The notes under the pieces: generated by a model
The model's database searches: none
Told to the model about the DNA's origin: nothing
What the model saw: only the letters and a program-made list of their open reading frames with translations
Translations under genes and position numbers: made by a program
Shown: one piece after another, positions 1-64,000 of the stretch
How the letters are laid out: each line of letters opens with the position of its first letter
Position numbering within the stretch: position 1 is the first letter of the stretch
Source: Aciduliprofundum sp. MAR08-339
Lineage (GTDB): Archaea > Thermoplasmatota > Thermoplasmata > Thermoplasmatales > Aciduliprofundaceae
Assembly (NCBI RefSeq): GCF_000327505.1
Contig: NC_019942.1
Location: 868,001 to 932,000 of the forward strand
Reading direction: 5' to 3'
Length of the DNA: 64,000 nt

Positions 1-1
1 T

Positions 2-256
2 GTGGCGGGCACCGTAACGTTCATGTGTGGCCCGCCCATAATGATGAAATACACCTCCATGGTCCTTATTGAACTGGGTTTTCCACCAAGTGAGATGTAT
101 TTATCCTTGGAGAGAAATATGAAATGTGGCATAGGTATCTGCGGTCACTGTGCCGTTGGAGGTGTCTACGTGTGTCGTGATGGACCTGTGTTCTCTCTGA
201 ATAAGGCTTTGAGATTCATTGAGAAACCACATGAGGTTCAGGGGGTGTTAGATTGA
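2..256 (+). CDS. hydG: Sulfhydrogenase gamma subunit (flavin/Fe-S electron-transfer subunit), C-terminal fragment
   Basis: The gene is cut by the left edge of the window and only the last 84 or so codons are present. The fragment holds the end of a ferredoxin-reductase-like NAD(P)-binding domain (a CGPP motif near its start) and then the [2Fe-2S] cysteine cluster typical of HydG and dihydroorotate dehydrogenase electron-transfer subunits, spaced C-x4-C-x2-C-x7-C. In the family this subunit passes electrons between NAD(P)H and the NiFe hydrogenase. Its stop codon overlaps the TTG start of the next hydrogenase gene, so the two are in one operon. The identity rests on the cysteine pattern together with the two hydrogenase genes that follow. 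Confidence 0.85.
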   Translation: MAGTVTFMCGPPIMMKYTSMVLIELGFPPSEMYLSLERNMKCGIGICGHCAVGGVYVCRDGPVFSLNKALRFIEKPHEVQGVLD

Positions 257-999
257 AAATAGGAATATTCTCCCTTTCATGCTGTGAGGGCTGTTCTGTG
301 CAATTTTTGAATCTTGAAAATGAGATTCTGGAGATTCTTAAGTACATGGGGATAGGGAATTTCAGACTTGCAAAGGAGATAAATGAATGGCCTGTGGATA
401 TAGCATTTATAGAGGGCACACCTACAAACGGTGAGGAGATAAGTAAACTGCTAAGGATAAGAAGAGATAGTAAAATTCTCGTAGCTTTAGGAGTTTGTGC
501 CGCTACAGGAGGTGTGCCTGCACTTGTGAATACAATGGAGAAGAGAGATGCAATAATGGTTTACGATGGAATGCCACCCAAGATGCCTGTGGATCCAAAG
601 CCTCTTGAGTATTATGTGGATGTTGATTACACATTGTATGGATGTCCATTCTCTATAGATGAATTGAAGGCCCTTTTAACATCTGTGATCATGGGTAAAA
701 GATTCAGAAACAAGAGATACAGTGTGTGCGTGGAATGCTCTTTAAGGGAAAATGGGTGTCTTCTGGAGGAGGGATATTTATGTATGGGTCCAATAACCAG
801 GGCGGGGTGTAACGCGTTGTGTACCTCTAATGGTACCGTTTGTTTGGGATGTCGTGGTCCATACGAGGATGCAAATATAAAGGGGCATATAAAAATTCTC
901 AGGGATATGGGATTTTCAAAGGACGAGATTATTGAGGCCTATTCCATTTTTTCCTATGAGAAATTGAAGGAGGTAATTGGATGGCTGAAAGAAGAATAA
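253..999 (+). CDS. hydD: Sulfhydrogenase delta subunit (NiFe hydrogenase small subunit)
   Basis: This 248-residue protein matches the small subunit of cytoplasmic group 3b NiFe hydrogenases (sulfhydrogenases). The N-terminal CCEGC motif (Cys10, 11, 14) together with later Cys in GVCAATGG and YGCPF fits the proximal [4Fe-4S] cluster, and a Cys-rich C-terminal half (CVEC, then CNALC and CLGC) fits additional clusters. There is no twin-arginine signal, so it stays in the cytoplasm. It starts with TTG overlapping the hydG stop by 4 nt, and its end overlaps hydA by 19 nt, indicating translational coupling. In relatives the complex oxidises or evolves H2 with NADP(H) and can reduce sulfur or polysulfide. 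Confidence 0.9.
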   Translation: MKIGIFSLSCCEGCSVQFLNLENEILEILKYMGIGNFRLAKEINEWPVDIAFIEGTPTNGEEISKLLRIRRDSKILVALGVCAATGGVPALVNTMEKRDAIMVYDGMPPKMPVDPKPLEYYVDVDYTLYGCPFSIDELKALLTSVIMGKRFRNKRYSVCVECSLRENGCLLEEGYLCMGPITRAGCNALCTSNGTVCLGCRGPYEDANIKGHIKILRDMGFSKDEIIEAYSIFSYEKLKEVIGWLKEE

Positions 1000-2273
1000 A
1001 AATTGAAGAGATAACGAAAATTGAAGGACATGCAAATCTGACTGTTGAGATTGAGAATGATGAATTGAAACGTGTTATATTCGGTGTCCATGAGGGTTCC
1101 CGTTATTTTGAAGCATTTATGATCGGTAGAACCTATCGTTATCTGCCTGAGTTATCTGGTAGGATATGCGGAATATGCACGGTGGCTCATGAAATTGCAA
1201 GTGTCCGTGCTGTTGAAGATGCTTTGGGGATTGAAGTTTCTGAAGAGGTTAAAAAGATAAGAAAACTCATGCTTATAAGCTCCCATATTCAGAGCCACAT
1301 TCTGCATCTGTATTTCCTTGCGCTTCCCGATTATGTAGGTGTTGAGAGTGTCATAGAGCTTGCTGGCAAGGATTTGGATCTTGTTAAAAAAGCATTTGAA
1401 CTTAAAGAGGCAAGCAATTATATGACCTCCTTACTGGGAGGCCGTGCTGTACAACCATGTACAGTTATTCCGGGAAGGATGCCAAAGAGAATAGATAGGG
1501 GTACAATTGAAAGATATTTGAGAAAGATGAAGGAAATTTATCCATATCTGATGGAGACCGCAGAGTTATTCCTCTCGCTGGAGTATCCTTCCTATGACGG
1601 GGAGAGTGAATACTTGACACTATGGAATGGGAAAAATATACCTCTTTACGAGGGAAAATTGAAAACAATGGAAAATGTATTCGATGCCCATGAGTATGGC
1701 GAACATCTTAAGGAATATGTGGTGGATTACTCCACTGCCAAGAGATCCCTTTTGGATGGAAGGGATTACATGGTGGGTGCCCTTGCAAGATTGAACCTGA
1801 ATCCATATCTCAGAGACGAATCAAGGGAAATTGCGGATAAATACGGGTACAAATTCCCATCAAATAGGGTGGCATGGATAAACGCTGCCCAGGCTTTGGA
1901 GAATGTGCATTATGCCCTTGAAGCCATAGAAATTGCAGAGGATTTGAGGGAATATGAACCATCTAGGGTGGAAATACCACGCATGGATGGTGAGGGTGTG
2001 GGTGCAATAGAAGCCCCTCGTGGATTGCTGATTCATCATTACAGAATAAAAAGAGGGAAATGTGAGTATGTAAACATAATAACTCCAACTGCAATGAATA
2101 CGGAGAGTATTGAGAGAAATCTCAAGGGCTACCTATCCGAGATAGTAAACGAGGAAGATGAGGTTCTAAAGATGGAGGCTGAAAAGATTATACGGGCGTA
2201 TGATCCCTGCATCTCATGCTCGGTGCATGTTATTAGAATAGAAAACGTTGATAAAAAACCAAATACAAGTTGA
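981..2273 (+). CDS. hydA: Sulfhydrogenase alpha subunit (NiFe hydrogenase large subunit)
   Basis: This is the catalytic NiFe subunit, 430 residues. The N-terminal Ni-ligand pair is RICGIC (Cys63, Cys66) and the C-terminal pair is DPCISC (Cys410, Cys413), followed by His416. In the family, a maturation endopeptidase cuts after that His, which here would remove a 14-residue tail. All four Ni/Fe cysteines are present, so the enzyme should be active. It closes the hydG-hydD-hydA gene order of archaeal group 3b enzymes; hydB should lie just left of the window. The next gene begins within a few bases of the stop but is functionally unrelated. Confidence 0.93.
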   Translation: MAERRIKIEEITKIEGHANLTVEIENDELKRVIFGVHEGSRYFEAFMIGRTYRYLPELSGRICGICTVAHEIASVRAVEDALGIEVSEEVKKIRKLMLISSHIQSHILHLYFLALPDYVGVESVIELAGKDLDLVKKAFELKEASNYMTSLLGGRAVQPCTVIPGRMPKRIDRGTIERYLRKMKEIYPYLMETAELFLSLEYPSYDGESEYLTLWNGKNIPLYEGKLKTMENVFDAHEYGEHLKEYVVDYSTAKRSLLDGRDYMVGALARLNLNPYLRDESREIADKYGYKFPSNRVAWINAAQALENVHYALEAIEIAEDLREYEPSRVEIPRMDGEGVGAIEAPRGLLIHHYRIKRGKCEYVNIITPTAMNTESIERNLKGYLSEIVNEEDEVLKMEAEKIIRAYDPCISCSVHVIRIENVDKKPNTS

Positions 2274-2287
2274 ACCATGCCTCTTTG

Positions 2288-3064
2288 ATGAGCGAAGATA
2301 TGAAAAGTATAAAAAGGCTGGCGTCGGTGGCAGCAAAAAGAGTAGTTGAAGTGCTTGAAGAATATGGTCCAAATGCGGCTGACATCGTGAAAACTGGGGC
2401 TTATGGATTACCCTCATCCAGGGTTGATGTTGAGGCAGAAAGCGCAATAATTAATATGGTTGAAGAGGAGGACATGCCTTATAACATATTCACCGAAGAA
2501 GCAGGATTCATTGATAGGAACTATAAAAGCACAATAATCGTGGATCCCCTTGATGGCTCTTACAATGCGGAGGCTGGTCTACCATACTATTCGGTTTCCA
2601 TAGCTGTAGCCCAAAGAGGAATTGAGGATGTGAGGGCAGGAATAGTGAAAAATGTAGTTACAGGTGATGAGTATTATGCTATTAAGGATGGAGGGGCCTT
2701 TAAAAATTTAGATAAAATACATGTTGATGGTGGAAAAAATCTGTTTGTTATTTACCTCGGCAACAGGGCAAATCCGAAGTCTTTTGAAATTGCCAAGAAA
2801 GTTCGGCGGGTACGTAGTTTGGGATCTGCTGCCCTTGAGATGTGCCTTGTGGCAGAGGGCATTGCGGATGCCTTTATTTATAATTTTAAAAGCGCTGGGG
2901 TGCTTCGCATAGTTGACATTGCAGCAGCTTATCTGATTGTCAAGGAGGCAGGTGGGCTTGTTTTGGATGCAAATGGTATGAAGCTGCTGAGAATGAATAT
3001 TGGAGTTGAGGATCGCAGAAATGTAATTGCCCTTGCCAAGCCCGAAATTATGGGGGTGTTTTAA
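2288..3064 (+). CDS. Inositol monophosphatase / fructose-1,6-bisphosphatase family phosphatase
   Basis: Mg-dependent sugar-phosphatase of the IMPase superfamily, about 258 residues. Visible family motifs are the metal-binding Glu in EEAGFI, the DPLDGS loop (usual DPLDGT), and VDIAAAYLIVKEAGG near the C terminus, which replaces the usual WD motif. Archaeal members often act on both inositol-1-phosphate and fructose-1,6-bisphosphate, so the substrate is not decided. I chose the ATG at 2288; a TTG at 2270 overlapping the hydA stop and an ATG at 2300 are alternatives. The stop overlaps the NAD kinase start (TAATG), and in some methanogens these two domains are fused in one polypeptide, which supports a linked role. 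Confidence 0.85.
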   Translation: MSEDMKSIKRLASVAAKRVVEVLEEYGPNAADIVKTGAYGLPSSRVDVEAESAIINMVEEEDMPYNIFTEEAGFIDRNYKSTIIVDPLDGSYNAEAGLPYYSVSIAVAQRGIEDVRAGIVKNVVTGDEYYAIKDGGAFKNLDKIHVDGGKNLFVIYLGNRANPKSFEIAKKVRRVRSLGSAALEMCLVAEGIADAFIYNFKSAGVLRIVDIAAAYLIVKEAGGLVLDANGMKLLRMNIGVEDRRNVIALAKPEIMGVF

Positions 3065-3852
3065 TGAAATTTGCTCTCATAGCGAATCCGGAGAAGAGGG
3101 AATGTGTGGAGATTGCGCGGAGGATCTACGATAAAATACATCCGGAGGTTGATACCCATACGGGAAATGCCCTGGGCGTGGAGGGCATACCCATGGAAAG
3201 AATTGAGGCGGATATTATAATCACCGTTGGGGGAGATGGGACAATACTTCTAGCTCTTCAGAGGGCCAGGGGAATGATTCTTGGTATAAATATGGGTCTT
3301 CTTGGATTTTTGACAGAGATAGGACCTGATGAGTTTGATCTTGCTATGGAGAAGATTGAAAGGGGCGAATACTTCGTTGATAGGAGAATGAGAATAATGG
3401 TTAAATTGAACGGAAAGCGTCTTTACGATTGCACAAATGAGGTTGTTATTCACACCTCTGAAATTGCAAAGTTAAGGAGCTATTCCGTGTTTTACGAGAA
3501 TGAACTTCTGGACGAATTCAGGGCTGATGGCCTGATAGTTGCCACGCCCACAGGGTCCACATCCTATGCCCTTAGCGCAGGAGGACCTATAATGTATCCA
3601 AATCTTGAGGATATAGTTCTCACACCAATTGCTCCATTCAAAAGATATCCCCGCTCATTCGTACTTCCTGCTGGAAAAATAAAGGTAAGACTCAAAGATG
3701 AACGAACAAATCTGCTCGTTCTTGATGGGCAGTACAGTATTGAGATAGGTGGCGATGATCTTATAGAAATTGAAAAATCCGAAAAATATGCGGAATTTGT
3801 CAGGTTCAGAAACTCTCCAATAAGCAGGATCAGGGAAACTCTTCTTGGGTGA
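3064..3852 (+). CDS. nadK: NAD(+) kinase
   Basis: ATP- or polyphosphate-dependent kinase making NADP from NAD, 262 residues, a normal length for archaea. The signature GGDGT motif lies in TVGGDGTILLALQ, followed by GFLTEIGP and the nucleotide-binding TPTGSTSYALSAGGP segment. The ATG overlaps the stop of the preceding phosphatase and its own stop overlaps the GTG start of the JAMM gene, so the phosphatase, the kinase and the next two genes are one tightly coupled unit. The NADP product serves biosynthesis and the NADP-linked sulfhydrogenase encoded just upstream. Confidence 0.93.
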   Translation: MKFALIANPEKRECVEIARRIYDKIHPEVDTHTGNALGVEGIPMERIEADIIITVGGDGTILLALQRARGMILGINMGLLGFLTEIGPDEFDLAMEKIERGEYFVDRRMRIMVKLNGKRLYDCTNEVVIHTSEIAKLRSYSVFYENELLDEFRADGLIVATPTGSTSYALSAGGPIMYPNLEDIVLTPIAPFKRYPRSFVLPAGKIKVRLKDERTNLLVLDGQYSIEIGGDDLIEIEKSEKYAEFVRFRNSPISRIRETLLG

Positions 3853-4220
3853 TTCCCTTGTGGAAAATAAAGAAGGAAGTTCTAAAACTCATAATGGAAT
3901 CCTCAAAATCCTCATATCCCAACGAGTTTGGAGCCTTTCTCCGGGCAAAACACAAAATAATCTACGAGATAATTCTACTTCCCGGCACAATTTCCGGGGG
4001 AAGAAGCGTGCTCTACAATCTTCTTATGAAACCCATTGACTTCACCATAGTTGGCTCCGTGCATTCTCATCCTTCAGGTGTACCCTTGCCATCTCAGGCG
4101 GATCTGGATATGTTCTCTCGCACGGGAGATGTTCATATAATAGTGGCTTATCCATTCACCCTTTCTTCCTGGAAGGCATACAACAGGATGGGAGAGGAAA
4201 TTGAAGTGAAAATAATTTGA
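3849..4220 (+). CDS. JAMM/MPN+ domain metalloprotease
   Basis: A 123-residue stand-alone JAMM (Mov34/MPN/PAD-1) domain. All zinc-site residues can be seen: upstream Glu26 (NEFGAF), His72-x-His74 followed by ten residues and Asp85, with Ser82 in between. This is the active-site pattern of isopeptidases such as archaeal desampylases and the proteasomal Rpn11. It starts with GTG, overlapping the nadK stop by 4 nt, and its stop overlaps the next gene. Likely roles are removal of ubiquitin-like SAMP modifiers or hydrolysis of a related bond; the substrate cannot be read from sequence, and no SAMP or E1-like gene lies in the window. Confidence 0.82.
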   Translation: MIPLWKIKKEVLKLIMESSKSSYPNEFGAFLRAKHKIIYEIILLPGTISGGRSVLYNLLMKPIDFTIVGSVHSHPSGVPLPSQADLDMFSRTGDVHIIVAYPFTLSSWKAYNRMGEEIEVKII

Positions 4221-4858
4221 AATATTATGATGAAATTGGGGGGTTTATGAGTCTTGAGGAAATCGGAGATCTGATTGAAGAGGAACTTGACGATAAGGAT
4301 TCTGTAAGGGAGATTGGAATAAAATCAGCCAGGGTGATAATAAGGCTTTCCTCGCAATCAATAATCATGATGCATCGCGGTGAGAATGTGGATGAAATTG
4401 TGAGAAAACTGAAGGAAGAGGTGTGGCATCTAAAAAGCCTCCTTGTGAATCAGTATCCTGATCTCCTTTATTCAGGGTTTGTGCAAAATGCTCTTCAGGA
4501 GTACTGTGAGGCCATGGTGTTTCGGTCTATTTTGAGGGATGAACCAATACCGAGTCATAGGGAACTGGGGGTAAATCCTGAGGCCTACATCATGGGGATG
4601 GGAGATGTTGTTGGAGAACTGCGACGTGAGGTGCTGGAATCTCTAAGGAATGAGAATTTTTCTACGGCTGAAAAATACCTTTCTCTGATGGAAAGCATTT
4701 ACGAGATGCTTATGCGTTTCAATTATCCTTCGGGGCTTGTTCCTCTCAAACCGAAGCAGGACACTGCCAGATCCCTGATTGAGAAAACGAGAAGTGAGAT
4801 AACAATTGCGCTTATGACAAACCGCATTGCCAGAAAGATAGAGCATAAGAAAAATTAA
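4217..4858 (+). CDS. Translin family RNA-binding/nuclease-like protein
   Basis: Helical 213-residue protein resembling archaeal translin homologues: a long charged helix with a basic stretch (KLKEEVWHLKSLLVNQYPDL), then QEYCEAM and the conserved YIMGMGDVVGELRRE region, where acidic residues of TRAX-type nucleases would lie. Archaeal translins can be ribonucleases that assemble into octamers. The start codon is TTG, overlapping the JAMM stop by 4 nt; an ATG at 4247 (MSLEEIGD) is a plausible alternative start. It is the last gene of the phosphatase-NADK-JAMM-translin unit. Older databases sometimes label this family haloacid dehalogenase, which the sequence does not support. Confidence 0.7.
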   Translation: MKYYDEIGGFMSLEEIGDLIEEELDDKDSVREIGIKSARVIIRLSSQSIIMMHRGENVDEIVRKLKEEVWHLKSLLVNQYPDLLYSGFVQNALQEYCEAMVFRSILRDEPIPSHRELGVNPEAYIMGMGDVVGELRREVLESLRNENFSTAEKYLSLMESIYEMLMRFNYPSGLVPLKPKQDTARSLIEKTRSEITIALMTNRIARKIEHKKN

Positions 4859-4862
4859 ATAT
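4853..4862 (+). promoter_or_regulatory. TATA box for dacZ
   Basis: The AT-rich AATTAAATAT is centred about 25 nt before the GTG start at 4883 and there is no Shine-Dalgarno sequence, which fits a leaderless transcript. It overlaps the end of the preceding gene. Confidence 0.5.
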
Positions 4863-4882
4863 CTGCACTATTTTGATACTCT

Positions 4883-5680
4883 GTGCAGGAACCTACAAAG
4901 ATAGTGGTTATGGGAGATGATCCTGAGCGTGCTGCGGAGAAGTTTGAAAATGCAGATCTTATTCTCGTGTACCCCAAGAACAGGAGACCAACGGTGCAAT
5001 TTCTGCTTAAAAAGAATGTTAAAAGTGTGTTTTCCGATTATTCTTTTTTCCCTGATATTGAAACTCTAAATATAATTAGGGACACCATCCTGTACCTTTT
5101 CAATTCATCACTCATCACTTCAAAGGATCGTGTGCTCTTCGTTTTTGAGAAGGAAGGTGAGAGTCATCACCTTTTCTTTGATATGACGAAATTAAAAATG
5201 CTATCCCTTCTGGACACGCTCTCCGATCGTCTTGAACGGGATATTGTTGAAAATGTGCTAAAACTCTCAATGCAAATTGTTAAGAAGGGTCGAGAGGGTT
5301 CTCCAGCAGGTGCCCTGTTCATTATTGGGGATACAAATAATGTAATGCGGTATGTTGTGCAGAAGATAGCCAATCCTATGAGCGGAATAGATAAAAATCT
5401 CAGAAATTTGCTCAATGAAGAGAATTTTGATACTTTGCGGGAGTTTGCCATAATGGATGGAGCAACAATTGTGGACGATAGGGGGTACGTTGTATCTGCT
5501 GGTGCATACGTGAAAAATCTGGTTTTGGATGAGTGGATTCTTGATGGGTACGGCGGCAGGCATCTGGCAGCAAGGTCCATAACGAAACTAACAAAGGCGA
5601 TAAGTTTTGCAGTATCAAGCGAGGGTACAATAAGGGTTTACAGGGATGGAAAAATGATATACGAGTTGAATAATTTTTAG
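4883..5680 (+). CDS. dacZ: Diadenylate cyclase (c-di-AMP synthase, DacZ type)
   Basis: 265-residue archaeal diadenylate cyclase: an N-terminal alpha/beta region (about residues 1-115) and a C-terminal DAC (DisA_N) domain. The catalytic DGA motif is Asp192-Gly193-Ala194 ([11 protein letters not shown]) and the second motif is GGRHLAA at 224-230. The usual bacterial motif is RHR; here the second Arg is Leu228. The enzyme condenses two ATP into cyclic di-AMP, which in haloarchaea affects osmotic homeostasis. It starts with GTG, has its own TATA box and appears leaderless. Its 3' end overlaps that of the S10 gene by 4 nt (shared TTAG). Confidence 0.85.
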
Positions 5681-5991
5681 GATTTTAACTCAATCTCTAT
5701 GTGTATCCCATCAGGGATCTGGATGCGCATGAGTTGTCTTAGGGCGCGTTCATCAGCATCTATGTCTATGAGCCTCTTATGCACGCGCATTTCCCAGCGC
5801 TCCCATGTCTCGCTACCCTCTCCATCGGGAGCCTTCCTTATGGGTACCACCAGCCTCTTTGTGGGAAGGGGTATTGGTCCGTGCAGCTCCACACCCGTTC
5901 TTTCCGCGATTTTTTTAATCTGATTACAAACTTCATCTACCTTTTTGTGGTCTGTACCGCTTAGCCTTATCCTGGCCTTATATACTGCCAT
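5677..5991 (-). CDS. rps10: 30S ribosomal protein S10
   Basis: Archaeal S10, 104 residues from the ATG at 5991. The sequence [18 protein letters not shown] and the [18 protein letters not shown] loop are diagnostic. I chose the ATG at 5991 because the sequence GGTGAG lies just before it as a Shine-Dalgarno site; a TTG at 6003 would add four residues and remove that site. It is the last gene of the str operon, 26 nt after EF-1alpha, the usual archaeal order. Besides the 30S head, S10 contacts transcription elongation factors in other systems. Confidence 0.95.
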
Positions 5992-6017
5992 ATATCTCAC
6001 CAAAAATTAAAAAGGGA

Positions 6018-7292
6018 TTAGAAGGTTTTCTTCTCCACTTCTATGCACTGGCCTGCGGCAACGGTCTGACCCATATCTCTAACTGCAAACCTGCCGAGCT
6101 GTGGAATCTCCTTGACGGGCTCTATAACCATGGGTCTTGTTGGTACTATCTTGACCACGGCGATATCTCCCGTCTTCAGGAAGTCTGGATGATCCTGCTT
6201 CGTTTGACCAGTGCGTGGATCAAGGGTCCTTATGAGCTCTTCAAATCTGCAGGCCACCTGTGCAGTATGGGCGTGGAACACCGGCGTGTAACCGGGTGCT
6301 ATAACGCTTGGATGGTTGAGAACCACAATCTGCGCGGTAAAACTCTTTGCCACCGTTGGCGGATTGCTTGTATGACCGCACACGTCTCCTCTCTTGATAT
6401 CCTTCTTACCTATGCCGCGGACGTTGAATCCTATGTTGTCTCCTGGATAGGCCTCTTTCATTGGTTCATGATGCATCTCAATGCTCTTCACCTCGCCGCT
6501 CTTGTTTGCTGGCATGAATGTTACCTTGTCACCAACCTTCAGCACACCTGTTTCAACGCGTCCAACAGGCACGGTACCTATACCAGTGATGCTGTAAACA
6601 TCCTGTACCGGTATGCGGAGCGGCTTATCGGTTGGCTTTGGAGGAACCTTCAGTTGATTGAGCAGATCCAGAAGCGTGGGGCCCTTCCACCATGGCATGT
6701 TCTCGCTCTTCTTCATTATGTTATCGCCCTTGTATGCAGATATTGGTACAACAGGTACATCCTTCCAGCCCACTGCAGCAAGAAGTTTCTCAACCTCAGC
6801 CTTGACTTCGTTGAATCTCTTCTCGTCGTAGGGTGGCTTTGTGGCATCCATCTTGTTTATTGCGACTATCATCTGGGGCACGCCCAGAGTTCTTGCAAGG
6901 AATATGTGCTCCTTGGTCTGCTCCATCACACCCTCTGGAGCGGCAACAATAAGCACAGCAGCATCTGCCTGTGATGTGCCCGTGATCATATTCTTGACGA
7001 AGTCCCTGTGACCGGGAGCGTCGATGATCGTGAAGTAGTACTTATCAGTTTCGAACTTCCTGTGTGCAACATCAATGGTAAGACCCCTTTCTCTCTCCTC
7101 CTTCAATCTGTCCATAACGAAGGCGAATTCGAATGTGGCCTTACCGAGTTTCTCTGCCTCCTGTCTGTACTGGTCAATGACCCTCTGATCAATCTCTCCG
7201 TGCTCGTAGAGCAGCCTGCCCACTGTTGTGGATTTACCGTGGTCAACGTGTCCGATGAACACGATATTCATGTGGGGTTTGTTGCTTGCCAT
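6018..7292 (-). CDS. tuf: Translation elongation factor 1-alpha (EF-Tu type)
   Basis: 424-residue archaeal EF-1alpha, the GTPase that delivers aminoacyl-tRNA to the ribosome. G1 is GHVDHGKST (residues 14-22), G3 is [12 protein letters not shown] and G4 is NKMD. The length is normal and there is no intein. A strong GGAGGT site lies 9 nt before the ATG. A TATA box lies in the 55-nt gap after EF-2, so the gene can be expressed separately from the upstream part of the operon, as expected for an abundant protein. Confidence 0.97.
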
Positions 7293-7327
7293 TTTTCATA
7301 CCTCCTTTTCTTTTTCCCATATATGCA

Positions 7328-7339
7328 TTATATATAAAT
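7328..7339 (-). promoter_or_regulatory. Internal TATA box for tuf-rps10
   Basis: Read on the minus strand the gap between fusA and tuf contains GATTTATATATAATG, a good archaeal TATA element, placing a start site near 7308 with a short leader that carries the GGAGGT ribosome-binding site. Confidence 0.6.
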
Positions 7340-7347
7340 CCTTTTCC

Positions 7348-9552
7348 TCACAACTCAGCGTAATACTTCTCATCGTAGGGCTCGGGTTTGAGGCCCTTCC
7401 TCTCACGTATCTGCCTCACTATCTGTGGCTGCAGATCTCTCGGCACACGCTCGTATCCGGCATTCTCGGTGCTCCACAGAACTCTTCCTCCAGTTGCACT
7501 TCTTATTGCGGAGGCGAAGCCAAACATTTCAGCCACAGGAGCCTTTGCATGTATTATGGTCTGGTACTCCTCCTGCTCCATGTCCACTATAACTCCGCGT
7601 CTCTGCTGAATTTCCCTGGTAACTGCCCCCACCAGTTCCATGGGCACGTTGATGTAGATCTTCTGAATGGGCTCGAGAAGCACGCGATTGCCCTGGCACA
7701 TGGCTCCATATATGGCGTTCCTCACCGCAGGTATTACCTGTGCCGGACCACGGTGTATGCTATCTTCGTGCAGCTTTGCGTCAACAAGTTTCACCTTGAG
7801 TCCGTAAACCTTCTCGTTTGCAAGTGGACCCCTATCAACCGCCTCAAAGAACGCCTGTTTCACCAGTTCCATGGTCTCGTTGAGATACTGCACACCCCAG
7901 GTCATATCAAGCAGTATGTTAGGACCGCGAATAGCCTCAACCTTCTTTGCCTCATCCCTATTCATTCCCAGTTCTTCAAGTTTCTTGGCAAGGTCCTTCC
8001 TGTTCTTTATCCTGTCCATCTCCTCAATCTCTCCATCAACGATGGCCTGTACCACACTCTCTTCAAGTGGTTCCACCTCAATGTAGAATTTGTTGTGTTT
8101 GTTCGGGCTCTTTCCTTCAAATGGTCCTCCCTTATGGTCAACGGTTTCGCGATAAACCACAATGGGTGGTGAGGTTATGACCTCGACCTTGTACTCATGG
8201 GTGATGCGGTAAATTGTAACTTCCAAATGCAACTCGCCCATACCGCTGAGCAGATGCTCTCCCGTTTCTTGGTTTATTTCAACCCTTAAACTTGGATCTG
8301 CCTTGGATATTGAGCGGAGAACATCTATGAGGCGTGGGAGATCCTTGGTGTGCTTTGCCTCTATGGCCACGGTCACCACAGGCTCGCTGTAATGCTTCAT
8401 GGGCTCAAAGGGCTCCACATCAGGAATGCTTGAAACCGTTGAACCTGCAATTGCATCCTTGAGTCCTATTATTGCTGGAATGTTTCCCGCATCAAGTTCA
8501 TCCACTGGTATTCTGTCCGGACCAACCATCATCGAGAGCTGCTGGATGCGGTATTTGCGATTTCCCATACCTGCAATATACAGTTCCTGCCCCTTCCTCA
8601 GGGTGCCACTGAACAGGCGACCCACGGCCACCTCACCAGCATGTGGGTCTATAACAATTTTGGTGATCATCATACCCACAGGCCCCTTGGGATCGCAGTT
8701 GATCATGGCCTGGCCCAGTGGTGTGTTTATGTCCCCCTTCCATATTTTTGGAATCCTGTATTTTTGAGCCTCCTTTGGATTTGGAAGGTGCTGAATGACC
8801 ATATCAAGAACTATGCGATGGAGAGGTGCCTTCTTGGCCAGGGTCTTTGTTTCACCCTTCTCAAGGTGATCAAAAACATCCTTGAATGATATACCTGTCT
8901 TCTTCATGAATGGCACACTTATGGCCCAGTTGTGATATGCTGAGCCGAATGCCACAGTGCCATCTTCAACGCGAACCATCCATTTATCTTTGAACTCCTC
9001 AGGGGCATACCTTCTTATGAGTTTATTTACCTCTTTTATTATTTTCTCAAATCTTGCCATCATCTGCTGAGCGTCAAGTTTCAACTCGTTTATAAGCCTG
9101 TCAACCTTGTTTATGAAGAGCACGGGCCTGACACGCTCTTTAAGGGCCTGCCTAAGCACCGTTTCCGTCTGGGGCATGACACCTTCAACGGCGCACACCA
9201 CCAAAATAACGCCATCCACAGCGCGCATTGCTCGGGTAACATCACCACCAAAATCAACGTGTCCGGGGGTGTCGAGAAGATTTATGAGGTACTCTTTTCC
9301 CTCGTATTCGTGAACCATGCTTGCAGCCGCCGTGTTTATGGTGATTCCCCTCGCCTGCTCCTGCTCATCAAAATCCAGAACGAGCTGCTTTCCGGCGAGT
9401 TCCTCGCTCATCATTCCCGCTCCCGCTATAAGGTTGTCGCTGAGTGTGGTCTTTCCGTGGTCAATGTGAGCCACGGTGCCTATGTTGCGTATCAGTTCAA
9501 CGTTTCGCATTATCTGCATTGCCTTCTTTATATTGTCTTCCTTCCTTCCCAT
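7348..9552 (-). CDS. fusA: Translation elongation factor 2
   Basis: 734-residue archaeal EF-2, the GTPase for ribosomal translocation. It has AHIDHGKTT as G1 (residues about 29-36), [12 protein letters not shown] as G3 and NKVD as G4, followed by the EF-G/EF-2 beta-barrel and domain IV. The domain IV tip has DSIHRGPAQ, in which the His is the site modified to diphthamide in archaea and eukaryotes. It follows rps7 by 11 nt within the str operon. Several long open frames on the opposite strand are shadows of this gene. Confidence 0.97.
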
Positions 9553-9563
9553 TCACACCACCT

Positions 9564-10127
9564 TTATCTTGCAGAGGCAGCAACGCGCTCAATTTCCTCC
9601 TTCTTTGAGACAGCGAAACTGCTCACATCGTTCCTTGCTGCTTTGATTATCTCATCGGCAAGGCACTCTTCAATACTTTTTGAATTTTTAAATGAGGAGT
9701 TCACAGCTCCTAGCGCTATGTTGCGCAGGGCAATATCCAATCTTCTGGAGGGTGCGACATCCACGGCCTTTGGCACCGCAATACCCGCCATCTTGAGCCT
9801 TGTGACCTCCTCTCTGGGTGCGGCATTTTGAATTGCATCCACAAGTACCTGTACTGGATTTTGCTTCGTTCTTTTTTCTATGAGTTCAAATGTTTTCTTT
9901 ACCACGTTGTAGGCGCTCATCTTCTTTCCTGTGTACTTCTCTGTGCGCATCAGATTGTTTATGAGTCTCTCCACAATGTTCACACTTGCCTTTCCAAGAT
10001 GCCTTTTCACATGTCTCCCATGGGTGTGGAGAACAAGCCTTGCATCAAGATTTATGTACCTTGCCAGTCCCGGATCCTTAACAACAACCTCCTTTGGATC
10101 GTACTTACCAAAAATGAGAAAATCCAT
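9564..10127 (-). CDS. rps7: 30S ribosomal protein S7
   Basis: 187-residue archaeal S7, the 16S rRNA 3' major-domain primary binder. The segment [17 protein letters not shown] and the C-terminal helix rich in Ala, Arg and Glu are typical. The length fits archaeal S7, which is longer than bacterial S7 at the N terminus. It lies 5 nt downstream of rps12 and 11 nt upstream of fusA, so it is in the middle of the str operon. Confidence 0.96.
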
Positions 10128-10132
10128 CTAAA

Positions 10133-10561
10133 TCACCTCACAGGTTTCTCCTTGCGACCGCGTACAAGTTCAAGAAGTGATATTCCGTTTACCTTGATTA
10201 CCTTGTAACGCACTCCAGGGATATCTCCCTTTGAACGTCCCAATCTCCCTCCAATTCCCTCTATAACAACCTCGTCGTGTTCGTCTATGAAATTTATTGC
10301 TCCATTTCCTGGAGCGAATGCAGTTACAACGCGACCGTTTTTGATTAGTTGGACTTTAACGCATTTCCTTATGGCGGAGTTGGGCTGCTTTGCCTCAATA
10401 CCCACCTTCTCAATCACAATCCCGCGAGCCTGTGGACTCCCCTCCAGTGGATCACTCTTCTCCTTGAGTCTCAGGACCCTGCGCTTATAGTATCTATCGC
10501 TCCATCGGAACTTTTTGCGATCTTCTTCCAGTTTTCTTGCTGTGTATAATCCATTGGCCAT
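10133..10561 (-). CDS. rps12: 30S ribosomal protein S12 (S23e)
   Basis: 142-residue archaeal S12, the decoding-centre protein. The conserved loops [17 protein letters not shown] and [17 protein letters not shown] are intact. It is the first gene of the str operon; the ATG is preceded by GGTGATG as a Shine-Dalgarno site and a strong TATA box lies about 40 nt upstream. The operon runs S12-S7-EF-2-EF-1alpha-S10. Confidence 0.97.
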
Positions 10562-10598
10562 TTTGCATCACCTTGAGTATGGCACCTAAACGGATGCC

Positions 10599-10609
10599 TA
10601 TATAAAAAA
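10599..10609 (-). promoter_or_regulatory. TATA box for the str operon
   Basis: On the minus strand TTTTTTATATA lies 38-48 nt before the rps12 ATG; a start about 25 nt downstream leaves a roughly 20-nt leader containing GGTGATG. Confidence 0.65.
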
Positions 10610-10670
10610 TTTATCTCAACGCCTTTGAATCTTTAGCAAAATTTTTACCCCATGGCTTATTCTTCCAAAC

Positions 10671-11741
10671 GTGAACAAGATTGATCGCATCGCTGCAAGG
10701 ATCATCTCCAAGTACCTTCGCAAGGGAAACATGGCACGGGCCATGCGGGACATTCTGCCTCGCTCTGGATTGAGTTTTGAAGAGAGGGAGGAAGTTGCAA
10801 AAATTGTTCACAGCATCGTTCGGTACATCCTCTACTACGATTTTCTTCTTGAGAGGATGAACTTGGATAAGAGTCCAAAAAATTACATAGCCCTCTACCA
10901 CAGGAACATTGATGTGGATGCACCCAAACATGTGAAATATTCCCTCTCCCCTGAACTCGCCTCAGTCACACCCGATGAATTCCTAAGAATAATAAACAGG
11001 GAGCCTGAGACGACCCTGTGCATCAATCTACCAAGAATTTCAAGAAAGGAGGCCATTGAGAAACTGAAGGAGGAGGGATTTGAGGCAGAGCCATACGTGC
11101 CGGAAAGTGCAGTGATCACAAATTCTGCTGCTCGCTACTCTTCGCTGGTAAAGGGAGGCCTGGCCATGGTTCAGGATGCATCGAGTCAGATGGTTGCTAA
11201 AATAGCTGCATCCCTGGGCAGTGATATCCTTGATTACTGTGCAGGTAGTGGGGGAAAAACTCTGGCAATGCATGCCCTCTTCCCAAAAAAGGTTTACTAT
11301 GCCTATGATATAAACAGGAGAAAATTGGATTCATTGGAAAAGAGGACATCTGTATGGGGTATGAATGTGAGGGTATTTTTTGATGGTGTTAATGGGCAAT
11401 TCTCCGTGGTGCTCGTGGACGCACCCTGCAGTGGAGTGGGTGCCGCCGCGAGAAATCCCGAGGCAAAGTATCAAAATGAGTTTGATAAATTCTCCAATTT
11501 ACAGGTGAGCATATTGAACGAGGCCAAGAAGTTTGTGCAGAGTGGAGGTTATCTTGTTTACGTTGTGTGCTCATACACACCCCAGGAGACTGAGGATGTG
11601 GTGATGAGATTTTTGAATGAAAATAAAAGGTTCAAGGTTGAAAAAAGAAATTTTGAGGGCAAATATTTCAAACTGGGTCGATTTGGAGCGTACATCCTGG
11701 TAGGAGATGTGTTTTACATGGCAATTCTGCGCAGGGAGTAG
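10671..11741 (+). CDS. NOL1/NOP2/Sun family RNA (cytosine-5) methyltransferase
   Basis: 356-residue SAM-dependent m5C methyltransferase acting on tRNA or rRNA. The C-terminal Rossmann domain has LDYCAGSGGKTLAM (SAM binding), motif IV DAPCSGVG with Cys253 and motif VI VVCSYTPQE with Cys300; the two cysteines are the release and nucleophile residues of this family. The N-terminal third resembles the NusB/RsmB-like helical extension. It starts with GTG, divergent from the str operon; no other in-frame start is nearer. The target base cannot be assigned from sequence. Confidence 0.88.
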   Translation: MNKIDRIAARIISKYLRKGNMARAMRDILPRSGLSFEEREEVAKIVHSIVRYILYYDFLLERMNLDKSPKNYIALYHRNIDVDAPKHVKYSLSPELASVTPDEFLRIINREPETTLCINLPRISRKEAIEKLKEEGFEAEPYVPESAVITNSAARYSSLVKGGLAMVQDASSQMVAKIAASLGSDILDYCAGSGGKTLAMHALFPKKVYYAYDINRRKLDSLEKRTSVWGMNVRVFFDGVNGQFSVVLVDAPCSGVGAAARNPEAKYQNEFDKFSNLQVSILNEAKKFVQSGGYLVYVVCSYTPQETEDVVMRFLNENKRFKVEKRNFEGKYFKLGRFGAYILVGDVFYMAILRRE

Positions 11742-11744
11742 CAA

Positions 11745-11754
11745 TTTATTTATA
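11745..11754 (+). promoter_or_regulatory. TATA box for the DUF835 gene
   Basis: TTTATTTATA lies about 26 nt before the ATG at 11776, immediately after the methyltransferase stop. No Shine-Dalgarno site is seen, suggesting leaderless transcription. Confidence 0.5.
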
Positions 11755-11775
11755 GTTGCGTTGGGATTTGATTTT

Positions 11776-12363
11776 ATGCACGATGATATCATCAGAGAAC
11801 TCAGAGCCGCATTAAAAAAGGACGATGCCTCTCTCCGCAAGGATGTGGAGCGCATAGTTAGGAAGTACGGAAAAAGGAGAAAGAAGGGGACCTTTGAGAT
11901 CAAGGCCGGTCATGCCTACTACATCAATGAGAAGGTGCCCGGGCATGCTCGCAGGATTTTTATGCAGGTTATTGAAAGGGGGCTATCCGGACTTTATATA
12001 ACACGGGAAAATCCAGAAAACCTTGATTTTTATGAGATGGACAATGCCAAAATTATCTGGTTGAGCAGCATAAAGGGTACGAATCGTGTGAGCCCGGCAG
12101 ATTTAACTAAGATTCAGGCTCTTGTGGTGAATTTCATCAAGGAACAGGAGAGGAGCGTTATCGTGATTGAGGGCATAGAAACCATGATCACCAACACCTC
12201 ATTCTTGAAGGTGCTTCACCTTCTCCAAAGGTTGAGGGACGCGGTGAGTGAGAAAAGGGGCATCCTGATAATATCCCTAGATATGGAAACCCTGAACCCT
12301 CAGGATAAGGCGCTGTTTAAAAAGGAGATAATAAACGAAATCCCACTGAAAAGGCCTATTTAG
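11776..12363 (+). CDS. DUF835 domain protein
   Basis: 195-residue cytoplasmic protein. After a charged helical N terminus (about 40 residues) comes a DUF835 domain: KAGHAYYINEK, then a RecA/KaiC-like alternation with ARRIFMQVIERGLSGLYITRENP, VIVIEGIETMITN and RDAVSEKRGILIISLD. DUF835 is common in Thermococci and Thermoplasmata, often beside sensor domains, and resembles a nucleotide-fold signalling module without a clear Walker A. I chose the ATG at 11776 from the TATA spacing; an upstream ATG at 11707 lies inside the previous gene. The 3' end overlaps rpl10e by 8 nt. Confidence 0.7.
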   Translation: MHDDIIRELRAALKKDDASLRKDVERIVRKYGKRRKKGTFEIKAGHAYYINEKVPGHARRIFMQVIERGLSGLYITRENPENLDFYEMDNAKIIWLSSIKGTNRVSPADLTKIQALVVNFIKEQERSVIVIEGIETMITNTSFLKVLHLLQRLRDAVSEKRGILIISLDMETLNPQDKALFKKEIINEIPLKRPI

Positions 12364-12877
12364 CCACTCCCTCGTACTCTTTCACTACAATGCTGCAGGG
12401 GGCGGGCAGTTTGTAAGATGCCTCTTTAAGTGCTTTTTTTGCCCTTTCAAGATGCTGCGGGTTTACCCTGGCAGTCATTATTACCTGACCCTCGCGAACC
12501 CTCGCAGCCGTTCCAACAGGCTTACCGAATGCGAGGCTCATACCGGAGGATATACGATCAGCACCCGCTCCAGTTGCCATTTTGTGCTCCCTGAGTACAT
12601 GATGAGGATACACACGGATCCAGAGATAATAGTTGGCTGTACCTATCCTGCCAAGATACTTGTTGGCAATTATACGAGCCGCCTCCAGGGCGGTGTGTCT
12701 GATCTGGCATGCCTCATTTATCACAAGATTAACCTCAAGGGTAAAATCATTCTTTGCCTCCACATTGCCCATTTCAAAATGAACTATTTTTGGATTGGGG
12801 ACTCCTCCCATGTACTCCCTTCTTGTGTAAGCGGGACCGTCGATGTTGTGATACATTCTCCCCGGTTTTCTCACCAT
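12356..12877 (-). CDS. rpl10e: 50S ribosomal protein L10e (L16 family)
   Basis: 173-residue archaeal/eukaryotic L10e (uL16). Diagnostic parts are the N-terminal RKPGRMYHNIDGPAYTRREY, the segment HVLREHKMATGAGADRISSGM and the C-terminal lysine-rich tail. The ATG at 12877 is preceded by GGTGAT. It is a monocistronic ribosomal gene with its own TATA box, divergent from the HTH regulator gene. Confidence 0.97.
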   Translation of the reverse strand: MVRKPGRMYHNIDGPAYTRREYMGGVPNPKIVHFEMGNVEAKNDFTLEVNLVINEACQIRHTALEAARIIANKYLGRIGTANYYLWIRVYPHHVLREHKMATGAGADRISSGMSLAFGKPVGTAARVREGQVIMTARVNPQHLERAKKALKEASYKLPAPCSIVVKEYEGVAK

Positions 12878-12909
12878 TCATATCACCTTTAGGCGTGATT
12901 AGGGAATTC

Positions 12910-12920
12910 ATATTTATATT
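12910..12920 (-). promoter_or_regulatory. TATA box for rpl10e
   Basis: Read on the minus strand, AAATATAAATATG is located 33-43 nt before the ATG at 12877, leaving a short leader with the GGTGAT ribosome-binding site. Confidence 0.55.
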
Positions 12921-12936
12921 TTTGGTAGGGAAAAGA

Positions 12937-12945
12937 TTTATATAT
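12937..12945 (+). promoter_or_regulatory. TATA box for the HTH/radical-SAM operon
   Basis: TTTATATAT is centred 25 nt before the GTG at 12966, so transcription should begin at or next to the start codon. Confidence 0.6.
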
Positions 12946-12949
12946 TTCA

Positions 12950-12975
12950 CAACTTTCACTATTTTGTGAAAGTTG
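12950..12975. promoter_or_regulatory. Perfect 10-bp inverted repeat over the HTH gene start (candidate operator)
   Basis: CAACTTTCAC at 12950-12959 and its exact reverse complement GTGAAAGTTG at 12966-12975 are separated by six bases. The right arm contains the GTG start codon. TTTCAC also occurs once more just upstream at 12945-12950, overlapping the TATA box. The position between the TATA box and the first codons is what is expected for a repressor site; binding by the encoded HTH protein is inference. Confidence 0.6.
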
Positions 12976-13430
12976 AGAGCAGTGTTATAAGGAATGTTCG
13001 AGAATCACTGGCCAAGATATTTGATAAGGCAGGTATAAGGGAAGTTGATGCCAATGTGCTTGCCGAACTGCTGATCAGAGATAGGGATATGGATGTGCAG
13101 GAAATCGCAGAGAATCTTGGATACAGCTTATCCGGTGTTACTGGGAGTCTGCACAGATTAATGCGGTTGCACCTCATAGTGAGAAAGAAGGAGGGGAAGA
13201 GGTATCTGTACAGGTCTGAAAGTAATGTGCTCTCCGTATTTCTTCGCCTGCTGGAGGACATATACAACCATGATCTTCCAAGGGTCATGAGGTTGGTGAA
13301 GGAAAAGGTTGGTGACCTGAAGGGTGAGGAGGAGAGAATTGTAAGGGAACTGGATAAAAAACTGGAGAAGGCTGCTGAGTATTTGGGAACTCTCATCGAA
13401 CTCCTTGAGGATTACTCGGAGGTGGTGTGA
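12966..13430 (+). CDS. MarR/GbsR-like winged-helix transcriptional regulator
   Basis: 154-residue DNA-binding protein. Residues about 20-80 form a winged helix (AELLIRDRDMDVQEIAENLGYSL..., then LHRLMRLHLIVRKK and the wing GKRYLYRS), and the C-terminal half (about 90-154) is a long charged helix suited to dimerisation. It resembles the GbsR/DUF-type archaeal regulators. It starts with GTG inside a perfect inverted repeat, which suggests autoregulation. The stop codon is immediately followed by the ATG of the radical-SAM gene, so the two are cotranscribed and the regulator probably controls that enzyme. The ligand is unknown. Confidence 0.75.
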   Translation: MKVESSVIRNVRESLAKIFDKAGIREVDANVLAELLIRDRDMDVQEIAENLGYSLSGVTGSLHRLMRLHLIVRKKEGKRYLYRSESNVLSVFLRLLEDIYNHDLPRVMRLVKEKVGDLKGEEERIVRELDKKLEKAAEYLGTLIELLEDYSEVV

Positions 13431-15002
13431 ATGAGGATAGTGCTCACAGCGGATGAAACCTTAACAAGCACTTACAGGCATATACCACTATTGGATTTCT
13501 TGGGATGTGCGCCTATTGAGCGGGTACCTAAGCCAATTTACAATCTGCTGGACACGCAGGTTCCAGATGATAATGGTAGACTGACCTTTGCTCCCTATGG
13601 ACTTCGCAAGGTTGAAGCCTCTTTGCTCCGTGATGGATTCTCTCCCAGCGATGTTGTTGTGGCTCATCCTCTCCATGTTGAGAGATTCATAGACGAGAAA
13701 ACTACCATAGTTGGGATAAACACCATGGATCCCTATGGGCTGGGGCCCGTAACGATGATGTTCACAGATGGGGGTAAGCTAACATCGTACACTAAGTACA
13801 AATTCATATCACTTTTGAGGAGAATTAGAGATTATCGTGAAAGGAAGGGCCTTAAATTTAAGATAGAGGTTGGAGGCCCAGGTGCCTGGCAACTTGAAGC
13901 AAGGCCTAAGTTGACAGAAGAACTGGGCGTTGACCACGTGGTGATTGGAGAGACCGAGCATGTGATTGCAGACATTTTCAGGGATATTGAGTCGGGAAAT
14001 GCTGAGAAAATAATAACAATAAAAACCTGGCCAAAACTGGAGGAAATACCCAACATAGTCAATCCATCCTTTAAGGGAATGATAGAGGTCATGCGTGGCT
14101 GTGGCCGTGGATGCAGGTTCTGCTCTCCAAATTTAAGGACTGCAAGATTCTATCCAATTGAGAAGATTCTTGCGGAACTGGAGGTGAATGTCAGGGCGGG
14201 ACAAAAAACAGCATGGTTACACAGCGAGGACATATTCAACTATATGGTTGAGGACCGCAAGAATTTTTATCCCAATGAGGATGCGGTGATAGGTTTGTTT
14301 GAGGAGGTGCTGAAGAGGGTTGAGTATGCAAATCCAACCCACGGTACCGCTGCGGGAGCCTTGGCCGCACCCAGAATTCTGAAGAAGGTTGCAGAGTTAA
14401 ATCACGCAGGGCTGAATAAATGGGTGGGCATACAGGTGGGATTTGAAACGGCCTCTCCAGAGCTTATAAGGAAGATTGCAAACAACAAGATGAAGCCCTT
14501 CACTCCGGAGGAATGGCCATGGGTTTTGCTGAATGGAACATACGCATTTAACAAATTTTTCTGGTTTCCAGCGTACACCAGCATAGTGGGGCTTCCATGG
14601 GAAACAGAGGAGGATGAGATCGATACCGCTAGACTCATAATCACTATGGAGAAGAAACTCAGAGAAAAGCTGGGTGAGCAGGCGCATTTCACAGTCACGC
14701 CCTTAGCATTTGTGCCAATGGCTGCTCTGAAGGGAGAGGAAGGATTTGATGTTACGGAGAACCTAACCCCTGGAAGGGTTCTGCACATCTATCACGCGTG
14801 GAGGCATCTGGCCTGGGAGGTTGATCATGGATTGAAAAGGGTGACCAAGGGAAATCCAGCCTTTCTGCTCTTCTCTCCCCTGGCCAAATTCGGTTCAAGA
14901 ATGCTCGTGCACAGCATAAGGAAATGGGCACTAAAGCATGGGATAGATGTGGATAAGCCCCTGGAGCCCATGGACCTTAGAATTGAGGAAATTGAAATTT
15001 AA
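13431..15002 (+). CDS. Radical SAM protein with N-terminal B12-binding-like domain
   Basis: 523-residue protein. Residues 1-190 form an alpha/beta region resembling B12-binding domains of radical-SAM enzymes (APYGLRKVEASLL, VVVAHPLHVERF, GGPGAWQLE, VVIGETE) but with no DxHxxG cobalamin-ligand motif that I can see. The radical-SAM core begins at about 215 with the [4Fe-4S] triad Cys224-x3-Cys228-x2-Cys231. A C-terminal region follows with Trp- and His-rich segments. The family is conserved in methanogens and Thermococci and uncharacterised as far as I know. It directly follows its HTH regulator. Its 3' end shares TTAA with the oppositely oriented oxidoreductase gene. Confidence 0.8.
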   Translation: MRIVLTADETLTSTYRHIPLLDFLGCAPIERVPKPIYNLLDTQVPDDNGRLTFAPYGLRKVEASLLRDGFSPSDVVVAHPLHVERFIDEKTTIVGINTMDPYGLGPVTMMFTDGGKLTSYTKYKFISLLRRIRDYRERKGLKFKIEVGGPGAWQLEARPKLTEELGVDHVVIGETEHVIADIFRDIESGNAEKIITIKTWPKLEEIPNIVNPSFKGMIEVMRGCGRGCRFCSPNLRTARFYPIEKILAELEVNVRAGQKTAWLHSEDIFNYMVEDRKNFYPNEDAVIGLFEEVLKRVEYANPTHGTAAGALAAPRILKKVAELNHAGLNKWVGIQVGFETASPELIRKIANNKMKPFTPEEWPWVLLNGTYAFNKFFWFPAYTSIVGLPWETEEDEIDTARLIITMEKKLREKLGEQAHFTVTPLAFVPMAALKGEEGFDVTENLTPGRVLHIYHAWRHLAWEVDHGLKRVTKGNPAFLLFSPLAKFGSRMLVHSIRKWALKHGIDVDKPLEPMDLRIEEIEI

Positions 15003-16918
15003 ATTTTCTCCACATCTACCCATACGCTGTGGAGAACTGTCGCACCACCATATTTTTCATTTTCCCTGCCTGTTGTGAGGTAATTGGCGTTCCATCCAAG
15101 TATGGAGGGCCAGAATGCCTTGTATAGAAGCACTATGCCCCTTTGAATGTCCTTGCTTACCAGTGCCCTTGTTCTAACCTCCCCGTACTCATTGAAAATT
15201 CTTACCATATCTCCATTTTTTATTTTCCTTTCTTCGGCATCTTTCGGGTTTATGTGAAGATTCTCATCTGCATAGCCATAGGTGTTGTGGTACTGTGATG
15301 ATACGGTGAATAGATATGTGGGTGTGATGAGTTTCAATCCCCTGCTCTTCAATTTTTCAAATTTTGGAAATGCGGGCAGCCCTCTTTTAATGGCTCTTTT
15401 TGAGAGTAGTTCTATCTTTCCACTATCCGTAAGGGGCTCGTAGGAGTGCATCTGTATCTTCATAACCTTTTCACTTTTGAGTTTTTCAAAATCTACTCCA
15501 ATATTCCGAAGCACTTTTTCAGCTATTTCCTCCTCATCCTCGTAGAGGTAGGGTTCCTCTGCTCCCATCTCTCTCGCTATGAGTTTTGCCACCTCGGCAT
15601 TGCTTTTTCCATAGGCATTTATGACCTTTTCATTTATTGCAATGTACCTGTGATAGTATGAGTCTGCGATATCAAACCTTTCAAAGAAGGTATTTGCGGG
15701 AAGCACTATGTCTGAGAACCTTGCAGTGTCCGTGAAGAATATGTCATGAAGTGCGATGAAAACATCGCTTTTGAGTATGGCCTCTCTCAATTTTTTCTGC
15801 TCTGGAAGCGTTGCAAGAGGATTTGTGCCGTATATGAATATGAATTTTATCTTCCCCTCTTCTATGTAATCTGCCAGTTCTAACTGGGTTATTTTATATC
15901 CCTTTTTCCTTCTTAAAAACTCTCCACGTACATATTCTTTGGGCAGGATCCTGTTGCTGTATATGAATCCCCTCTTCTTTCCCACAAGTGCAGGTAAAAT
16001 GGATATGGCACGAACCGCTTCACCTCCATTTTGAGTTCTCTGGAACCCGTATCCTATGTGTATAACTCCTCTTTTTTCTGCGTATTCTTCAGCGAATTCC
16101 CTTATTTTTCTGGTTGAAATTCCCGTCTCCCTTGATATAAGGGACATCTTTATTCCTTCCAGATAATTCTTGAACCTCTCAAATCCGATGGTATTTTCCC
16201 TTACGAATTCCTCATTGTACAGTTCTTCTTCAATTATTATCTTTTCAACTCCCAGGGCAAATAGCACGTCTGTTTCTGGCCTTAGCATAAAGAATTTATC
16301 TGCCCTTTTTGCCGTGGCGCTGCGCACCACGTCCACGCTCCAGATTTCCAGACCCAATCTCTTGGCTAGGAAGAATCCATGCATATTGGTCCACGCAGCG
16401 TTTATACCCCAGTAAACTATGAGTTTCTCATTTTTCAAATCCTCAGGGTCCATGCCCTGAGCGGTACCGTATATATCTTTTAGAGCCTCCTCTCCAGCCC
16501 GATCGCAGATCACATCATCCACAATGCTCGCATTTAGATAATTGAACAATCTGTGTGGAAAATTGGCATTTATGAGACCCCTATCTCCGTAATAATAGTA
16601 GAGGAGTATCGCCTTGCTCCCTTGATTTCTTTGAACCTCTTTCATTTTTCTTGCGATTTTTGAAACTGCTTCTTCCCAAGAGATTCTCCTGAAATCTTCG
16701 GTGGGCTTGGCACCTGCTCTTTCAAGGGGGCTTTTAATTCTATCCCCGCTGTGAAACCATTTTGGCAGCAGGGCCCCCTTTGGACATAGAAAATTGTGTG
16801 TCACCTTGTTTGCAGGATTTGCCCTTACTTTTATTTTACTATCTTTAACCTCAGTTAAAAGGGCACAGGTATCGTAACAATCTCGCATGCACACGTTGTG
16901 TTTCTCCACACAATGCAA
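14999..16918 (-). CDS. Molybdopterin (bis-MGD) oxidoreductase, stand-alone
   Basis: 639-residue protein of the formate dehydrogenase/DMSO reductase superfamily. The N-terminal [4Fe-4S] site is Cys10-x3-Cys14-x3-Cys18 and Cys45 (LCPKG). Cys138 in VICDRAGEEAL is the probable Mo/W ligand. The C-terminal molydopterin-dinucleotide-binding domain (about 530-639) is complete. There is no signal peptide. No Fe-S or membrane partner subunit is adjacent, unlike most respiratory members, so the electron partner is probably a soluble ferredoxin. Substrate is not decided. The annotated start is TTG at 16918; a GTG at 16909 fits the TATA spacing better and would keep all motifs. Confidence 0.82.
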   Translation of the reverse strand: MHCVEKHNVCMRDCYDTCALLTEVKDSKIKVRANPANKVTHNFLCPKGALLPKWFHSGDRIKSPLERAGAKPTEDFRRISWEEAVSKIARKMKEVQRNQGSKAILLYYYYGDRGLINANFPHRLFNYLNASIVDDVICDRAGEEALKDIYGTAQGMDPEDLKNEKLIVYWGINAAWTNMHGFFLAKRLGLEIWSVDVVRSATAKRADKFFMLRPETDVLFALGVEKIIIEEELYNEEFVRENTIGFERFKNYLEGIKMSLISRETGISTRKIREFAEEYAEKRGVIHIGYGFQRTQNGGEAVRAISILPALVGKKRGFIYSNRILPKEYVRGEFLRRKKGYKITQLELADYIEEGKIKFIFIYGTNPLATLPEQKKLREAILKSDVFIALHDIFFTDTARFSDIVLPANTFFERFDIADSYYHRYIAINEKVINAYGKSNAEVAKLIAREMGAEEPYLYEDEEEIAEKVLRNIGVDFEKLKSEKVMKIQMHSYEPLTDSGKIELLSKRAIKRGLPAFPKFEKLKSRGLKLITPTYLFTVSSQYHNTYGYADENLHINPKDAEERKIKNGDMVRIFNEYGEVRTRALVSKDIQRGIVLLYKAFWPSILGWNANYLTTGRENEKYGGATVLHSVWVDVEKI

Positions 16919-16936
16919 TATGCTTGGGACATAAAT

Positions 16937-16975
16937 AATTATCTCACTGCAAAGGTTAAATATTGCAAGATAATT
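16937..16975. promoter_or_regulatory. Bulged 13-bp inverted repeat in a divergent promoter region
   Basis: AATTATCT (16937-16944), three bases, TGCAA (16948-16952), a ten-base centre, then TTGCA (16963-16967) directly joined to AGATAATT (16968-16975). The two arms are exact reverse complements apart from the three-base insertion in the left arm. The centre holds the plus-strand TATA-like TTAAATAT, and the left arm overlaps the minus-strand TATA-like element. It is placed to control both the oxidoreductase and the PfpI gene. Confidence 0.5.
16956..16963 (+). promoter_or_regulatory. TATA box for the PfpI-family gene
   Basis: TTAAATAT is centred about 25 nt before the ATG at 16984; no Shine-Dalgarno site is present, so the message is probably leaderless. 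Confidence 0.5.
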
Positions 16976-16983
16976 TTGAAATT

Positions 16984-17493
16984 ATGAAGGCGCTAATCCT
17001 TGCGGAAAACGATTTTGAGGATCTTGAACTCTTCTATCCCTATCATCGCCTGAAGGAAGAGGGCATTGATGTCAAGGTGGCATCATCCCAGAAGGAACTC
17101 AGGGGTAAGCATGGATACTCTTTAAAGGCGGATATGCATTACGAGGATGTGAATCCCCGGGAATTTGATATTCTAATAATTCCAGGAGGCAAATCCCCCG
17201 AGAGGGTGAGGCTGCAGCACAGGGCCGTTGAGATAACTCGGCATTTCTTTGCAGAGAATAAGCCCATTGCCATAATATGCCATGGTGTGCAGGTTCTCAT
17301 ATCTGCGGGTGTGGTGAAGGGAAGGAGAATTGCCTGCTGGTACGGGGTGAAGGATGATTTAATAGCAGCAGGAGGAGAGTTTGTCGATGGTGTGTCTGTG
17401 GATGAAAATCTTGTATCTGCGAGACACCCCGGAGATCTGGCAGAATGGATGAAAAGGTTCATCTCTCTGCTCAAAGATAAAAAGTTATTATAA
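16984..17493 (+). CDS. DJ-1/PfpI family protein
   Basis: 169-residue class I glutamine-amidotransferase-like protein of the PfpI/DJ-1 family, variously reported as intracellular protease, deglycase or glyoxalase-like. The nucleophile elbow is AIICHG with Cys99 and His100, and Glu12 is in the expected place to polarise the Cys. Length matches Pyrococcus PfpI (about 166). I prefer the ATG at 16984 because it removes a seven-residue extension from a TTG at 16963 and fits the TATA spacing. It faces away from the molybdopterin enzyme and shares its control region. Confidence 0.88.
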   Translation: MKALILAENDFEDLELFYPYHRLKEEGIDVKVASSQKELRGKHGYSLKADMHYEDVNPREFDILIIPGGKSPERVRLQHRAVEITRHFFAENKPIAIICHGVQVLISAGVVKGRRIACWYGVKDDLIAAGGEFVDGVSVDENLVSARHPGDLAEWMKRFISLLKDKKLL

Positions 17494-17522
17494 ATCCTCG
17501 CCATGTCCGATGGGTGAATGAT

Positions 17523-18827
17523 ATGAGCTCTTTGGATGATGCAATGAAAATTAGAGAGTTGGTGAAAAAGCATACTGAATGGTTTCGAGATTCGTTGCCA
17601 ATGATAGCCTCTGAAAACCTGATAAGTCCCATGGCCATGGAGTTTTTGATCTCCGATCTGCACAATAGATACGCGGAGGGCCTTCCTGGAAAGAGGTACT
17701 ATCAGGGCAACATATATGTGGATCAGATTGAGGATCTCACAACCGAGCTTGCCAAAAAGCTTTTCAATGTTGATTATGCAGATGTCCGTCCAATAAGCGG
17801 AACCAATGCAAATCAGGCGGTTTTATTTGCCCTTACAAAGCCCGGTGATGTAATCACAGGTCCTCCTCTGCAGGGTGGAGCCCATATAAGCAGTGCAAAA
17901 TTCGGTGCTGTTGGAATGCGGGGAGTCACGAAGATTGAATATCCATTTGATGTTGAGGAGATGAACATTGATGTTGATCTCAGTGCAAAATTGATCAGGA
18001 TTGTGAAGCCCAAGGTGGCCCTGTTTGGCATGAGCGTTTTCCTCTTTCCCGCACCCCTGAAGGAATTACAGGACGCCTTTCAGGAGGCTGGCACAACGGT
18101 TTGGTACGATGGAGCCCATGTTCTTGGTCTCATTGCGGGTGGGCAGTTTCAGGATCCTCTTCGAGAGGGCGCCCATGTGATGACTGGAAGCACCCATAAA
18201 ACCTTGCCTGGACCCCAGAGGGGAATGATCCTTGCAAACCCCCCTGGAGATGAGGAGAAGAGAGAGAAGTTTTGGAAGAAAATTCAGCGTGGTGTGTTTC
18301 CCGGCGTGATAAGCAATCATCACCTGCACCATATGGCTGCCTTGGCAATAACACTTGCAGAGCACATTGAGTTTGGAAGGAGGTATGCAGAACAAGTTGT
18401 GAGAAATGCTCAAACCCTGGCGCAGGAACTTTACGAACTCGGTTTCAAGGTTCTTGGAGAAAAGAATGGATTTACAAGATCGCATACTGTGCTTGTGGAT
18501 GTTGTTGCCCAGGGTGGCGGACGCAAGGTGGCCGAGGATCTTGAGAAGGCAAACATAATCTGCAATTATAACCTTCTGCCCTATGATGATCCCAAGAAGC
18601 CAAGGAATCCCAGCGGGATACGCCTTGGAGTGCAGGAACTCACACGCATAGGAATGAAGGAAGGCGAGATGAAATACGTGGCTGAATTAATAAAGCGTGT
18701 TGCTGTGGAAGGAGATATTGAAGGGGTCAAAAACGATGTAAAAGAATTGAAAAAGGAGTTCAACACTATCCACTATTGTTTTAAGGAAGGTGTTGAAGCC
18801 TACAGGTTCTTAGAACTCTTCAGCTGA
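17523..18827 (+). CDS. glyA: Serine hydroxymethyltransferase
   Basis: PLP enzyme converting serine and a tetrahydropterin to glycine and the methylene-pterin, about 434 residues. The PLP lysine is in GSTHKTLPGPQRG; other family motifs are ASENLISP near the N terminus and WYDGAHVLGLIAGGQFQDP. I chose the ATG at 17523, which has GGGTGA about six bases upstream; a GTG at 17514 would include that site in the coding region. The 3' end overlaps korC by 8 nt on the other strand. It supplies one-carbon units and interconverts glycine and serine. Confidence 0.95.
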   Translation: MSSLDDAMKIRELVKKHTEWFRDSLPMIASENLISPMAMEFLISDLHNRYAEGLPGKRYYQGNIYVDQIEDLTTELAKKLFNVDYADVRPISGTNANQAVLFALTKPGDVITGPPLQGGAHISSAKFGAVGMRGVTKIEYPFDVEEMNIDVDLSAKLIRIVKPKVALFGMSVFLFPAPLKELQDAFQEAGTTVWYDGAHVLGLIAGGQFQDPLREGAHVMTGSTHKTLPGPQRGMILANPPGDEEKREKFWKKIQRGVFPGVISNHHLHHMAALAITLAEHIEFGRRYAEQVVRNAQTLAQELYELGFKVLGEKNGFTRSHTVLVDVVAQGGGRKVAEDLEKANIICNYNLLPYDDPKKPRNPSGIRLGVQELTRIGMKEGEMKYVAELIKRVAVEGDIEGVKNDVKELKKEFNTIHYCFKEGVEAYRFLELFS

Positions 18828-19380
18828 GCTCCACAACCCCATTCTTTATTTTTTCTCCGTAGTCGTAGCCTTTCAGGAACGCTCTTTCGTTAAGTTCAAG
18901 GAATCTCTTGGGTATGCGCTCTTCTATTGATTTCCACATTGCGTTCTTTGATACAACGCCGGTTATTGCTGTGAAGAACCCAAGCATAACAATGTTGGCC
19001 ACTATGGGATTTCCAATTTCCTCTGCGAATCTTGTAGCGGGTATCTTGTAAATTTTGAAGTCTTTTGCTTTATCATCTGGTTTTACGAGGTCCTCGTCAA
19101 TTATAAGCATTCCTCCCTTTTTCAATTTATGCAAATAGTCCCTGTATGCGCTCTGACTCATCAACACCAGATAGTCTGCCTCCAGTACCTGTGGATATGT
19201 GATTTTCTCGTCAGATATTATTACCTCGCTTGTGCTTGCTCCTCCCCTCGCCTCTGCACTGTAATCCTGGGTGAAAGCACTCTCTTTTCCATCGTATATG
19301 GAGGCGGCCTTTGCAGTTATGTATCCAGCAGTTATTATCCCCTGACCTCCAAGTCCTCCAAACTTAATTTCCAGCCTCAT
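18820..19380 (-). CDS. korC: 2-oxoacid:ferredoxin oxidoreductase gamma subunit
   Basis: 186-residue gamma subunit. The N-terminal FGGLGGQGIITAGYI motif and the YSAEARGGASTSEVIIS segment are typical of the gamma chains of 2-oxoglutarate and related 2-oxoacid:ferredoxin oxidoreductases. It overlaps korB by 4 nt. Gene order delta-alpha-beta-gamma (korDABC) and separate subunits favour a 2-oxoglutarate enzyme, but a branched-chain 2-oxoacid enzyme cannot be excluded from sequence. Confidence 0.88.
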   Translation of the reverse strand: MRLEIKFGGLGGQGIITAGYITAKAASIYDGKESAFTQDYSAEARGGASTSEVIISDEKITYPQVLEADYLVLMSQSAYRDYLHKLKKGGMLIIDEDLVKPDDKAKDFKIYKIPATRFAEEIGNPIVANIVMLGFFTAITGVVSKNAMWKSIEERIPKRFLELNERAFLKGYDYGEKIKNGVVELS

Positions 19381-20213
19381 TTTTGAGCCCTCCTTATTAT
19401 ATCCTCATACCTTTCCTCATATGTGGGTATGCCCTGAACGTCTCTGAAAACACCCACAACTATCTTTCCGTTGTAGGTCAGTTCAAGTTCTTCAAAGGAA
19501 GCATCATCTTTCCTTACCGAGTTCTTCTGGAAATAGTGCATCATCTCAAGGGGAGTTTTCATGTCGTTTCTCCTTCCATACACCGTTGGGCACTGGGATA
19601 TTATCTCTATGACCCTGAATCCCTTGCGGTGCAGGGCGTTGTATATTGAGTTTTGAATCTGCATAACGTGGTATGTGGTCCATCTTGCAACGTAGGGAGC
19701 CCCTAGAGATATTGCCAGATGTGGTATGTTGAAGGGCCTGTCAGGGTTTCCGTAGGGTGTGGTTGTTGTGTAGGCTCCTGTGGGTGTTGTGGGACCATGC
19801 TGTCCTCCGGTCATCCCGTACGTGAAGTTATTAACGGCAATTATCAGAAGATCATGGTTTCTGCGAGCAGCATTCACAAAGTGATTTCCCCCGATGGCGA
19901 AGAGGTCCCCATCACCGCTGAAAACCACAACGTTTAGATCAGGCCTGGCGAATTTTATACCCACGGCGAAGGGTATTCCCCTTCCATGGGTGGTATGGAA
20001 AGAATCCACATTCACGTATCCCGCGGCACGACCTGTGCATCCTATACCCGAAACCACAACAAGTTTATTGGGATCCATCTTGCTCCTGATAAATGCCCTC
20101 AAAAATGCGTTCATGACAATACCAATTCCGCATCCTGGGCACCACACATGGGGTAACCTATCAGTACGGAGAAGTTCTTCCTCCTGCATTCTCATTTCTT
20201 CCATGGGGTTCAT
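19377..20213 (-). CDS. korB: 2-oxoacid:ferredoxin oxidoreductase beta subunit (TPP-binding)
   Basis: 278-residue beta subunit carrying the thiamine-diphosphate site: the GDGDLFAIGGNHFV motif and, about 25 residues on, the AVNNFTYGMTGGQ segment. The N-terminal HVWCPGCGIG and later GCTG cysteines match the cluster-binding cysteines of the KorB family. The ATG overlaps the korA stop by one base. The complex oxidatively decarboxylates a 2-oxoacid to an acyl-CoA and reduces ferredoxin, a central step in peptide and glutamate catabolism in anaerobic archaea. Confidence 0.92.
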   Translation of the reverse strand: MNPMEEMRMQEEELLRTDRLPHVWCPGCGIGIVMNAFLRAFIRSKMDPNKLVVVSGIGCTGRAAGYVNVDSFHTTHGRGIPFAVGIKFARPDLNVVVFSGDGDLFAIGGNHFVNAARRNHDLLIIAVNNFTYGMTGGQHGPTTPTGAYTTTTPYGNPDRPFNIPHLAISLGAPYVARWTTYHVMQIQNSIYNALHRKGFRVIEIISQCPTVYGRRNDMKTPLEMMHYFQKNSVRKDDASFEELELTYNGKIVVGVFRDVQGIPTYEERYEDIIRRAQK

Positions 20214-21331
20214 TACAATCGCCTCCTTATTGCGCGGAGAATCTCCTCGGGTTTGTGGATCTCTCCTCCCATCTTGGGGAGAAGTTCAACATTCTTGGTG
20301 TATTCTCTTACCTTGTGGTATATTTGACCGTAATTTATCTCCGCCACAATGTATGGTACATCGTACTTCTCTATGAATTTGTATGGAAACGGCCAGATGG
20401 TTATGAGACGTAGCATTCCTGCCTTTATTCCTTCCTTTCTTGCAAGATCCACCGCATATCTTACAGACCTCGATTCGCTGCCCATCGCTATTATTATTAC
20501 ATCCGCATCGTCGGTTTTGTACTCTTCAACCTTCCAGATCTCCTCGGCATGTTTTCTTATCTTATCGTTCAACCTTTTAACAAGTTTTTCTTGGGCCTGG
20601 GGTGTGAGTTCAGGGTATCCCTTCTCGTTGTGGGTCAACCCGGAGGCGTGGATCTTGTATCCATCTCCTATCCTGGGCATTGGGGGAATTAGATCCTCGT
20701 CAGCCTCGTAGATCAACGTTTCTTCAGGAGGTTTGGTTGGTCTCTTTCTTTCAATTCTTACTATTTCATCCTCGGGAGGTACGTGAATCTTTTCGTACAT
20801 GTGCGCTAGCATTGCGTCTATGAGGAAAATAACAGGCACACGGTATTTTTCCGCATAGTTGAAAGCATCTATCATAAGATCAAAGGTTTCCTGCACGCTG
20901 TCTGGGTAAAGGGATATAATTTCATAACTTCCATGTGAGCCCCACTTTGCCTGCATGAGATCTCCCTGTCCTATGAGTGTGGGTAACCCCGTGGAAGGTG
21001 CGCCGCGCATGGCATTTACCACCACGAGAGGTACTTCGGTCATGGCTGCCAGACCTATGTTCTCGTTCATAAGAGAAACTCCGGGACCTGCAGTGGCTGT
21101 CATGACCTTCTTTCCAGTCCATGAAGCGCCTATTATCGCTGCAATTGAGCCTATTTCGTCTTCCATCTCGATGAACTTGCCCCCTTCCTGGGGAAGACGA
21201 AGGGCCATACGCTCAGCAATCTCACTGCTTGGGGTGATCGGATAGCCCGCGTAGAATCTGCAACCCGCTGCTATAGCCCCCTCTGCTGCGGCTATATCTC
21301 CACTCCAGAAATAGTAACCCGGTTTGATCAT
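20213..21331 (-). CDS. korA: 2-oxoacid:ferredoxin oxidoreductase alpha subunit
   Basis: 372-residue alpha subunit (pyrimidine-binding and transketolase C-terminal-like domains). Visible motifs: SGDIAAAEGAIAAGCRFYAGYPITPSSEI (given here in part as GCRFYAGYPITPSSEI), MEDEIGSIAAIIGASWTG and TATAGPGVSLM. I chose the ATG at 21331, which is preceded by GGAGGAGAT and overlaps the korD stop as ATGA; an in-frame TTG at 21367 lies inside korD and is unlikely. Confidence 0.92.
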   Translation of the reverse strand: MIKPGYYFWSGDIAAAEGAIAAGCRFYAGYPITPSSEIAERMALRLPQEGGKFIEMEDEIGSIAAIIGASWTGKKVMTATAGPGVSLMNENIGLAAMTEVPLVVVNAMRGAPSTGLPTLIGQGDLMQAKWGSHGSYEIISLYPDSVQETFDLMIDAFNYAEKYRVPVIFLIDAMLAHMYEKIHVPPEDEIVRIERKRPTKPPEETLIYEADEDLIPPMPRIGDGYKIHASGLTHNEKGYPELTPQAQEKLVKRLNDKIRKHAEEIWKVEEYKTDDADVIIIAMGSESRSVRYAVDLARKEGIKAGMLRLITIWPFPYKFIEKYDVPYIVAEINYGQIYHKVREYTKNVELLPKMGGEIHKPEEILRAIRRRL

Positions 21332-21585
21332 TTTATCTCCTCCACAATAATTGCAAAATCGGGACAATACAGTTCACATAGGTGGCAAGCAATACATACC
21401 TTATTTGGCTCTTTCTCCACAAGTTTTGGTGGATGATATCCCTTTTCGTTGAGTTTTTCTGATACCTCAAGAACCTTTGTGGGACAGTACTCAATGCAAT
21501 ACCAGCAACCCTTGCATCTTCTCTCATCAATGGTTACTTTGCCTCTCTTTTTTGGAGGCTTTGGTTTTTGCTCACTCAATTTCAC
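21328..21585 (-). CDS. korD: 2-oxoacid:ferredoxin oxidoreductase delta subunit (2x[4Fe-4S] ferredoxin)
   Basis: 85-residue ferredoxin-like subunit with two complete [4Fe-4S] motifs: CKGCWYCIEYCP and CIACHLCELYCP. A lysine/proline-rich N terminus of about 15 residues precedes the fold. It starts with GTG after an AGGAGGAT ribosome-binding site and is the first gene of the korDABC operon. It carries electrons between the catalytic subunits and free ferredoxin. Confidence 0.92.
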   Translation of the reverse strand: MKLSEQKPKPPKKRGKVTIDERRCKGCWYCIEYCPTKVLEVSEKLNEKGYHPPKLVEKEPNKVCIACHLCELYCPDFAIIVEEIK

Positions 21586-21618
21586 ATCCTCCTAATGTTT
21601 TTAAAGAGGTATAACGGG

Positions 21619-21630
21619 ATATATAAAAAA
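21619..21630 (-). promoter_or_regulatory. TATA box for the korDABC operon
   Basis: On the minus strand TTTTTTATATAT lies 34-45 nt before the GTG of korD, leaving a short leader with the AGGAGGAT site. Confidence 0.6.
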
Positions 21631-21807
<177 letters not shown>

Positions 21808-21827
21808 CATTTGGGATTATAGATGTT

Positions 21828-21840
21828 GGGTATTTTAATC
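21828..21840 (-). promoter_or_regulatory. TATA box for tRNA-Val
   Basis: GATTAAAATACCC on the minus strand is centred about 27 nt before the mature tRNA 5' end. Confidence 0.5.
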
Positions 21841-21875
21841 TTATGCTGTAAAATGATGGTACATACCCCATAAAG

Positions 21876-21884
21876 TTTAAATAA
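21876..21884 (+). promoter_or_regulatory. TATA box for the giant surface protein
   Basis: TTTAAATAA is centred about 27 nt before the ATG at 21907, with no Shine-Dalgarno site between, so the transcript is probably leaderless. Confidence 0.5.
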
Positions 21885-21906
21885 GAAACTTTCCAATAGG
21901 CCAATT

Positions 21907-24900
21907 ATGAATGTGAAGGGGAGAGTCTATAAAAAAATATTCAAGAAGGAGAAAGGCGTATCTGAAGTTCTCGGAAGCATACTTGTATTGCTCATAACGG
22001 TAATGCTGTTTTCAACAGTTTTCTATTATGTGGGTACCATGCCAACACCCCAGCCCAAGATTTATGCCCAGTTTGATGCTACGTTACACATAGTACCCAA
22101 CGGTACTGGAGGATATTGCTTGAATATCACAGTGAGGAATGTTGGGGGAGAAAGTTTGGTGGATTGGAGAACAATGTTTATTGTTGTAATTGATTTCACA
22201 GCCAAGCAGCATATGTTATCTGAACCTCATTTTTCAAAACAGCCCTTTGATAAGGATGGAAAGTTCTCTCAGGGTGAGAGTTTTTACTACAATTCTTCTT
22301 GGGATGGATGGAACTGGCCCCATTTGGAAGATACGAAATACTTAGATGTTGGAATCACCCTTATGGATAAAAACACAGGAAGCATAATATGGTCATCAAA
22401 GCTTCAGGGCAGAACGAGTTTACCCCCCGTACTCGTTGGCGTCACAACCACCCCATCCATACCAATTCTGGGTAAGCCAGCAACATTCAAGGCAATTATT
22501 TTCAATCCAAATACAGGAGGAGATGTTGGAACCTACAATGTAACCCTTGATTTTTCCCAAACGATACTGAAATACAGCATTGAAGGATCTCCAATAAAAC
22601 CAATGAACTACTCCGGAAATAATGCATTCACCACCCTCGTAAGGTTCAAAACAAATGATTCTCTGAACATTTTGAGGCCCTACAAGATTAAGGTATGGGT
22701 GAACAATGGATATAGTAACATAAGCTACTCAACAAACATCTATGTCAGCAGAGGGACTGGAAATAAAAATCCTGATCTCTATATAGATTCAAAGCTTGTA
22801 ACCCTTTCAACGCTGTCTCCAACCCATGGAAATAATGTTCAGGTATCCGTAACCGTTGAAAATCTTGGGGGTACGGGGGCAAAGTTCCAGTTAAGGGTCC
22901 TGGATCAGTATCCAGGATACAGAAGTGCATCAAATCCCTCGGGAGAAATTACAATAAAGACTAATCTTGGATCCTCGGAATATCTACCTGATAGGGATAC
23001 GACCTACACAATAGCCGCCGCAGGCCAGACAACAATCTCCTTTATCTGGGAGGATGTAGGGGCCAATTCTCAGGGAAATAATGTGGTTTCCAAAGTTTCG
23101 GGAACGCACCATTTGATATTCCAGATCATAAACATCACCCCTGTGGAAAATCCAAATAAATATCCGGACACGGCATCTGTAAGCCTCACTGTGTTACCAA
23201 GCATACTTCTGGTGGATGACGATGGATATGCCGAGGGATCTCCTTGGGATACAAGCAGGTACTACAAGTATTACCTTGATACTGCTGGATACAAGTACAC
23301 TGTGGATAAGAGTAGCATTGATATTGGGCAGTTGAAAAGGGATGTTGATTCTCATGATCTGGTAATATGGGAAACTGGATACAAGGAAAATCCAATCACG
23401 TCAGCTCAGGCATCCATACTTGAAGATTTCGTATTCAACAGGGGTGGCTCCCTTTGGCTAATAAGCCAAGAGATCAGCCAGGGGAATTTACGAACCATTT
23501 TAGCGGATTCCTATCTCACACCAAAGAGTACCAACATGGGGAACATAAAAGGCATAGAGAATCCTGCAATAAATCTGACACTCTCAAATGGAAGTTTGAT
23601 AATGGATGACCTAATGAATAGGGATCATGCCCCAAACGGGAACGATACCATTTACCTCTCAAATATGGGATCTTATAAGAAGTTCATAGAGGCAAAGGAA
23701 GAAGGGTCCACGGGGAACCGGTATTTTCCAGTAGGTATATACAAGGATTCCTCCTCTACTGGAGGAGGGAAAATAGTGTATCTTGGATTTGAACTTTCAA
23801 GGGTCAAGCATTACTATGCTCAAGATTTCATCGCTTACAGGATTCTGAAATGGCTTGCCAATATTTCGGGTAGAGCTGGAAATGACCTGGCTGTTGAGGA
23901 TATGATAATAGAGCCCAGAAATCCGCTTTACAAGGAGCCTGTGCATATTAGCGTTGTGGTTTCAAACAATGGGGGCACAGCACTATCCAGCGAGGTTTTG
24001 CTTGAGGTTGACGGAGCGCCATCACTTAACATAAATACCACCAATCCAAATTCAACAGGGGTGATACCTCCAGATGGCGGCTTTGTTGTCGTTAACTTTA
24101 CTTGGATTCCAACCCAACCCGGTAAGCATGTGCTCACAGCCATAGTGGATCCATACAACACAATAGAGGAGACAAACGAGGAAAATAATGTCATAAATAC
24201 AGAAATAGTTGATACAAACGTTTTTGTGCATTATTCAACTCTCATAGTTTACAACAGTTCTCAAACAAATTCTATTAACGAGAAAAATGCTCTTGTGGTA
24301 ACGTTGCAGCATCTAGGATACAGGTACAAGGTCATTGATTCGCATTCAGCAAATCTACCCTACGGCTACGATGATGGAACATATTTTGCACAATATAACC
24401 TGGTCATATGGGCAGATGGAAAAATAGGAAAAGGTGACATAAAGGCCATTATAGATTCCATGAGCAACAATCCCAATACGGGGCAACTCTTCATTGGAAA
24501 TGACATAATGGCGTATATTGATGATAGTTCAAAATTGAAGAATTATCTTGAAATTACCTCAATAAATCTCGTGAATGTGAATAAAAAAAGTGTAATATAC
24601 GGCATAAACAATGTTAAGAGTGAAACAAATGGGATGACTCTTATCCTGCAATCCACCACCATGTACAACATAACAGCCACAGGTGCACAGGGATTATTCC
24701 ATCTAACAAAATCCACTGATACTGGGTATATGACACTGGAAAAACTGGCTTCTCAATACTCAAACACAATATCGGGATATGGATATGGAATAGTCTCCAA
24801 AACACCCGTGAGTGGAAGCAAGTTTGGCATAATCCCGTTCAAATTAGAGAACATAGCGGGAATATTTGGACTGAAGGCTGCAAATATTGCAAAGCCCTAT

Positions 24901-27900
24901 GATCCAGCTCCGCAGGGTCAGGCATGGCTGATGTATCGTCTCTTCAGATGGTTTGGATATGTGAAAGACACTCCTGAGTTTGCCACATTTACCTCGGACA
25001 TACAGATAATCTATGGAGGAAATAATCCAAATCTACCTCCCATAATTGGACGCTCTTATATGCTGAGAACCAAAGTATACAATTACGGCTCCGTTGGAGC
25101 CAGTGCAGTTGTGCGATTCTACGATGATTATGAATGGATAGGAAGTAAAACAGTATACGTGCCTGCAAATAATTATGCTCAGGTGGAGATACAGTGGACT
25201 CCCATGTTTGCAGGGCCAGCCAGGCATATAAGGGTAATTGTTGATCCTCTAAATGAGGTAACCGAGACTCAATTTAATGGTACATCTAATAATGGAAAGG
25301 AAATATTCAACTTCAACAATGAGGCTATAAAGACGGTTACGGTTTACTATTTCTGGGATAATATGGAAAATGGAGCAGGAAACTGGGTGCACGAGGCTAC
25401 TGTCATGGATATAAACGGGGAGAGCCCCCTGAATTTTGTAAATAGGAAAGATGTGAGTACAAATGTGATAGGTGATTGGGACTGGAGTTTGAGCGGTAGC
25501 ACAGACAGCAACGGAAATTATCACCAAGATGAAAATACTTTTTACACAAATGATACAAAAGTACTGAATTTCACTGGTGGTGCACATCATTCTGCTCCTA
25601 ATGCATTCTGGATGCCTGAAGCTCCAAGAATTAACAAGAGAAAACCCATTGATGTGATATTTGTGATCGATACCTCTGGAAGTATGAATAGTGTGGTTAG
25701 GGGTGCCACAGTAGGAGATGTAAATGGAGATGGTAAAGCGAATACAAGGATAGACGTGGCCATACAAGCAGCGCTAGATGCTATAAAACTACTTGGACCA
25801 AATGATAGAGTGGCCATCTTCTCATTTGATACTCTTGGAAATAAATGGTGGAAGCCTACACTCAAATTTACTTACGTTACAAAGGAGAATCTCCCAACTA
25901 TAGAAGATACTCTAACAGGTCTTAGGGCTTCTGGAGGCACGCCTTTATACGATACCTTGTCATGGGCTGTGTATTATATGGACAAAAAATCCGCTGACAA
26001 TGTTAACAGAGAGAATGCAGTAAGAGGTATACTTGTTTTAACGGATGGACTCAGTAATTCAGACATAAGGGGTGTCAGAGACGGAAGGCAATTTTATTAT
26101 GCACCAGGTACGGGATATGATGAAGAAGAGACGGGAGTTATTGAAAATTATGTTAAATACAAATCCAGTGGATTGCTTAAAATACCCTATAATCTTATAG
26201 CTATATCCATAGCCCCAGATGGCTGGGATGGTAGATTATTCCCCATAGGTAATTCATCCCAAGGAAGAATATCTATGGGATTATTTGAAAATGATCCCGT
26301 GGTTATCCAAGAGGTATTTACTATGTTTGTACAACTTCTAATGCAGCAAACAACCGGTGGCTTGAGAGCCACACCTCCGATAGGATCTTATAAAAATGAT
26401 CTTAATCTACAGGGAAGTCTAACTATCCAAGGATTGGGTGCAGTTGTCTTTTCTGATGGATTCAGGAATTACACAAATTATCCTGGAGATGCAAGTACCC
26501 CCGGATTTCTTGGGAAATGGAAAGAGAGTGGATTTACCATAGCTTCAACAAATGATGGAAATTACTATTATAAAGGACAGTCAGACGGAGCGAGCGATGA
26601 GTACTGGGTTGCACAAACAGATACCTCCGGTGCATATCTCCAACATACGGTGTATCCTTCCAAGGTGCTTAAATACCATTATCCAGGTACATACACAATT
26701 AAAGGTGCTGAAATAAGATTTTGGGTTGGAGATCATGGTGATGTAGGGGGGTACTTTTTTTATCCGGATGGTTCTAAGGCCACAATCAACATTTATATAG
26801 ATGGTCAATTAATATCCTCAGAGAAATTTGATGATTCGTCAGGGAATAATCCAGAGGAATACTTTACTGTGCAGCTACCGGTAAGTGTGTATTCTTCCGG
26901 TGGATCATTTGACTTCAAGATAGAAATTTCTTCCATCTCAGGTACTATCGGAATTGACGACGTCATGGTTGTGTATTACATTGATTACACACCACCCACC
27001 TCCAACTCTGGGGGTGGAGGTACAATACCTAGTGACTATTCAAGTGTGGTAAATACAGCCACAAATTACACCTATCTCATAACTCCACCTGTGGATGTAA
27101 GTGGTGCTCAGAAAGTCTTGTTGAGTTTCTGGACCAAGTACTGGATGACTCAGGGTACGAACGGTGGAATAATGTATATGTGGGGTTCAAATGATGAAAC
27201 ATCTTGGACATGGGATCAGACTCACAGGTATTACATTATGCCCAGTCAATCTTATACGGGAAATCTGGATCCTAGGTACTTTGACTCAAACTGGGCCAAT
27301 AATGTGATTACCAGTGGTGGTCCGGTTATAAATGGACGGCAAAACGGAATGGCAGATGCGACCTATACTGGCTCAGGTACAACAGGTTTGCCTATGTGGT
27401 GTTTCAATGGTAGAAGTGGCTCTGGTACATTTGGCTGGGATTATATAGAAGTTGATCTAACCCATTACATCCGGGAATCCGGATTCAAGTATATACGAAT
27501 AGTGTTCATGCTTGTTCAGTTTGGTGGTGTTGGACCAAATAGTGGCTGGAACCCTGCAATGGGCTGGTACCTGGATGATGTGAAAATAAGTGTGACTTCA
27601 GATGGAAATAGAGATCTTTGGCAACTTCATAATTTTGGAGGTACCGGAGCAGAGAAGGCCCATTCCGGAGATTACGCTTGGGCGTATGGAGAGTCAAATA
27701 GTAATTGGGCATTACCTAAGGGAGTGGACTCATCGCTGATCACAAAACAGATAGACCTTACAAATGCTAGAACTGCCAGACTTTCATTCTGGATAAGGTT
27801 CAATTTGAATTCTGCGGCCGGTGTTCCACCTGCCACGGTGCGTGTAGAAGTGAGCGATGACAACGGCATGACGTGGCAATCAATAACCTATGGTGTGCGT

Positions 27901-28386
27901 ATAGGGTGGGGTGCTAGTGGCACTGGAAGTATGGCAGGAACAAGTGCAAATAACAACTATGGCTGGGTCAACTCTGGAACCTTGGCAAGAATTAACTGCG
28001 ATCTGAGTGGCTGGGCCGGAAAAAGCATTATGATAAGATTCCGTGTGGTGACAAATGCCACAGAGTATCCAACATATGCAAATAGCAATGATCCTTATGG
28101 GGTATTCATAGATGATGTCGTGGTATCCGGAGAGGGCTATGCTTCAACTATACCTGTATCTCAAAGTGATTATCTATGGGATGGGGGCACCTTAACAAAC
28201 GTAAAATCACCGCATAAAATACCAAATAAACAGAGCAATAATATCAAAGATAAAAACATAGAAATTAACATACATCTCAGAGGTGAGAGACCCGATCACC
28301 ATCACGTAGGACCAATTGAAATGATGCACGCTCTGCCTATTATACAGCCATTTCTCATTAGAATTGCAGTTGTCAGAAATTTTTAA
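21907..28386 (+). CDS. Giant pilin-like multidomain surface protein with VWA domain
   Basis: 2159-residue exported protein. The N terminus is an archaeal type IV pilin leader: basic residues, KEKG with probable prepilin-peptidase cut after Gly17, then VSEVLGSILVLLITVMLF. After it come CARDB/Ig-like repeats (about 290-430, 655-780, 1035-1146), two alpha/beta domains resembling ThuA/amidotransferase-like folds (about 434-650 and 778-1030), and a split jelly-roll-like domain (about 1147-1240 and 1705-1890). Between its halves lie a von Willebrand A domain with MIDAS Asp1255-x-Ser-x-Ser and a lectin-like module (about 1503-1700). A second jelly-roll-like domain covers about 1899-2085. There is no C-terminal anchor, so attachment is likely through the N-terminal helix. 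Function may be adhesion or pilus-associated; this is inference. Confidence 0.8.
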   Translation: MNVKGRVYKKIFKKEKGVSEVLGSILVLLITVMLFSTVFYYVGTMPTPQPKIYAQFDATLHIVPNGTGGYCLNITVRNVGGESLVDWRTMFIVVIDFTAKQHMLSEPHFSKQPFDKDGKFSQGESFYYNSSWDGWNWPHLEDTKYLDVGITLMDKNTGSIIWSSKLQGRTSLPPVLVGVTTTPSIPILGKPATFKAIIFNPNTGGDVGTYNVTLDFSQTILKYSIEGSPIKPMNYSGNNAFTTLVRFKTNDSLNILRPYKIKVWVNNGYSNISYSTNIYVSRGTGNKNPDLYIDSKLVTLSTLSPTHGNNVQVSVTVENLGGTGAKFQLRVLDQYPGYRSASNPSGEITIKTNLGSSEYLPDRDTTYTIAAAGQTTISFIWEDVGANSQGNNVVSKVSGTHHLIFQIINITPVENPNKYPDTASVSLTVLPSILLVDDDGYAEGSPWDTSRYYKYYLDTAGYKYTVDKSSIDIGQLKRDVDSHDLVIWETGYKENPITSAQASILEDFVFNRGGSLWLISQEISQGNLRTILADSYLTPKSTNMGNIKGIENPAINLTLSNGSLIMDDLMNRDHAPNGNDTIYLSNMGSYKKFIEAKEEGSTGNRYFPVGIYKDSSSTGGGKIVYLGFELSRVKHYYAQDFIAYRILKWLANISGRAGNDLAVEDMIIEPRNPLYKEPVHISVVVSNNGGTALSSEVLLEVDGAPSLNINTTNPNSTGVIPPDGGFVVVNFTWIPTQPGKHVLTAIVDPYNTIEETNEENNVINTEIVDTNVFVHYSTLIVYNSSQTNSINEKNALVVTLQHLGYRYKVIDSHSANLPYGYDDGTYFAQYNLVIWADGKIGKGDIKAIIDSMSNNPNTGQLFIGNDIMAYIDDSSKLKNYLEITSINLVNVNKKSVIYGINNVKSETNGMTLILQSTTMYNITATGAQGLFHLTKSTDTGYMTLEKLASQYSNTISGYGYGIVSKTPVSGSKFGIIPFKLENIAGIFGLKAANIAKPYDPAPQGQAWLMYRLFRWFGYVKDTPEFATFTSDIQIIYGGNNPNLPPIIGRSYMLRTKVYNYGSVGASAVVRFYDDYEWIGSKTVYVPANNYAQVEIQWTPMFAGPARHIRVIVDPLNEVTETQFNGTSNNGKEIFNFNNEAIKTVTVYYFWDNMENGAGNWVHEATVMDINGESPLNFVNRKDVSTNVIGDWDWSLSGSTDSNGNYHQDENTFYTNDTKVLNFTGGAHHSAPNAFWMPEAPRINKRKPIDVIFVIDTSGSMNSVVRGATVGDVNGDGKANTRIDVAIQAALDAIKLLGPNDRVAIFSFDTLGNKWWKPTLKFTYVTKENLPTIEDTLTGLRASGGTPLYDTLSWAVYYMDKKSADNVNRENAVRGILVLTDGLSNSDIRGVRDGRQFYYAPGTGYDEEETGVIENYVKYKSSGLLKIPYNLIAISIAPDGWDGRLFPIGNSSQGRISMGLFENDPVVIQEVFTMFVQLLMQQTTGGLRATPPIGSYKNDLNLQGSLTIQGLGAVVFSDGFRNYTNYPGDASTPGFLGKWKESGFTIASTNDGNYYYKGQSDGASDEYWVAQTDTSGAYLQHTVYPSKVLKYHYPGTYTIKGAEIRFWVGDHGDVGGYFFYPDGSKATINIYIDGQLISSEKFDDSSGNNPEEYFTVQLPVSVYSSGGSFDFKIEISSISGTIGIDDVMVVYYIDYTPPTSNSGGGGTIPSDYSSVVNTATNYTYLITPPVDVSGAQKVLLSFWTKYWMTQGTNGGIMYMWGSNDETSWTWDQTHRYYIMPSQSYTGNLDPRYFDSNWANNVITSGGPVINGRQNGMADATYTGSGTTGLPMWCFNGRSGSGTFGWDYIEVDLTHYIRESGFKYIRIVFMLVQFGGVGPNSGWNPAMGWYLDDVKISVTSDGNRDLWQLHNFGGTGAEKAHSGDYAWAYGESNSNWALPKGVDSSLITKQIDLTNARTARLSFWIRFNLNSAAGVPPATVRVEVSDDNGMTWQSITYGVRIGWGASGTGSMAGTSANNNYGWVNSGTLARINCDLSGWAGKSIMIRFRVVTNATEYPTYANSNDPYGVFIDDVVVSGEGYASTIPVSQSDYLWDGGTLTNVKSPHKIPNKQSNNIKDKNIEINIHLRGERPDHHHVGPIEMMHALPIIQPFLIRIAVVRNF

Positions 28387-28389
28387 GAT

Positions 28390-30027
28390 TTATTTCCATA
28401 TTATTCCCCTTTTTGGGTCTAAGGTAACCTCTTCGTTTTCAACGTTCAAAGTCCCCGTACCGGCCAGAATTGATATGCCCCTGCGGGAAATTTCCCTCAA
28501 TAGAGAAGGATCGTAAGTATCTGATTCCACGACAATACCTCGCACATTTTCAGGTTGTTCAGAGGAATCAATATTTGACAGAAGAACTATATCGCATTTT
28601 CTAGGAATTCTGCATATCTTACCATGAACGATTTTCTCACCGAATCCATTGCCTCTGGCAATCACCTCCCCAACAAGCTGGACCCAGACAAAGTTTGTGG
28701 TTCCTGAAACGCTTCTTGGCTCACCCCCTGCAATTACTATTACATCACCCCTCTTCACATACCCCCTTTCCTCGGCAACGTTCAGGGCCTTTCTAACCAT
28801 TTCATCGGAGTACTCAAAACTTTCAATCAAATAGGGTGTGACTCCCCAGTTGAGGGCGAGTGCATGAACCACCTCAGGAAAGGGCGACGCTGCAAGTATG
28901 GGCGTTGATGGTCTGTGTCGTGATACCAACCTTGCTGTCTTACCGGATCTGGTCAGGACCAGAAGAGCATCTGCATCTATCTCCATGGCAAGAAGTACCG
29001 CAGCATTGCTAACGCTCTCCGATAGGGTACCTCTAAGCTCTATTAGTGACTTCTTTTCGGCAAGAGAATCAGCCTTCTCAGCAACCTTGGAGAGAATTCT
29101 GACAGACTCTATTGGGTACTTACCCACAGCAGTTTCTCCGGATAGCATCAGTGCATCGGCCCCATCAAGTATCGCGTTGGCTATATCCGAGATCTCTGCT
29201 CTTGTTGGGTGAGGATTTCTGATCATGCTCTCAAGTATCTGTGTAGCTATTATTCCTGGCTTTCCATGCTGAATGGCCATCTCAAGAAGGTATTTTTGAA
29301 CACGGGGAAGATTTTCTAGGGGTATTTCCGTTCCGAGATCTCCTCGGGCCACCATTATACCATCACTAATTTCGATTATGTCCTCTATGTTATCCACACC
29401 CTCCTGATTTTCTATTTTGGCTATGATTTTGGAATGCATATTTAAATCCTTCATAAAAGATTTCAATTCCACTATGTCCCTGGAATTTCTCACAAAGGAT
29501 GCTGCCACAAAATCAACATTTTTCATCTTCCTCAAAAATAGCTTGTCTCTTTCTTGCAAGTATTCAATCGGTAGGTGAACCCCTGGAACATTCACACCCA
29601 TCTTGGGCCCAATTATGCCCCCGATTAGGACCTCAGCATGGATTATGGGATCAATTTTAACAACCCTCATCACAATATCTCCATCGTGTATGAGAACCCT
29701 ATTACCTGGGGTGAGAACATCATATACCTCAGGATGATTCAATTCAATATCTCCATCATCCCCAATGGTTACCGTATCTCCCACTATCACAAAATTTTTG
29801 GAACACGCGCTAACTCTAAGTTCAGGTCCCTTTATGTCCAGCATGGTGGCGGTTATCTTCCCGGATTTCTCAGAAGCTTCAAGAAACTCTTTATACATAT
29901 CCAAATGCCCCTCAACCGAGCCATGGGCTGTGTTGAAACGTGCAACATCACACCCGCTTTTTATCAGCTCATCCATCTTTCCCTCGACTGCAGGGCCGAG
30001 TGTGGAGATTATCTTCGTTTTTCTCAT
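28390..30027 (-). CDS. pyk: Pyruvate kinase with C-terminal PEP-utilizer-like domain
   Basis: 545-residue pyruvate kinase; the core (about 1-450) carries LDIKGPELR, IIAKIENQEGV, MVARGDLGTEIP and the NPHPTRAEISDIANAILDG active-site region. About 90 extra C-terminal residues (GKICRIPRKCDIVLL to GIIWK) resemble the PEP-utilizing mobile domain found at the end of Bacillus-type pyruvate kinases, without its catalytic His. Two residues of the K+ site differ from the usual form: Ala34 replaces Ser in R-x-N-x-S-H-G, and Ile65 replaces Thr after Asp64. Glu69, associated with K+ dependence, is kept. It converges on the surface-protein gene with a gap of 3 nt. Confidence 0.93.
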   Translation of the reverse strand: MRKTKIISTLGPAVEGKMDELIKSGCDVARFNTAHGSVEGHLDMYKEFLEASEKSGKITATMLDIKGPELRVSACSKNFVIVGDTVTIGDDGDIELNHPEVYDVLTPGNRVLIHDGDIVMRVVKIDPIIHAEVLIGGIIGPKMGVNVPGVHLPIEYLQERDKLFLRKMKNVDFVAASFVRNSRDIVELKSFMKDLNMHSKIIAKIENQEGVDNIEDIIEISDGIMVARGDLGTEIPLENLPRVQKYLLEMAIQHGKPGIIATQILESMIRNPHPTRAEISDIANAILDGADALMLSGETAVGKYPIESVRILSKVAEKADSLAEKKSLIELRGTLSESVSNAAVLLAMEIDADALLVLTRSGKTARLVSRHRPSTPILAASPFPEVVHALALNWGVTPYLIESFEYSDEMVRKALNVAEERGYVKRGDVIVIAGGEPRSVSGTTNFVWVQLVGEVIARGNGFGEKIVHGKICRIPRKCDIVLLSNIDSSEQPENVRGIVVESDTYDPSLLREISRRGISILAGTGTLNVENEEVTLDPKRGIIWK

Positions 30028-30052
30028 AGAGACAAAATAACATTCTTTAAAT

Positions 30053-30307
30053 TTAATTTTTGGGCAGCATCAATTTTATCTCCGCCAGATTATCTCCCTC
30101 GGCCCTCTCAATCAGTATATCCTTGGCTCCTGTGATTTCCGCTATTTTTTTGAGTGAGGAGTAAGATGCCTTGACCATCCTGTTTACCTTCAGATGCACT
30201 ATGTACTCTCCAAAGAAGTTCTCATATATTTGGATAACCTCAAACAGGTTATCGTCCTGCTTTCCGAGTTCCCTGTTTAGTTTTACAACGGCATCTTCGG
30301 GGTTCAT
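30053..30307 (-). CDS. Small soluble protein at the end of an amino-acid ABC transporter operon
   Basis: 84-residue protein that I do not recognise. It has no signal peptide or membrane segment and looks like an alpha-beta-beta-alpha-beta fold: an N-terminal helix, a strand-rich middle (EVIQIYENFFGEYIVHLKVNR), a helix (SSLKKIAEITGA) and a final strand. The ATG overlaps the stop of the upstream permease gene by 4 nt (ATGA), so it is translated with the transporter. A regulatory or assembly role for the transporter is possible but only inferred from position. Confidence 0.65.
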   Translation of the reverse strand: MNPEDAVVKLNRELGKQDDNLFEVIQIYENFFGEYIVHLKVNRMVKASYSSLKKIAEITGAKDILIERAEGDNLAEIKLMLPKN

Positions 30308-30990
30308 AGCGCACCCCTCTTAACGGTTGTAACGCCGGGAATGTATATTTTCTTTTCAACAGTGCGCATTATCTGTGTGATAATTATTGAAAAACCAAGG
30401 TATAGCACAGCAATTACAAGATATACTTGAGCGTACATAAACGTTGCTGCAGCTACAAGTTTTGCCTGATACATCATTTCAGGTACCGCAAGGAGCATGG
30501 CCAGAGAAGAATATTTTAGCAGGTATATTATTTCGTTGGTCCAGCTTGGTAGCATAATCCGGAAGGCTTGGGGAAATATTATTCTTGTTATAATCTGCCA
30601 CTTTGACATTCCAAGTACTATCCCAGCTTCAGCCTGACCAACATCAATTGATTTGAATGCGCCTCTTATATACTCCGCCTGATAGGCACCGCTGTTGATC
30701 ATCATCCCGAGAGACGCAGCCCAGAAAACATTCATAACGAAATTTGGGAAGTACTGTCTTAGAAGAAGGGGTAATCCGAAACCTATGAGATAGAGTTGAA
30801 GAAGCATGGGTGTCCCTCTTATGAGTTCTATGTATCCAACAGCCACCCACTTTGAAAATCGTCTGCCGTATGTTCTTGCTACTGCTAGGGGAAACCCCAA
30901 GATAAATCCACCAGTAAGCCCAAGGGCAGTGAGTTCCAATGTCACAATTATGCCCTGAGAAATCTGGGAAAGAATATAGGCCCAGCTCAC
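30304..30990 (-). CDS. Polar amino-acid ABC transporter permease (second)
   Basis: 228-residue membrane protein of the HisM/GlnP family with about five membrane helices. The cytoplasmic EAA loop is QAEAGIVLGMSKWQIITRIIFPQAFRIMLP, given here by its key part EAGIVLGMSKWQ, which docks on the ATPase. The ELIRGTPMLLQLY motif at about residue 55-70 is typical of this family. It overlaps the ATPase gene by 4 nt. Together with the other permease it forms a heterodimeric channel. Substrate is probably Glu/Gln, His, Arg or a related amino acid. Confidence 0.9.
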   Translation of the reverse strand: MSWAYILSQISQGIIVTLELTALGLTGGFILGFPLAVARTYGRRFSKWVAVGYIELIRGTPMLLQLYLIGFGLPLLLRQYFPNFVMNVFWAASLGMMINSGAYQAEYIRGAFKSIDVGQAEAGIVLGMSKWQIITRIIFPQAFRIMLPSWTNEIIYLLKYSSLAMLLAVPEMMYQAKLVAAATFMYAQVYLVIAVLYLGFSIIITQIMRTVEKKIYIPGVTTVKRGAL

Positions 30991-31748
30991 TGTGATTCAC
31001 CTCTTGAGTAAAGCTCAAATATCCTCCCCAAGAAATCCTTTGTTTCCTTTTTCTTGGGATTATAGATGATCTCCTTGGGGGGACCCTTTTCCCATATAAC
31101 TCCATCGTAAAAAAAGAGTACCTCATCCGCCACGGTGAGAGCAAATCCGATCTCATGGGTTACCACAAGCATTGTCACATGGTTTTTAGCGAGATTTCTC
31201 ATAACATCCAGAACTTCTCCCACAAGCTGCGGATCTAGGGCAGATGTGGGCTCATCAAAGAGAATTATTTCAGGGTCCATTGCCAGAGCCCTTGCTATTG
31301 CAACTCTCTGTTGCTGTCCCCCTGATAGTTCTGCTGGATATTTCTCTGCGTGTTCCTTTAGTTTTACTGCCTCAAGGGCCTTGTAGGCTCTCTCTGTGGC
31401 ATCCTCGTCATTCATCTTCTTTACTACTTTTAGGCCGATTTTCACGTTGTCCAGCGCAGTTAAGTGCTTGAAAAGATTGAAATGCTGAAAAACAAAACCT
31501 ATCTTTGACCTTATCTTCCTTATATCCACATCCTTGGACATTATGTTTACTCCGTTAAAGTATATGGCTCCTTCATCCGGTTCAACCAATCTGTTCAGAC
31601 ATCTCAGCATAGTGCTCTTACCTGCACCGCTGGGGCCAATCACTACCTTTGTCTCTCCCCTTTTTATGGAAAGATTAACACCCTTTATTACCTGATTGCT
31701 ACCAAATTTTTTCTTCAGGTTCACTACCCTAAGAACCTCTTCAGGCAC
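30987..31748 (-). CDS. glnQ: Polar amino-acid ABC transporter ATP-binding protein
   Basis: ATPase of about 253 residues in the GlnQ/HisP/ArtP family. Walker A is GPSGAGKST, the signature is LSGGQQQRVAIARAL, Walker B ends in ILFDEPTSALDP and the switch His is in VVTHEIGFAL. I prefer the GTG at 31748, which has GGGGGTG six to ten bases upstream; a GTG at 31757 is the alternative. It lies between two permease genes in an operon ordered binding protein, permease, ATPase, permease, small protein. Confidence 0.93.
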   Translation of the reverse strand: MPEEVLRVVNLKKKFGSNQVIKGVNLSIKRGETKVVIGPSGAGKSTMLRCLNRLVEPDEGAIYFNGVNIMSKDVDIRKIRSKIGFVFQHFNLFKHLTALDNVKIGLKVVKKMNDEDATERAYKALEAVKLKEHAEKYPAELSGGQQQRVAIARALAMDPEIILFDEPTSALDPQLVGEVLDVMRNLAKNHVTMLVVTHEIGFALTVADEVLFFYDGVIWEKGPPKEIIYNPKKKETKDFLGRIFELYSRGESQ

Positions 31749-32412
31749 GAAGCACACCCCCTACACCCTTGATTTGGTATTTCTTGCCCAGATAACTTGA
31801 TAAATAACCCACCGAGAGAACCATTATAAGGTAGAGTAATCCGGCCAATCCATAGTAAAGAAATGGTTGCAGGGTTACAGTTACAAGTTGATTCGCTCTT
31901 GCAGTTAATTCAATAATTCCGATGGCCAGAGCAATGGATGTGTCCTTGAGAACTATTGTATATTCATTCATCCAGGCCGGGAGTGAGAATCTAAGCGCCT
32001 GTGGAAGCACTATGTGTATTATTATATCCCACTTGTTCATGCCTAGAGCCTGCGCTGCTTCAATCTGCCCTTCATCTACAGCCTGAATACCGCTTCTGAA
32101 TATCTGGGACTGGTACGCAGAGGATCTTATTCCAAGACCCAACACTGCGGTTAAAAATGGGGACATTCCTATACCGATCATTATTGGTATGGAGAAGAAC
32201 AGAATAAAGTATATGGCCAGAAGTGGAATACCGCGGATTATGTTCTCATATCCCATGGAAATGTATTTTATTACTTTTCCTCCGTAGGTTTCTCCAATCG
32301 CCACTAGCAGCCCTATCAGGAGTCCGAGGAAAATAGAAAAAAATGAAAGTATGATGGTTATCTTTGCCCCATCTAGGAGCATTCCCAAGGCAGTAGCAAG
32401 GGAGATCTCCAT
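31741..32412 (-). CDS. Polar amino-acid ABC transporter permease (first)
   Basis: 223-residue permease with about five membrane helices, paralogous to the second permease. The docking loop is IEAAQALGMNKWDIIIHIVLP (EAAQALGMNKWD is the core), and the ENIIRGIPLLAIYFILF segment is the family motif. It follows the binding-protein gene by 14 nt, and overlaps the ATPase gene by a few bases at its 3' end. Confidence 0.9.
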   Translation of the reverse strand: MEISLATALGMLLDGAKITIILSFFSIFLGLLIGLLVAIGETYGGKVIKYISMGYENIIRGIPLLAIYFILFFSIPIMIGIGMSPFLTAVLGLGIRSSAYQSQIFRSGIQAVDEGQIEAAQALGMNKWDIIIHIVLPQALRFSLPAWMNEYTIVLKDTSIALAIGIIELTARANQLVTVTLQPFLYYGLAGLLYLIMVLSVGYLSSYLGKKYQIKGVGGVLRA

Positions 32413-32426
32413 GGGTCATTCATCCC

Positions 32427-33206
32427 TCAGGAGTTGGAGCCGAAGTATTTCTCTACGAGCTTATCCCACTCTGGAGAGTTCATTATCTGTGTCAGTGCAT
32501 TGTTGATTTCATTGAGAAGTTTGGTATTTCCCTTTTTCACCGCAATGCCGTAGACTTCACCTGTGTCAAAGGTGTGAATTATCTTCACGTCATATTTATG
32601 AGTGAAACTCTGGGCTACCGGAGTGTCAACCACGATAACATCAATCTGTCCATTTACCAGCGCCTGTAGTGCCTCAACGTAGCTCGGATAGCTCTTTATC
32701 GTGGCGTTGTCCTTTCCCACATGCTTCATCACATATATCTCTCCGGTTGTTCCTGTCTGAACCCCTATTTTCATCCCCCTGAGATCGTCTGGTGAGTTAA
32801 CCACTATGTTAGAATCCTTTCTCACAACCACGGCCTGATCAGCATGCCAGTACGGTTTGCTGAAATCCACGACCTTTTCCCTGGCAGGGGTTATTGTCAT
32901 GCCTGCTATTGCTACCTCAATTGTTCCTGCCTGAAGTGCGGGAATCAGAGAATCAAATTCCATATCCTTAACTTCTACTTTGTCGTAGCCTATTTTATGG
33001 GCAATCATTGTTATTAGGTCTATGTCAAAACCTACAACCTTGTGTGTGTTGGGGTCCACATACTCAAATGGAGGAAATCCCGACGCGGTACCGACAACCA
33101 AAACCTTTTCTTTGGGTTTTGAGGGTTGCATGGCATAGTACGCTGCAACTCCTGCAATTATTAGAATCACTACCACTATTATGGCGATCAAACCATTCTT
33201 GCTCAT
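32427..33206 (-). CDS. Polar amino-acid ABC transporter substrate-binding protein
   Basis: 259-residue family 3 solute-binding protein. An N-terminal membrane anchor (residues about 5-24) is followed by a Pro/Lys-rich linker and the two-lobe domain: GTASGFPPFEYVD, GFDIDLI, MTITPAREKVVDFSKPY and GVQTGTTGEIYV. There is no lipobox Cys, so it is held by the uncleaved signal anchor, as is common in archaea. The ATG at 33206 has AGGAGGTGG nearby; an upstream TTG/GTG at 33257 would add 17 residues and swallow the ribosome-binding site. First gene of the transporter operon. Confidence 0.92.
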   Translation of the reverse strand: MSKNGLIAIIVVVILIIAGVAAYYAMQPSKPKEKVLVVGTASGFPPFEYVDPNTHKVVGFDIDLITMIAHKIGYDKVEVKDMEFDSLIPALQAGTIEVAIAGMTITPAREKVVDFSKPYWHADQAVVVRKDSNIVVNSPDDLRGMKIGVQTGTTGEIYVMKHVGKDNATIKSYPSYVEALQALVNGQIDVIVVDTPVAQSFTHKYDVKIIHTFDTGEVYGIAVKKGNTKLLNEINNALTQIMNSPEWDKLVEKYFGSNS

Positions 33207-33237
33207 CCTGTCCACCTCCTGAATTAATGTGAAACAA

Positions 33238-33250
33238 CGTATATAAGAAT
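33238..33250 (-). promoter_or_regulatory. TATA box for the amino-acid ABC operon
   Basis: On the minus strand ATTCTTATATACG lies 32-44 nt before the ATG at 33206, followed by a short leader that contains AGGAGGTGG. Confidence 0.55.
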
Positions 33251-33275
33251 TTCCCATACTTCAAATTAGCGTAAA

Positions 33276-33285
33276 TTTTATATAG
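33276..33285 (+). promoter_or_regulatory. TATA box for the KaiC-like gene pair
   Basis: TTTTATATAG is centred about 26 nt before the ATG at 33307; no Shine-Dalgarno site is seen. Confidence 0.55.
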
Positions 33286-33306
33286 AAGAATATTTTTATT
33301 TTAACT

Positions 33307-34164
33307 ATGAAACACGAGGAACTAGTCTACGAACTGGCGGAGTTGAGGGATAAGGCGCCAAGGATATTCGGCATACCCACGGGTACGAAACTTGATGAGA
33401 TGTTCTATACTGTGCAATACGATGAGAAAAAGGATACTTATGTGAAGAAGCCCCTTGGTGGAATCCCTCATCTGGCCGTGATAAATGTCACGGGCATACC
33501 CGATACCGGCAAGTCTCTTCTTGCTGAGCAATTTGCAGTTTATCAGGCTGCAAGAAATTATCCCGTTTTATTCGTTACCGTTGAGTCACCTGCAAATTTT
33601 CTCTATTCTGCCCTGAAGCAGAAGGCCCAGGTGCTCGGGCTTGATTTTGAGAGCTTGGAAAGGAATATGATAATCATAGACGCATCCCAGAATGTGGAGT
33701 TGAGAGAGGATGTGGGTGTCCTGCTTGATACGATGGCCTACGCCATAAAGAAGAAGAACACGAAGAATGTGGTCATAGACAGCATCACAGGCCTATATGA
33801 GCATCGTGAGGTGCTTGCGAGGCAGATTGTGCGTCAGATTTTCAACTTTCTGAAGAAATGGAACCAAACAGCGCTGCTCGTATCCCAGAAGAGGTCTTCA
33901 CAGAGCAGTGAGACTGCAGAGGCTGCCGGCGGTCTAGCTGTGGCGCACATTGTGGATGGCACCATAGTTATGGATAAAGAGGTCATAATGAGCAAGTGGG
34001 CTGCCTCTCTCTACAAGAGGAAAATTGGAGAGGTTGTGCGCACGATACGCATAGACGGGTGCCGCCTGGTGCCCCATGCATCTGAGACATACTTATTTGA
34101 AATAACTGACACGGGATTGATAGATATAAAGGAACCGTTGGGCAAGGTTGCAGGAGGTGATTGA
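33307..34164 (+). CDS. KaiC-like RecA-superfamily ATPase (AF_0351 family)
   Basis: 285-residue single-domain RecA/KaiC-fold ATPase. Walker A is GIPDTGKS (residues 63-70), Walker B is NVVIDSITG near 155-160, and a KRSSQSSETAEAAGGLAVAHIVDG segment resembles the central loop region of the family (core: AEAAGGLAVAHIVDG). It matches my recollection of the archaeal KaiC-domain family typified by AF_0351, always next to a gene with a conserved regulatory HTH domain, as here. Members may couple ATP state to a signalling output; no biochemical function is established that I know of. It is followed with overlap by its partner gene. Confidence 0.78.
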   Translation: MKHEELVYELAELRDKAPRIFGIPTGTKLDEMFYTVQYDEKKDTYVKKPLGGIPHLAVINVTGIPDTGKSLLAEQFAVYQAARNYPVLFVTVESPANFLYSALKQKAQVLGLDFESLERNMIIIDASQNVELREDVGVLLDTMAYAIKKKNTKNVVIDSITGLYEHREVLARQIVRQIFNFLKKWNQTALLVSQKRSSQSSETAEAAGGLAVAHIVDGTIVMDKEVIMSKWAASLYKRKIGEVVRTIRIDGCRLVPHASETYLFEITDTGLIDIKEPLGKVAGGD

Positions 34165-34165
34165 G

Positions 34166-34768
34166 ATGGAAGTCTTAGGCAGACCTGTCAAGGAGGGTAA
34201 TATAGATGCACTGGCCGAGAGGATATTCCACGAGAGCATACGAATTCTGGGTGGACTGAAGAACTTGGTTGAGTACAGAAATCTAACATGGCTACCAAGT
34301 TTGGCTGAGGCTGCCTATGTGGTCGCGCTAAAGAACGAGGCCATAAAGACAAACAGAGAGATTGCAGAGTACCTGGGCATAACGGAGCAAACGGTGAAAA
34401 ACATTCTCAGTGCAGACGAGGAGAGTGTGAAGGCATATCTTGAGGGAGAGAGGAGGGAGAAGGAGCATATTGCTGGAGGACTTGCAAAACTGGCGTACAG
34501 GGCAATAAGGGAGAAGAGGGACAATCTTGATGAGCGTATTGAGGCCATGGAGGAGGGTGCTCGCTCTCTTGGGGTGGACTGGGCTGTGCATGTCCTTTCA
34601 AAGATAAAGGGTCTTGATTTTCCAGTTGAGAAGGAACTCCTGCTTGATAGATCGAAAGGGTACAGGATAAATGGGATTGCAATGGAGGACATACTTCAAA
34701 AATTGAACTATCCAATAGAGAACCCCGCACAATTGCTTCACGAGATCCGCAAGGCCATCAAAGGTTAA
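34166..34768 (+). CDS. KaiC-partner regulatory protein with HTH domain
   Basis: 200-residue partner of the KaiC-like ATPase. The N-terminal 95 residues match the domain that accompanies AF_0351-type KaiC proteins and contain an apparent helix-turn-helix (TNREIAEYLGITEQTVKNIL). The C-terminal half is helical, with GVDWAVHVLSKIKGLDFPVEKE. The ATG at 34166 follows GGAGGTGATT, located at the end of the KaiC-like gene; a TTG at 34148 is an alternative. The pair is probably a two-component unit in which the ATPase controls the DNA-binding partner. Confidence 0.72.
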   Translation: MEVLGRPVKEGNIDALAERIFHESIRILGGLKNLVEYRNLTWLPSLAEAAYVVALKNEAIKTNREIAEYLGITEQTVKNILSADEESVKAYLEGERREKEHIAGGLAKLAYRAIREKRDNLDERIEAMEEGARSLGVDWAVHVLSKIKGLDFPVEKELLLDRSKGYRINGIAMEDILQKLNYPIENPAQLLHEIRKAIKG

Positions 34769-34772
34769 ATAC
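34764..34772 (+). promoter_or_regulatory. TATA box for reverse gyrase
   Basis: GTTAAATAC overlaps the stop codon of the preceding gene and is centred about 25 nt before the ATG at 34793, so the transcript is probably leaderless. Confidence 0.45.
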
Positions 34773-34792
34773 CCCCAAGCACATTTCTTTTT

Positions 34793-37700
34793 ATGATTCC
34801 TGTCGTGTATGGAGAGCTTTGCCCCATCTGCAGGGGAGATTTGACATGGGAAGAGATTGAAAATGGCAGGTGCTTCCATAAGAATACTCCTCTGAATAAA
34901 AACTATCTGGAGGAGAAATACAAGAAATTTGAAGAATTCTTTTTAAAAACTTTGGGCTCAAGGCCCAGGGCAATGCAGAGAATGTGGGCAAGACGCGTTC
35001 TTTCAGGCGATTCCTTTGCGGCCATAGCACCCACCGGGATAGGTAAGAGTTTGTTCGGAATCATGATGGCCGCCTACCTCGCCAGTGAGGGAAAAAAGAC
35101 ATATATAATCGTGCCCACCACGCTCATTCTGAAGGAGTTTGTTGAAAAGTTGCATTCACTCGGAGTTGATGACTTTGCTCACTATCACGGAAGGATGGGG
35201 AGGGGTGAAAAGGAAGAGATGGAAAACAGAATAAAGAGGGGAGATTTCAAAATTCTCATCACCACAACGGCGTACCTTGGAAGGAGATATGCCACGCTCA
35301 GGGGTAAAAGGTTCCATTTCATATTTGTTGATGATGTTGACTCCCTGCTGAAGGGCTCAAGGAACCTTGAGAAGATTCTTGGCATTATGCACAGAAAGGG
35401 GATTCTCATGGTTTCAACCGCCACCGGAACCAGGGGATACAACACGAAAATTCTGAGAGAGCATCTAAACTTTGATGTGGGCAACATTCGTAACGCGGTG
35501 AGAAATGTGGATGACATAACAGCCCCGAAGGAAAGATTAGAGTATATCCTGAATGTGATGGGACCTGGAGCACTCATTTTCGCACCTACTGCTCAGGAAG
35601 CAAGGAGAATAGCATCTTTAATTCCCCGCTCAGGCATCGTTTTGGCCGAGAGCAAGGAATCCTACGAGAGATTCAGAGAGGGCGAACTTGATTTTCTTGT
35701 GGGTGTGGCGACTCCCTACGGCTCACTCATAAGGGGCCTGGACATGCCAGAGCGGGTAAGATATGTGATTTTCTATGGAATACCCAGATTCAAAATAGGT
35801 TTGGATGATGTTGATGCTCTGGGTGAAAGAATTCTCATAACAGTCGCTCATCTCCTTCGGGAAAAGAACCCCCTGCTTAGAAAAGCCCTTGAAAAAAATG
35901 ATATTTATGAGATTAGAGTGGAAATCAAAAAAATTCTGCAACGGGGGGCCCTTCAGGGTAGGGGGTTTGTTTACAGGGATGGTCACATAATTTTTCCCGA
36001 TTTGAAGACCTACATTCAGGGCTCTGGGCGTGCTTCCCGTCTTTACGCAGGGGGACTTACCAAGGGAGCATCCTTTGTACTTGATGATCCAGATTTGCTT
36101 GAAATTCTATCTGCTCGCGCAGAGATTTACGGCATAGAGTTCTCGCCCATTGACGAGATTGACCTGGAAAAATTGAAAGAGGAAATTGATAGGGATAGGA
36201 AGAAGGTAAGGGAACAAGGATATGAAAGTGAGATAATAAGACCTGCACTTTTCGTGGTTGAGAGCCCGAACAAGGCGAGGCACATTGCACACTTCTTTGG
36301 CAAGCCAAATTTGAGGATAATAGGCAACGCAATAGTTTACGAGGTTGCCATAGGTAACAGGGTTCTAACCATAGCGCCTTCCCTTGGTCACACAGTTGAT
36401 TTAACAACCTCTCGCGGATACCATGGTGTTGAGGTTGGAAAGCATTTTGTCCCTATTTATGCACCCATAAGAAAGTGCCGGGACTGTGGCTATCAATTCA
36501 CGGAAGGCACCAAATGCCCGGTCTGCGGTTCAAAAAACATATACCATGCCGGGATGCAAATAGAGGTTCTTAGAAAACTTGCCCAGGAGTGTGAGGAGGT
36601 TATAGTAGGCACGGACCCGGATACGGAGGGTGAGAAAATCGCTTGGGACTTGAGAAATCTGCTTGCCCCATTTGCAAAATACATAAAGAGGGCAGAGTTC
36701 CATGAGGTCACCAAGAGGGCTATTATCCAAGCAACAGAGAGTGTGCGGGATTTCAATGAAAACCTTGTGAAAGCACAGATTGTCAGGAGGATTGAAGATA
36801 GGTGGATTGGATTTGAGCTTTCCCATATCCTATGGAGAGAATTCGGAGAGCGCAATCTATCTGCAGGTAGGGCCCAGACCCCGGTGCTTGGCTGGGTGAT
36901 TGATAGGTACGATAAATCCAAGGAGGTGAGGGTGGAGTATTTCCTGAAGGGCACGGATGTGAAGGTTCCCTGGACCAGGGACGTTCTCGGCGTTGTGGAG
37001 AGGATTGGAGAGGAGGTCAAGAATTATGCTGTGTCCCCATACACCACGGACGAGGTTCTGAAGGATGCAAACACGATTTTAAATCTTGGTGCCGGGGATA
37101 GTATGAGAATTCTGCAGGAACTTTTTGAGATGGGTCTCATAACCTATCATCGCACGGATTCAACCCATGTTTCTCCAGAAGGTATGAAAATTGCAAGGAA
37201 ATACCTGGGAGAGGATTTCAGAGGTCGGTCATGGAGTAAAGAGGGGGCCCATGAATGCATAAGACCCACAAGAGCACTAAGTTCTGAGGATCTGAAGAGG
37301 TATGTTAAGGAGGGTGTATTTACCTACAAACTTAGTGAAGAGCATGTGGCAATTTACGATCTCATATTTAGGAGATTCATGGCCTCCCAGAGCGATGGGG
37401 AGATAAGGATCATGAGGTACAGAATAAGTGCAGAGAACAAGGAGATAGAGTTTCCCCTGATTGTGGATGCCACGGGAACATCGGTGGAACTCTATCCTTT
37501 TAGGGTGAAAAAATACGCGCCTCTACCGGAGGGAAGGGTGAAAATTGAAGTTGAGAGAAGAAAAATAAAATTAAGGCCCTACACGCAGGCAGATCTGATA
37601 AGGTTGATGAGAGACAGGGGTATAGGAAGACCCAGCACCTACGCAACAATAATTTCCAAGTTGTTTCTCAGAAGGTATGTGATTGAAAGAAATGTTCTCA

Positions 37701-37885
37701 TTCCCACGGAAAGAGGCAGGCAAGTTTACGAATTTCTGAGGGATAATTATGGAGAATTCATAAGTGAAGAGAGAACAAGGAATCTTGAAAGGAAAATGGA
37801 TGATCTGGAAAATGGAAGAAGGGATTATGAAGAACTGCTTGGAGAATTATATCGGGAGATGCAAACCCTTTCAACGGGAAAATAG
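34793..37885 (+). CDS. rgy: Reverse gyrase
   Basis: 1030-residue fusion of an SF2 helicase-like domain with a type IA topoisomerase, which introduces positive supercoils. The N-terminal zinc finger is degenerate (Cys10-x2-Cys13, then Cys27-x-His29). Walker A is APTGIGKS (79-86) and the motif II equivalent is DDVD. The second zinc finger at the topoisomerase start is complete (CRDC at 562-565, CPVC near 576). The catalytic Tyr785 is in LITYHRTDST. It has no intein and is near the lower end of the family length range. It marks growth at high temperature. Confidence 0.95.
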   Translation: MIPVVYGELCPICRGDLTWEEIENGRCFHKNTPLNKNYLEEKYKKFEEFFLKTLGSRPRAMQRMWARRVLSGDSFAAIAPTGIGKSLFGIMMAAYLASEGKKTYIIVPTTLILKEFVEKLHSLGVDDFAHYHGRMGRGEKEEMENRIKRGDFKILITTTAYLGRRYATLRGKRFHFIFVDDVDSLLKGSRNLEKILGIMHRKGILMVSTATGTRGYNTKILREHLNFDVGNIRNAVRNVDDITAPKERLEYILNVMGPGALIFAPTAQEARRIASLIPRSGIVLAESKESYERFREGELDFLVGVATPYGSLIRGLDMPERVRYVIFYGIPRFKIGLDDVDALGERILITVAHLLREKNPLLRKALEKNDIYEIRVEIKKILQRGALQGRGFVYRDGHIIFPDLKTYIQGSGRASRLYAGGLTKGASFVLDDPDLLEILSARAEIYGIEFSPIDEIDLEKLKEEIDRDRKKVREQGYESEIIRPALFVVESPNKARHIAHFFGKPNLRIIGNAIVYEVAIGNRVLTIAPSLGHTVDLTTSRGYHGVEVGKHFVPIYAPIRKCRDCGYQFTEGTKCPVCGSKNIYHAGMQIEVLRKLAQECEEVIVGTDPDTEGEKIAWDLRNLLAPFAKYIKRAEFHEVTKRAIIQATESVRDFNENLVKAQIVRRIEDRWIGFELSHILWREFGERNLSAGRAQTPVLGWVIDRYDKSKEVRVEYFLKGTDVKVPWTRDVLGVVERIGEEVKNYAVSPYTTDEVLKDANTILNLGAGDSMRILQELFEMGLITYHRTDSTHVSPEGMKIARKYLGEDFRGRSWSKEGAHECIRPTRALSSEDLKRYVKEGVFTYKLSEEHVAIYDLIFRRFMASQSDGEIRIMRYRISAENKEIEFPLIVDATGTSVELYPFRVKKYAPLPEGRVKIEVERRKIKLRPYTQADLIRLMRDRGIGRPSTYATIISKLFLRRYVIERNVLIPTERGRQVYEFLRDNYGEFISEERTRNLERKMDDLENGRRDYEELLGELYREMQTLSTGK

Positions 37886-37912
37886 ATAAGTGTTGAGGCC
37901 ATGGGTGCATCT

Positions 37913-38335
37913 ATGATAAAGATGTTCAGAATCGATGGTATTGAGGCCAAGAGGTTCATAGAGCCAGAAAACGCGCCTAGGGAGATAAGAATTGACAATA
38001 ACAGCAGCATAATATCCATAACCCAGGTTGATGTGAAAAACGCCAAGGTTGATTTCAAGTTTACCATAACCTATTCCGGCATAGGGGTTATAATCTTTGA
38101 TGGTGTGGTGATTTACGAGGGAAATGTTAAGGAATTGATGAAAGAGTGGAAAAACGACCATAGGATGCCAGATGATGTTGCTCAGGAGATACACGGTACG
38201 ATAATAAACAATTGTGTTATTGAGGGAGTTCTCATAGCCAAGGAAATACGCCTGCCACCTCCGATACCGCCTCCCGCCCAGGCCATGCAGCAAAAACCGA
38301 AGGGTAAAAAATCGGATGTTGTGGGATACGCCTAA
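37913..38335 (+). CDS. Uncharacterised archaeal protein with proline-rich LPPPIPPP tail
   Basis: About 140 residues, no signal peptide. The core is beta-rich (VDFKFTITYSGIGVIIFDGVVIYEG, in part TYSGIGVIIFDGVVIYEG), then a helix with DDVAQEIHGTIINNCVIEGVLIAKEIRLPPPIPPP, whose end LIAKEIRLPPPIPPP recalls a conserved archaeal hypothetical family with a SecB-like fold. The last 20 residues are Lys/Gln-rich. I chose the ATG at 37913, after GGGTG; an ATG at 37901 adds four residues. It follows reverse gyrase closely and may be cotranscribed. Its 3' end shares CTAA with the tfs gene on the other strand. Confidence 0.6.
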   Translation: MIKMFRIDGIEAKRFIEPENAPREIRIDNNSSIISITQVDVKNAKVDFKFTITYSGIGVIIFDGVVIYEGNVKELMKEWKNDHRMPDDVAQEIHGTIINNCVIEGVLIAKEIRLPPPIPPPAQAMQQKPKGKKSDVVGYA

Positions 38336-38646
38336 TACTCCCTCCACCGGTGCCCGCATTTGGGGCATATGTAGAACCTTGTTTCCGGCTCATCGGCTGC
38401 ACGGGTCTGTTGAAGCATCCAGTGGGCACCTACATGCCCGCATTTGGGGCACATCACGCTCTCATCGTAGGGTAGGGCTTTGAGCTCCTCCTGGGAGGAT
38501 ATGACGATCATCTCCTTCTCCTTTGCCTCTGCCACAATTTCCTTCTTTTCCTCATTTTCAATCGGAATCTCGTAGCCGCAGTTTGAGCAGACCCATTTTC
38601 CATCCTTGGGATGCATTAAAGAGCCGCACTTGGGACAGAACATCAT
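38332..38646 (-). CDS. tfs: Transcription factor S (TFIIS-like, RNA polymerase cleavage factor)
   Basis: 104-residue archaeal TFS. N-terminal zinc ribbon CPKCGSLMHPKDGKWVCSNCG (C4-x2-C and C-x2-C) and C-terminal TFIIS-type zinc ribbon with CPKCG and CPKCGHRW. The catalytic acidic loop is RAADEPET, where Asp-Glu enters the polymerase active site to stimulate cleavage of backtracked RNA. Two consecutive ATG codons (38646 and 38643) can serve as start. Confidence 0.94.
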   Translation of the reverse strand: MMFCPKCGSLMHPKDGKWVCSNCGYEIPIENEEKKEIVAEAKEKEMIVISSQEELKALPYDESVMCPKCGHVGAHWMLQQTRAADEPETRFYICPKCGHRWREY

Positions 38647-38670
38647 AGGTGAGGCATAATCTCATTATTC

Positions 38671-39285
38671 TTAAACATTTTGAATTTTCACACCCTCAAT
38701 AGCCACGAAACTGGCGTCTTCTCTGTATCCATCAACCACGTTCAGGGAAATATCCTCTCCCAGAAGGGTACTTCTTACCCTAACGATGAAGAAAAGGTTT
38801 TCAAGAAGAGATTCAACCTCCTCCATGGTGTAAAAGTGTGCATTTTTGAACCTTTCGTCACCCTCCTCTCCAATTCTTGTGTACTTCCTTCCAAAGTGGG
38901 AGTTGCGGGGTATGAAGCCTATTACAAGTCCGCCGTTATTTACCAGAACTCTGTGTGCCTCTTCCACAACCTTTTTGGCATTCCTAAGGAATGGGAGCGT
39001 GGTGGATATGAGAACAGCGTAAAAACTCTCATCCTTGTACGGCAGATTCTCTCCAATACCCCTAATCACATCTATCCCCCTTTTTCTGGCTAGTTCAAGC
39101 ATACCTTGATCAGGGTCTATGCCATACGTTATGCCAAGGGCCTGAGAGAATCTTCCCGTGCCTACACCTATTTCCAGCTTGGGATTCGGGTATTTTTCAA
39201 TCATGGGTCTCAGGGCCTTCACCTCAGCCTCAAAGATTTCTCGGTGTCTGTCGTACCAAGAATCGTACTCTTTCGGGTCAAACAT
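38671..39285 (-). CDS. SAM-dependent methyltransferase (class I, Methyltransf_11 type)
   Basis: About 204 residues. The SAM-binding motif I is LEIGVGTGRFSQALG, motif II GIDPDQGMLELA and motif IV region FYAVLISTTLPFL. The N terminus, MFDPKEYDSWYDRHREIFEAE, is typical of an archaeal small-molecule methyltransferase group. The ATG at 39285 overlaps the upstream helicase gene end and is preferred over a TTG at 39294. The helicase stop and this start nearly touch, so it is probably the third gene of an rnhB-helicase-methyltransferase operon. Substrate unknown. Confidence 0.78.
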   Translation of the reverse strand: MFDPKEYDSWYDRHREIFEAEVKALRPMIEKYPNPKLEIGVGTGRFSQALGITYGIDPDQGMLELARKRGIDVIRGIGENLPYKDESFYAVLISTTLPFLRNAKKVVEEAHRVLVNNGGLVIGFIPRNSHFGRKYTRIGEEGDERFKNAHFYTMEEVESLLENLFFIVRVRSTLLGEDISLNVVDGYREDASFVAIEGVKIQNV

Positions 39286-39287
39286 GC

Positions 39288-41255
39288 TTAGCAATCGTCT
39301 TTCATCTTTAAAACCTTTCCCCTATGCTCGATGTAATCTATTAAGGAGTCATATACCGGATGTGCTCTCAGGGTTTTGGAGTTTCCAACTATTATTAGTT
39401 TTCTCTTTGCCCGGGTGATCGCAACGTTCAATCTTCTCAAATCTGTCAGAAATCCGAGTTCTCCCCGGTCGTTTGCCCTCACGAAGGATATGACAATAAC
39501 CTCCTTCTCCCTACCCTGAAAACCGTCAACGGATTTTATCTCCAAATCTTCATTTGGGATAATGGATTTCAGCAGATCAACCTGATCGTCGTAGGGGGTT
39601 ATGATTCCTATGTGTTTTTCTTTCAGCCCGATTTTCAGAAGGCAGTTCACAATTCTCGTGACACACCTTGCCTCACCTGGGTTCTGATAGGAAGTTGAGC
39701 CCCTTCTCTGCTCCTCCTCAGTCTCCAGATCCACAAAGATGATCACCTCTTCGGGGTTGCATATATCCCGCATCTCACTTATTCTGGATGGGTCAATACC
39801 CACATCCGCGATTGTTCTGTCTTTCACAGTTCTATGCGCTTCAAGCAGGCCCCTGTAAAACATATTGGAAGGGAACTCCATTATTTTCTCGTTCATCCTG
39901 TACTGGATGCGCAGGGTTATGGATGCCTGGGGGTATATCTTTATGAGCCTCTCAAACAGGGTGAGTTGCAGAGCCTTTGCGTCATAGCTCATTACTGTGG
40001 GTGGCAGTTGCTTGTGGTCTCCCGCCATTAATATTCTTGTGCCCTTGAGCATGGGGATGAGGCAGGAAGGTTCAACGGCCTGGGTTGCCTCGTCTATAAC
40101 CACAAAATCAAATTTCAAATCTCTCAGCATCTCACCTCCCGCCGTGGAATTTGTTGTGCATATCACGTCCGCATTATCAAGAACCCTGATTATTGCCCGC
40201 TCCTCCATTTTCTTTGCCCTTTTTACGTACTCATCTATCCTTCTCTGAATCTTGATCCACTGGGCCATACCCTTCATTACCTCAACAGGCACACCCCTGT
40301 AACTTCTTGATGCATTGGCAAGGTACACGATTTCGTCATCTCCCATTCCCCTGCGCCACTGGGGCGTGGGCTTTGTGTACCTGCTCTGCTCCTCCCTCAT
40401 TCCATCTATCCTCTCCCAGAGTTCCATGGCCTTTCTGTACTCAATGTCCCTTGATACGATGTAATCCAGCGTGTGCTCTATTATGCTTTTGCTTATCCTT
40501 GCAGGATGTCCGATGCGTACCACATTCACCTTGTGGGCAAGTTTTTCCACGAGATTGTCCACAGCCACGTTTGAATCTGCAGTCGCTAGGACCTTGAAGC
40601 CACGCCTGACCATTTGCACAATTCCTTCGGCCAGAGTGGTGGTTTTTCCAGTTCCAGGTGGTCCATGGATCAGAAATAGTTCAGAGCCTATGGATCTTCT
40701 CACGGCCCTGCGTTGAAACTCGTTTAGGCGAGTATTTTCAAAATTGACCTGCTCCTCATGTATCTCCAAATTGGCCCTTCCAAGAATAATCCCACGAAGG
40801 CGAAGATACTCTTCCCTTTTGATGGAATTTACAGCCTCAAGCATTCTCTGGAAGGTTATATCGTTGGCGTAGAGGTCCACCCTAACATTTTTTCCGTAAA
40901 CGAATTTGGGTGGAGTTTTTGAAAAAGAGAGCACTATGTAGCGGGAGCCCTTTTCGTAAACGGTGGCCTGGGGATTCTTTGGAGTGACCTTGCCTGCGCT
41001 GACTATGACCACATCACCAACCATGAGCTCGTTCTTGGGCATGTCCTTGCGTGAAAATTTTACAAGATACGCACCACCAAGCCCCCTGCCAATGAACTTG
41101 CCACGGAGGTTCAGAATAGCCCTGCCGAGTCTCTCCCTCTTCTTTCCTGTGAGCCTCTTTATCTCCTCCCAGTGGCGGCGCATCTCCTCTTCCCTTTCTA
41201 TATTTATGAGCCTTACAAAATGGGAAATGTAATCCTCCACAGTTTCAAATTTCAA
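39288..41255 (-). CDS. UPF1/IGHMBP2-like superfamily 1 helicase
   Basis: 655-residue SF1B helicase. The N-terminal 170 residues include a beta-barrel-like region similar to that of IGHMBP2 and UPF1. Then come Walker [12 protein letters not shown], motif Ia, motif [10 protein letters not shown], motif [11 protein letters not shown], motif IV-VI region including [21 protein letters not shown] and [17 protein letters not shown]. It probably unwinds RNA, DNA or hybrids. The ATG overlaps the rnhB stop as ATGA, which links it to RNA-DNA hybrid processing. Confidence 0.9.
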
Positions 41256-41893
41256 CTGAAATCACCCAGATTACTCTGCCTCTTTTTATTCAAAAATCTC
41301 CTTGCACTCTTCCACGAGCGGCGCACATTGGGGGGCAGATCACCATGCTCGTTGAAATACTCTTCCAGATATTCCTTTGTTCTTCTGTCAGCCGGGTAGC
41401 CAGAGCCGAAGTCTCCCATCTTCTTTTTAAGTTCTTCAATTATCCTGTCTCTTTCAACCTTGGCTATTATGGAAGCGGCACTGACCTCGGGATAGAGCAA
41501 GTCTGCCTTGTGCTTTGAGATTATATTCACATCCTTTCTGACCTTCAGGGCGATCTCCCTAGCAAAACGCTCTTCGTCAACGTCTGCTGCATCCACGTAC
41601 ACCACCTCATCGTTCATTTTTGAGATTATTCTGGCAAAGAGTTCAACCTCTATATCGTTTAGGGTCATCTCTCTACGAAGGGAATCAATTTCCTCGGGCT
41701 CAACAACGAGCACAATGATCTGGGAGGCAATTTTTCTTATCTCCTTGGCAAGTTTCTCCCTCCTCTTTGGGCTTAGCTTCTTTGAATCCTTAACTCCGAG
41801 GCCTATGAGGGCATCGCGTGATGCACAAACTCCGGCTACAACCATGGGTCCTATCACGGGTCCCCTGCCCGCCTCATCCACTCCACAGCTCAT
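41252..41893 (-). CDS. rnhB: Ribonuclease HII
   Basis: 213-residue RNase HII that cleaves the RNA strand of RNA-DNA hybrids. Catalytic residues visible are Asp6 and Glu7 in GVDEAGRGP, an Asp in YVDAADVD and another in HKADLLYPEVSAASIIAKVERD. The short C-terminal tail is basic. It is the first gene of an operon with the UPF1-like helicase. Confidence 0.94.
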   Translation of the reverse strand: MSCGVDEAGRGPVIGPMVVAGVCASRDALIGLGVKDSKKLSPKRREKLAKEIRKIASQIIVLVVEPEEIDSLRREMTLNDIEVELFARIISKMNDEVVYVDAADVDEERFAREIALKVRKDVNIISKHKADLLYPEVSAASIIAKVERDRIIEELKKKMGDFGSGYPADRRTKEYLEEYFNEHGDLPPNVRRSWKSARRFLNKKRQSNLGDFS

Positions 41894-41934
41894 ATAGCGC
41901 CATATGCACGGGGATATTAAATATTTGGGAAAGG

Positions 41935-41942
41935 TTAAATAG
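41935..41942 (+). promoter_or_regulatory. TATA box for the methyltransferase gene at 41963
   Basis: TTAAATAG is centred about 25 nt before the ATG at 41963; no Shine-Dalgarno site is visible. Confidence 0.5.
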
Positions 41943-41962
41943 AGGCATATTTTTTCTATTTC

Positions 41963-42625
41963 ATGGGTAATCCGAAGGTCAGCGTTGTTATAACTGGATT
42001 TGAGGCAAGGTTCTACGATGAGATCCTGGATTTGATAACCCTATTTCAGTACGGAAGATTCATTCGCAATTTGCTATACAATTATACCCATATTGAGAGG
42101 GGCTACAGGGTTGCAGAGTTGGGGGTTGGTAACGGAAGAAACGCGATAATACTCAGCGATAGGGTTGGGGAGGATGGAAGAATTGTTGGATTTGATATAT
42201 CGGATGATATGCTGAAGAAGGCGCGGAGGAAAACTTCCGGAAAGAAGAACATTGAAATTGTAAAACACGATATTCGTGAGAGTTTCACCCCTGAGTACCG
42301 GCAGTATTTTGATGTGGCACTGATAGTTCTTGCGTTCCATGGATTCACCCCGGGGGATAGAGGTAGAATATTTGAAAATGTGAGGAGCATACTGAAAGAG
42401 GGTGGTAAATTCTACATTTTTGATTACAACCAGATGGATTTTAGTAGGGCACCTTGGTACTTCAAGATTCTCATTGACAAATTTGAATGCCCCCTGGCTG
42501 AGGAATTTCTGGGTTACGATCTTGAGGGTGAGGCGAGAAAACACGGATTCACGCTCACCGGGAAACACGAGTTTGTGAAAAAACTCTTCCAGTATGCTGA
42601 ATTCACTTTATCTTCTGATGACTAA
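41963..42625 (+). CDS. SAM-dependent methyltransferase (UbiE/Methyltransf_25 type)
   Basis: 220-residue class I methyltransferase. Motif I is VAELGVGNGRNAIIL, motif post-I VGFDISDDML, and FDVALIVLAFHGF is motif IV. An N-terminal helical region (FEARFYDEILDLITLFQYGRF) is like menaquinone/ubiquinone-type methyltransferases, but the substrate cannot be assigned. Its last 18 bases overlap the DRG gene on the opposite strand, the longest convergent overlap in the window. Confidence 0.78.
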   Translation: MGNPKVSVVITGFEARFYDEILDLITLFQYGRFIRNLLYNYTHIERGYRVAELGVGNGRNAIILSDRVGEDGRIVGFDISDDMLKKARRKTSGKKNIEIVKHDIRESFTPEYRQYFDVALIVLAFHGFTPGDRGRIFENVRSILKEGGKFYIFDYNQMDFSRAPWYFKILIDKFECPLAEEFLGYDLEGEARKHGFTLTGKHEFVKKLFQYAEFTLSSDD

Positions 42626-43753
42626 GCGAACAACATCCTCGTCCTCAAGTTTGTGGTCCAATCCCACATGCTGTCCGGGGAACTTCACACTACGGCCCCA
42701 GACCATGGCGTATCTGAACTTCCTGACAAAATCTCTGTGGAGCGCGTTGCACACATCCTCAATTGTGCTCTCCCTTTTGAGTATCAGTGGTGCATCATAG
42801 TCAACCTTGCCACTCTGGGGCTTGAGGTAGATGCGAATCAGGCCAGATTCCTGAAAAATTCTCTCCTTCAATTTTTCAATTCCATGGCCATTTTTGGCCG
42901 ATATGAACAGAGGTTTCCATTTTTCCAGTTTCTCATTTATTTCTTTAATTAATTTTTCATCCGCCAGATCAATCTTGTTCACCAGGAGTAGGGCCGGAAC
43001 ATAGGCCCTGTTTCCAGATAGAAAATCCATCAACCTTTCCGGATTTATGTCCTCCTTTATTAGCACATCGGCATTTATGTACCCGAATTCCCTTAGGATT
43101 GCGGCAATATCCTCCCTATCCATGCTCAGGGGTATCGTGGATGCTATGTTTATTCCCCCACGGTCCTTTTTCTTTACGGTTATTTGAGGTGGTTTTTGGT
43201 TTATGCGTATCCCGAAATTGTGCAGTTCTCTCATCACAGTTTCAAGGTATTCCACGGTGAATATATCAACCATAAGCATTATCAGATCCGAGTTTCTGGC
43301 AATGCTCAGTATTTCCCTTCCATTTCCGCGGCCGTATGATGCCCCCTCTATGAGCCCGGGCATGTCCAGAATTTGAATTTCAGCACCCCTGTACTTTAAA
43401 ATTCCAGGGTGCACTTCCAGGGTTGTGAATGCATAATCACCTACCTCGCTCTTGGCATTGGTAAGTAGGTTGAAAAGCATGCTCTTTCCAACACTTGGTG
43501 GCCCGATTAGGGAGACCATGGCATCTCCACTCTTCTTCACGCCCTTCTTTGTTTGCGCCCTTTGCTTTTTCTTCCTCTCCTCCAGTTCCTTCCTTAGATA
43601 AGCTATTCTCGCCTTGAGGCGCAGTATGTGCTTTTCCGTTGCCTTGTTGTACTGCGTTCTCTTTATCTCCTCCTCGAGTTCCTTGATTCTCTGCTCAATG
43701 TCCACAACTCCGCATTTATCCCCAAAATATAATTTTTTTCTTCTCTTGTCCAT
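42608..43753 (-). CDS. DRG-family GTPase (OBG superfamily, TGS domain)
   Basis: 381-residue DRG (developmentally regulated GTP-binding) protein. After a coiled-coil N terminus (EELEEEIKRTQYNKATEKHI region) come G1 GPPSVGKSML, G3 DMPGLIEGASYGRG and G4 NKID, and a C-terminal TGS domain ending LEDEDVVRLVIRR. The family binds ribosomes and assists translation. The ATG at 43753 has GAGGGG upstream. The start lies in a divergent region with the flavoprotein gene. Confidence 0.92.
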   Translation of the reverse strand: MDKRRKKLYFGDKCGVVDIEQRIKELEEEIKRTQYNKATEKHILRLKARIAYLRKELEERKKKQRAQTKKGVKKSGDAMVSLIGPPSVGKSMLFNLLTNAKSEVGDYAFTTLEVHPGILKYRGAEIQILDMPGLIEGASYGRGNGREILSIARNSDLIMLMVDIFTVEYLETVMRELHNFGIRINQKPPQITVKKKDRGGINIASTIPLSMDREDIAAILREFGYINADVLIKEDINPERLMDFLSGNRAYVPALLLVNKIDLADEKLIKEINEKLEKWKPLFISAKNGHGIEKLKERIFQESGLIRIYLKPQSGKVDYDAPLILKRESTIEDVCNALHRDFVRKFRYAMVWGRSVKFPGQHVGLDHKLEDEDVVRLVIRR

Positions 43754-43778
43754 TTGCGCCCCTCTCTTTTTACTATTT

Positions 43779-43834
43779 TTCGTAATTATTTAACGAAATA
43801 AATCAAAAAAATTAATAAATTCGTAATGCATTAC
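43779..43834. promoter_or_regulatory. Palindromic element in the CoADR-like promoter
   Basis: GTAATGCATTAC at 43823-43834 is a perfect 12-bp palindrome, between the TATA box and the ATG at 43842. The octamer TTCGTAAT occurs at 43779-43786 and again at 43820-43827, 41 bp apart, about four helical turns. This looks like a pair of protein-binding sites. Confidence 0.5.
43812..43820 (+). promoter_or_regulatory. TATA box for the CoADR-like flavoprotein gene
   Basis: TTAATAAAT is centred about 26 nt before the ATG at 43842, with no Shine-Dalgarno site. Confidence 0.5.
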
Positions 43835-43841
43835 CCCAATC

Positions 43842-45122
43842 ATGATAGTGATAATTGGATTGGGTACTGGAGGAATTTACGCTGCAAGGTGGATCAGCAG
43901 ATTCAACAGAAAAGAGGAAATAACAATAATTGAGAGGAGAAGTTACGAGACTTACTCACCATGCTCCATACCTCTTGTGGTTGAGGGTGCCATAGACGTT
44001 AAGGAAATAATTCATCCATTTCCACGAACTCCCCGCATAAATCTGCTTCTTGAGCATGAAGTAGTGGAGATAGACCCTGAAAAAAAGAAGGTGCTTTACA
44101 GGAAGGTGGGATATGGGAAAGTAAGGGAAATCAAGTATGAAAAGCTCATCTACGGAGCGGGTGCTCGTCCGGCTGTACCACCAATTCCCGGTGTGGATAA
44201 AGAGGGAGTTTTCACTGTGCGCACGGTTGAAGATGCCCTTGCCATAAAGGAGTGGATAAAGGGATGTAAAAGGGCCCTTGTTATAGGTGCCGGGGCCATT
44301 GGGATGGAGATGGCCTATGCGCTGAGAAAGAGAGGCTTTGAAGTGACTATTGTGGAAATGCTTGAGCATCCGTTTCCCAGGGCCTTGGATGAGGATATGG
44401 CCAATATAGTTAAGGAGCGTCTTGGGTCCATGGGCATAGAGTGCCATTGCAGTAGCAGGGTTGAGAGGATAACGGGAGGGGATAAGGTTGAGGGTGCAAT
44501 TGTGAATGGAGAGCCTGTTGAGGCAGATATGGTCATACTGAGTGTGGGTGTGAGACCCAACACTGAACTTCTGCGTGGTAAGGTTAAAATGGACGATAGA
44601 GGCTATGTGCTTGTAAATGAGAGAATGCAAACATCAGATCCAGATATATACGCGGTGGGTGATTGCGTTCGCACCCCCTATGGGATTCTGCAACTTGCAA
44701 CAATTGCTGCCCGTGAGGGAATAGTGGCGGGCATAAATGCTGCTGGGGGAAACGCCATATACACCAAGCACACGGGGGCATTTGTATCGGCCATGGGAAA
44801 TTTTGAAGTGGCCTGCGTTGGTGGAAGAAGTGAAATATATGGAAGGGGGCACTCAACAGTGACACCGTATTCAAAACATGACGTTTATGTGAAGATATTC
44901 TCTGATAAGCAGGGAAACATTGTGGGTGCTCAGGCAGTTGGGTATCAAGCATCCAAGAAAATAGATATTGTATCCGCCCTTATGCGTGGAGGTGGGAAAA
45001 TATGGGATCTGGCATTCATGGAGCATGCCTACTGTCCTGCATCTGCCCATCTCTACGACGTGATAAACATCGCTGCAAACAACGCAATGAGGAGAATAAA
45101 AATTGAAAAGTACGAGGTTTAA
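43842..45122 (+). CDS. CoA-disulfide reductase / NAD(P)H:sulfur oxidoreductase-like flavoprotein
   Basis: 426-residue FAD/NAD(P)H pyridine-nucleotide-disulfide oxidoreductase. FAD site GLGTGGIYAA, single active Cys41 in TYSPCSIP, NAD(P)H-binding GAGAIGMEMAYAL, and ATG-like YAVGDCVR FAD motif. The C-terminal dimerisation domain has AYCPASAH-like residues. A single catalytic Cys in SxxC is the pattern of CoA-disulfide reductases and of CoA-dependent NAD(P)H sulfur oxidoreductases, which take electrons from NADPH to elemental sulfur or polysulfide in Thermococci. A role in sulfur reduction fits the sulfhydrogenase in this window; NADH oxidase activity is an alternative. Confidence 0.85.
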   Translation: MIVIIGLGTGGIYAARWISRFNRKEEITIIERRSYETYSPCSIPLVVEGAIDVKEIIHPFPRTPRINLLLEHEVVEIDPEKKKVLYRKVGYGKVREIKYEKLIYGAGARPAVPPIPGVDKEGVFTVRTVEDALAIKEWIKGCKRALVIGAGAIGMEMAYALRKRGFEVTIVEMLEHPFPRALDEDMANIVKERLGSMGIECHCSSRVERITGGDKVEGAIVNGEPVEADMVILSVGVRPNTELLRGKVKMDDRGYVLVNERMQTSDPDIYAVGDCVRTPYGILQLATIAAREGIVAGINAAGGNAIYTKHTGAFVSAMGNFEVACVGGRSEIYGRGHSTVTPYSKHDVYVKIFSDKQGNIVGAQAVGYQASKKIDIVSALMRGGGKIWDLAFMEHAYCPASAHLYDVINIAANNAMRRIKIEKYEV

Positions 45123-45364
45123 CCGGTTACTCGGATTATATCCATCAAAAACTCATCAAATTTTTTGCTCAGTACATCCAGCTTTTTCTTGAAATCCTCT
45201 ATTGAGTCTTCCTCCTTTATTATGGAGAGCACATCTGCAAGGTCGCTCACGTAAACCTTGATCTTTTTCAGATCCTCCAGTGCGCTTTCATCACCATCGT
45301 CTATCCTTGCCAGTATGTCAAGAAGGGATTCCTCTATTGTATCAAACAGGTCTTCCACGTTCAT
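45119..45364 (-). CDS. Small acidic helical protein
   Basis: 81-residue protein with predicted all-helical structure, rich in Asp, Glu, Leu and Lys (heptad-like SIEDFKKKLDVLSKKFDEFL region). No known domain recognised. The ATG at 45364 lies about 24 nt after CCTTAAATAATTC on the minus strand, a probable TATA box, and lacks a Shine-Dalgarno site. Its stop overlaps that of the flavoprotein gene by 4 nt (TTAA). It is divergent from the gamma-carbonic anhydrase-like gene. Confidence 0.6.
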   Translation of the reverse strand: MNVEDLFDTIEESLLDILARIDDGDESALEDLKKIKVYVSDLADVLSIIKEEDSIEDFKKKLDVLSKKFDEFLMDIIRVTG

Positions 45365-45412
45365 AGGCGGGGATTATTCAAGAATTATTTAAGGGTATCC
45401 TTGCCCTTGCGT

Positions 45413-45439
45413 ATTATTTTAATTTGTAAATCCATTTAC
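45413..45439 (+). promoter_or_regulatory. TATA-like element and 6-bp inverted repeat upstream of the gamma-CA gene
   Basis: TTATTTTAATT at 45413-45424 is the probable TATA box for the ATG at 45445. GTAAAT and ATTTAC at 45426-45439 form a perfect inverted repeat with two bases between, placed between the TATA box and the start codon. Confidence 0.4.
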
Positions 45440-45444
45440 CCCCC

Positions 45445-45957
45445 ATGAACGTGATAAGACCGAGAATTCATAAATCCGCGTACATTGCACCCACAGCTGT
45501 GATCATAGGAGATGTTGAGATTGCCGAAGGTGCCAGTGTCTGGGATGGTGCAGTTTTGCGAGGGGATGTGGCACCCATAAAGATCGGAAGGAACTCGAAT
45601 GTGCAGGATAACGCCGTTTTTCATGGGGATTATGGGCAGCCAACTATTGTTGGAGAGAATGTGACTATAGGTCATATGGCAGTTGTGCATGCCGCCAAGA
45701 TCGGGAACAACGTGATAGTTGGAATCCATGCAGTTATCCTGAACGGCGCGGAGATAGGCGATGGAAGTGTTATAGGGGCAGGTGCCGTTGTAACACCTGG
45801 AACAAAGATACCTCCAAAGAGCCTTGTACTTGGAATCCCTGGCAAGGTGGTCCGGCAGGGCGATGATGTGGAAAGGATGGCCGTTGAGAATGGGAAAATT
45901 TATCAGAGAATAAGGGACGAGCATTTAAGTGGAAAATACGCAAGGTTCATACCTTGA
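45445..45957 (+). CDS. Gamma-class carbonic anhydrase-like hexapeptide-repeat protein
   Basis: 170-residue left-handed beta-helix protein with repeated hexapeptides such as VIIGDVEIAEGASVW. His60 (VFHGDYG), His77 and His82 (GHMAVVH) are in the positions of the zinc/iron ligands of gamma-carbonic anhydrases (Cam/CamH). It lacks the acidic loop of Cam, as CamH and PaaY-type proteins do. It may hydrate CO2 or be a related acyltransferase-fold protein; family members without proven activity are common. The 3' end overlaps the receiver-like gene by 11 nt. Confidence 0.8.
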   Translation: MNVIRPRIHKSAYIAPTAVIIGDVEIAEGASVWDGAVLRGDVAPIKIGRNSNVQDNAVFHGDYGQPTIVGENVTIGHMAVVHAAKIGNNVIVGIHAVILNGAEIGDGSVIGAGAVVTPGTKIPPKSLVLGIPGKVVRQGDDVERMAVENGKIYQRIRDEHLSGKYARFIP

Positions 45958-46285
45958 TAAGTTCCTGATATTTCAGGATGAAATCGTCAAAACCGAAGGG
46001 TGGGGTGAAGGAAGCATCCACTCTCTCCCTTACCTTTTTCTCCATATCATCATCTCCGCTTATCCATATTATTTTTGTATCTCTACTCAAAATTCTTATT
46101 AAATTTGTTATGTCCACGTCGTTTGGGTCATTGGATAGGATCAGGGCTATTGTGGGGTTGTGGTGCCTGTAAACATCTATGATGTCCTCTGGAGTGTTGG
46201 CAAATATGAGACGCTTTCCTCTGAAGATTATGGGGTACAGTTTCCGCATAGATAGCCCGTGCTCCACTATCAGTATCTCTCCCAT
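45947..46285 (-). CDS. Orphan receiver-like (CheY-fold) protein lacking the phosphoacceptor Asp
   Basis: 112-residue protein with the alternating strand-helix pattern of a response-regulator receiver: ILIVEHG, IALILSND, IIWISGDDD, ASFTPPFGFDDF. The usual acidic pair after strand 1 is Glu8-His9, the phosphorylation site position after strand 3 is Ser51 rather than Asp, and the Lys before the last loop is replaced (SFTPPF). It therefore looks like a pseudo-receiver that is not phosphorylated. No kinase gene is nearby. It is divergent from thi4 and shares the intergenic inverted repeat. A GGAGGGATG segment lies upstream of the ATG. Confidence 0.6.
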   Translation of the reverse strand: MGEILIVEHGLSMRKLYPIIFRGKRLIFANTPEDIIDVYRHHNPTIALILSNDPNDVDITNLIRILSRDTKIIWISGDDDMEKKVRERVDASFTPPFGFDDFILKYQELIKV

Positions 46286-46322
46286 ATTTCTTACTCACAT
46301 CCCTCCTTTTTAAGTATTTTCG

Positions 46323-46340
46323 TATCCTTACCTAAGGATA
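46323..46340. promoter_or_regulatory. Perfect 8-bp inverted repeat in the thi4 divergent promoter
   Basis: TATCCTTACCTAAGGATA is an 18-bp element of two exact 8-bp arms with a two-base centre. It lies about 20 bp upstream of the thi4 TATA box and just upstream of the minus-strand TACTTAAAAAG element for the receiver-like gene, a position suited to an activator or repressor. Several archaea regulate thiamine genes with ThiR; whether this is its site is not known. Confidence 0.55.
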
Positions 46341-46359
46341 TAATCAAAAAAGAAAATTG

Positions 46360-46367
46360 TTTATAAT
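46360..46367 (+). promoter_or_regulatory. TATA box for thi4
   Basis: TTTATAAT is centred about 25 nt before the ATG at 46388, with no Shine-Dalgarno site; the transcript is probably leaderless. Confidence 0.55.
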
Positions 46368-46387
46368 GCCACACAATACCCATCTCC

Positions 46388-47152
46388 ATGCTTGATGAGG
46401 TTGAAATCACAAAGAAAATTGTAGAATCATACATGCAAGATTTGCTCTCATACACATCGGTGGATGTTGCGATAGTGGGTGCAGGCCCCTCTGGACTGAC
46501 CGCCGCATACTATCTTGCAAAATCAGGAATGAAGGTTGCAATTTTTGACAGGAAGTTGAGCATCGGTGGCGGAATGTGGGGCGGAGGTATGATGTTCAAC
46601 AAGATAGTTGTTCAGGAGGATGCCAGGCACATACTGGACGATTTCAGTATAAATTACGAAAGGATGGGTGAGTACTATGTGGCGGATTCTGTGCACTCCG
46701 TTACGGCCCTTACCTATCATGCAACAAGGGCTGGGGCAAAGATATTCAATTTAATAGGTGCAGAGGATGTGATAATAAAGAACAATCGCGTATCCGGACT
46801 TGTTATAAATTGGAGCGTTATTGGAGATTTGCCAATAGATCCTCTGTCCGTTTATGCCAGATATGTTGTTGACGCCACGGGTCATGAGAGTGAAGTTGTC
46901 AAAACCCTTGTCAGGAAAAACAACATAAAGCTGAATACTCCCTCGGGTGAGATTGAAGGTGAACACAGTATGGACGCGGAAATTGCAGAACGTGCTGTAG
47001 TGGAAAACACCAAGGAGATATATCCTGGAATTTTCGTTGCGGGTATGGCTGCCAATGCCGTGTTTGGCTCACCCAGAATGGGTCCAATATTTGGAGGTAT
47101 GCTTCTGAGCGGAAAGAAGGTGGCGGAGGAGATAATCAGGAGGTTACAGTAA
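46388..47152 (+). CDS. thi4: Thi4-type thiazole synthase
   Basis: 254-residue archaeal Thi4 homologue that forms the thiazole phosphate of thiamine from NAD, glycine and a sulfur source. The FAD/NAD-type fold has [14 protein letters not shown] (31-44), [11 protein letters not shown] (60-70), DATGHESE and the C-terminal [23 protein letters not shown] (core [14 protein letters not shown]). The whole protein contains no Cys, so it cannot use the suicidal Cys of yeast Thi4 and must use external sulfide like the Methanocaldococcus enzyme. Archaea of this kind also use Thi4 homologues as ribose-1,5-bisphosphate isomerases; thiazole synthesis is more likely by length and motif. Confidence 0.85.
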
Positions 47153-47187
47153 TACACTGCTACGCAGGATTTTAAACTATCTAAAAC

Positions 47188-47197
47188 TTTTTATATG
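47188..47197 (+). promoter_or_regulatory. TATA box for ftsZ
   Basis: CTTTTTATATG lies about 35 nt before the ATG at 47229, leaving a short leader with GGGTGAT as ribosome-binding site. Confidence 0.55.
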
Positions 47198-47228
47198 TAG
47201 AATTGCATACACATTTAGGGTGATATTT

Positions 47229-48341
47229 ATGAAGTCTCTCATTAAGGAAGCATTGGCCCGTGCAGAAGTGAAGGCCACGGAACCTCAGGGAATTGTTATA
47301 GAATCTCAGGAGGATAAAGAGTTAGAGGAAGTGCTCAAGAGTTTGAGGACAAATATCAAGATTGTCGGCTGCGGAGGCGGAGGGAGCAATACAATAAGCC
47401 GCATAATGGAAGAGGGTATATATGGAAACGTTGAACTGATCGCTGCGAATACGGATGCCCAGCATCTTCTCATAACAAAGGCCCACAGAAAGGTGCTTCT
47501 TGGAAAGAGGGCCACCAGGGGGCTTGGAGCGGGTGCTTTACCCCAGATGGGCATGGAGGCCGCCAGGGAGGCTGAGGATAAGATACGAGAACTCCTCCAG
47601 GGTGCAGACATGGTTTTCATAACCTGCGGCCTGGGCGGAGGAACGGGTACTGGAAGCGCCCCAGTTGTGGCACAGATTGCAAAGGAACTCGGGGCCCTTA
47701 CCATTGCAATATGTTCCCTACCTTTCAAGGCAGAAGGCAAGATGAGGGCCGAGAATGCAGAATGGGGTCTTGACAAATTGAGGGAAACTGCAGATACTGT
47801 TATAACGATTCCAAACGATAGGTTGCTGGAACTCGTGCCTAGATTGCCGCTCAATCAGGCTTTTAAATTTGCGGATGAGGTTCTCATGCGTGCCATAAAG
47901 GGATTAACCGAGATGATAACCAAGCCAGGTCTGGTGAATCTGGACTTCAACGATCTCAAGACCGTAATGAAGGGTGGCGGTGTTGCAATGATCGGACTCG
48001 GAGAGAGTGAGGGTGCAGGAGAGGAGCGTGCCCTTGAAGCTCTTGAGGATGCCATCAATTCTCCACTTCTTGAGGTTGATATATCAACTGCCACAGGTGT
48101 GCTTGTGAATGTTGTGGGCAGTGCAGATATGACAATAAGCGAGGCAGAGCGTGCGGTGGAGGAACTGCATAAGAAGGTGGCAAAGAACGCCCGTATTATC
48201 TGGGGATGTGCCATTGATCCCACGTATGAGCGGCGCATCTCGGTGCTTGTGGTTGCCACAGGGGTAAAGAGCAAACAGATTCTGGGTAAGGTCACCGAAG
48301 AAGAACTCAAGGCGCAGTACGGTGTAGATGTTATCCGCTGA
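47229..48341 (+). CDS. ftsZ: Cell division protein FtsZ
   Basis: 370-residue FtsZ GTPase of archaeal type with an N-terminal extension of about 42 residues before the first core strand IKIVGCGGGGSNT. The tubulin signature is GLGGGTGTGSAP (134-145), followed by TIPNDRLLELVPRLPLNQAF and the T7 loop VNLDFNDLKTVM. The C-terminal tail is short. The ATG at 47229 has GGGTGAT just upstream; a GTG at 47220 overlaps that site. The last 14 bases overlap the start of a membrane-protein gene. Confidence 0.96.
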   Translation: MKSLIKEALARAEVKATEPQGIVIESQEDKELEEVLKSLRTNIKIVGCGGGGSNTISRIMEEGIYGNVELIAANTDAQHLLITKAHRKVLLGKRATRGLGAGALPQMGMEAAREAEDKIRELLQGADMVFITCGLGGGTGTGSAPVVAQIAKELGALTIAICSLPFKAEGKMRAENAEWGLDKLRETADTVITIPNDRLLELVPRLPLNQAFKFADEVLMRAIKGLTEMITKPGLVNLDFNDLKTVMKGGGVAMIGLGESEGAGEERALEALEDAINSPLLEVDISTATGVLVNVVGSADMTISEAERAVEELHKKVAKNARIIWGCAIDPTYERRISVLVVATGVKSKQILGKVTEEELKAQYGVDVIR

Positions 48342-48954
48342 GAGTAAGGAAAGGAAAGCGTTGCATTATTTCTCCCTATCTTTTTTGATAAACTTTATTT
48401 TTGGGATTGTTGGATGGATTGTATCCTTCACGACAATTGGCTTCGTGCTCTTCTCCCCGATGCCTCCGAATCAACCGGTTCACATTTTCTCTCCCTCATC
48501 TTTTATACCCATTCTAATCGTTAATGGAATAGGAGTGATCCTCTCCATCTATTATCTCTGGCACGGTTTTGATTTGATGGAGAAAATCCTGCCAGACATA
48601 TCTCTTGGAAAAACAGGGTCCATTTTGCTAATTTTTTCAATATTCGTTTATCCTTCTTTACTTTCGGTCTTTATCATCGGCCCAGCATTTCCCGATCCCC
48701 TTGGTCCAATAATGGTACTATTCTTCATCGCGGGCACCCTGGGGGTTGTTGGGCTGATAGGGTTCATAATGGTTCTCATAGGTATTTATCGTATAGGCGA
48801 TCATTACAACAGCACGATCATAAAGGTCGGTGCGATACTGATGATATTCATAGGTATTGTGGGAGCTATTCTTCTCTTCATAGGATTCAAGGATCTTGAA
48901 AACAACCCGCGTGGAAAGAAAGCCATAGTTCTTCCACCCCCACCTCCATGGTGA
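48328..48954 (+). CDS. DUF973-like integral membrane protein overlapping ftsZ
   Basis: 208-residue membrane protein with about five hydrophobic helices (starting LHYFSLSFLINFIFGIVGWIV region, and later LMIFIGIVGAILLFIG). The overall pattern recalls the archaeal DUF973 family. The C-terminal tail ends NNPRGKKAIVLPPPPPW, a proline motif that could bind another protein. The ATG at 48328 lies 14 nt inside the ftsZ gene in another frame and no later Met precedes the first helix, so it is probably coupled to ftsZ translation. A role in anchoring or timing of the Z ring is only a positional inference. Confidence 0.65.
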   Translation: MLSAESKERKALHYFSLSFLINFIFGIVGWIVSFTTIGFVLFSPMPPNQPVHIFSPSSFIPILIVNGIGVILSIYYLWHGFDLMEKILPDISLGKTGSILLIFSIFVYPSLLSVFIIGPAFPDPLGPIMVLFFIAGTLGVVGLIGFIMVLIGIYRIGDHYNSTIIKVGAILMIFIGIVGAILLFIGFKDLENNPRGKKAIVLPPPPPW

Positions 48955-48958
48955 TAAG

Positions 48959-48967
48959 TTTAAATAG
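48959..48967 (+). promoter_or_regulatory. TATA box for rtcB
   Basis: TTTAAATAG is centred about 36 nt before the ATG at 48999, leaving a short leader with CCGGTGATGG as ribosome-binding site. Confidence 0.5.
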
Positions 48968-48998
48968 GATTTCTCAATCTTCAATCCGGTGATGGATT

Positions 48999-50453
48999 AT
49001 GTGGAACGGTCCACTTAAAAAACTGGATTCTTTTAGATGGGAGATACCGAAGGACTATAAGCCGGGGATGAACGTGCCCGGTATAATATTTGCCTCCCAG
49101 CATATGATAGAGCAGATCAAAAAGGATAACGCCCCTGAGCAGGTTGCCAATGTGGCCACGCTTCCAGGAATAATAAAGGCTAGTATGGCTATGCCTGATA
49201 TACACTGGGGCTATGGATTTCCAATAGGAGGCGTGGCGGCTTTTGATGCCGAGGAAGGCATAATATCCCCTGGTGGAGTGGGATATGATATAAACTGTGG
49301 AGTGCGACTTTTGAGAACGGATCTGGAGGAAAAGGATGTGCGTCCCAAGTTGAAGGAACTTGTGGATACAATATTTGTGAATGTTCCCTCTGGCGTGGGT
49401 GAGAAGGGCAAACTGCGGCTCACATTTCAGGAATTGAACAAGGTGTTGGATTATGGAGCAAAGTGGGCCGTGGAGAATGGATACGGATGGAGCGAGGACT
49501 TGGATCGCCTGGAAGAAGGGGGAAGCATAAAATATGCAGATCACACCAAGGTCAGTGAGAAGGCAAAAAAGAGAGGTGCGCCTCAGCTTGGCACTCTTGG
49601 TGCGGGAAACCATTTTCTGGAGGTGCAGATGGTTGATAAGATCTACATTCCAGATATAGCCAAAAAATTCGGAATAACCCATGAGGGACAGATAATGGTG
49701 ATGATACACACAGGTTCCCGTGGGCTAGGGCATCAGGTTGCAAGTGACTACATTCGTGTCATGGAGGGTGCATCAAGAAAGTATGGGATAAAACTCGCAG
49801 ATTCCCAGCTTGCATGCGCTCCTGTGAAGAGCAAGGAGGCAGAGGATTATTTTGCAGCCATGAGTGCGGCAGCCAATTTCGGTTTTACCAACAGGCAACT
49901 GATAATGCACTGGGTGCGTGAATCCTTTGGTAAGGTGTTCGGTGAGGATCCGGAGGACCTTGGAATGCATCTTGTTTACGGTGTGGCCCATAACATTGCG
50001 AAACTCGAGGAGCATACTGTTGACGGAAAGAGGGTAAAGGTTTATGTGCATCGCAAGGGGGCAACCAGAGCATTTGCAGCCGGCAGGCCTGAATTGACGG
50101 ATGTCTACAGGGATGTGGGACAGCCCGTGCTGATTCCAGGAGATATGGGCACTGCCTCCTACGTGCTTGTGGGCACTCAGAGAGCCATGGAGGAGACCTT
50201 CGGCTCCACATGTCATGGTGCTGGAAGGGTTATGAGCAGACACGCTGCACTTCGCAGATTCCGTGGTGAACAGGTTAAAAGGGAACTGTGGGAGAAGAAA
50301 CGCATATACGTGCGCAGTGCGAGCAACAGGGTGGCCGCCGAGGAGGCGCCGGGTGCTTACAAGAACGTGGACGATGTGGTAAAAGCAGTTGAAGGCGCCG
50401 GTATATCAAGAATCGTCGCAAGAATGGTACCCCTCGGCGTTGTTAAGGGATGA
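48999..50453 (+). CDS. rtcB: RNA-splicing ligase RtcB
   Basis: 484-residue GTP- and Mn-dependent RNA ligase joining 2',3'-cyclic phosphate or 3'-phosphate ends to 5'-OH ends; it seals archaeal tRNA exons. Mn ligands include Asp97 and Cys100 in [10 protein letters not shown] and His residues in [10 protein letters not shown] and [12 protein letters not shown]. The guanylylated His is in [10 protein letters not shown] (His351). The N-terminal [16 protein letters not shown] motif is intact. It has no intein, although several archaeal RtcB proteins have one. The C terminus ends in the usual MVPLGVVKG. Confidence 0.96.
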
Positions 50454-50470
50454 ACGTACATCTAAAATAT

Positions 50471-50480
50471 CCCTTTTTTA
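50471..50480 (+). terminator. T-rich terminator after rtcB
   Basis: CCCTTTTTTA follows the rtcB stop by about 20 nt; poly-T tracts act as archaeal terminators. No stem-loop is required or seen. Confidence 0.4.
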
Positions 50481-50497
50481 AAATTATTTGGCTTATC

Positions 50498-50510
50498 GTA
50501 TAAATATATT
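50498..50510 (+). promoter_or_regulatory. TATA box for amt
   Basis: GTATAAATATATT is followed about 65 nt later by the ATG at 50570, so the transcript should have a leader of roughly 40 nt. Confidence 0.5.
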
Positions 50511-50551
50511 TGAAGAAGCATAAATTTAATAATGCTCCTTACATTTCCCTT

Positions 50552-50567
50552 TTATCACAGGTGATAA
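50552..50567 (+). promoter_or_regulatory. Inverted repeat over the amt ribosome-binding site
   Basis: TTATCACAGGTGATAA is a perfect 7-bp inverted repeat with a two-base centre. The right arm contains the GGTGAT Shine-Dalgarno sequence and ends 2 nt before the ATG at 50570. It lies in the leader, so an RNA hairpin here would hide the ribosome-binding site; alternatively it is a DNA operator. Confidence 0.45.
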
Positions 50568-50569
50568 CA

Positions 50570-51781
50570 ATGGGATTTAATCCAGGCGATACGGGATTTA
50601 TGCTCGTGGCTACGAGCTTAGTGATGCTAATGACCCCCGGACTTGCGTTTTTCTACGGAGGACTTGTGGGAAGAAAAAATGTTCTGACAATAATGGCTGA
50701 AAGCTTTGTATCCTTGGGCTGGACCACAATACTTTGGGTTTTGTTTGGATTTAGTATGGCCTTTGGCTATGGACCTGGTGGCATAATAGGTAACTGGCAG
50801 TACGTTCTTTTGAACGGTATAAATATGAACACACCATCTCCTGTAAATCCAGGAGTTCCTATGTGGGTTTTCGTTGCTTATCAGATGATGTTCGCCATAA
50901 TAACACCTGCTCTGATAACTGGTGCCTTTGCAGATAGAGTTAGATTCAGAGCTTGGATGATATTCTTGACTCTCTGGCTTATCTTTGTGTACTTCCCGCT
51001 AGTCCACATGGTGTGGGGTGGTGGGCTATTTGCACAGTGGGGTGTCCATGACTTTGCAGGAGGTATTGTGGTTCATGCATCAGCAGGTTTTGCAGCTCTT
51101 GCATCCGTATTTTATGTTGGCAGGAGAAAAATCATCCACAAAGGCCCTCACAGCATTCCACTTGTGGCACTTGGTACAGCTCTTCTCTGGTTCGGATGGT
51201 ATGGTTTCAATGCCGGGAGCGAGTTCGGTGTGAACAGCATAACAAGCATTGCATTTCTAAACACTGATGTGGCCGCTTCCTTCGCTGCCATAACATGGTT
51301 GATACTCTCCGTAATAATCGAAGGAAAGCCCAAAATACTGGGAATGCTAACAGGTGCTGTGGCTGGACTTGCAACCATAACTCCCATGGCAGGATACGTG
51401 ACCGTTCAAGTGGCCATGCTAACAGGAATTGTGGCTTCAATTGTGGCCTATGCAGCAGTATCCTACAAGAATAGAAAAGGATGGGATGATACCCTGGATG
51501 TTTGGGGTGTCCATGGAATAGGTGGATTCACGGGAGTGATTCTACTTGGACTTTTCTCTACCATGGCAGTTAATCCAGGAGGAGCAAACGGTCTCTTTTA
51601 CGGTAATCCACACTTCTTCCTAGTGGAACTTGCAGCGGTTAGCATAACTGCAATCTACGCATTCCTCTTTACCTATGGGGCACTCTGGCTTATAAACAAG
51701 ATAACTCCTGTGCGTGTACCCCTGGAAGAGGAAAAAGAGGGCCTTGACGAAGCAGAGATTGGTGAAAGGGCCTATATGTAA
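50570..51781 (+). CDS. amt: Ammonium transporter
   Basis: 403-residue Amt/MEP/Rh family channel with about 11 membrane helices. The entry region ends in MLMTPGLAFFYGGLVGRKN, then AFADRVRFRAW, the channel His in DFAGGIVVHASAG and in GVHGIGGFTGVI (the twin-His pair). The ATG at 50570 begins MGFNPGDTGFML; an ATG-like in-frame start further upstream at 50510 would precede the RBS and is unlikely. No glnK/glnB gene is adjacent, which is unusual for amt. The C-terminal cytoplasmic tail is acidic and short. Confidence 0.93.
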   Translation: MGFNPGDTGFMLVATSLVMLMTPGLAFFYGGLVGRKNVLTIMAESFVSLGWTTILWVLFGFSMAFGYGPGGIIGNWQYVLLNGINMNTPSPVNPGVPMWVFVAYQMMFAIITPALITGAFADRVRFRAWMIFLTLWLIFVYFPLVHMVWGGGLFAQWGVHDFAGGIVVHASAGFAALASVFYVGRRKIIHKGPHSIPLVALGTALLWFGWYGFNAGSEFGVNSITSIAFLNTDVAASFAAITWLILSVIIEGKPKILGMLTGAVAGLATITPMAGYVTVQVAMLTGIVASIVAYAAVSYKNRKGWDDTLDVWGVHGIGGFTGVILLGLFSTMAVNPGGANGLFYGNPHFFLVELAAVSITAIYAFLFTYGALWLINKITPVRVPLEEEKEGLDEAEIGERAYM

Positions 51782-51790
51782 TCCATACAT

Positions 51791-51811
51791 CTCTTTCTTT
51801 TTTAATTTTTT
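51791..51811 (+). terminator. T-rich terminator after amt
   Basis: CTCTTTCTTTTTTAATTTTTT follows the amt stop by about 10 nt and fits an archaeal poly-T terminator. Confidence 0.45.
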
Positions 51812-52133
51812 AAAAATATGAAACAACAAGTCCCTTCCATCCCAGGGCCATGGAGATTAGGGATGCTGCAAGAGAGGACATTCTCATGGCTGTTTTGGAT
51901 GCAAAGCCTCCCAGCAGAGCTGAGGATCTAAAGCCCTGATAGGCATTTCTGTATGGACTCATTCCAAAAGTCGCACTACCTGCCAGAAGGAGTCCGATTA
52001 TAAGGGATACCCATGGAGACAAGCAGAGAAATAAGGCTCCAATTGTGAAGAACCTGAGCAAAAATCTTCTCCTTTTTCTCTTTTCCTTTAGAGTTTCTCC
52101 ATTGTATCGTCCATGAGATTCAATCAGTTTCAA
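51810..52133 (-). CDS. Possible small membrane protein
   Basis: 107-residue reading frame with a very basic N terminus (KEKRKRRRF) and two hydrophobic segments (LLRFFTIGALFLCLSPWVSLIIGLLLAG region, and LAASLISMALGWKGLVV). It has a TTG start, no clear Shine-Dalgarno site, and only a weak TTTAAAC element 5 nt upstream of the TTG. I do not recognise the family. It fills most of the 410-nt gap between amt and citD, which otherwise holds only the T-rich tract and the citD promoter, so it may be real, but it could be a chance frame. Confidence 0.4.
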   Translation of the reverse strand: MKLIESHGRYNGETLKEKRKRRRFLLRFFTIGALFLCLSPWVSLIIGLLLAGSATFGMSPYRNAYQGFRSSALLGGFASKTAMRMSSLAASLISMALGWKGLVVSYF

Positions 52134-52162
52134 ACTGTTTAAACATTCACGATGAGCAATAA

Positions 52163-52171
52163 TTTTTATAC
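52163..52171 (+). promoter_or_regulatory. TATA box for citDEF
   Basis: TTTTTATAC is centred about 25 nt before the ATG at 52192; there is no Shine-Dalgarno site, so the message is probably leaderless. Confidence 0.55.
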
Positions 52172-52191
52172 CTTCTTTCCATCACACAATT

Positions 52192-52437
52192 ATGATTGAA
52201 GCAGGCACTCGCGAAAAGGGGGATGTGTTTGTAATGATAGAACCCAACGATAAGCGAGAAATAATTGTAAAAAGCAAACTTCAACGGCTTTACGGAGAGG
52301 CCATAGAGCGCACCGTAGATGAACTCACAAAAGAGCTGAAGGCAAGAATTGTGGTGGAAGACTTGGGAGCACTGGACTGGGTTATTCGCGCCAGATTGGA
52401 ATCTGCAATAAGAAAATTTGGGGGTGAAACTCTATGA
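52192..52437 (+). CDS. citD: Citrate lyase acyl-carrier (gamma) subunit, CitD-like, lacking the prosthetic-group Ser
   Basis: 81-residue protein aligning over its whole length with CitD: AGTREKGDVFVMIEP at the N terminus matches the bacterial AGTLESGDVMIRIAP, and LGALDWVIRARLESAI matches KGALDCILRARLEAL. In bacterial CitD the Ser of this motif carries phosphoribosyl-dephospho-CoA; here the aligned residue is Lys9. The protein has no other Ser nearby to take its place. It is the first gene of citDEF; it overlaps citE by 4 nt. No citC, citX or citG gene is adjacent. It may work without the covalent cofactor or use another attachment. Confidence 0.75.
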   Translation: MIEAGTREKGDVFVMIEPNDKREIIVKSKLQRLYGEAIERTVDELTKELKARIVVEDLGALDWVIRARLESAIRKFGGETL

Positions 52438-53282
52438 AACTCCGTCGCACAAGATTATACATTCCAGGTAACAATCCACATCTTGTGGAGAATGCAGGCT
52501 TGTATGGTGCGGATGCCGTGATCCTTGATCTGGAAGATTCTGTGCCCATCACCCAGAAATTCGATGCCCGGATACTGGTGAAATATTCTCTCCAGAATGT
52601 GGATTTTGGCACCAGTGAAAAATGGGTTCGCATAAATGGACCGGACACTCCATACTGGAGGAGGGATCTTCAGGAAGTTCTTCCATACTGCGAAATCATA
52701 AATATTCCTAAGGTTGAAAGTCTGGAAACCCTAAGCGTTGTGGATGAGGAAATGAGCAGGATAGAGAGCTCTCTGGGTATTGAACCCAGGAAAGTTGTTC
52801 CCATAATAGAAACGGTTTCCGGCCTTTTAAATGCCAAGGAAATCGCCTCACATCCACGCGTGGTGGCCCTGGCATGGGGGGGTGAAGATCTAACCGCCGA
52901 TTTAGGCATTCCCAGGAAAAAGGCATTGATCCTGGATCATGTCCGTGCTCAGATTGTTTTTGCAGCCAAGGCCCATAAAAAACAGGCCCTTGACACAGTG
53001 TTCAGCAATGTTCGTGATATGGATGCCCTGTTTGAGTACGCCCAGCGTGCCAGATACATGGGATTTGATGGAATTGGCGTGATACATCCCAATCAAATAG
53101 AAATTGTGCACCGTGCATTCAGACCAACGGAGGATGAGGTTGAGGAGGCAAGGAAAATAATAGAGGCGGCAAAAGAGGCCGAGAGGGAGGGTAAGGCTGT
53201 GATAGCCTTAAACGGAAGGATGATAGACCCACCCGTGGTTGAAAGGGCAAAGAAGATACTTGCCTTTGCGGAGGTGGAGTGA
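52434..53282 (+). CDS. citE: Citrate lyase beta subunit (CitE)
   Basis: 282-residue TIM-barrel lyase subunit of the CitE/HpcH family. Visible motifs are RRTRLYIPGNNP at the start, ADAVILDLEDSVP with the metal-binding acidic residues, WVRINGPDT, IIPKVES-like NIPKVES and VPIIETVSGLLNAKEI with the catalytic Glu, and GFDGIGVIHPNQI. It cleaves the citryl-thioester to oxaloacetate and acetyl-thioester. The ATG overlaps citD and its stop is directly followed by citF, so the three are translated together. Confidence 0.9.
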   Translation: MKLRRTRLYIPGNNPHLVENAGLYGADAVILDLEDSVPITQKFDARILVKYSLQNVDFGTSEKWVRINGPDTPYWRRDLQEVLPYCEIINIPKVESLETLSVVDEEMSRIESSLGIEPRKVVPIIETVSGLLNAKEIASHPRVVALAWGGEDLTADLGIPRKKALILDHVRAQIVFAAKAHKKQALDTVFSNVRDMDALFEYAQRARYMGFDGIGVIHPNQIEIVHRAFRPTEDEVEEARKIIEAAKEAEREGKAVIALNGRMIDPPVVERAKKILAFAEVE

Positions 53283-54818
53283 ATGCCAATCAACGCTGTT
53301 GGTCGTGAGGTTCCAAGCGAGATAAACGGGCAGAGATTCAAGCCCTTTGCAGGAGATCTTAAAACTCCCCCTGAGGGCAGGAGAGCAGGCTCGCTGGTGC
53401 GAATGGCGCCCCGTGACAGAGACAAGGTTGTAAATTCTCTGGAAGAGGTAATAAAGAAAGTTGGCCTTGAGGATGGAATGACCGTCAGTTTTCACCATCA
53501 TCTCCGCAATGGAGATTTTGTGGTGAACATGGTCATGCGAACAATCCAGAAGATGGGCATAAAAAACATTAGGATTTTTCCAACTGCACTTTTCCCGGTG
53601 CACGAGCCCCTTGTTCCCATGCTCTCCGACGGGACTATTAGGAGAATAGAGGGAAGCATGAACGGTCCGCTGGGAGAGGCAACGAGCTATGGTGCAATGC
53701 GCGAAACTGCGGTTCTTAGATCTCATAGCGGAAGAGTGCGAGCCATGGAAACCGGCGAAGTGCATGTGGACGTGGCGTTCATAGCAGCACCCACCGCCGA
53801 TAAATACGGGAATCTCAATGGTGTGGAAGGGCCATCTGCATGCGGACCTCTCGCGTACGGGATGGTTGATGCATACCATGCGGATCACACCGTTGCAATA
53901 ACGGATAATCTCGTACCCTATCCAGCGCATCCAATAAGCATATTCCAGCACCAGATTGATTACGTGGTTCCCGTGGATAAGATAGGAGACCCGCAGGGCA
54001 TAATGTCCGGAACGCTGAGAATAACCACATCTCCCTCGCGCCTGAAGATTGCAAGGTATGCCCTTGAGGTGATTGATCGCGTTGCACTCAGAGATGGCTT
54101 CTCATTTCAGGCGGGAGCTGGCGGAATCTCCCTCGCCGTTACTAAATTCTTAGGAGACCTCATGCGCAAGCGTGGAATAAGAGCATCCTTCATAAATGGA
54201 GGCGTGACGAAGTACGTGGTTGACATGCTCCACGAGGGCCTTGTGGATGTGGTGTTTGACGGACAGGCCTTTGATCTGGATGCTGTTAAATCGCTCAAGG
54301 AGGACATGAATCACATAGAAACTCCCCTCGCTATGTATGGCAATCCCTATTCCTCAGGGGGCATAGTGAACATGCTGGATGTCGGAGTTTTAGGCGCCAC
54401 GGAGGTGGATGTGGATTTCAACGTGAATGTGAACACGCACAGCGATGGTTTGCTACTGCATGGCATAGGTGGGCATCAGGAGGTTGCCGCAGGCTCTGCT
54501 CTAACTATAGTAACCGTGCCCCTTTACAGATACCGCGTTCCCGTTATAAAGGAAAGGGTTACAACGGTGACCACTCCGGGAGAGGTCATTGACGTGGTTG
54601 TTACTGAGCATGGAATCGCCGTGAATCCGAAGAGAGATGATATAATTGAAGCGATGCGCGGCTCAAAGGTGCCCGTTTACGATATTCAGGATTTGCAGAA
54701 GAAGGCGGAGAGGATATGCGGCAAGCCTGAGGAACCTAAAACCTCGGATGAGATAATCGCAGCGATACTGTGGAGAGATGGCACGGTCATAGATGTGGTT
54801 TACAAGGTCAAAAAATGA
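53283..54818 (+). CDS. citF: Citrate lyase alpha subunit (CitF, acetyl:citrate transferase)
   Basis: 511-residue CitF of the CoA-transferase superfamily; it exchanges acetyl for citryl on the acyl carrier. Typical regions are GREVPSEINGQ at the N terminus, VSFHHHLRNGD, SYGAMRETAVLRSHSGRV (core GAMRETAVLRSHS), AAPTADKYGNLNG and the C-terminal GIGGHQEVAAGSALTIV. The length and domain organisation match bacterial CitF. It begins immediately after the citE stop and is the last gene of the operon; a T-rich tract follows. Confidence 0.93.
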   Translation: MPINAVGREVPSEINGQRFKPFAGDLKTPPEGRRAGSLVRMAPRDRDKVVNSLEEVIKKVGLEDGMTVSFHHHLRNGDFVVNMVMRTIQKMGIKNIRIFPTALFPVHEPLVPMLSDGTIRRIEGSMNGPLGEATSYGAMRETAVLRSHSGRVRAMETGEVHVDVAFIAAPTADKYGNLNGVEGPSACGPLAYGMVDAYHADHTVAITDNLVPYPAHPISIFQHQIDYVVPVDKIGDPQGIMSGTLRITTSPSRLKIARYALEVIDRVALRDGFSFQAGAGGISLAVTKFLGDLMRKRGIRASFINGGVTKYVVDMLHEGLVDVVFDGQAFDLDAVKSLKEDMNHIETPLAMYGNPYSSGGIVNMLDVGVLGATEVDVDFNVNVNTHSDGLLLHGIGGHQEVAAGSALTIVTVPLYRYRVPVIKERVTTVTTPGEVIDVVVTEHGIAVNPKRDDIIEAMRGSKVPVYDIQDLQKKAERICGKPEEPKTSDEIIAAILWRDGTVIDVVYKVKK

Positions 54819-54852
54819 TTTTTCCCTTTTTTAGTTTTTGGAAAATTTTTAA
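54819..54852. terminator. T/A-rich bidirectional terminator between citF and 5S rRNA
   Basis: The short gap has T runs on the plus strand (after citF) and on the minus strand TTTAAAAATTTT after the 5S gene. Both genes converge here, so the run can stop transcription in both directions. Confidence 0.45.
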
Positions 54853-54855
54853 AGG

Positions 54856-54979
54856 TGGTGACAGCGAACCGTGCTTCCCGGGAGCTCGCGCATCCCAGTA
54901 CGCACACGGTACGTGGGCGGGCTTAACTGCCGGGTTCGGAATGAGACCGGGTGTTTCCCCGCCGCTATGACCGTCACCA
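54856..54979 (-). rRNA. rrf: 5S ribosomal RNA
   Basis: About 124 nt on the minus strand. The ends pair as helix I (TGGTGAC at the 5' end with GTCACCA at the 3' end). The conserved loop A/B region (GGTCATAGCGGCGGGG), ATTCCGAACCCGGCAGTTAAGCC (key part CCGAACCCGGCAGTTAAG) and GCGTACTGGGATGCGCGAG are characteristic of archaeal 5S. No 16S, 23S or tRNA gene adjoins it, so the gene is detached from the rRNA operon, as in Thermoplasma relatives. Exact ends are approximate. Confidence 0.93.
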
Positions 54980-55015
54980 ACCCGTGTATATCGGGGAGAT
55001 ATTTAATCCTTTCGC

Positions 55016-55573
55016 TTATATCAATCCCACACTCTCAAGCTCTTTTTTGAGTTTCTTTATGGCCTCTACTATTTCTTCCTTCTTCTTTGCTCCCGTGCAC
55101 ACAACTTTCCCGGAACCGAAGAGGAGAAGCACCACCTTTGGCTCTTCAATGCGATAAACGAGCCCGGGGAACTGCTCTGGTTCGTATTCCACATTCTCAA
55201 GTCCCAAGGACATGGCTATATCTGTCAGATTGAGTTCCACACCGAGGTCATACACGGCCACTATGTTCTGTACCACTATTTTTGGATTATCGTAAACCTC
55301 TATGCCTGCAGCCTTGAGTTTGTCTACCAAAATCTTTATGGTTTTTTCTACCTTTTCAATATCCTTTGCCCCCGTGCAGTTAACCTTTCCGCTGCGGAAT
55401 ATGAGCACGGCTGTTTTGGGCTCCGGCAATCTGTAAATAAGTCCCGGGAACTGCTCTGGTTCGTACTCAGCCCCATCCAAGGCGAGGGCAATCTTGCTCA
55501 AATCAAGTTTATCCGCCAATGAGGTAGAAGCCACTATATTCTCTATCTGCACCTTCTCCATTTCATCCTCCAT
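55016..55573 (-). CDS. tbp: TATA-box-binding protein
   Basis: 185-residue TBP made of two direct repeats of about 90 residues. Each contains the pattern YEPEQFPGL-Y-EPK (first QFPGLIYRLPEPK, second QFPGLVYRIEEPK) and SGKV-CTGAK. The charged N terminus is short and the C terminus is not acidic. The ATG at 55573 has GGTGG upstream. It recruits TFB and RNA polymerase to the TATA boxes noted throughout this window. Confidence 0.97.
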   Translation of the reverse strand: MEDEMEKVQIENIVASTSLADKLDLSKIALALDGAEYEPEQFPGLIYRLPEPKTAVLIFRSGKVNCTGAKDIEKVEKTIKILVDKLKAAGIEVYDNPKIVVQNIVAVYDLGVELNLTDIAMSLGLENVEYEPEQFPGLVYRIEEPKVVLLLFGSGKVVCTGAKKKEEIVEAIKKLKKELESVGLI

Positions 55574-55602
55574 CTAAACCACCTTTAAATAGGGTATGGA
55601 TA

Positions 55603-55614
55603 GGTTATATATAA
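55603..55614 (-). promoter_or_regulatory. TATA box for tbp
   Basis: On the minus strand GTTTATATATAACC is a strong TATA element 31-43 nt before the tbp ATG, with a short leader containing AAAGGTGG. Confidence 0.65.
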
Positions 55615-55639
55615 ACACTTCACAAAATAAAATGGGGAG

Positions 55640-55712
55640 TGGGGCCGCCGAGATTTGAACTCGGGTCGCCACCGCCCCAGGGTGGTAGGATGCCAAGCTA
55701 CCCTACGGCCCC
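55640..55712 (-). tRNA. tRNA-Pro (anticodon GGG)
   Basis: On the minus strand the 73-nt gene folds with acceptor stem GGGGCCG/CGGCCCC, D arm, anticodon stem CCACC/GGTGG with loop CTGGGGC giving anticodon GGG (codon CCC), T arm CCGAGTTCAAATCTCGG and discriminator A. CCA is not encoded, no intron is present. It follows rpoN by about 10 nt, so it may be processed from the ribosomal-protein transcript. Confidence 0.95.
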
Positions 55713-55721
55713 ATGCTTGGC

Positions 55722-55952
55722 TCAGTCAAAGGCCATGGTGTCGTCTATGAGATCCACATGGCTCAGAATCATCCTGCGGCAGCAGTATCTGCGTACCCCT
55801 ATCTCGTCAAATATTTTCTGAATCTCCTCTGGAGTAGGCTCCCTGTTCTCAGTCTCCCTTATCAGGTTCACCTTGTTCACGAAGGCGATATAATCAGAGG
55901 CGATCACACGGCCGCAGGAGAAACATCTCACAGGTATGATCACATGAATCAC
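55722..55952 (-). CDS. rpoN: DNA-directed RNA polymerase subunit N (Rpb10)
   Basis: 76-residue RpoN/Rpb10. The zinc-binding cysteines are CFSCG near the N terminus and the adjacent pair in RRYCCRRM. It overlaps rps9 by 4 nt. Gene order L18e-L13-S9-RpoN is a conserved archaeal operon. Confidence 0.95.
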   Translation of the reverse strand: MIHVIIPVRCFSCGRVIASDYIAFVNKVNLIRETENREPTPEEIQKIFDEIGVRRYCCRRMILSHVDLIDDTMAFD

Positions 55953-56347
55953 CTGTAAGATTTCTGCCTGCGTTTTCTTGCACCGCGACCCAGTGGTAGT
56001 TTGGGCAACTTACGGCGCACATCATTCACCAGCAGGGTTCTATCATAACTCTTGTATATCTTCTCAATCTCGGGATCGTTGAAGTACTTTAATATTGCCC
56101 GGGCTACAGCAGTTCTGGATGCCTCTGCCTGACCCATAACGCCTCCGCCCTTGACCCTTATGTCAACGTCCACGTTGTTGACCTTCTCACCTATGAGAGC
56201 CACAGGCTCCATAATGGTTAATCTTGCAAGTTCGGGCTCGTAAATTTCAAGGGGTACATGATTAACGCGAATTCTGCCCTTACCCTCTCGAACAACGGCG
56301 CGGGCAATTGCAGTTTTTCTCTTTCCGCTTGCAATGGCAACCTTCAT
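55949..56347 (-). CDS. rps9: 30S ribosomal protein S9
   Basis: About 132 residues. Typical features are KRKTAIARAVVREGKGRIRVN at the N terminus (core TAIARAVVREGKGRIRVN), GGGVMGQAEASRTAVARAI and the basic C-terminal KRRQKSYR that reaches the P site tRNA. Two ATG codons, 56350 and 56347, follow GAGGTGAT; the second has the better spacing. Confidence 0.96.
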   Translation of the reverse strand: MKVAIASGKRKTAIARAVVREGKGRIRVNHVPLEIYEPELARLTIMEPVALIGEKVNNVDVDIRVKGGGVMGQAEASRTAVARAILKYFNDPEIEKIYKSYDRTLLVNDVRRKLPKLPLGRGARKRRQKSYR

Positions 56348-56351
56348 CATA

Positions 56352-56768
56352 TCACCTCAACTTGGCACCCAACTGAATGGATAGATCCTTGAGCGTTATA
56401 AAACCTTCAAGTTTATTATTCTTTGCATCTTCAAGCACTTCAAATTCTCTGCTCTTCAGTTCCTTTGGAACGCCCATATAAACCTTCAATCTCCTGTACG
56501 CTTCCTTTCCATGGGATTTTTTGATTGGGAGCATACCCTTTACCGTCCTTCTCAGAATCCTATCGGGCATCCTTGGATAATGGGGTCCTTTTCTAACACT
56601 CCCTATGTTTCTCCTTTCCTTGTACTTCTCTATTATGAATGATTTGTTCCCAACGATAACTGCCTTCTCTGCGTTCACTATGATTATTTCCTCTCCGTTG
56701 AGCAATCTCTTGGCCACTATGCTGGCCAGCCTGCCCAAAACGGCATTATCTGCATCAATGATCGCCAT
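56352..56768 (-). CDS. rpl13: 50S ribosomal protein L13
   Basis: About 138 residues, archaeal uL13. Recognised from IIDADNAVLGRLASIVAKRLL (core NAVLGRLASIVAKRLL), the GPHYPRMPDRILRRTVKGM region and KVYMGVPKEL. Start is uncertain among GTG 56777, ATG 56774 and ATG 56768; the last gives the usual M-A-I-I-D start and has GGTGATGGTG upstream. Confidence 0.95.
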   Translation of the reverse strand: MAIIDADNAVLGRLASIVAKRLLNGEEIIIVNAEKAVIVGNKSFIIEKYKERRNIGSVRKGPHYPRMPDRILRRTVKGMLPIKKSHGKEAYRRLKVYMGVPKELKSREFEVLEDAKNNKLEGFITLKDLSIQLGAKLR

Positions 56769-56773
56769 CACCA

Positions 56774-57127
56774 TCACCCCATGATCCTAACATTGGAGCC
56801 CGTGGGATTTTTCTTCATAAGCTCCTTTATCGTCATGGTCTTTCCACCAATGCTCTCAATTTTTTCCTTGGCGCCCTTTGAAAACTTCCATGCGGCCACG
56901 GTGACCTTCTTTGTTATAACTCCTGATCCCAGAACCTTTCCGGGAACGAGAATCACATCACCCTCGTTGGCGTAACGCTCAATGCGGCTCACATTTACCT
57001 CCGGCCAGACACGCAAAGGTCTTTCAAGACGCTCTGCAATGTCTCGCCAGATAGGCGCGTTCTTCTTTTTCGCCTGTATCCTCAGCTCCGTAAGGAGCTT
57101 TACCAGTTCAGGATTATTTTTCGCCAT
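56774..57127 (-). CDS. rpl18e: 50S ribosomal protein L18e
   Basis: 117 residues from the ATG at 57127, the normal length for archaeal L18e (eL18). Recognised from NPELVKLLTELRIQAKKKNAPIW (core LRIQAKKKNAPIWRDIAERL) and VPGKVLGSGVITKKVTVAAW. Three in-frame Met codons lie upstream (57145, 57163, 57169), but a GGAGGAG ribosome-binding site at 57134-57140 lies inside that extension and decides the start at 57127. First gene of the ribosomal-protein/rpoN operon. Confidence 0.94.
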   Translation of the reverse strand: MAKNNPELVKLLTELRIQAKKKNAPIWRDIAERLERPLRVWPEVNVSRIERYANEGDVILVPGKVLGSGVITKKVTVAAWKFSKGAKEKIESIGGKTMTIKELMKKNPTGSNVRIMG

Positions 57128-57173
57128 ATCTGACTCCTCCGACATTGCGATTATGCTCGCCATGCCCATACCC

Positions 57174-57181
57174 TTTATAAA
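57174..57181 (-). promoter_or_regulatory. TATA box for the L18e operon
   Basis: TTTATAAA on the minus strand is 47-54 nt before the ATG at 57127, so the leader is about 25 nt and carries the GGAGGAG site. Confidence 0.6.
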
Positions 57182-57288
57182 TTTTTCTTAGTGATGGGTA
57201 AGTGAGTTCAGGAAAATATGAGAAAGGGGTGTTTGAAAACTTGTAGATTTCTTGTTTTCCGTGCAATTGGTCATAGGTGTCCCGAAAA

Positions 57289-57300
57289 CTTTTTATAATT
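57289..57300 (+). promoter_or_regulatory. TATA box for the TAXI-TRAP operon
   Basis: CTTTTTATAATT lies about 37 nt before the ATG at 57331, leaving a short leader containing GGAGGGG. Confidence 0.55.
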
Positions 57301-57330
57301 CGGTAACTATGCGCTTTGGAGGGGTTACCC

Positions 57331-58380
57331 ATGGAAAAGAAATGGTTGATAGCAAGTATAGTGATAATAGTGGTTGTACTACTGATTGCAGGGGGGGCAT
57401 ACTATGCTCTACAGTCCTCACCTAAGCAGAAAACAAAGATAACGATCTACACGGGAGGAACTGCGGGAGTTTATTTCCCGCTGGGGTCGAAGTATGCGGA
57501 ATTGCTGAACAAGTACAGCAAGGATATTGAGGCCACAGCAGTTACGAGTGGTGCAAGCGTGACAAACGCCAAGGCCATTGGTGAGGGAAAAGCCCAAGCT
57601 GTTATTTTGCAGAACGATGTTGCCTATTATGCATACAACGGGAAGTACATGTTTGCAGGAAATCCTGTAAAGAACCTGAGGGGCGTGGCAGCCCTGTATC
57701 CTGAGACTGTGCAGTTTGTTGTACGTGCAGACAGTGGGATAAATACACTTAAGGATCTTGCAGGTAAGAGGGTCGCCATAGGGGCGCCTGGTAGCGGTAC
57801 AGCGGTGGCAGCGGAGCAGATTTTGAAGACGGTTGGAGTATGGGACAGCATAAACAAGGTAAATCAGAAGTTCAGTGAGGCGGCGCAGAGTTTGAAGCTT
57901 GGGCAGGTTGATGCAGCCGTAATAGTTTCTGGAGCGCCCACACCTGCGGTGAATCAGATTGCTGTGCAGACACCTGTGAAGGTTCTACCGATATCGGACG
58001 CGACTCTAAATGCGCTGCATTCAGAGGGATACATATTCTACGTGAGGCAGGTTCTTCCGAAGGACACCTACAATGGGATGAGTGCAGACACGCCCACGGT
58101 GGCAGTTAAGGCCATGCTTGCCGTGACTTCAAGTCTTCCGGACAACATAGTGAAGGAGATGGCTAAGATACTGTTTGACCATGTGGATGCATTGAGGGCC
58201 GTGCACCAGAAGGCTAAGTACATAAGTCTCGACACCGCACTGGATGGAATGAGCATACCTCTGCACCCTGGGGCTGTGCAGTACTATCAGGACAAGGGTA
58301 TAACTGTGCCCGGCAACCTTCAAGGAGTTATAATGGGAGAGATTATGGCTCCTGTGTCAAGTCGTGGGGTTGTAGGGTGA
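57331..58380 (+). CDS. TRAP transporter TAXI-family solute receptor
   Basis: 349-residue extracytoplasmic receptor. An N-terminal anchor (residues 4-26) is followed by the TAXI domain with TGGTAGVYFPLGSKYAELLN, VTSGASVTNAKAI, GKRVAIGAPGSGTAVAAEQIL (core VAIGAPGSGTAV) and later PKDTYNGMSADTPTVAVKA. It is held at the membrane by the N-terminal helix; no lipobox is present. In relatives the receptor binds C4-dicarboxylates or glutamate; the substrate is not certain. The ATG at 57331 follows GGAGGGGTTACCC. Confidence 0.9.
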   Translation: MEKKWLIASIVIIVVVLLIAGGAYYALQSSPKQKTKITIYTGGTAGVYFPLGSKYAELLNKYSKDIEATAVTSGASVTNAKAIGEGKAQAVILQNDVAYYAYNGKYMFAGNPVKNLRGVAALYPETVQFVVRADSGINTLKDLAGKRVAIGAPGSGTAVAAEQILKTVGVWDSINKVNQKFSEAAQSLKLGQVDAAVIVSGAPTPAVNQIAVQTPVKVLPISDATLNALHSEGYIFYVRQVLPKDTYNGMSADTPTVAVKAMLAVTSSLPDNIVKEMAKILFDHVDALRAVHQKAKYISLDTALDGMSIPLHPGAVQYYQDKGITVPGNLQGVIMGEIMAPVSSRGVVG

Positions 58381-58386
58381 GTTCCC

Positions 58387-58833
58387 TTGAAAAAACTCTT
58401 TTATTTTTTTATTGTTCTGATTCCGATTCTCGCTATAATTCTTTATCCCACAAACGTTCTGGTAATCAGCGATGGTAACACATCGCATACTTTTATAATA
58501 GGAGGAGACGGGCTCAATGTCACCATTTATTACATTCACAGTGTGGAGAGAAGCCCCGTTTATGAGATGTTAAGGGTGAATGGTAGTGGAATATATGTGG
58601 TTGAGATGAAATGGCAGGATTTCGGGGCAGGCCTGCCTGAGGATATTCAAAAACTTCAGAATGGTTATTATGTTAAGTACGTGGACATTTATATTGGAAA
58701 GAACTTCAGTTACTGGTTCATTCCTTTAAATCACGCCCACATATGGGTCAATGGCGTGCTTGTTTACGCTCCACATTCTGATACTCTCCTACATTTCAAT
58801 GTGGAGAGAACCGTACTTGTATCTGTGGTATAA
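58387..58833 (+). CDS. DUF1850 protein of the TAXI-TRAP operon
   Basis: 148-residue protein with an N-terminal membrane anchor (residues 3-25) and an extracytoplasmic beta-rich domain with the family motif YYIHSVERSPVYEMLRV and later DFGAGLPEDIQ. DUF1850 proteins lie between TAXI receptors and fused TRAP permeases in many prokaryotes, as here. It starts with TTG after GGGTGAG, 6 nt after the receptor gene stop. Function unknown; the placement suggests it helps the transporter. Confidence 0.8.
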   Translation: MKKLFYFFIVLIPILAIILYPTNVLVISDGNTSHTFIIGGDGLNVTIYYIHSVERSPVYEMLRVNGSGIYVVEMKWQDFGAGLPEDIQKLQNGYYVKYVDIYIGKNFSYWFIPLNHAHIWVNGVLVYAPHSDTLLHFNVERTVLVSVV

Positions 58834-58846
58834 GGGGGTTTGAAAA

Positions 58847-61282
58847 ATGGAAAATGCGCGTGAAGATGTGGAAAATGAAGAGATTGCGGAAGAGGTTCAG
58901 GAGTTGGAAGAGGAGGTTTTGGAAGAAGAGGAACCCGAAGAAAGGGTTGAAAAAATTGAGAAAATAGGAAAGATCCTTGAGAGAACCAGAACCCTGCCGC
59001 CCAAACTGGATCTGATAATAAGGATTGCAGCAATCCTGATTGGAGTGTACGAAATACTGTTCATATTCAACTTCAATCTAACGCTCTACGATTTTTTCGC
59101 AAGAATGGGTATGGATATTGGGTTCCTCAAGATAACCTTTCAAACAAAGCAGAGTGAGGCCTTCGTTCTGGCCATGATTCTCCTTATAACATTCTTGCTC
59201 TACCCCAGTAGGAAAACGAAGAAGGAGTTTAGTAGGGTTCCAATATACGATTACATTCTTGCTATTCTAGGGCTGGTGGCAACATTTTATCTCTTCTTTG
59301 TGTATCCACAGTATGCAGAGTATGCCAACGTGTACATGCGCGATGTTGTTTTTGGCATTCTTGCCATCGCACTCGTCCTTGAGGCTACCAGAAGGAGCAT
59401 GGGCTGGGTTTTGCCTGTTGTGGTGCTTGCGTTCCTTGCCTACGGATTCTACCTGATAAACTTTGATGTGATAAGATTCGTACAGCAGTTGTACTTTGAT
59501 GAGGGTATATTTGGTATACCCTTCTTTGTGATGACGATATACGTTTTTGCCTTCATATTCTTTGGAGCGTTTCTGCTAAGAATTGGTGTGAGTGATTACA
59601 TCACAGAGTTTATGATAGCCATATTTGGCAGAAGACCTGGAGGACCTGCAAAATCTGCTGTTATATCCAGTGCATTGATGGGCACAGTAAGTGGCTCCAG
59701 CGTGGCAAATGTGCTCACCACGGGAACTTTTACTATACCTCTGATGAAAAAGGCTGGCTATCCCAAGGAGATAGCGGGTGCCGTTGAGCCCGTATCTTCA
59801 ACAGGTGGACAGTTGATGCCCCCAATAATGGGTGCGGCGGCTTTCATAATGGCAGAGTTTCTGGGATTACCTTACAACTTGATAATAATTGCAGCCGTAG
59901 TTCCTGCTTTTGTGTATTATGCAGGAGTTTATCTCTTCATAGATCTGGAGACAAAGCGCCTCGGTCTCAAGGCACTGCCCCGGGAAAGGTTTGAATCGCT
60001 CAAGTATTTCATCAGGAAATCATACATCCTGCTGCCCATACTGGTTATCACAGTTGCCCTGGTCTGGGGTATAGCGCCCCACATATCGGCTATATCCTCC
60101 CTGGGAGTGGCCATATGGGTGGCTTGGATCTCAAAGGATGACATTGAGGGAAATGAGTTTCTATACGTTGGTATAGTGCTTTTAACCACACTTCTAATGT
60201 TCGCAACAAAAGCCTATGCTCTTATGACTGTGTACGCCCTTCTCATAATTGCTGTTGCACTTATAGCGCTATCATTCAAGCGTGATAACAGATTTGTAAA
60301 GAGAAATGAGAAACTCTACATAACCCTGTCCTTTGTGCTTCTTGTGGCCGTTGTTAAATTTGTGGGGATGACAAATGAGCAACTTCTTCTCATGACAGGA
60401 GTTCTTGGCATAGTGTTCTCCCTGATAGTGGGGTATGCTTCTAAGAGTCCAGAGGGTAAGAAAATGTACTCTGCAACCTACGAATCCATGATTGATGCAG
60501 GTAAGACAAGTACGACGGTGATGCTTGCGGCAGCCTCTGCAGGTCTCATCCAGGGAGTTCTCACAATGACAGGTCTAATAACATCCATAGGTTATACCCT
60601 GATTGGAATCACGGGAGGAAATCTTTTCCTGCTCCTCATACTTGCCATGATATTCAGCCTTATTCTAGGAATGGGTGTGCCGACCACCGCAAATTACATC
60701 ATAACATCACTTGTTGCTGCCCCGGCAATATTCCAGATTGTCAGTAGCACACCCCCATACAATTCAACGGTTCCTGGCTTTGCAACACCCATTGCACTGC
60801 TCGCGGCCCACTTCTTCGTGTTCTATTTCGGTATACTTGCCGACATCACCCCACCTGTGGCTCTGGCATCCTACGCGGGCTCAACTCTGGCCGGAGGTGA
60901 TTTCTGGAAAACATCAAAAAATGCTGTGAAATACGCACTTGCAGGCTACATAGGTCCATACATATATTTCACTCATCCGGAGATGTTCCTCATCACGGTA
61001 CCTCATTGGACAGTGGGAGCGGTTCTGTCTGTGATATACGCGATCGCAGCCACCCTACTTGTCATGTTCATCATGGCCATTGCATTTACAGGATGGTTCA
61101 GGAAGAAGCTGAGGTTTGAAGTGAGGATAGCTCTGGCCATTCTGGGACTTTCCAGTGTTACTCTGAATTACGCGGTGATAGGAGTTTCATTTGCTGTGGT
61201 CCTGATTCTCTGGCTCTTTGGAAATAGGCTACCCATAGGTGCAAGGGAAAAACAGCCAAAAAAGAAAAAGGTAGAGGTGTAA
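58847..61282 (+). CDS. Fused TRAP transporter permease (4TM-12TM)
   Basis: 811-residue membrane protein that combines the small (DctQ-like) and large (DctM-like) TRAP subunits, with roughly 18-20 membrane helices. Recognised by SALMGTVSGSSVANVLTTGTFTIPLMKKAGY (core GSSVANVLTTGTFTIP), EPVSSTGGQLMPPIMGAAAF (core STGGQLMPPIMGAAAF) and GMGVPTTANYI. The first 50 residues are cytoplasmic and very acidic (EEVLEEEEPEERVEKIEK), unlike most relatives. Forms the transporter with the TAXI receptor and DUF1850 protein and is driven by an ion gradient. Confidence 0.92.
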   Translation: MENAREDVENEEIAEEVQELEEEVLEEEEPEERVEKIEKIGKILERTRTLPPKLDLIIRIAAILIGVYEILFIFNFNLTLYDFFARMGMDIGFLKITFQTKQSEAFVLAMILLITFLLYPSRKTKKEFSRVPIYDYILAILGLVATFYLFFVYPQYAEYANVYMRDVVFGILAIALVLEATRRSMGWVLPVVVLAFLAYGFYLINFDVIRFVQQLYFDEGIFGIPFFVMTIYVFAFIFFGAFLLRIGVSDYITEFMIAIFGRRPGGPAKSAVISSALMGTVSGSSVANVLTTGTFTIPLMKKAGYPKEIAGAVEPVSSTGGQLMPPIMGAAAFIMAEFLGLPYNLIIIAAVVPAFVYYAGVYLFIDLETKRLGLKALPRERFESLKYFIRKSYILLPILVITVALVWGIAPHISAISSLGVAIWVAWISKDDIEGNEFLYVGIVLLTTLLMFATKAYALMTVYALLIIAVALIALSFKRDNRFVKRNEKLYITLSFVLLVAVVKFVGMTNEQLLLMTGVLGIVFSLIVGYASKSPEGKKMYSATYESMIDAGKTSTTVMLAAASAGLIQGVLTMTGLITSIGYTLIGITGGNLFLLLILAMIFSLILGMGVPTTANYIITSLVAAPAIFQIVSSTPPYNSTVPGFATPIALLAAHFFVFYFGILADITPPVALASYAGSTLAGGDFWKTSKNAVKYALAGYIGPYIYFTHPEMFLITVPHWTVGAVLSVIYAIAATLLVMFIMAIAFTGWFRKKLRFEVRIALAILGLSSVTLNYAVIGVSFAVVLILWLFGNRLPIGAREKQPKKKKVEV

Positions 61283-61283
61283 T

Positions 61284-61305
61284 TTTCCCAATTTTTTCTT
61301 TTTAA
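61284..61305 (+). terminator. T-rich terminator after the TRAP operon
   Basis: The stretch after the stop codon contains ATTTTTTCTTTTT, a typical archaeal poly-T tract. Confidence 0.45.
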
Positions 61306-61311
61306 AGCAAA

Positions 61312-61320
61312 TATTTATTT
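61312..61320 (+). promoter_or_regulatory. TATA box for leuS
   Basis: TATTTATTT is centred about 25 nt before the ATG at 61341 with no Shine-Dalgarno site, so the message is probably leaderless. Confidence 0.5.
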
Positions 61321-61340
61321 AAGGAATCACATTAAGCCCC

Positions 61341-64000
61341 ATGGATTTTGCGGAAATAGAGCGCAAGTGGCAGAGGAGATGGCAGGAGGATAATATATTC
61401 GAACCCAGGGTGGAGAAGGGAAGGAAGAAGTTTTTCATAACCGTGCCGTATCCATACATGTCCGGATCGCTTCACATCGGTCATGGAAGAACATTCACCA
61501 CAGGGGATATAATAGCAAGGTTCAAGAGATTGCGAGGGTACAATGTGCTCTTTCCCATGGCATTCCATGTGACTGGCACACCGGTTCTCGCCATAGCGGA
61601 TGCCATTCGCAGCGGGGATGAGAGGGTCATTAATCTTTACAGGGAGTATGTGCGCATATACGAGGATGATGAAGAAAGGGTTGAGAAGATAGTCCGATCA
61701 TTCGTGGAGCCTGAGAACATAGCAAGGTACTTTGCTGAAAAGACTCAGCAGGATTTCATAGGGATGGGTTACAGCATTGACTGGCGCAGGAAGTTCCACA
61801 CGGCAGAGCCAATATACAATAAATTCGTTGAGTGGCAGTTCAAAAAACTCTATGATAAGGGTGTGATAAAAAAGGGGGCATATCCCATAACATACAGCCC
61901 AGTGGATGGAAATCCCGTGGGGGAGGATGATATTGAGGATGGAGATGTGAATAAAGTCACGATAATGGAATTTACAGCCATAAAATTCGGGTTTGAAGAT
62001 GGGTACCTTGTGGCAGCCACGCTAAGGCCCGAGACGATATTTGGTGTGACAAACCTCTGGATCAACCCCCATGCTGAGTACTGCGAAGTACTCGTGGATG
62101 GGGAGAAATGGTGGATTTCCAAGGAGGCGGCCGAGAAATTGCATTATCAGAAAGAAAATGTGAAAACGGGAAAATGTGTGAAAGGAGAGTATTTTGTTGG
62201 TAAAACCGTTGTGGAGCCTTCAGAAGGACGAGAAGTGCCAGTTTTGCCTGCAGAATTTGTGGACCCTGATAATGCCACGGGCGTTGTTTATTCCGTGCCT
62301 GCCCACGCTCCCTACGATTACCGTGCCCTTGAGGATCTGAAGAAGAATGATAATATGCTTTTAAAATACGGGCTCAACTCGGAGGAGATAAGGAAAATAG
62401 AGCCGATTAAAATAATTGATATTGAGGGTTATGATATACCTGCAAAGGATATATGCGAGAGAATGAGCATAAAGGACCAGAATGATCCTAGGCTTGAGGA
62501 AGCCACGCAAATAATCTACAAGGATGAATTCTATTCCGGCGTTCTAAATGATAAATGCGGAAAGTTTGCAGGTATAAAGATAAACGAGATAAAGGATGAG
62601 GTTAAAAACTGGCTTAAGGATATGGGTAAGGCGGATGTTTTCTACGAAACCTCAAGAAAGGCAGTGACACGAAACGGACACAAGGTCATCGTGGCTGTTC
62701 TCCAGGATCAGTGGTTCATAGACTACACGCCAGAATGGTGGAAGGATGCAGGGCATAGAGCAGTGGATAAAATGCTATTTTACCCGGAAAAATACAGGGA
62801 TATAATGCATGGCATAATTGACTGGCTTGAAAAGAGGCCATGCGCCCGCAAGAGAGGGCTTGGCACCAGGTTCCCGTGGAACAGGGAGTGGATTATAGAG
62901 AGTTTGAGCGATTCAACGATATATATGGCAATGTACACAATAGTTCACATCCTAAGGAGGGAGAATATAGGGCCTGAGCGGTTGGGTGAAGAGTTTTTTG
63001 ACTATGTTTTCCTTGGCAGGGGTTCAGCCTCAGAAGTTTCAAAAATAACGGGAATAGATGAAAAAATTGTGGAGGAGATGCGCTCTGAGTTCCTTTACTG
63101 GTATCCAAATGATCAAAGGCACACTGCTCCCCCGCATCTCAGCAATCATCTCGCATTTTTCATAATGCACCATGTTGCCATATTCCCAGAGGAGCACTGG
63201 CCCGGTGGGATCACATTGAACGGACTTATGATTCGCGAAGGAGCAAAGATTTCAAAGAGCAAGGGCAACGTGATCCCTCTTGCCCATGTGGCCGATAAGT
63301 ATGGTGTGGATCTCTTCAGGCTCTATTGCGCCCTGAACGCGGATCTTGACAGCGTGGTGGACTGGAGGGAGAGCGAGATCGCCTCTCTCAGGAGAAGATT
63401 TGTGCAGTTTGTGAATCTTGCGGAAGAGAGCATAGAGGTTGAAGATTTGAAAGAACTTAATAGAATGGACAGGTGGCTACTATCCAGATTCTACAGGCTC
63501 TTCAGGGAAAGTGTCGCGCTCTTTGAGAATTTCAGGATAAGGGATGCGATGCTTAATATGTTAATTCATTTTGTGAATGATATCAAGTACTACGAGAGGA
63601 GGGAGGGCCCAGAGCGCAGGAGAAGGATGGTTCGGAGAATTCTTGGGGACTGGCTTCTTATACTCTCCCCAGTAATACCCCATATATGCGAGGAACTCTG
63701 GCACAGGCTTGGGCATGAGAGTTATATCTCCCTTGAAACCCTCCCACCAATAAGGGAAGATTACATTGATGATGTTGTTGAGGCTGAAGAAGAGTACATA
63801 CGTTCTATTCTTGCAGATATCAAGGAAATTGTGGAGGTTGCTAGGATAAAGCCAAGCAAGATATACATTTATACCGCAGAGCGGTGGAAGTGGGAGATAT
63901 TCAATGCACTTAAAGATTCAACTCCCAGGGAGGCCATGAAAATTGCAATGCGAATTCGTAAGGGCAAAGAGACAGCAGATTTTGTTAAGAGATTGCTTAA
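61341..64000 (+). CDS. leuS: Leucyl-tRNA synthetase (3' end cut by window)
   Basis: 886 codons are present and the frame is open to the right edge; the archaeal enzyme is usually about 930-970 residues. The class I HIGH motif is in GSLHIGHGRTF (His45-Ile-Gly-His48) and the KMSKS motif is GAKISKSKGNV (Lys636). The CP1 editing domain lies between them (LRPETIFGVTNLWINP, and VYSVPAHAPYDYRAL), and RHTAPPHLSNHLAFFIMHH leads into the catalytic second half. The C-terminal anticodon-binding domain is partly present. The frame is free of interruption or intein. Confidence 0.95.
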   Translation, partial: MDFAEIERKWQRRWQEDNIFEPRVEKGRKKFFITVPYPYMSGSLHIGHGRTFTTGDIIARFKRLRGYNVLFPMAFHVTGTPVLAIADAIRSGDERVINLYREYVRIYEDDEERVEKIVRSFVEPENIARYFAEKTQQDFIGMGYSIDWRRKFHTAEPIYNKFVEWQFKKLYDKGVIKKGAYPITYSPVDGNPVGEDDIEDGDVNKVTIMEFTAIKFGFEDGYLVAATLRPETIFGVTNLWINPHAEYCEVLVDGEKWWISKEAAEKLHYQKENVKTGKCVKGEYFVGKTVVEPSEGREVPVLPAEFVDPDNATGVVYSVPAHAPYDYRALEDLKKNDNMLLKYGLNSEEIRKIEPIKIIDIEGYDIPAKDICERMSIKDQNDPRLEEATQIIYKDEFYSGVLNDKCGKFAGIKINEIKDEVKNWLKDMGKADVFYETSRKAVTRNGHKVIVAVLQDQWFIDYTPEWWKDAGHRAVDKMLFYPEKYRDIMHGIIDWLEKRPCARKRGLGTRFPWNREWIIESLSDSTIYMAMYTIVHILRRENIGPERLGEEFFDYVFLGRGSASEVSKITGIDEKIVEEMRSEFLYWYPNDQRHTAPPHLSNHLAFFIMHHVAIFPEEHWPGGITLNGLMIREGAKISKSKGNVIPLAHVADKYGVDLFRLYCALNADLDSVVDWRESEIASLRRRFVQFVNLAEESIEVEDLKELNRMDRWLLSRFYRLFRESVALFENFRIRDAMLNMLIHFVNDIKYYERREGPERRRRMVRRILGDWLLILSPVIPHICEELWHRLGHESYISLETLPPIREDYIDDVVEAEEEYIRSILADIKEIVEVARIKPSKIYIYTAERWKWEIFNALKDSTPREAMKIAMRIRKGKETADFVKRLL

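Follow-up and report, generated by a model that had tools for sequence, protein, structure and literature searches.

The described regulators that come closest to the one considered here are Mj223 and GbsR, OxsR of Haloferax, and the small archaeal HTH proteins Lrs14 and the Pyrococcus Lrp-like regulator. Mj223 and GbsR combine an N-terminal winged helix with long C-terminal helices; the accessible text of PMC6207618 presents Mj223 as a template of the GbsR/MarR type that is devoid of the aromatic-cage region; in osmostress, GbsR and OpuAR act as choline/glycine-betaine regulators. OxsR is a single TrmB-type winged helix which, according to the portions of PMC9426492 at hand, needs a conserved redox cysteine at its dimer interface. 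Like TrmBL2/3, it is described without a sugar-binding effector domain (available parts of PMC9426492 and PMC4158304). Autoregulation has been noted for Lrs14 and the Pyrococcus Lrp-like regulator (PMC4158304, excerpted text).

On the enzyme side, MgmA is a cobalamin-dependent radical-SAM glutamine methylase. In the methylthiotransferases MiaB and RimO, the N-terminal domain holds a second cluster, for which these enzymes carry three additional cysteines. With respect to tetraether lipids, Garcia et al. are said to have reported two GDGT-modifying proteins in 2024 and to have described a GMGT methylase. The lipid enzyme Gms harbours a SPASM domain with two auxiliary clusters, and Aciduliprofundum boonei, which makes GMGTs, possesses a homolog of Gms (both as stated in the accessible sections of PMC11186832).

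The locus under study lies in the window (the whole 64-kb stretch of DNA that was analysed), where a TATA-like element, TTTATATA (12937-12944, plus strand), is followed by a TTTCAC half-site (12945-12950, plus strand) and by an operator-like palindrome without strand, CAACTTTCAC-N6-GTGAAAGTTG (12950-12975). The latter is a perfect inverted repeat with 10-bp arms and a 6-bp spacer (TATTTT), the half-site lying 9 bp upstream of its left arm. The right arm begins with the GTG start codon (12966) of a gene for a 154-aa winged-helix (HTH) regulator (12966-13430, plus strand, stop included), whose stop codon (13428-13430) abuts, without a gap, the ATG (13431) of a gene for a 523-aa radical-SAM protein (13431-15002, plus strand). 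The sequence-only reading had described this layout (a perfect repeat over the GTG start, a TATA box before it and a gapless junction of the two genes), and each of these elements was found where it had been placed. A scan for bacterial-type promoters and terminators is unsuited to an archaeon, and no result from it was used.

The HTH protein narrowly exceeds the cut-off of the Pfam TrmB model (PF01978; 26.8 bits, cut-off 25.6) and stays below that of MarR_2 (21.2 of 27), CudC (25.2 of 218) and Lrs14 (34.4 of 90), as well as of the Sta1 and ArsR models. Its AlphaFold2 model (pLDDT 91.9) displays a winged helix followed by two long C-terminal helices (residues 88-153), the same arrangement as in Mj223 and GbsR, and Mj223 (PDB 1ku9) is the best solved structure (rank 1, E 2.7e-7, TM 0.69/0.70). 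Judged by this model, the protein is a GbsR/MarR-like winged helix; its scores for the MarR and CudC models set it apart from the osmostress regulators GbsR and OpuAR. The C-terminal sugar-binding effector domain of TrmB proper found no match in it. Like OxsR, it possesses a single TrmB-type winged helix; in contrast to OxsR, it contains no cysteine and therefore no thiol switch. It would likewise act on its own promoter, as Lrs14 and the Pyrococcus Lrp-like regulator do, with the difference that its gene comes first in an operon that also encodes a radical-SAM enzyme.

The existence of a perfect repeat is in itself unremarkable, since ten first-order Markov sequences yielded 0-2 repeats with arms of at least 10 and a spacer of at most 8 per 64 kb (mean 0.6), and the palindrome is the sole such repeat of the window. 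Therefore, the case rests on its position and conservation. With up to three mismatches, the palindrome has a single match in the window (0 expected), and it was found once in the 1.437-Mb single-contig genome. Its conservation was assessed in 13 promoters of orthologous HTH genes, excluding HTH genes that are cut by contig ends and so have no promoter (L036/G030, L037/G036); for G024, 39 bases upstream were all that was available. The core TTCAC-N6-RTGAA stands at the identical place in 12 of the 13, with the left arm exactly TTCAC at -11 to -7 in 12 and the right arm starting with GTGAA in ten and ATGAA in three; TTCAC-N6-GTGAA is exact in nine. A second conserved block, which covers the TATA-like element, extends from -33 to -19 (counted from the start); variable columns are those that separate TATA from the left arm and those upstream of -36. 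Pairing of bases 3-8 from the centre at -3.5 amounts to 66/78, the best of all centres tested, and was reached in none of 500 shuffles (largest 0.55 vs 0.85 observed), a result that overstates independence and represents no probability, since the promoters are related by descent. The third half-site, present in the window as had been stated, fared less well, being only partly conserved across relatives (exact TTTCAC in 3/13; G000, G009 and G113).

The palindrome also follows the regulator gene from locus to locus. Among ten HTH-bearing loci that were scored, seven carry a perfect site, two (with ATG starts) a site with one mismatch and one (L053) a site with two, this exception having kept the HTH gene while its left arm is replaced by ATCCTG. 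All 13 radical-SAM loci without the HTH gene are devoid of TTCAC-N6-GTGAA at fewer than two mismatches in 700 bp upstream (120 bp for L043); as L042/L043 and L049-L055/L059 are closely related among themselves, these represent fewer than 13 independent cases. One of the HTH-less loci (L033) represents a natural excision of the gene: over 626 bp upstream it aligns with L032 at 92%, while the stretch containing the HTH gene and its promoter is missing, and a search with an orthologous HTH found no copy elsewhere in its genome (G101). Across the compared loci, the palindrome is thus present with the HTH gene and absent without it. Its disappearance from close relatives had been named as a refuting outcome; with the core kept in 12 of the 13 orthologous promoters, the claim survives.

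These comparisons bear on the possibility that the palindrome is a by-product of chance and coding (GTG AAA being start and Lys) beside an unrelated promoter motif. Although the right arm is coding and about 0.6 such repeats are expected by chance, the non-coding left arm is exact in nearly all orthologous promoters while adjacent columns vary, and it is missing from all the HTH-less loci. Nor is it a general promoter element, as a crude scan of the window found TTCAC at -11 in only one of ten TATA-start pairs, that of the HTH promoter. A chance origin is hence regarded as very improbable.

With respect to the mode of action, the usual archaeal TATA spacing would have transcription begin at the start codon here or close to it. 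In the 13 promoters the TATA element lies about 21-29 bases upstream of the start codon; the left arm would therefore be untranscribed, and a DNA operator is preferred. The same spacing weighs against an RNA hairpin in a 5' leader that masks the start codon and controls translation: the repeat does span the start codon, as start-hiding hairpins do, but its left arm would fall outside the transcript, making this alternative quite unlikely. A dimer site at the palindrome would, furthermore, overlap the footprint of RNA polymerase. Repression by OxsR is associated with a motif located 3' of TATA (accessible text of PMC9426492), and the palindrome occupies such a position, downstream of TATA and over the start. 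The alternative that the HTH protein activates its own operon draws on the ability of archaeal winged-helix proteins to do both (for example, OxsR; same partial source), yet in view of the site's position it is considered unlikely.

A DNA operator serving repression is thus the preferred reading, and a putative local autorepressor acting over promoter and start is well supported by the comparative evidence. The two genes would form an archaeal operon, probably leaderless, under simple negative autoregulation: a winged-helix dimer would bind TTCAC-N6-GTGAA just downstream of TATA, over the presumed transcription start and start codon, and would block RNA polymerase at the regulator's own promoter, while the radical-SAM enzyme directly behind would follow the same control. 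An autoregulated operon had been proposed before, and this part gains from the conserved site and its absence from loci without the regulator; the accompanying idea of an enzyme level that is sensed finds no support, as no ligand or signal is visible, although some signal would presumably lift the repression.

The palindrome had also been offered as an opening to a wider regulon. Its single occurrence in the genome does not bear this out, and the HTH protein appears to be a single-target regulator. A genome-wide search for TTTCAC-N6-GTGAAA with at most one mismatch returned three places, against five for the backwards control; the two matches other than the operator (one inside the SPASM gene described below, one at 984397) are read as chance, and no regulon is claimed. 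Within the family, TTCAC-N6-GTGAAA is present in 12 of 18 genomes and stands at the HTH start in eight. Palindromes away from the HTH gene occur in G024, G055, G030, G009 and G045, and those at G009:C13:36057-36074 and G055:C127:5319-5336 lie away from any gene of this regulator type.

The enzyme scores 38.2 bits against the radical-SAM model PF04055 (cut-off 29.5) and falls below the cut-off of the B12-binding model PF02310 (16 of 32.1 bits). Its best NCBIfam model, TIGR04013, is far below cut-off (53.4 of 251), as is TIGR04014 (19.7 vs 360). The closest named matches stem from DHVE2/Aciduliprofundum MAGs, which assigns the window, from a heat-loving archaeon, to the Aciduliprofundum group of Thermoplasmatota; a plasmid tblastn search with the enzyme gave no match. 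Its structure model (pLDDT 89.9) best matches MgmA (9ccb; Z 23.5, rmsd 4.0, 366 aligned, residues 2-500), with which it shares the fold at 18% identity, followed by MiaB, RimO, AprD4 and OxsB; the N-terminal part matches MgmA, OxsB, CysS and TokK. Given these fold matches, the enzyme is class-B-like as modelled, and it lacks the additional clusters that characterise methylthiotransferases and SPASM enzymes. The only cysteines invariant among 38 relatives are C224, C228 and C231, all within the SAM motif (CX3CX2C, residues 224-231); the enzyme thus differs from MiaB and RimO in lacking their extra cysteines, and from Gms in lacking those of a SPASM domain or auxiliary clusters.

The arrangement of the operon had been taken as a clue to the substrate of the enzyme; such a clue comes instead from the gene neighbourhoods of relatives, not from the operator. 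The operon's surroundings in its own genome (uL16, DUF835, molybdopterin oxidoreductase) offer no such hint. Among relatives, the enzyme's gene adjoins genes for a SPASM radical-SAM protein and a B12-type radical-SAM protein: the order is HTH, SPASM, enzyme, B12-type in L040 and enzyme, SPASM, B12-type in L058, while L053 harbours the SPASM gene in pieces, the HTH gene and the enzyme's gene, with a UbiA prenyltransferase gene upstream. Across the order, a SPASM gene directly neighbours a B12-type gene in 24 of 29 rows (29 near-group SPASM rows at 50% identity or more, compared with 28 B12-type rows).

In the SPASM protein, about 120 residues precede the CX3CX2C motif and a SPASM domain is present, as is the case for Gms (PMC11186832, available portion). 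Its best NCBIfam score, heme b synthase, is below cut-off with a match that starts after the extra N-terminal part; it matches Tes weakly (7tol, 1.6e-12) and other SPASM enzymes better, and the gene in the window's own genome (G000:C1:376477-377901) encodes a SPASM-like row of 12 cysteines. The protein is named here Gms-like, not Gms, on the strength of its architecture and the literature statement. The B12-type protein matches MgmA, AprD4, TokK, OxsB and CysS; it (L067) may be a candidate for a ring synthase or for a methylase of GMGTs, and it is named by type only. As separate observations on the same genome, a radical-SAM gene of 524 aa that neighbours a geranylgeranyl-reductase-like FAD gene (L127; G000:C1:402000-404800) looks, by eye, like its Tes, and an 88-aa frame at G000:C1:603797-604015 corresponds to residues 383-455 of the B12-type protein (77%), a truncated extra copy.

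Since the enzyme's gene is thus linked in a few MAGs to a Gms-like neighbour, a role in tetraether-lipid modification, alongside the radical-SAM enzymes Gms, Tes and GrsA, is put at about even odds. The best overall explanation would accordingly combine a leaderless two-gene operon under negative autoregulation with a class-B-like radical-SAM enzyme that most likely acts on membrane-spanning ether lipids and belongs to a set of lipid radical-SAM units that each have their own regulator, all from one clan; this reading is assigned a probability of roughly 0.6. A credible competitor, held at somewhat under even odds, keeps the regulation of the enzyme by the HTH protein and replaces the lipid by tRNA, rRNA, a protein or a cofactor. 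It draws on the best fold matches (MgmA, a protein glutamine methylase, and MiaB, a tRNA enzyme), on some paralogues (34-41%) that adjoin genes resembling translation genes by eye, and on the neighbourhoods outside the DHVE2 group, where most orthologues have unremarkable neighbours and those of Bathyarchaeota and others show no evident lipid genes. Against it stand the three arrangements in which the enzyme is linked to the Gms-like/B12-type unit, and the regulator clan that it shares with this unit.

The extent of this clan was revealed by a profile search with the HTH protein, which returned 40 places in 24 of the 101 genomes of the order. On the same strand and within 3 kb of a radical-SAM gene of the enzyme's or the B12-type family lie 28 of them, and two more abut a SPASM gene, so that 30 of the 40 stand beside radical-SAM genes; as the 40 rows were compared with just 39 enzyme-family and 20 B12-type rows, mainly from HTH-bearing genomes, the true number of linked places could be slightly higher. 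Family f4 shows a different order, the HTH gene standing behind the SPASM/B12-type pair or ahead of a paralogue (34-36%) of the enzyme. The ten unlinked cases comprise G027, G016, G012:C27, G008:C36, G020:C24 and another five with weak scores (E 8e-5 or worse), among which four resemble ArsR; G027 is at a contig end, and its radical-SAM contig begins inside the apparent end of an HTH gene, while G016 and G012:C27 are each beside cation-efflux-like and S19e-like genes. Other winged-helix genes, one of PadR type, directly precede the enzyme's radical-SAM gene or its paralogues (L041:3492-3995, L025:2787-3185, L031:1121-1489), as if genes of this family repeatedly acquired adjacent regulators.

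The window's own genome carries a second operon of this kind (L133; G000:C1:375039-378302), in which the Gms-like SPASM gene and the B12-type gene (375039-377901) are headed by a distant clan member with 27% identity to the first HTH protein. Promoters of this second HTH type (n=12) are symmetric around -11.5 (57/72) and -2.5 (49/72), at the start, with a palindrome of the type TCTCA-N6-TGAGA, unlike that of the first; its best symmetry was reached in 0 of 500 shuffles, and it is degenerate in G000. Separate autoregulators would be expected to leave such a pattern, alike in layout and different in letters. In these promoters (L121-L126, L133-L136, L081), symmetry centres recur 9 bp apart (-11.5, -2.5, +6.5), and this spacing, together with the third half-site 9 bp upstream in some promoters of the first type, hints at more than one dimer. 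Taken jointly, an undescribed winged-helix clan may serve as dedicated, self-limiting switches for tetraether-lipid radical-SAM enzymes, the present enzyme being a new one: each copy, before or behind its own lipid unit, would read a palindrome of its own, placed over the start codon of its own gene, and the divergence of the palindromes (TTCAC-N6-GTGAA vs TCTCA-N6-TGAGA) would allow different membrane-lipid changes to be tuned separately. This extended proposal is tentative and judged rather less probable than even.

Tetraether lipid composition is the basis of archaeal acid and heat tolerance and of palaeotemperature proxies, and the setting of membrane-spanning lipid composition is known at the enzyme level (Tes, Grs and Gms). 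A dedicated transcriptional regulator of Tes, Grs or Gms was not found in the literature searched, including the accessible part of PMC10465181. The mechanism itself is of no new kind; what appears new from these genome comparisons, and worth pursuing, is the clan-wide link of small winged-helix proteins to radical-SAM units. If the proposal is true, the operon would unite a regulator, the operator that it reads and a candidate new lipid enzyme in a single testable piece; for the Gms-like unit, the regulator clan would do the same.

Follow-up and report, generated by a model that had tools for sequence, protein, structure and literature searches.

A putative pilin-anchored adhesin of Thermoplasmata, probably with a VWA head in a loop of a split jelly-roll domain

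In the bacterial adhesins RrgA, GBS104 and Mfa5, a MIDAS VWA domain is nested in a sandwich domain of the stalk; in Mfa5, it is flanked by strands B and C of D2 (PMC7835359). The Streptococcus sanguinis protein PilB combines a class III-type pilin with an adhesive MIDAS VWA, and its sister PilC carries a concanavalin-like module (PMC8179133), while in Caulobacter CpaL a MIDAS VWA is fused to what is predicted to be a minor pilin (PMC12607857). At the tips of the Myxococcus Kil/Tad pili, interchangeable variable domains are thought to determine the target (PMC12075869). In a census of archaeal pili, VWA proteins were treated as regulators and not as pilin modules (PMC4858521). Nested VWA heads are already known from Ig-like domains of bacterial pilus adhesins; the archaeal jelly-roll version described here appears to be new, and a literature search of incomplete coverage returned no VWA nested in a jelly roll, no archaeal proteins of this kind and no cassette slot.

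The window analyzed here is a 64,000-nucleotide stretch of Aciduliprofundum sp. MAR08-339 (NC_019942.1, positions 868,001 to 932,000). The gene under study and its features are as follows (window coordinates, protein residues).

21907-28386, + strand: gene of a modular pilin-like surface protein of 2159 aa, one ORF
21952-22182, + strand: archaeal type IV pilin N-terminus, residues 16-92 (Pfam Pilin_N 31.1 bits, cut-off 25.2)
23881-24198, + strand: CARDB stalk domain, the better of two, residues 659-764 (Pfam CARDB 76.2 bits in two stretches)
25336-25626, + strand: half 1 of the split jelly-roll/MAM-like domain, residues 1144-1240, last strand HSAPNAFWMPEAP (profile match to the empty-site domain)
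25627-26376, + strand: inserted VWA domain, residues 1241-1490 (Pfam VWA_2 and VWA; leads the insert in all 46 filled relatives)
25669-26046, + strand: MIDAS residues D1255, S1257, S1259, T1345 and D1380 (sequence and HMM alignment)
25717-25755, + strand: DVNGDGKANTRID, an EF-hand-like metal-loop sequence beside the MIDAS, residues 1271-1283 (sequence)
26425-27024, + strand: second inserted beta-rich module with linker, residues 1507-1706 (alignment)
27025-27600, + strand: half 2 of the split domain, residues 1707-1898, from IPSDY..NYTYLITPPVDVSGA (profile matches)
27613-28155, + strand: uninterrupted tandem jelly-roll domain, residues 1903-2083 (Pfam)

The protein, its anchor and the split domain

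Orthologues from the same genus align with the protein over its full length (73, 70 and 68%), its closest named relatives belong to Aciduliprofundum and to DHVE2 archaea, and no paralogue was detected elsewhere in its own genome. Prepilin cleavage is expected after G17, between KKEKG and VSEVLG, and the GVSEV-type N-terminus was found again in nearly all complete relatives. Like a modular type IV pilin of the PilB kind, the protein combines a class III prepilin signal and a hydrophobic helix at the N-terminus with non-pilus modules (VWA, CARDB, MAM-like). A prepilin peptidase and type II/IV secretion (T2SSE) ATPases are encoded in the genome; within the window, no pilus genes adjoin the gene. 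At the other end of the protein, the C-terminal tail (residues 2086-2159; 28162-28383) is unconserved even within the genus, and many relatives end directly after the tandem domain, without such a tail, which is perhaps a read-through extension.

The initial annotation had proposed that a block separates two halves of one domain. The motifs on which it relied were correctly read and placed, all of them in one open frame: YYFWDNMENG at 25345-25374 (residues 1147-1156), HHSAPNAFWMPEAP at 25585-25626 (1227-1240) and VVNTATNYTYLITPP at 27046-27090, with DLWQLHNFGG at 27613 and DDVVVSGEGY, extending to 28140, in the tandem domain. Pairwise comparisons and profiles of 13 rows were suggestive only, being too shallow for half 1, which was resolved by class-wide profiles. 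For this survey, 400 genomes of the class were searched with a split-domain profile, which gave relatives in 44, and all ORFs of the fetched loci were scanned with profiles of both halves, the VWA, the second module and the tandem domain. Most of the relatives come from metagenome-assembled genomes (MAGs).

Profile comparison recovered one domain of about 285 residues in two parts (1144-1240 and 1707-1898), with 466 residues between them. Half 1 matched the first part of the domain found at empty sites with 99.6% probability (E 8e-24), and half 2 matched the empty domain with 100% (E 4e-48) and the tandem domain with 97.3% probability. When the halves were joined in a profile built from 46 proteins, 234 of 238 columns aligned with the empty domains (100% probability, E 1.4e-61). 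The alignment of the joined halves with the tandem-domain profile (97.1% probability, E 5.4e-11) spanned the junction, starting in half 1 at HSAPNAFW (AHHSAPNAFWMPE facing KAHSGDYAWAYGE) and ending at the DDV strand (WYLDDVKIS facing VFIDDVVVS). The observation of two halves separated by the block was confirmed, the decisive evidence being the comparison with relatives. The similar start that had been noticed in the tandem domain holds from HSAPNAFW onwards; the extreme N-terminus (YYFWDN..NW) has no detectable match there.

The tandem domain itself scored just over the cut-off for Reelin_subrepeat-B (27.7 bits, cut-off 27) and just under that for InhA-like_MAM (24.4 bits, cut-off 26.9). Since the joined halves of the split domain gave no Pfam match, its kinship to the reelin and MAM families rests on the profile comparison with the tandem domain; half 2 of the relatives gave weak InhA-like_MAM matches only. 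The exact site of the insertion was taken from a natural empty junction, that of L111, which reads HYSNPRSYWMPETP-SDDNSD-IPEGY..RYRYLTT. It puts the block between P1240 and I1707, so that the block is best placed at residues 1241-1706 (25627-27024).

If the block lay between two small independent domains, relatives without it would simply carry the same two domains side by side. Half 1 alone, with no detectable match to the tandem domain (E 0.29), would suit such an arrangement, as would the absence of confident packing of the halves in AlphaFold. Two runs with 17 rows (residues 1130-2090 of the window protein, and the VWA-only relative L037) gave low-confidence models (pLDDT 58 and 67, pTM 0.51-0.52), too weak to reveal how the halves pack. 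However, half 2 aligns with the tandem-domain profile only from column 53 of 219, about one quarter in, and thus begins mid-domain, without the first strands. Furthermore, the joined profile crosses the junction from HSAPNAFW, and the order and close spacing of the halves are kept wherever the block is absent. Two separate domains are therefore improbable, and a single domain interrupted by the block is the reading retained below. The Foldseek matches of both models include reelin repeats, PilB, SpaC, PitA and GBS104, the last three being matched by the VWA-only model.

The inserted head

The VWA_2 match of the inserted domain (38.5 bits) is over the Pfam cut-off. D1255, already noted in the initial annotation, is the first MIDAS Asp, and S1257, S1259, T1345 and D1380 make the motif complete. 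The MIDAS is complete in 43 of the 51 VWAs that could be scored, and seven scorable relatives lack at least one of its residues; since these residues are lost in some, metal-dependent adhesion would not be universal in the family. The losses fall mainly in one group, listed as including L036, L092, L093 and L111, where a VWA still occupies the slot. Beyond the VWAs of the window type, the EF-hand-like loop DVNGDGKANTRID occurs in just a few others.

A separate beta-rich module does follow the VWA, as had been described. The term 'lectin-like' is unsupported, as this module matches no lectin family and no Pfam family at all. It is missing in L037, and in other relatives MAM, Big_5 or other Ig modules stand in its place.

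The composition of the block was compared with that of the rest of the gene. Its GC3 (0.31, against about 0.38-0.41 in the flanks) is low yet within the range of the gene, and 18% of windows of equal length are equally odd in synonymous codon use; no clear foreign signature emerged, the block remaining within the gene's own spread. A recent horizontal gain of the whole block by this genome from a distant donor would account for the lower GC3. It is nevertheless most improbable, given this ordinary codon usage, the same VWA at 61-74% in the same-genus orthologues, and the occurrence of the insertion throughout the class.

Empty sites and exchanged heads across the class

Both halves were found in 50 ORFs, and without exception the order was half 1, half 2, tandem domain. 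The gap between the half profiles is bimodal: 28-88 aa in four ORFs, all of which are devoid of a VWA, and 273-1125 aa in 46, with none between. In these 46 proteins the inserts occupy the same single site, and a VWA is the first element every time, either alone or followed by a module of the window type, by an InhA-like MAM, by three or four Big_5 repeats or by other Ig modules. A further insert of about 200 aa, distinct from the first, was seen within the start of half 2 in L030, L034 and L052, and also in L016, L053, L054 and L090, with the strand TPxxRV..LSFW apparently duplicated on either side of it.

The site is empty in seven homologues (L018, L019, L020, L048, L049, L095 and L111), in three of which (L018, L020 and L049) half 1 is too diverged for scoring. 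On the unrooted flank tree of 53 proteins, strongly supported branches impose a minimum of three changes on the seven, and their union in a single clade was rejected (p 3e-40). Five of them stand apart from all other proteins, and L095 and L111 lie within filled groups. The tree reads most simply as an old insertion followed by two later losses, in L095 and L111; as the root is unknown, this direction is inferred. The comparison with paralogues lacking the block, which the initial annotation had called for, yielded natural empty sites, two of them amid filled relatives. L095 and L111 each adjoin another family member that does carry a VWA. Members of the family are often arranged as pairs of tandem genes with differing inserts (L083, L084, L085, L086, L095 and L111).

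Exchange of the head is visible at the DNA level between the orthologues L037 and L031, downstream of which 6 kb are syntenic at 89%. DNA identity reaches 93-98% in half 1 and 96-100% over most of half 2, whereas it is mostly 46-67% in the VWA region, and L037 lacks the second module. The switches in identity preserve the reading frame and coincide with domain edges, one where PSAYWLPE ends and the other close to SGNTTLSFW. A second mosaic is L030. Its flanks resemble those of L025, the second copy present in its genome, more closely (72/63/74%) than those of the window (59/54/62%), whereas its VWA is closer to that of the window (65%) than to that of L025 (38%). In agreement with this, the head and flank trees conflict: the flank clade is incompatible with the VWA data (p 1e-14), as is the VWA clade with the flank data (p 3e-77); the clades were picked after viewing the trees, which makes these p values optimistic, and the margins are large. 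The VWA clade of L031 and L037 was rejected marginally (p 0.05), so that this case rests on the DNA profile. L025 and L030 agree at 98-99% over the initial ~180 nt of the region compared and at about 50% beyond; the near-identical stretch looks like a gene-conversion tract.

L031, L037, L025, L030 and others come from MAGs, and chimeric assemblies could in principle mimic a cassette exchange. Such an artefact would hardly place its switches in frame and at domain edges, nor leave 6 kb of syntenic DNA downstream at 89%, and the mosaics recur in independent MAGs (L030/L034 and L025/L033, 92-98% in both cases); we consider it quite unlikely. As read from these sequences, heads have been swapped between flanks and the head is exchangeable. 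The empty sites, including those of paralogues in a filled clade, and the exchange between near-identical flanks together upheld the insertion of the block into a loop of one domain.

Proposed role and relation to known systems

Taken together, these data are probably best explained by a modular stalk, anchored through its pilin part, in which a loop of the penultimate jelly roll carries a MIDAS VWA as a binding head, that is, by a putative adhesin. The stalk would consist of Pilin_N, CARDB, other modules and two jelly rolls of the MAM/reelin type, with the VWA head and the second beta-rich module in a loop between two strands of the penultimate one. The halves would fold together around the insert, holding the head at two points, with force passing through two strands. 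Since both of its ends would be held in a stalk domain, the head could be exchanged or lost with the stalk unaffected. The MIDAS may bind a divalent metal and a ligand on a partner cell, a mineral or a matrix, and through its pilin N-terminus the protein would sit in or on the membrane or a type IV filament. The completeness of the MIDAS in most scorable relatives and the pilin-type N-terminus make the adhesin role plausible.

The same nested architecture could instead serve surface-coat assembly or force sensing, without adhesion to foreign ligands. VWA domains of bacterial pilins, such as CpaL, have been proposed as mechanosensors (PMC12607857), and an N-terminal signal by itself is no proof of a filament. 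This alternative is less likely, since a divergent, exchanged head on conserved flanks fits a change of ligand better than a conserved role in assembly.

Under the adhesin reading, these archaea seem able to alter their attachment target while the stalk is left as it is. It is a serious, if tentative, possibility that Thermoplasmata retain a dedicated cassette slot, in which homologous recombination within the conserved flanks repeatedly exchanges and removes heads, perhaps driven by viruses or partner cells. If so, archaeal filaments or cell surfaces would have a means of diversification akin to the variation of adhesins or receptors. The natural empty, VWA-only and multi-module versions, together with the exchange, show how heads arise, disappear and are swapped, and mark out a loop tolerant of very large inserts. 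They also provide testable candidates for the attachment targets of deep-sea and other Thermoplasmata.

An unrelated archaeal stalk has the same nested-head design as bacterial pilus adhesins. As in RrgA, GBS104 and Mfa5, the VWA is nested, here at the level of sequence, between strands of a beta-sandwich stalk domain, and the MIDAS is complete. In those adhesins, however, the host is an isopeptide-bonded domain of the Ig/Cna type and the fimbriae are sortase-assembled or of type V, whereas here a jelly roll, a pilin-type anchor and a variable multi-module insert are found in an archaeon. Since the host domain aligns with a tandem domain of the reelin/MAM type, the protein would work like these adhesins without being a member of their family. 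The tandem domain, like several of the insert modules, has the fold of the reelin subrepeat and the InhA-like MAM, Pfam families which are themselves plain, without a nested VWA. With PilB, which is also a structural match, the protein shares a class III-type pilin N-terminus and a MIDAS VWA, but the VWA of PilB is un-nested, a short loop joining it to the preceding pilin module, in a protein of 454 aa as against 2159 aa. In CpaL the nesting is reversed, with the VWA enclosing a beta-rich region; in the present protein a beta-rich domain encloses the VWA. Finally, the Kil/Tad tips vary between paralogous tip complexes, and here the exchange of cassettes takes place inside one domain.
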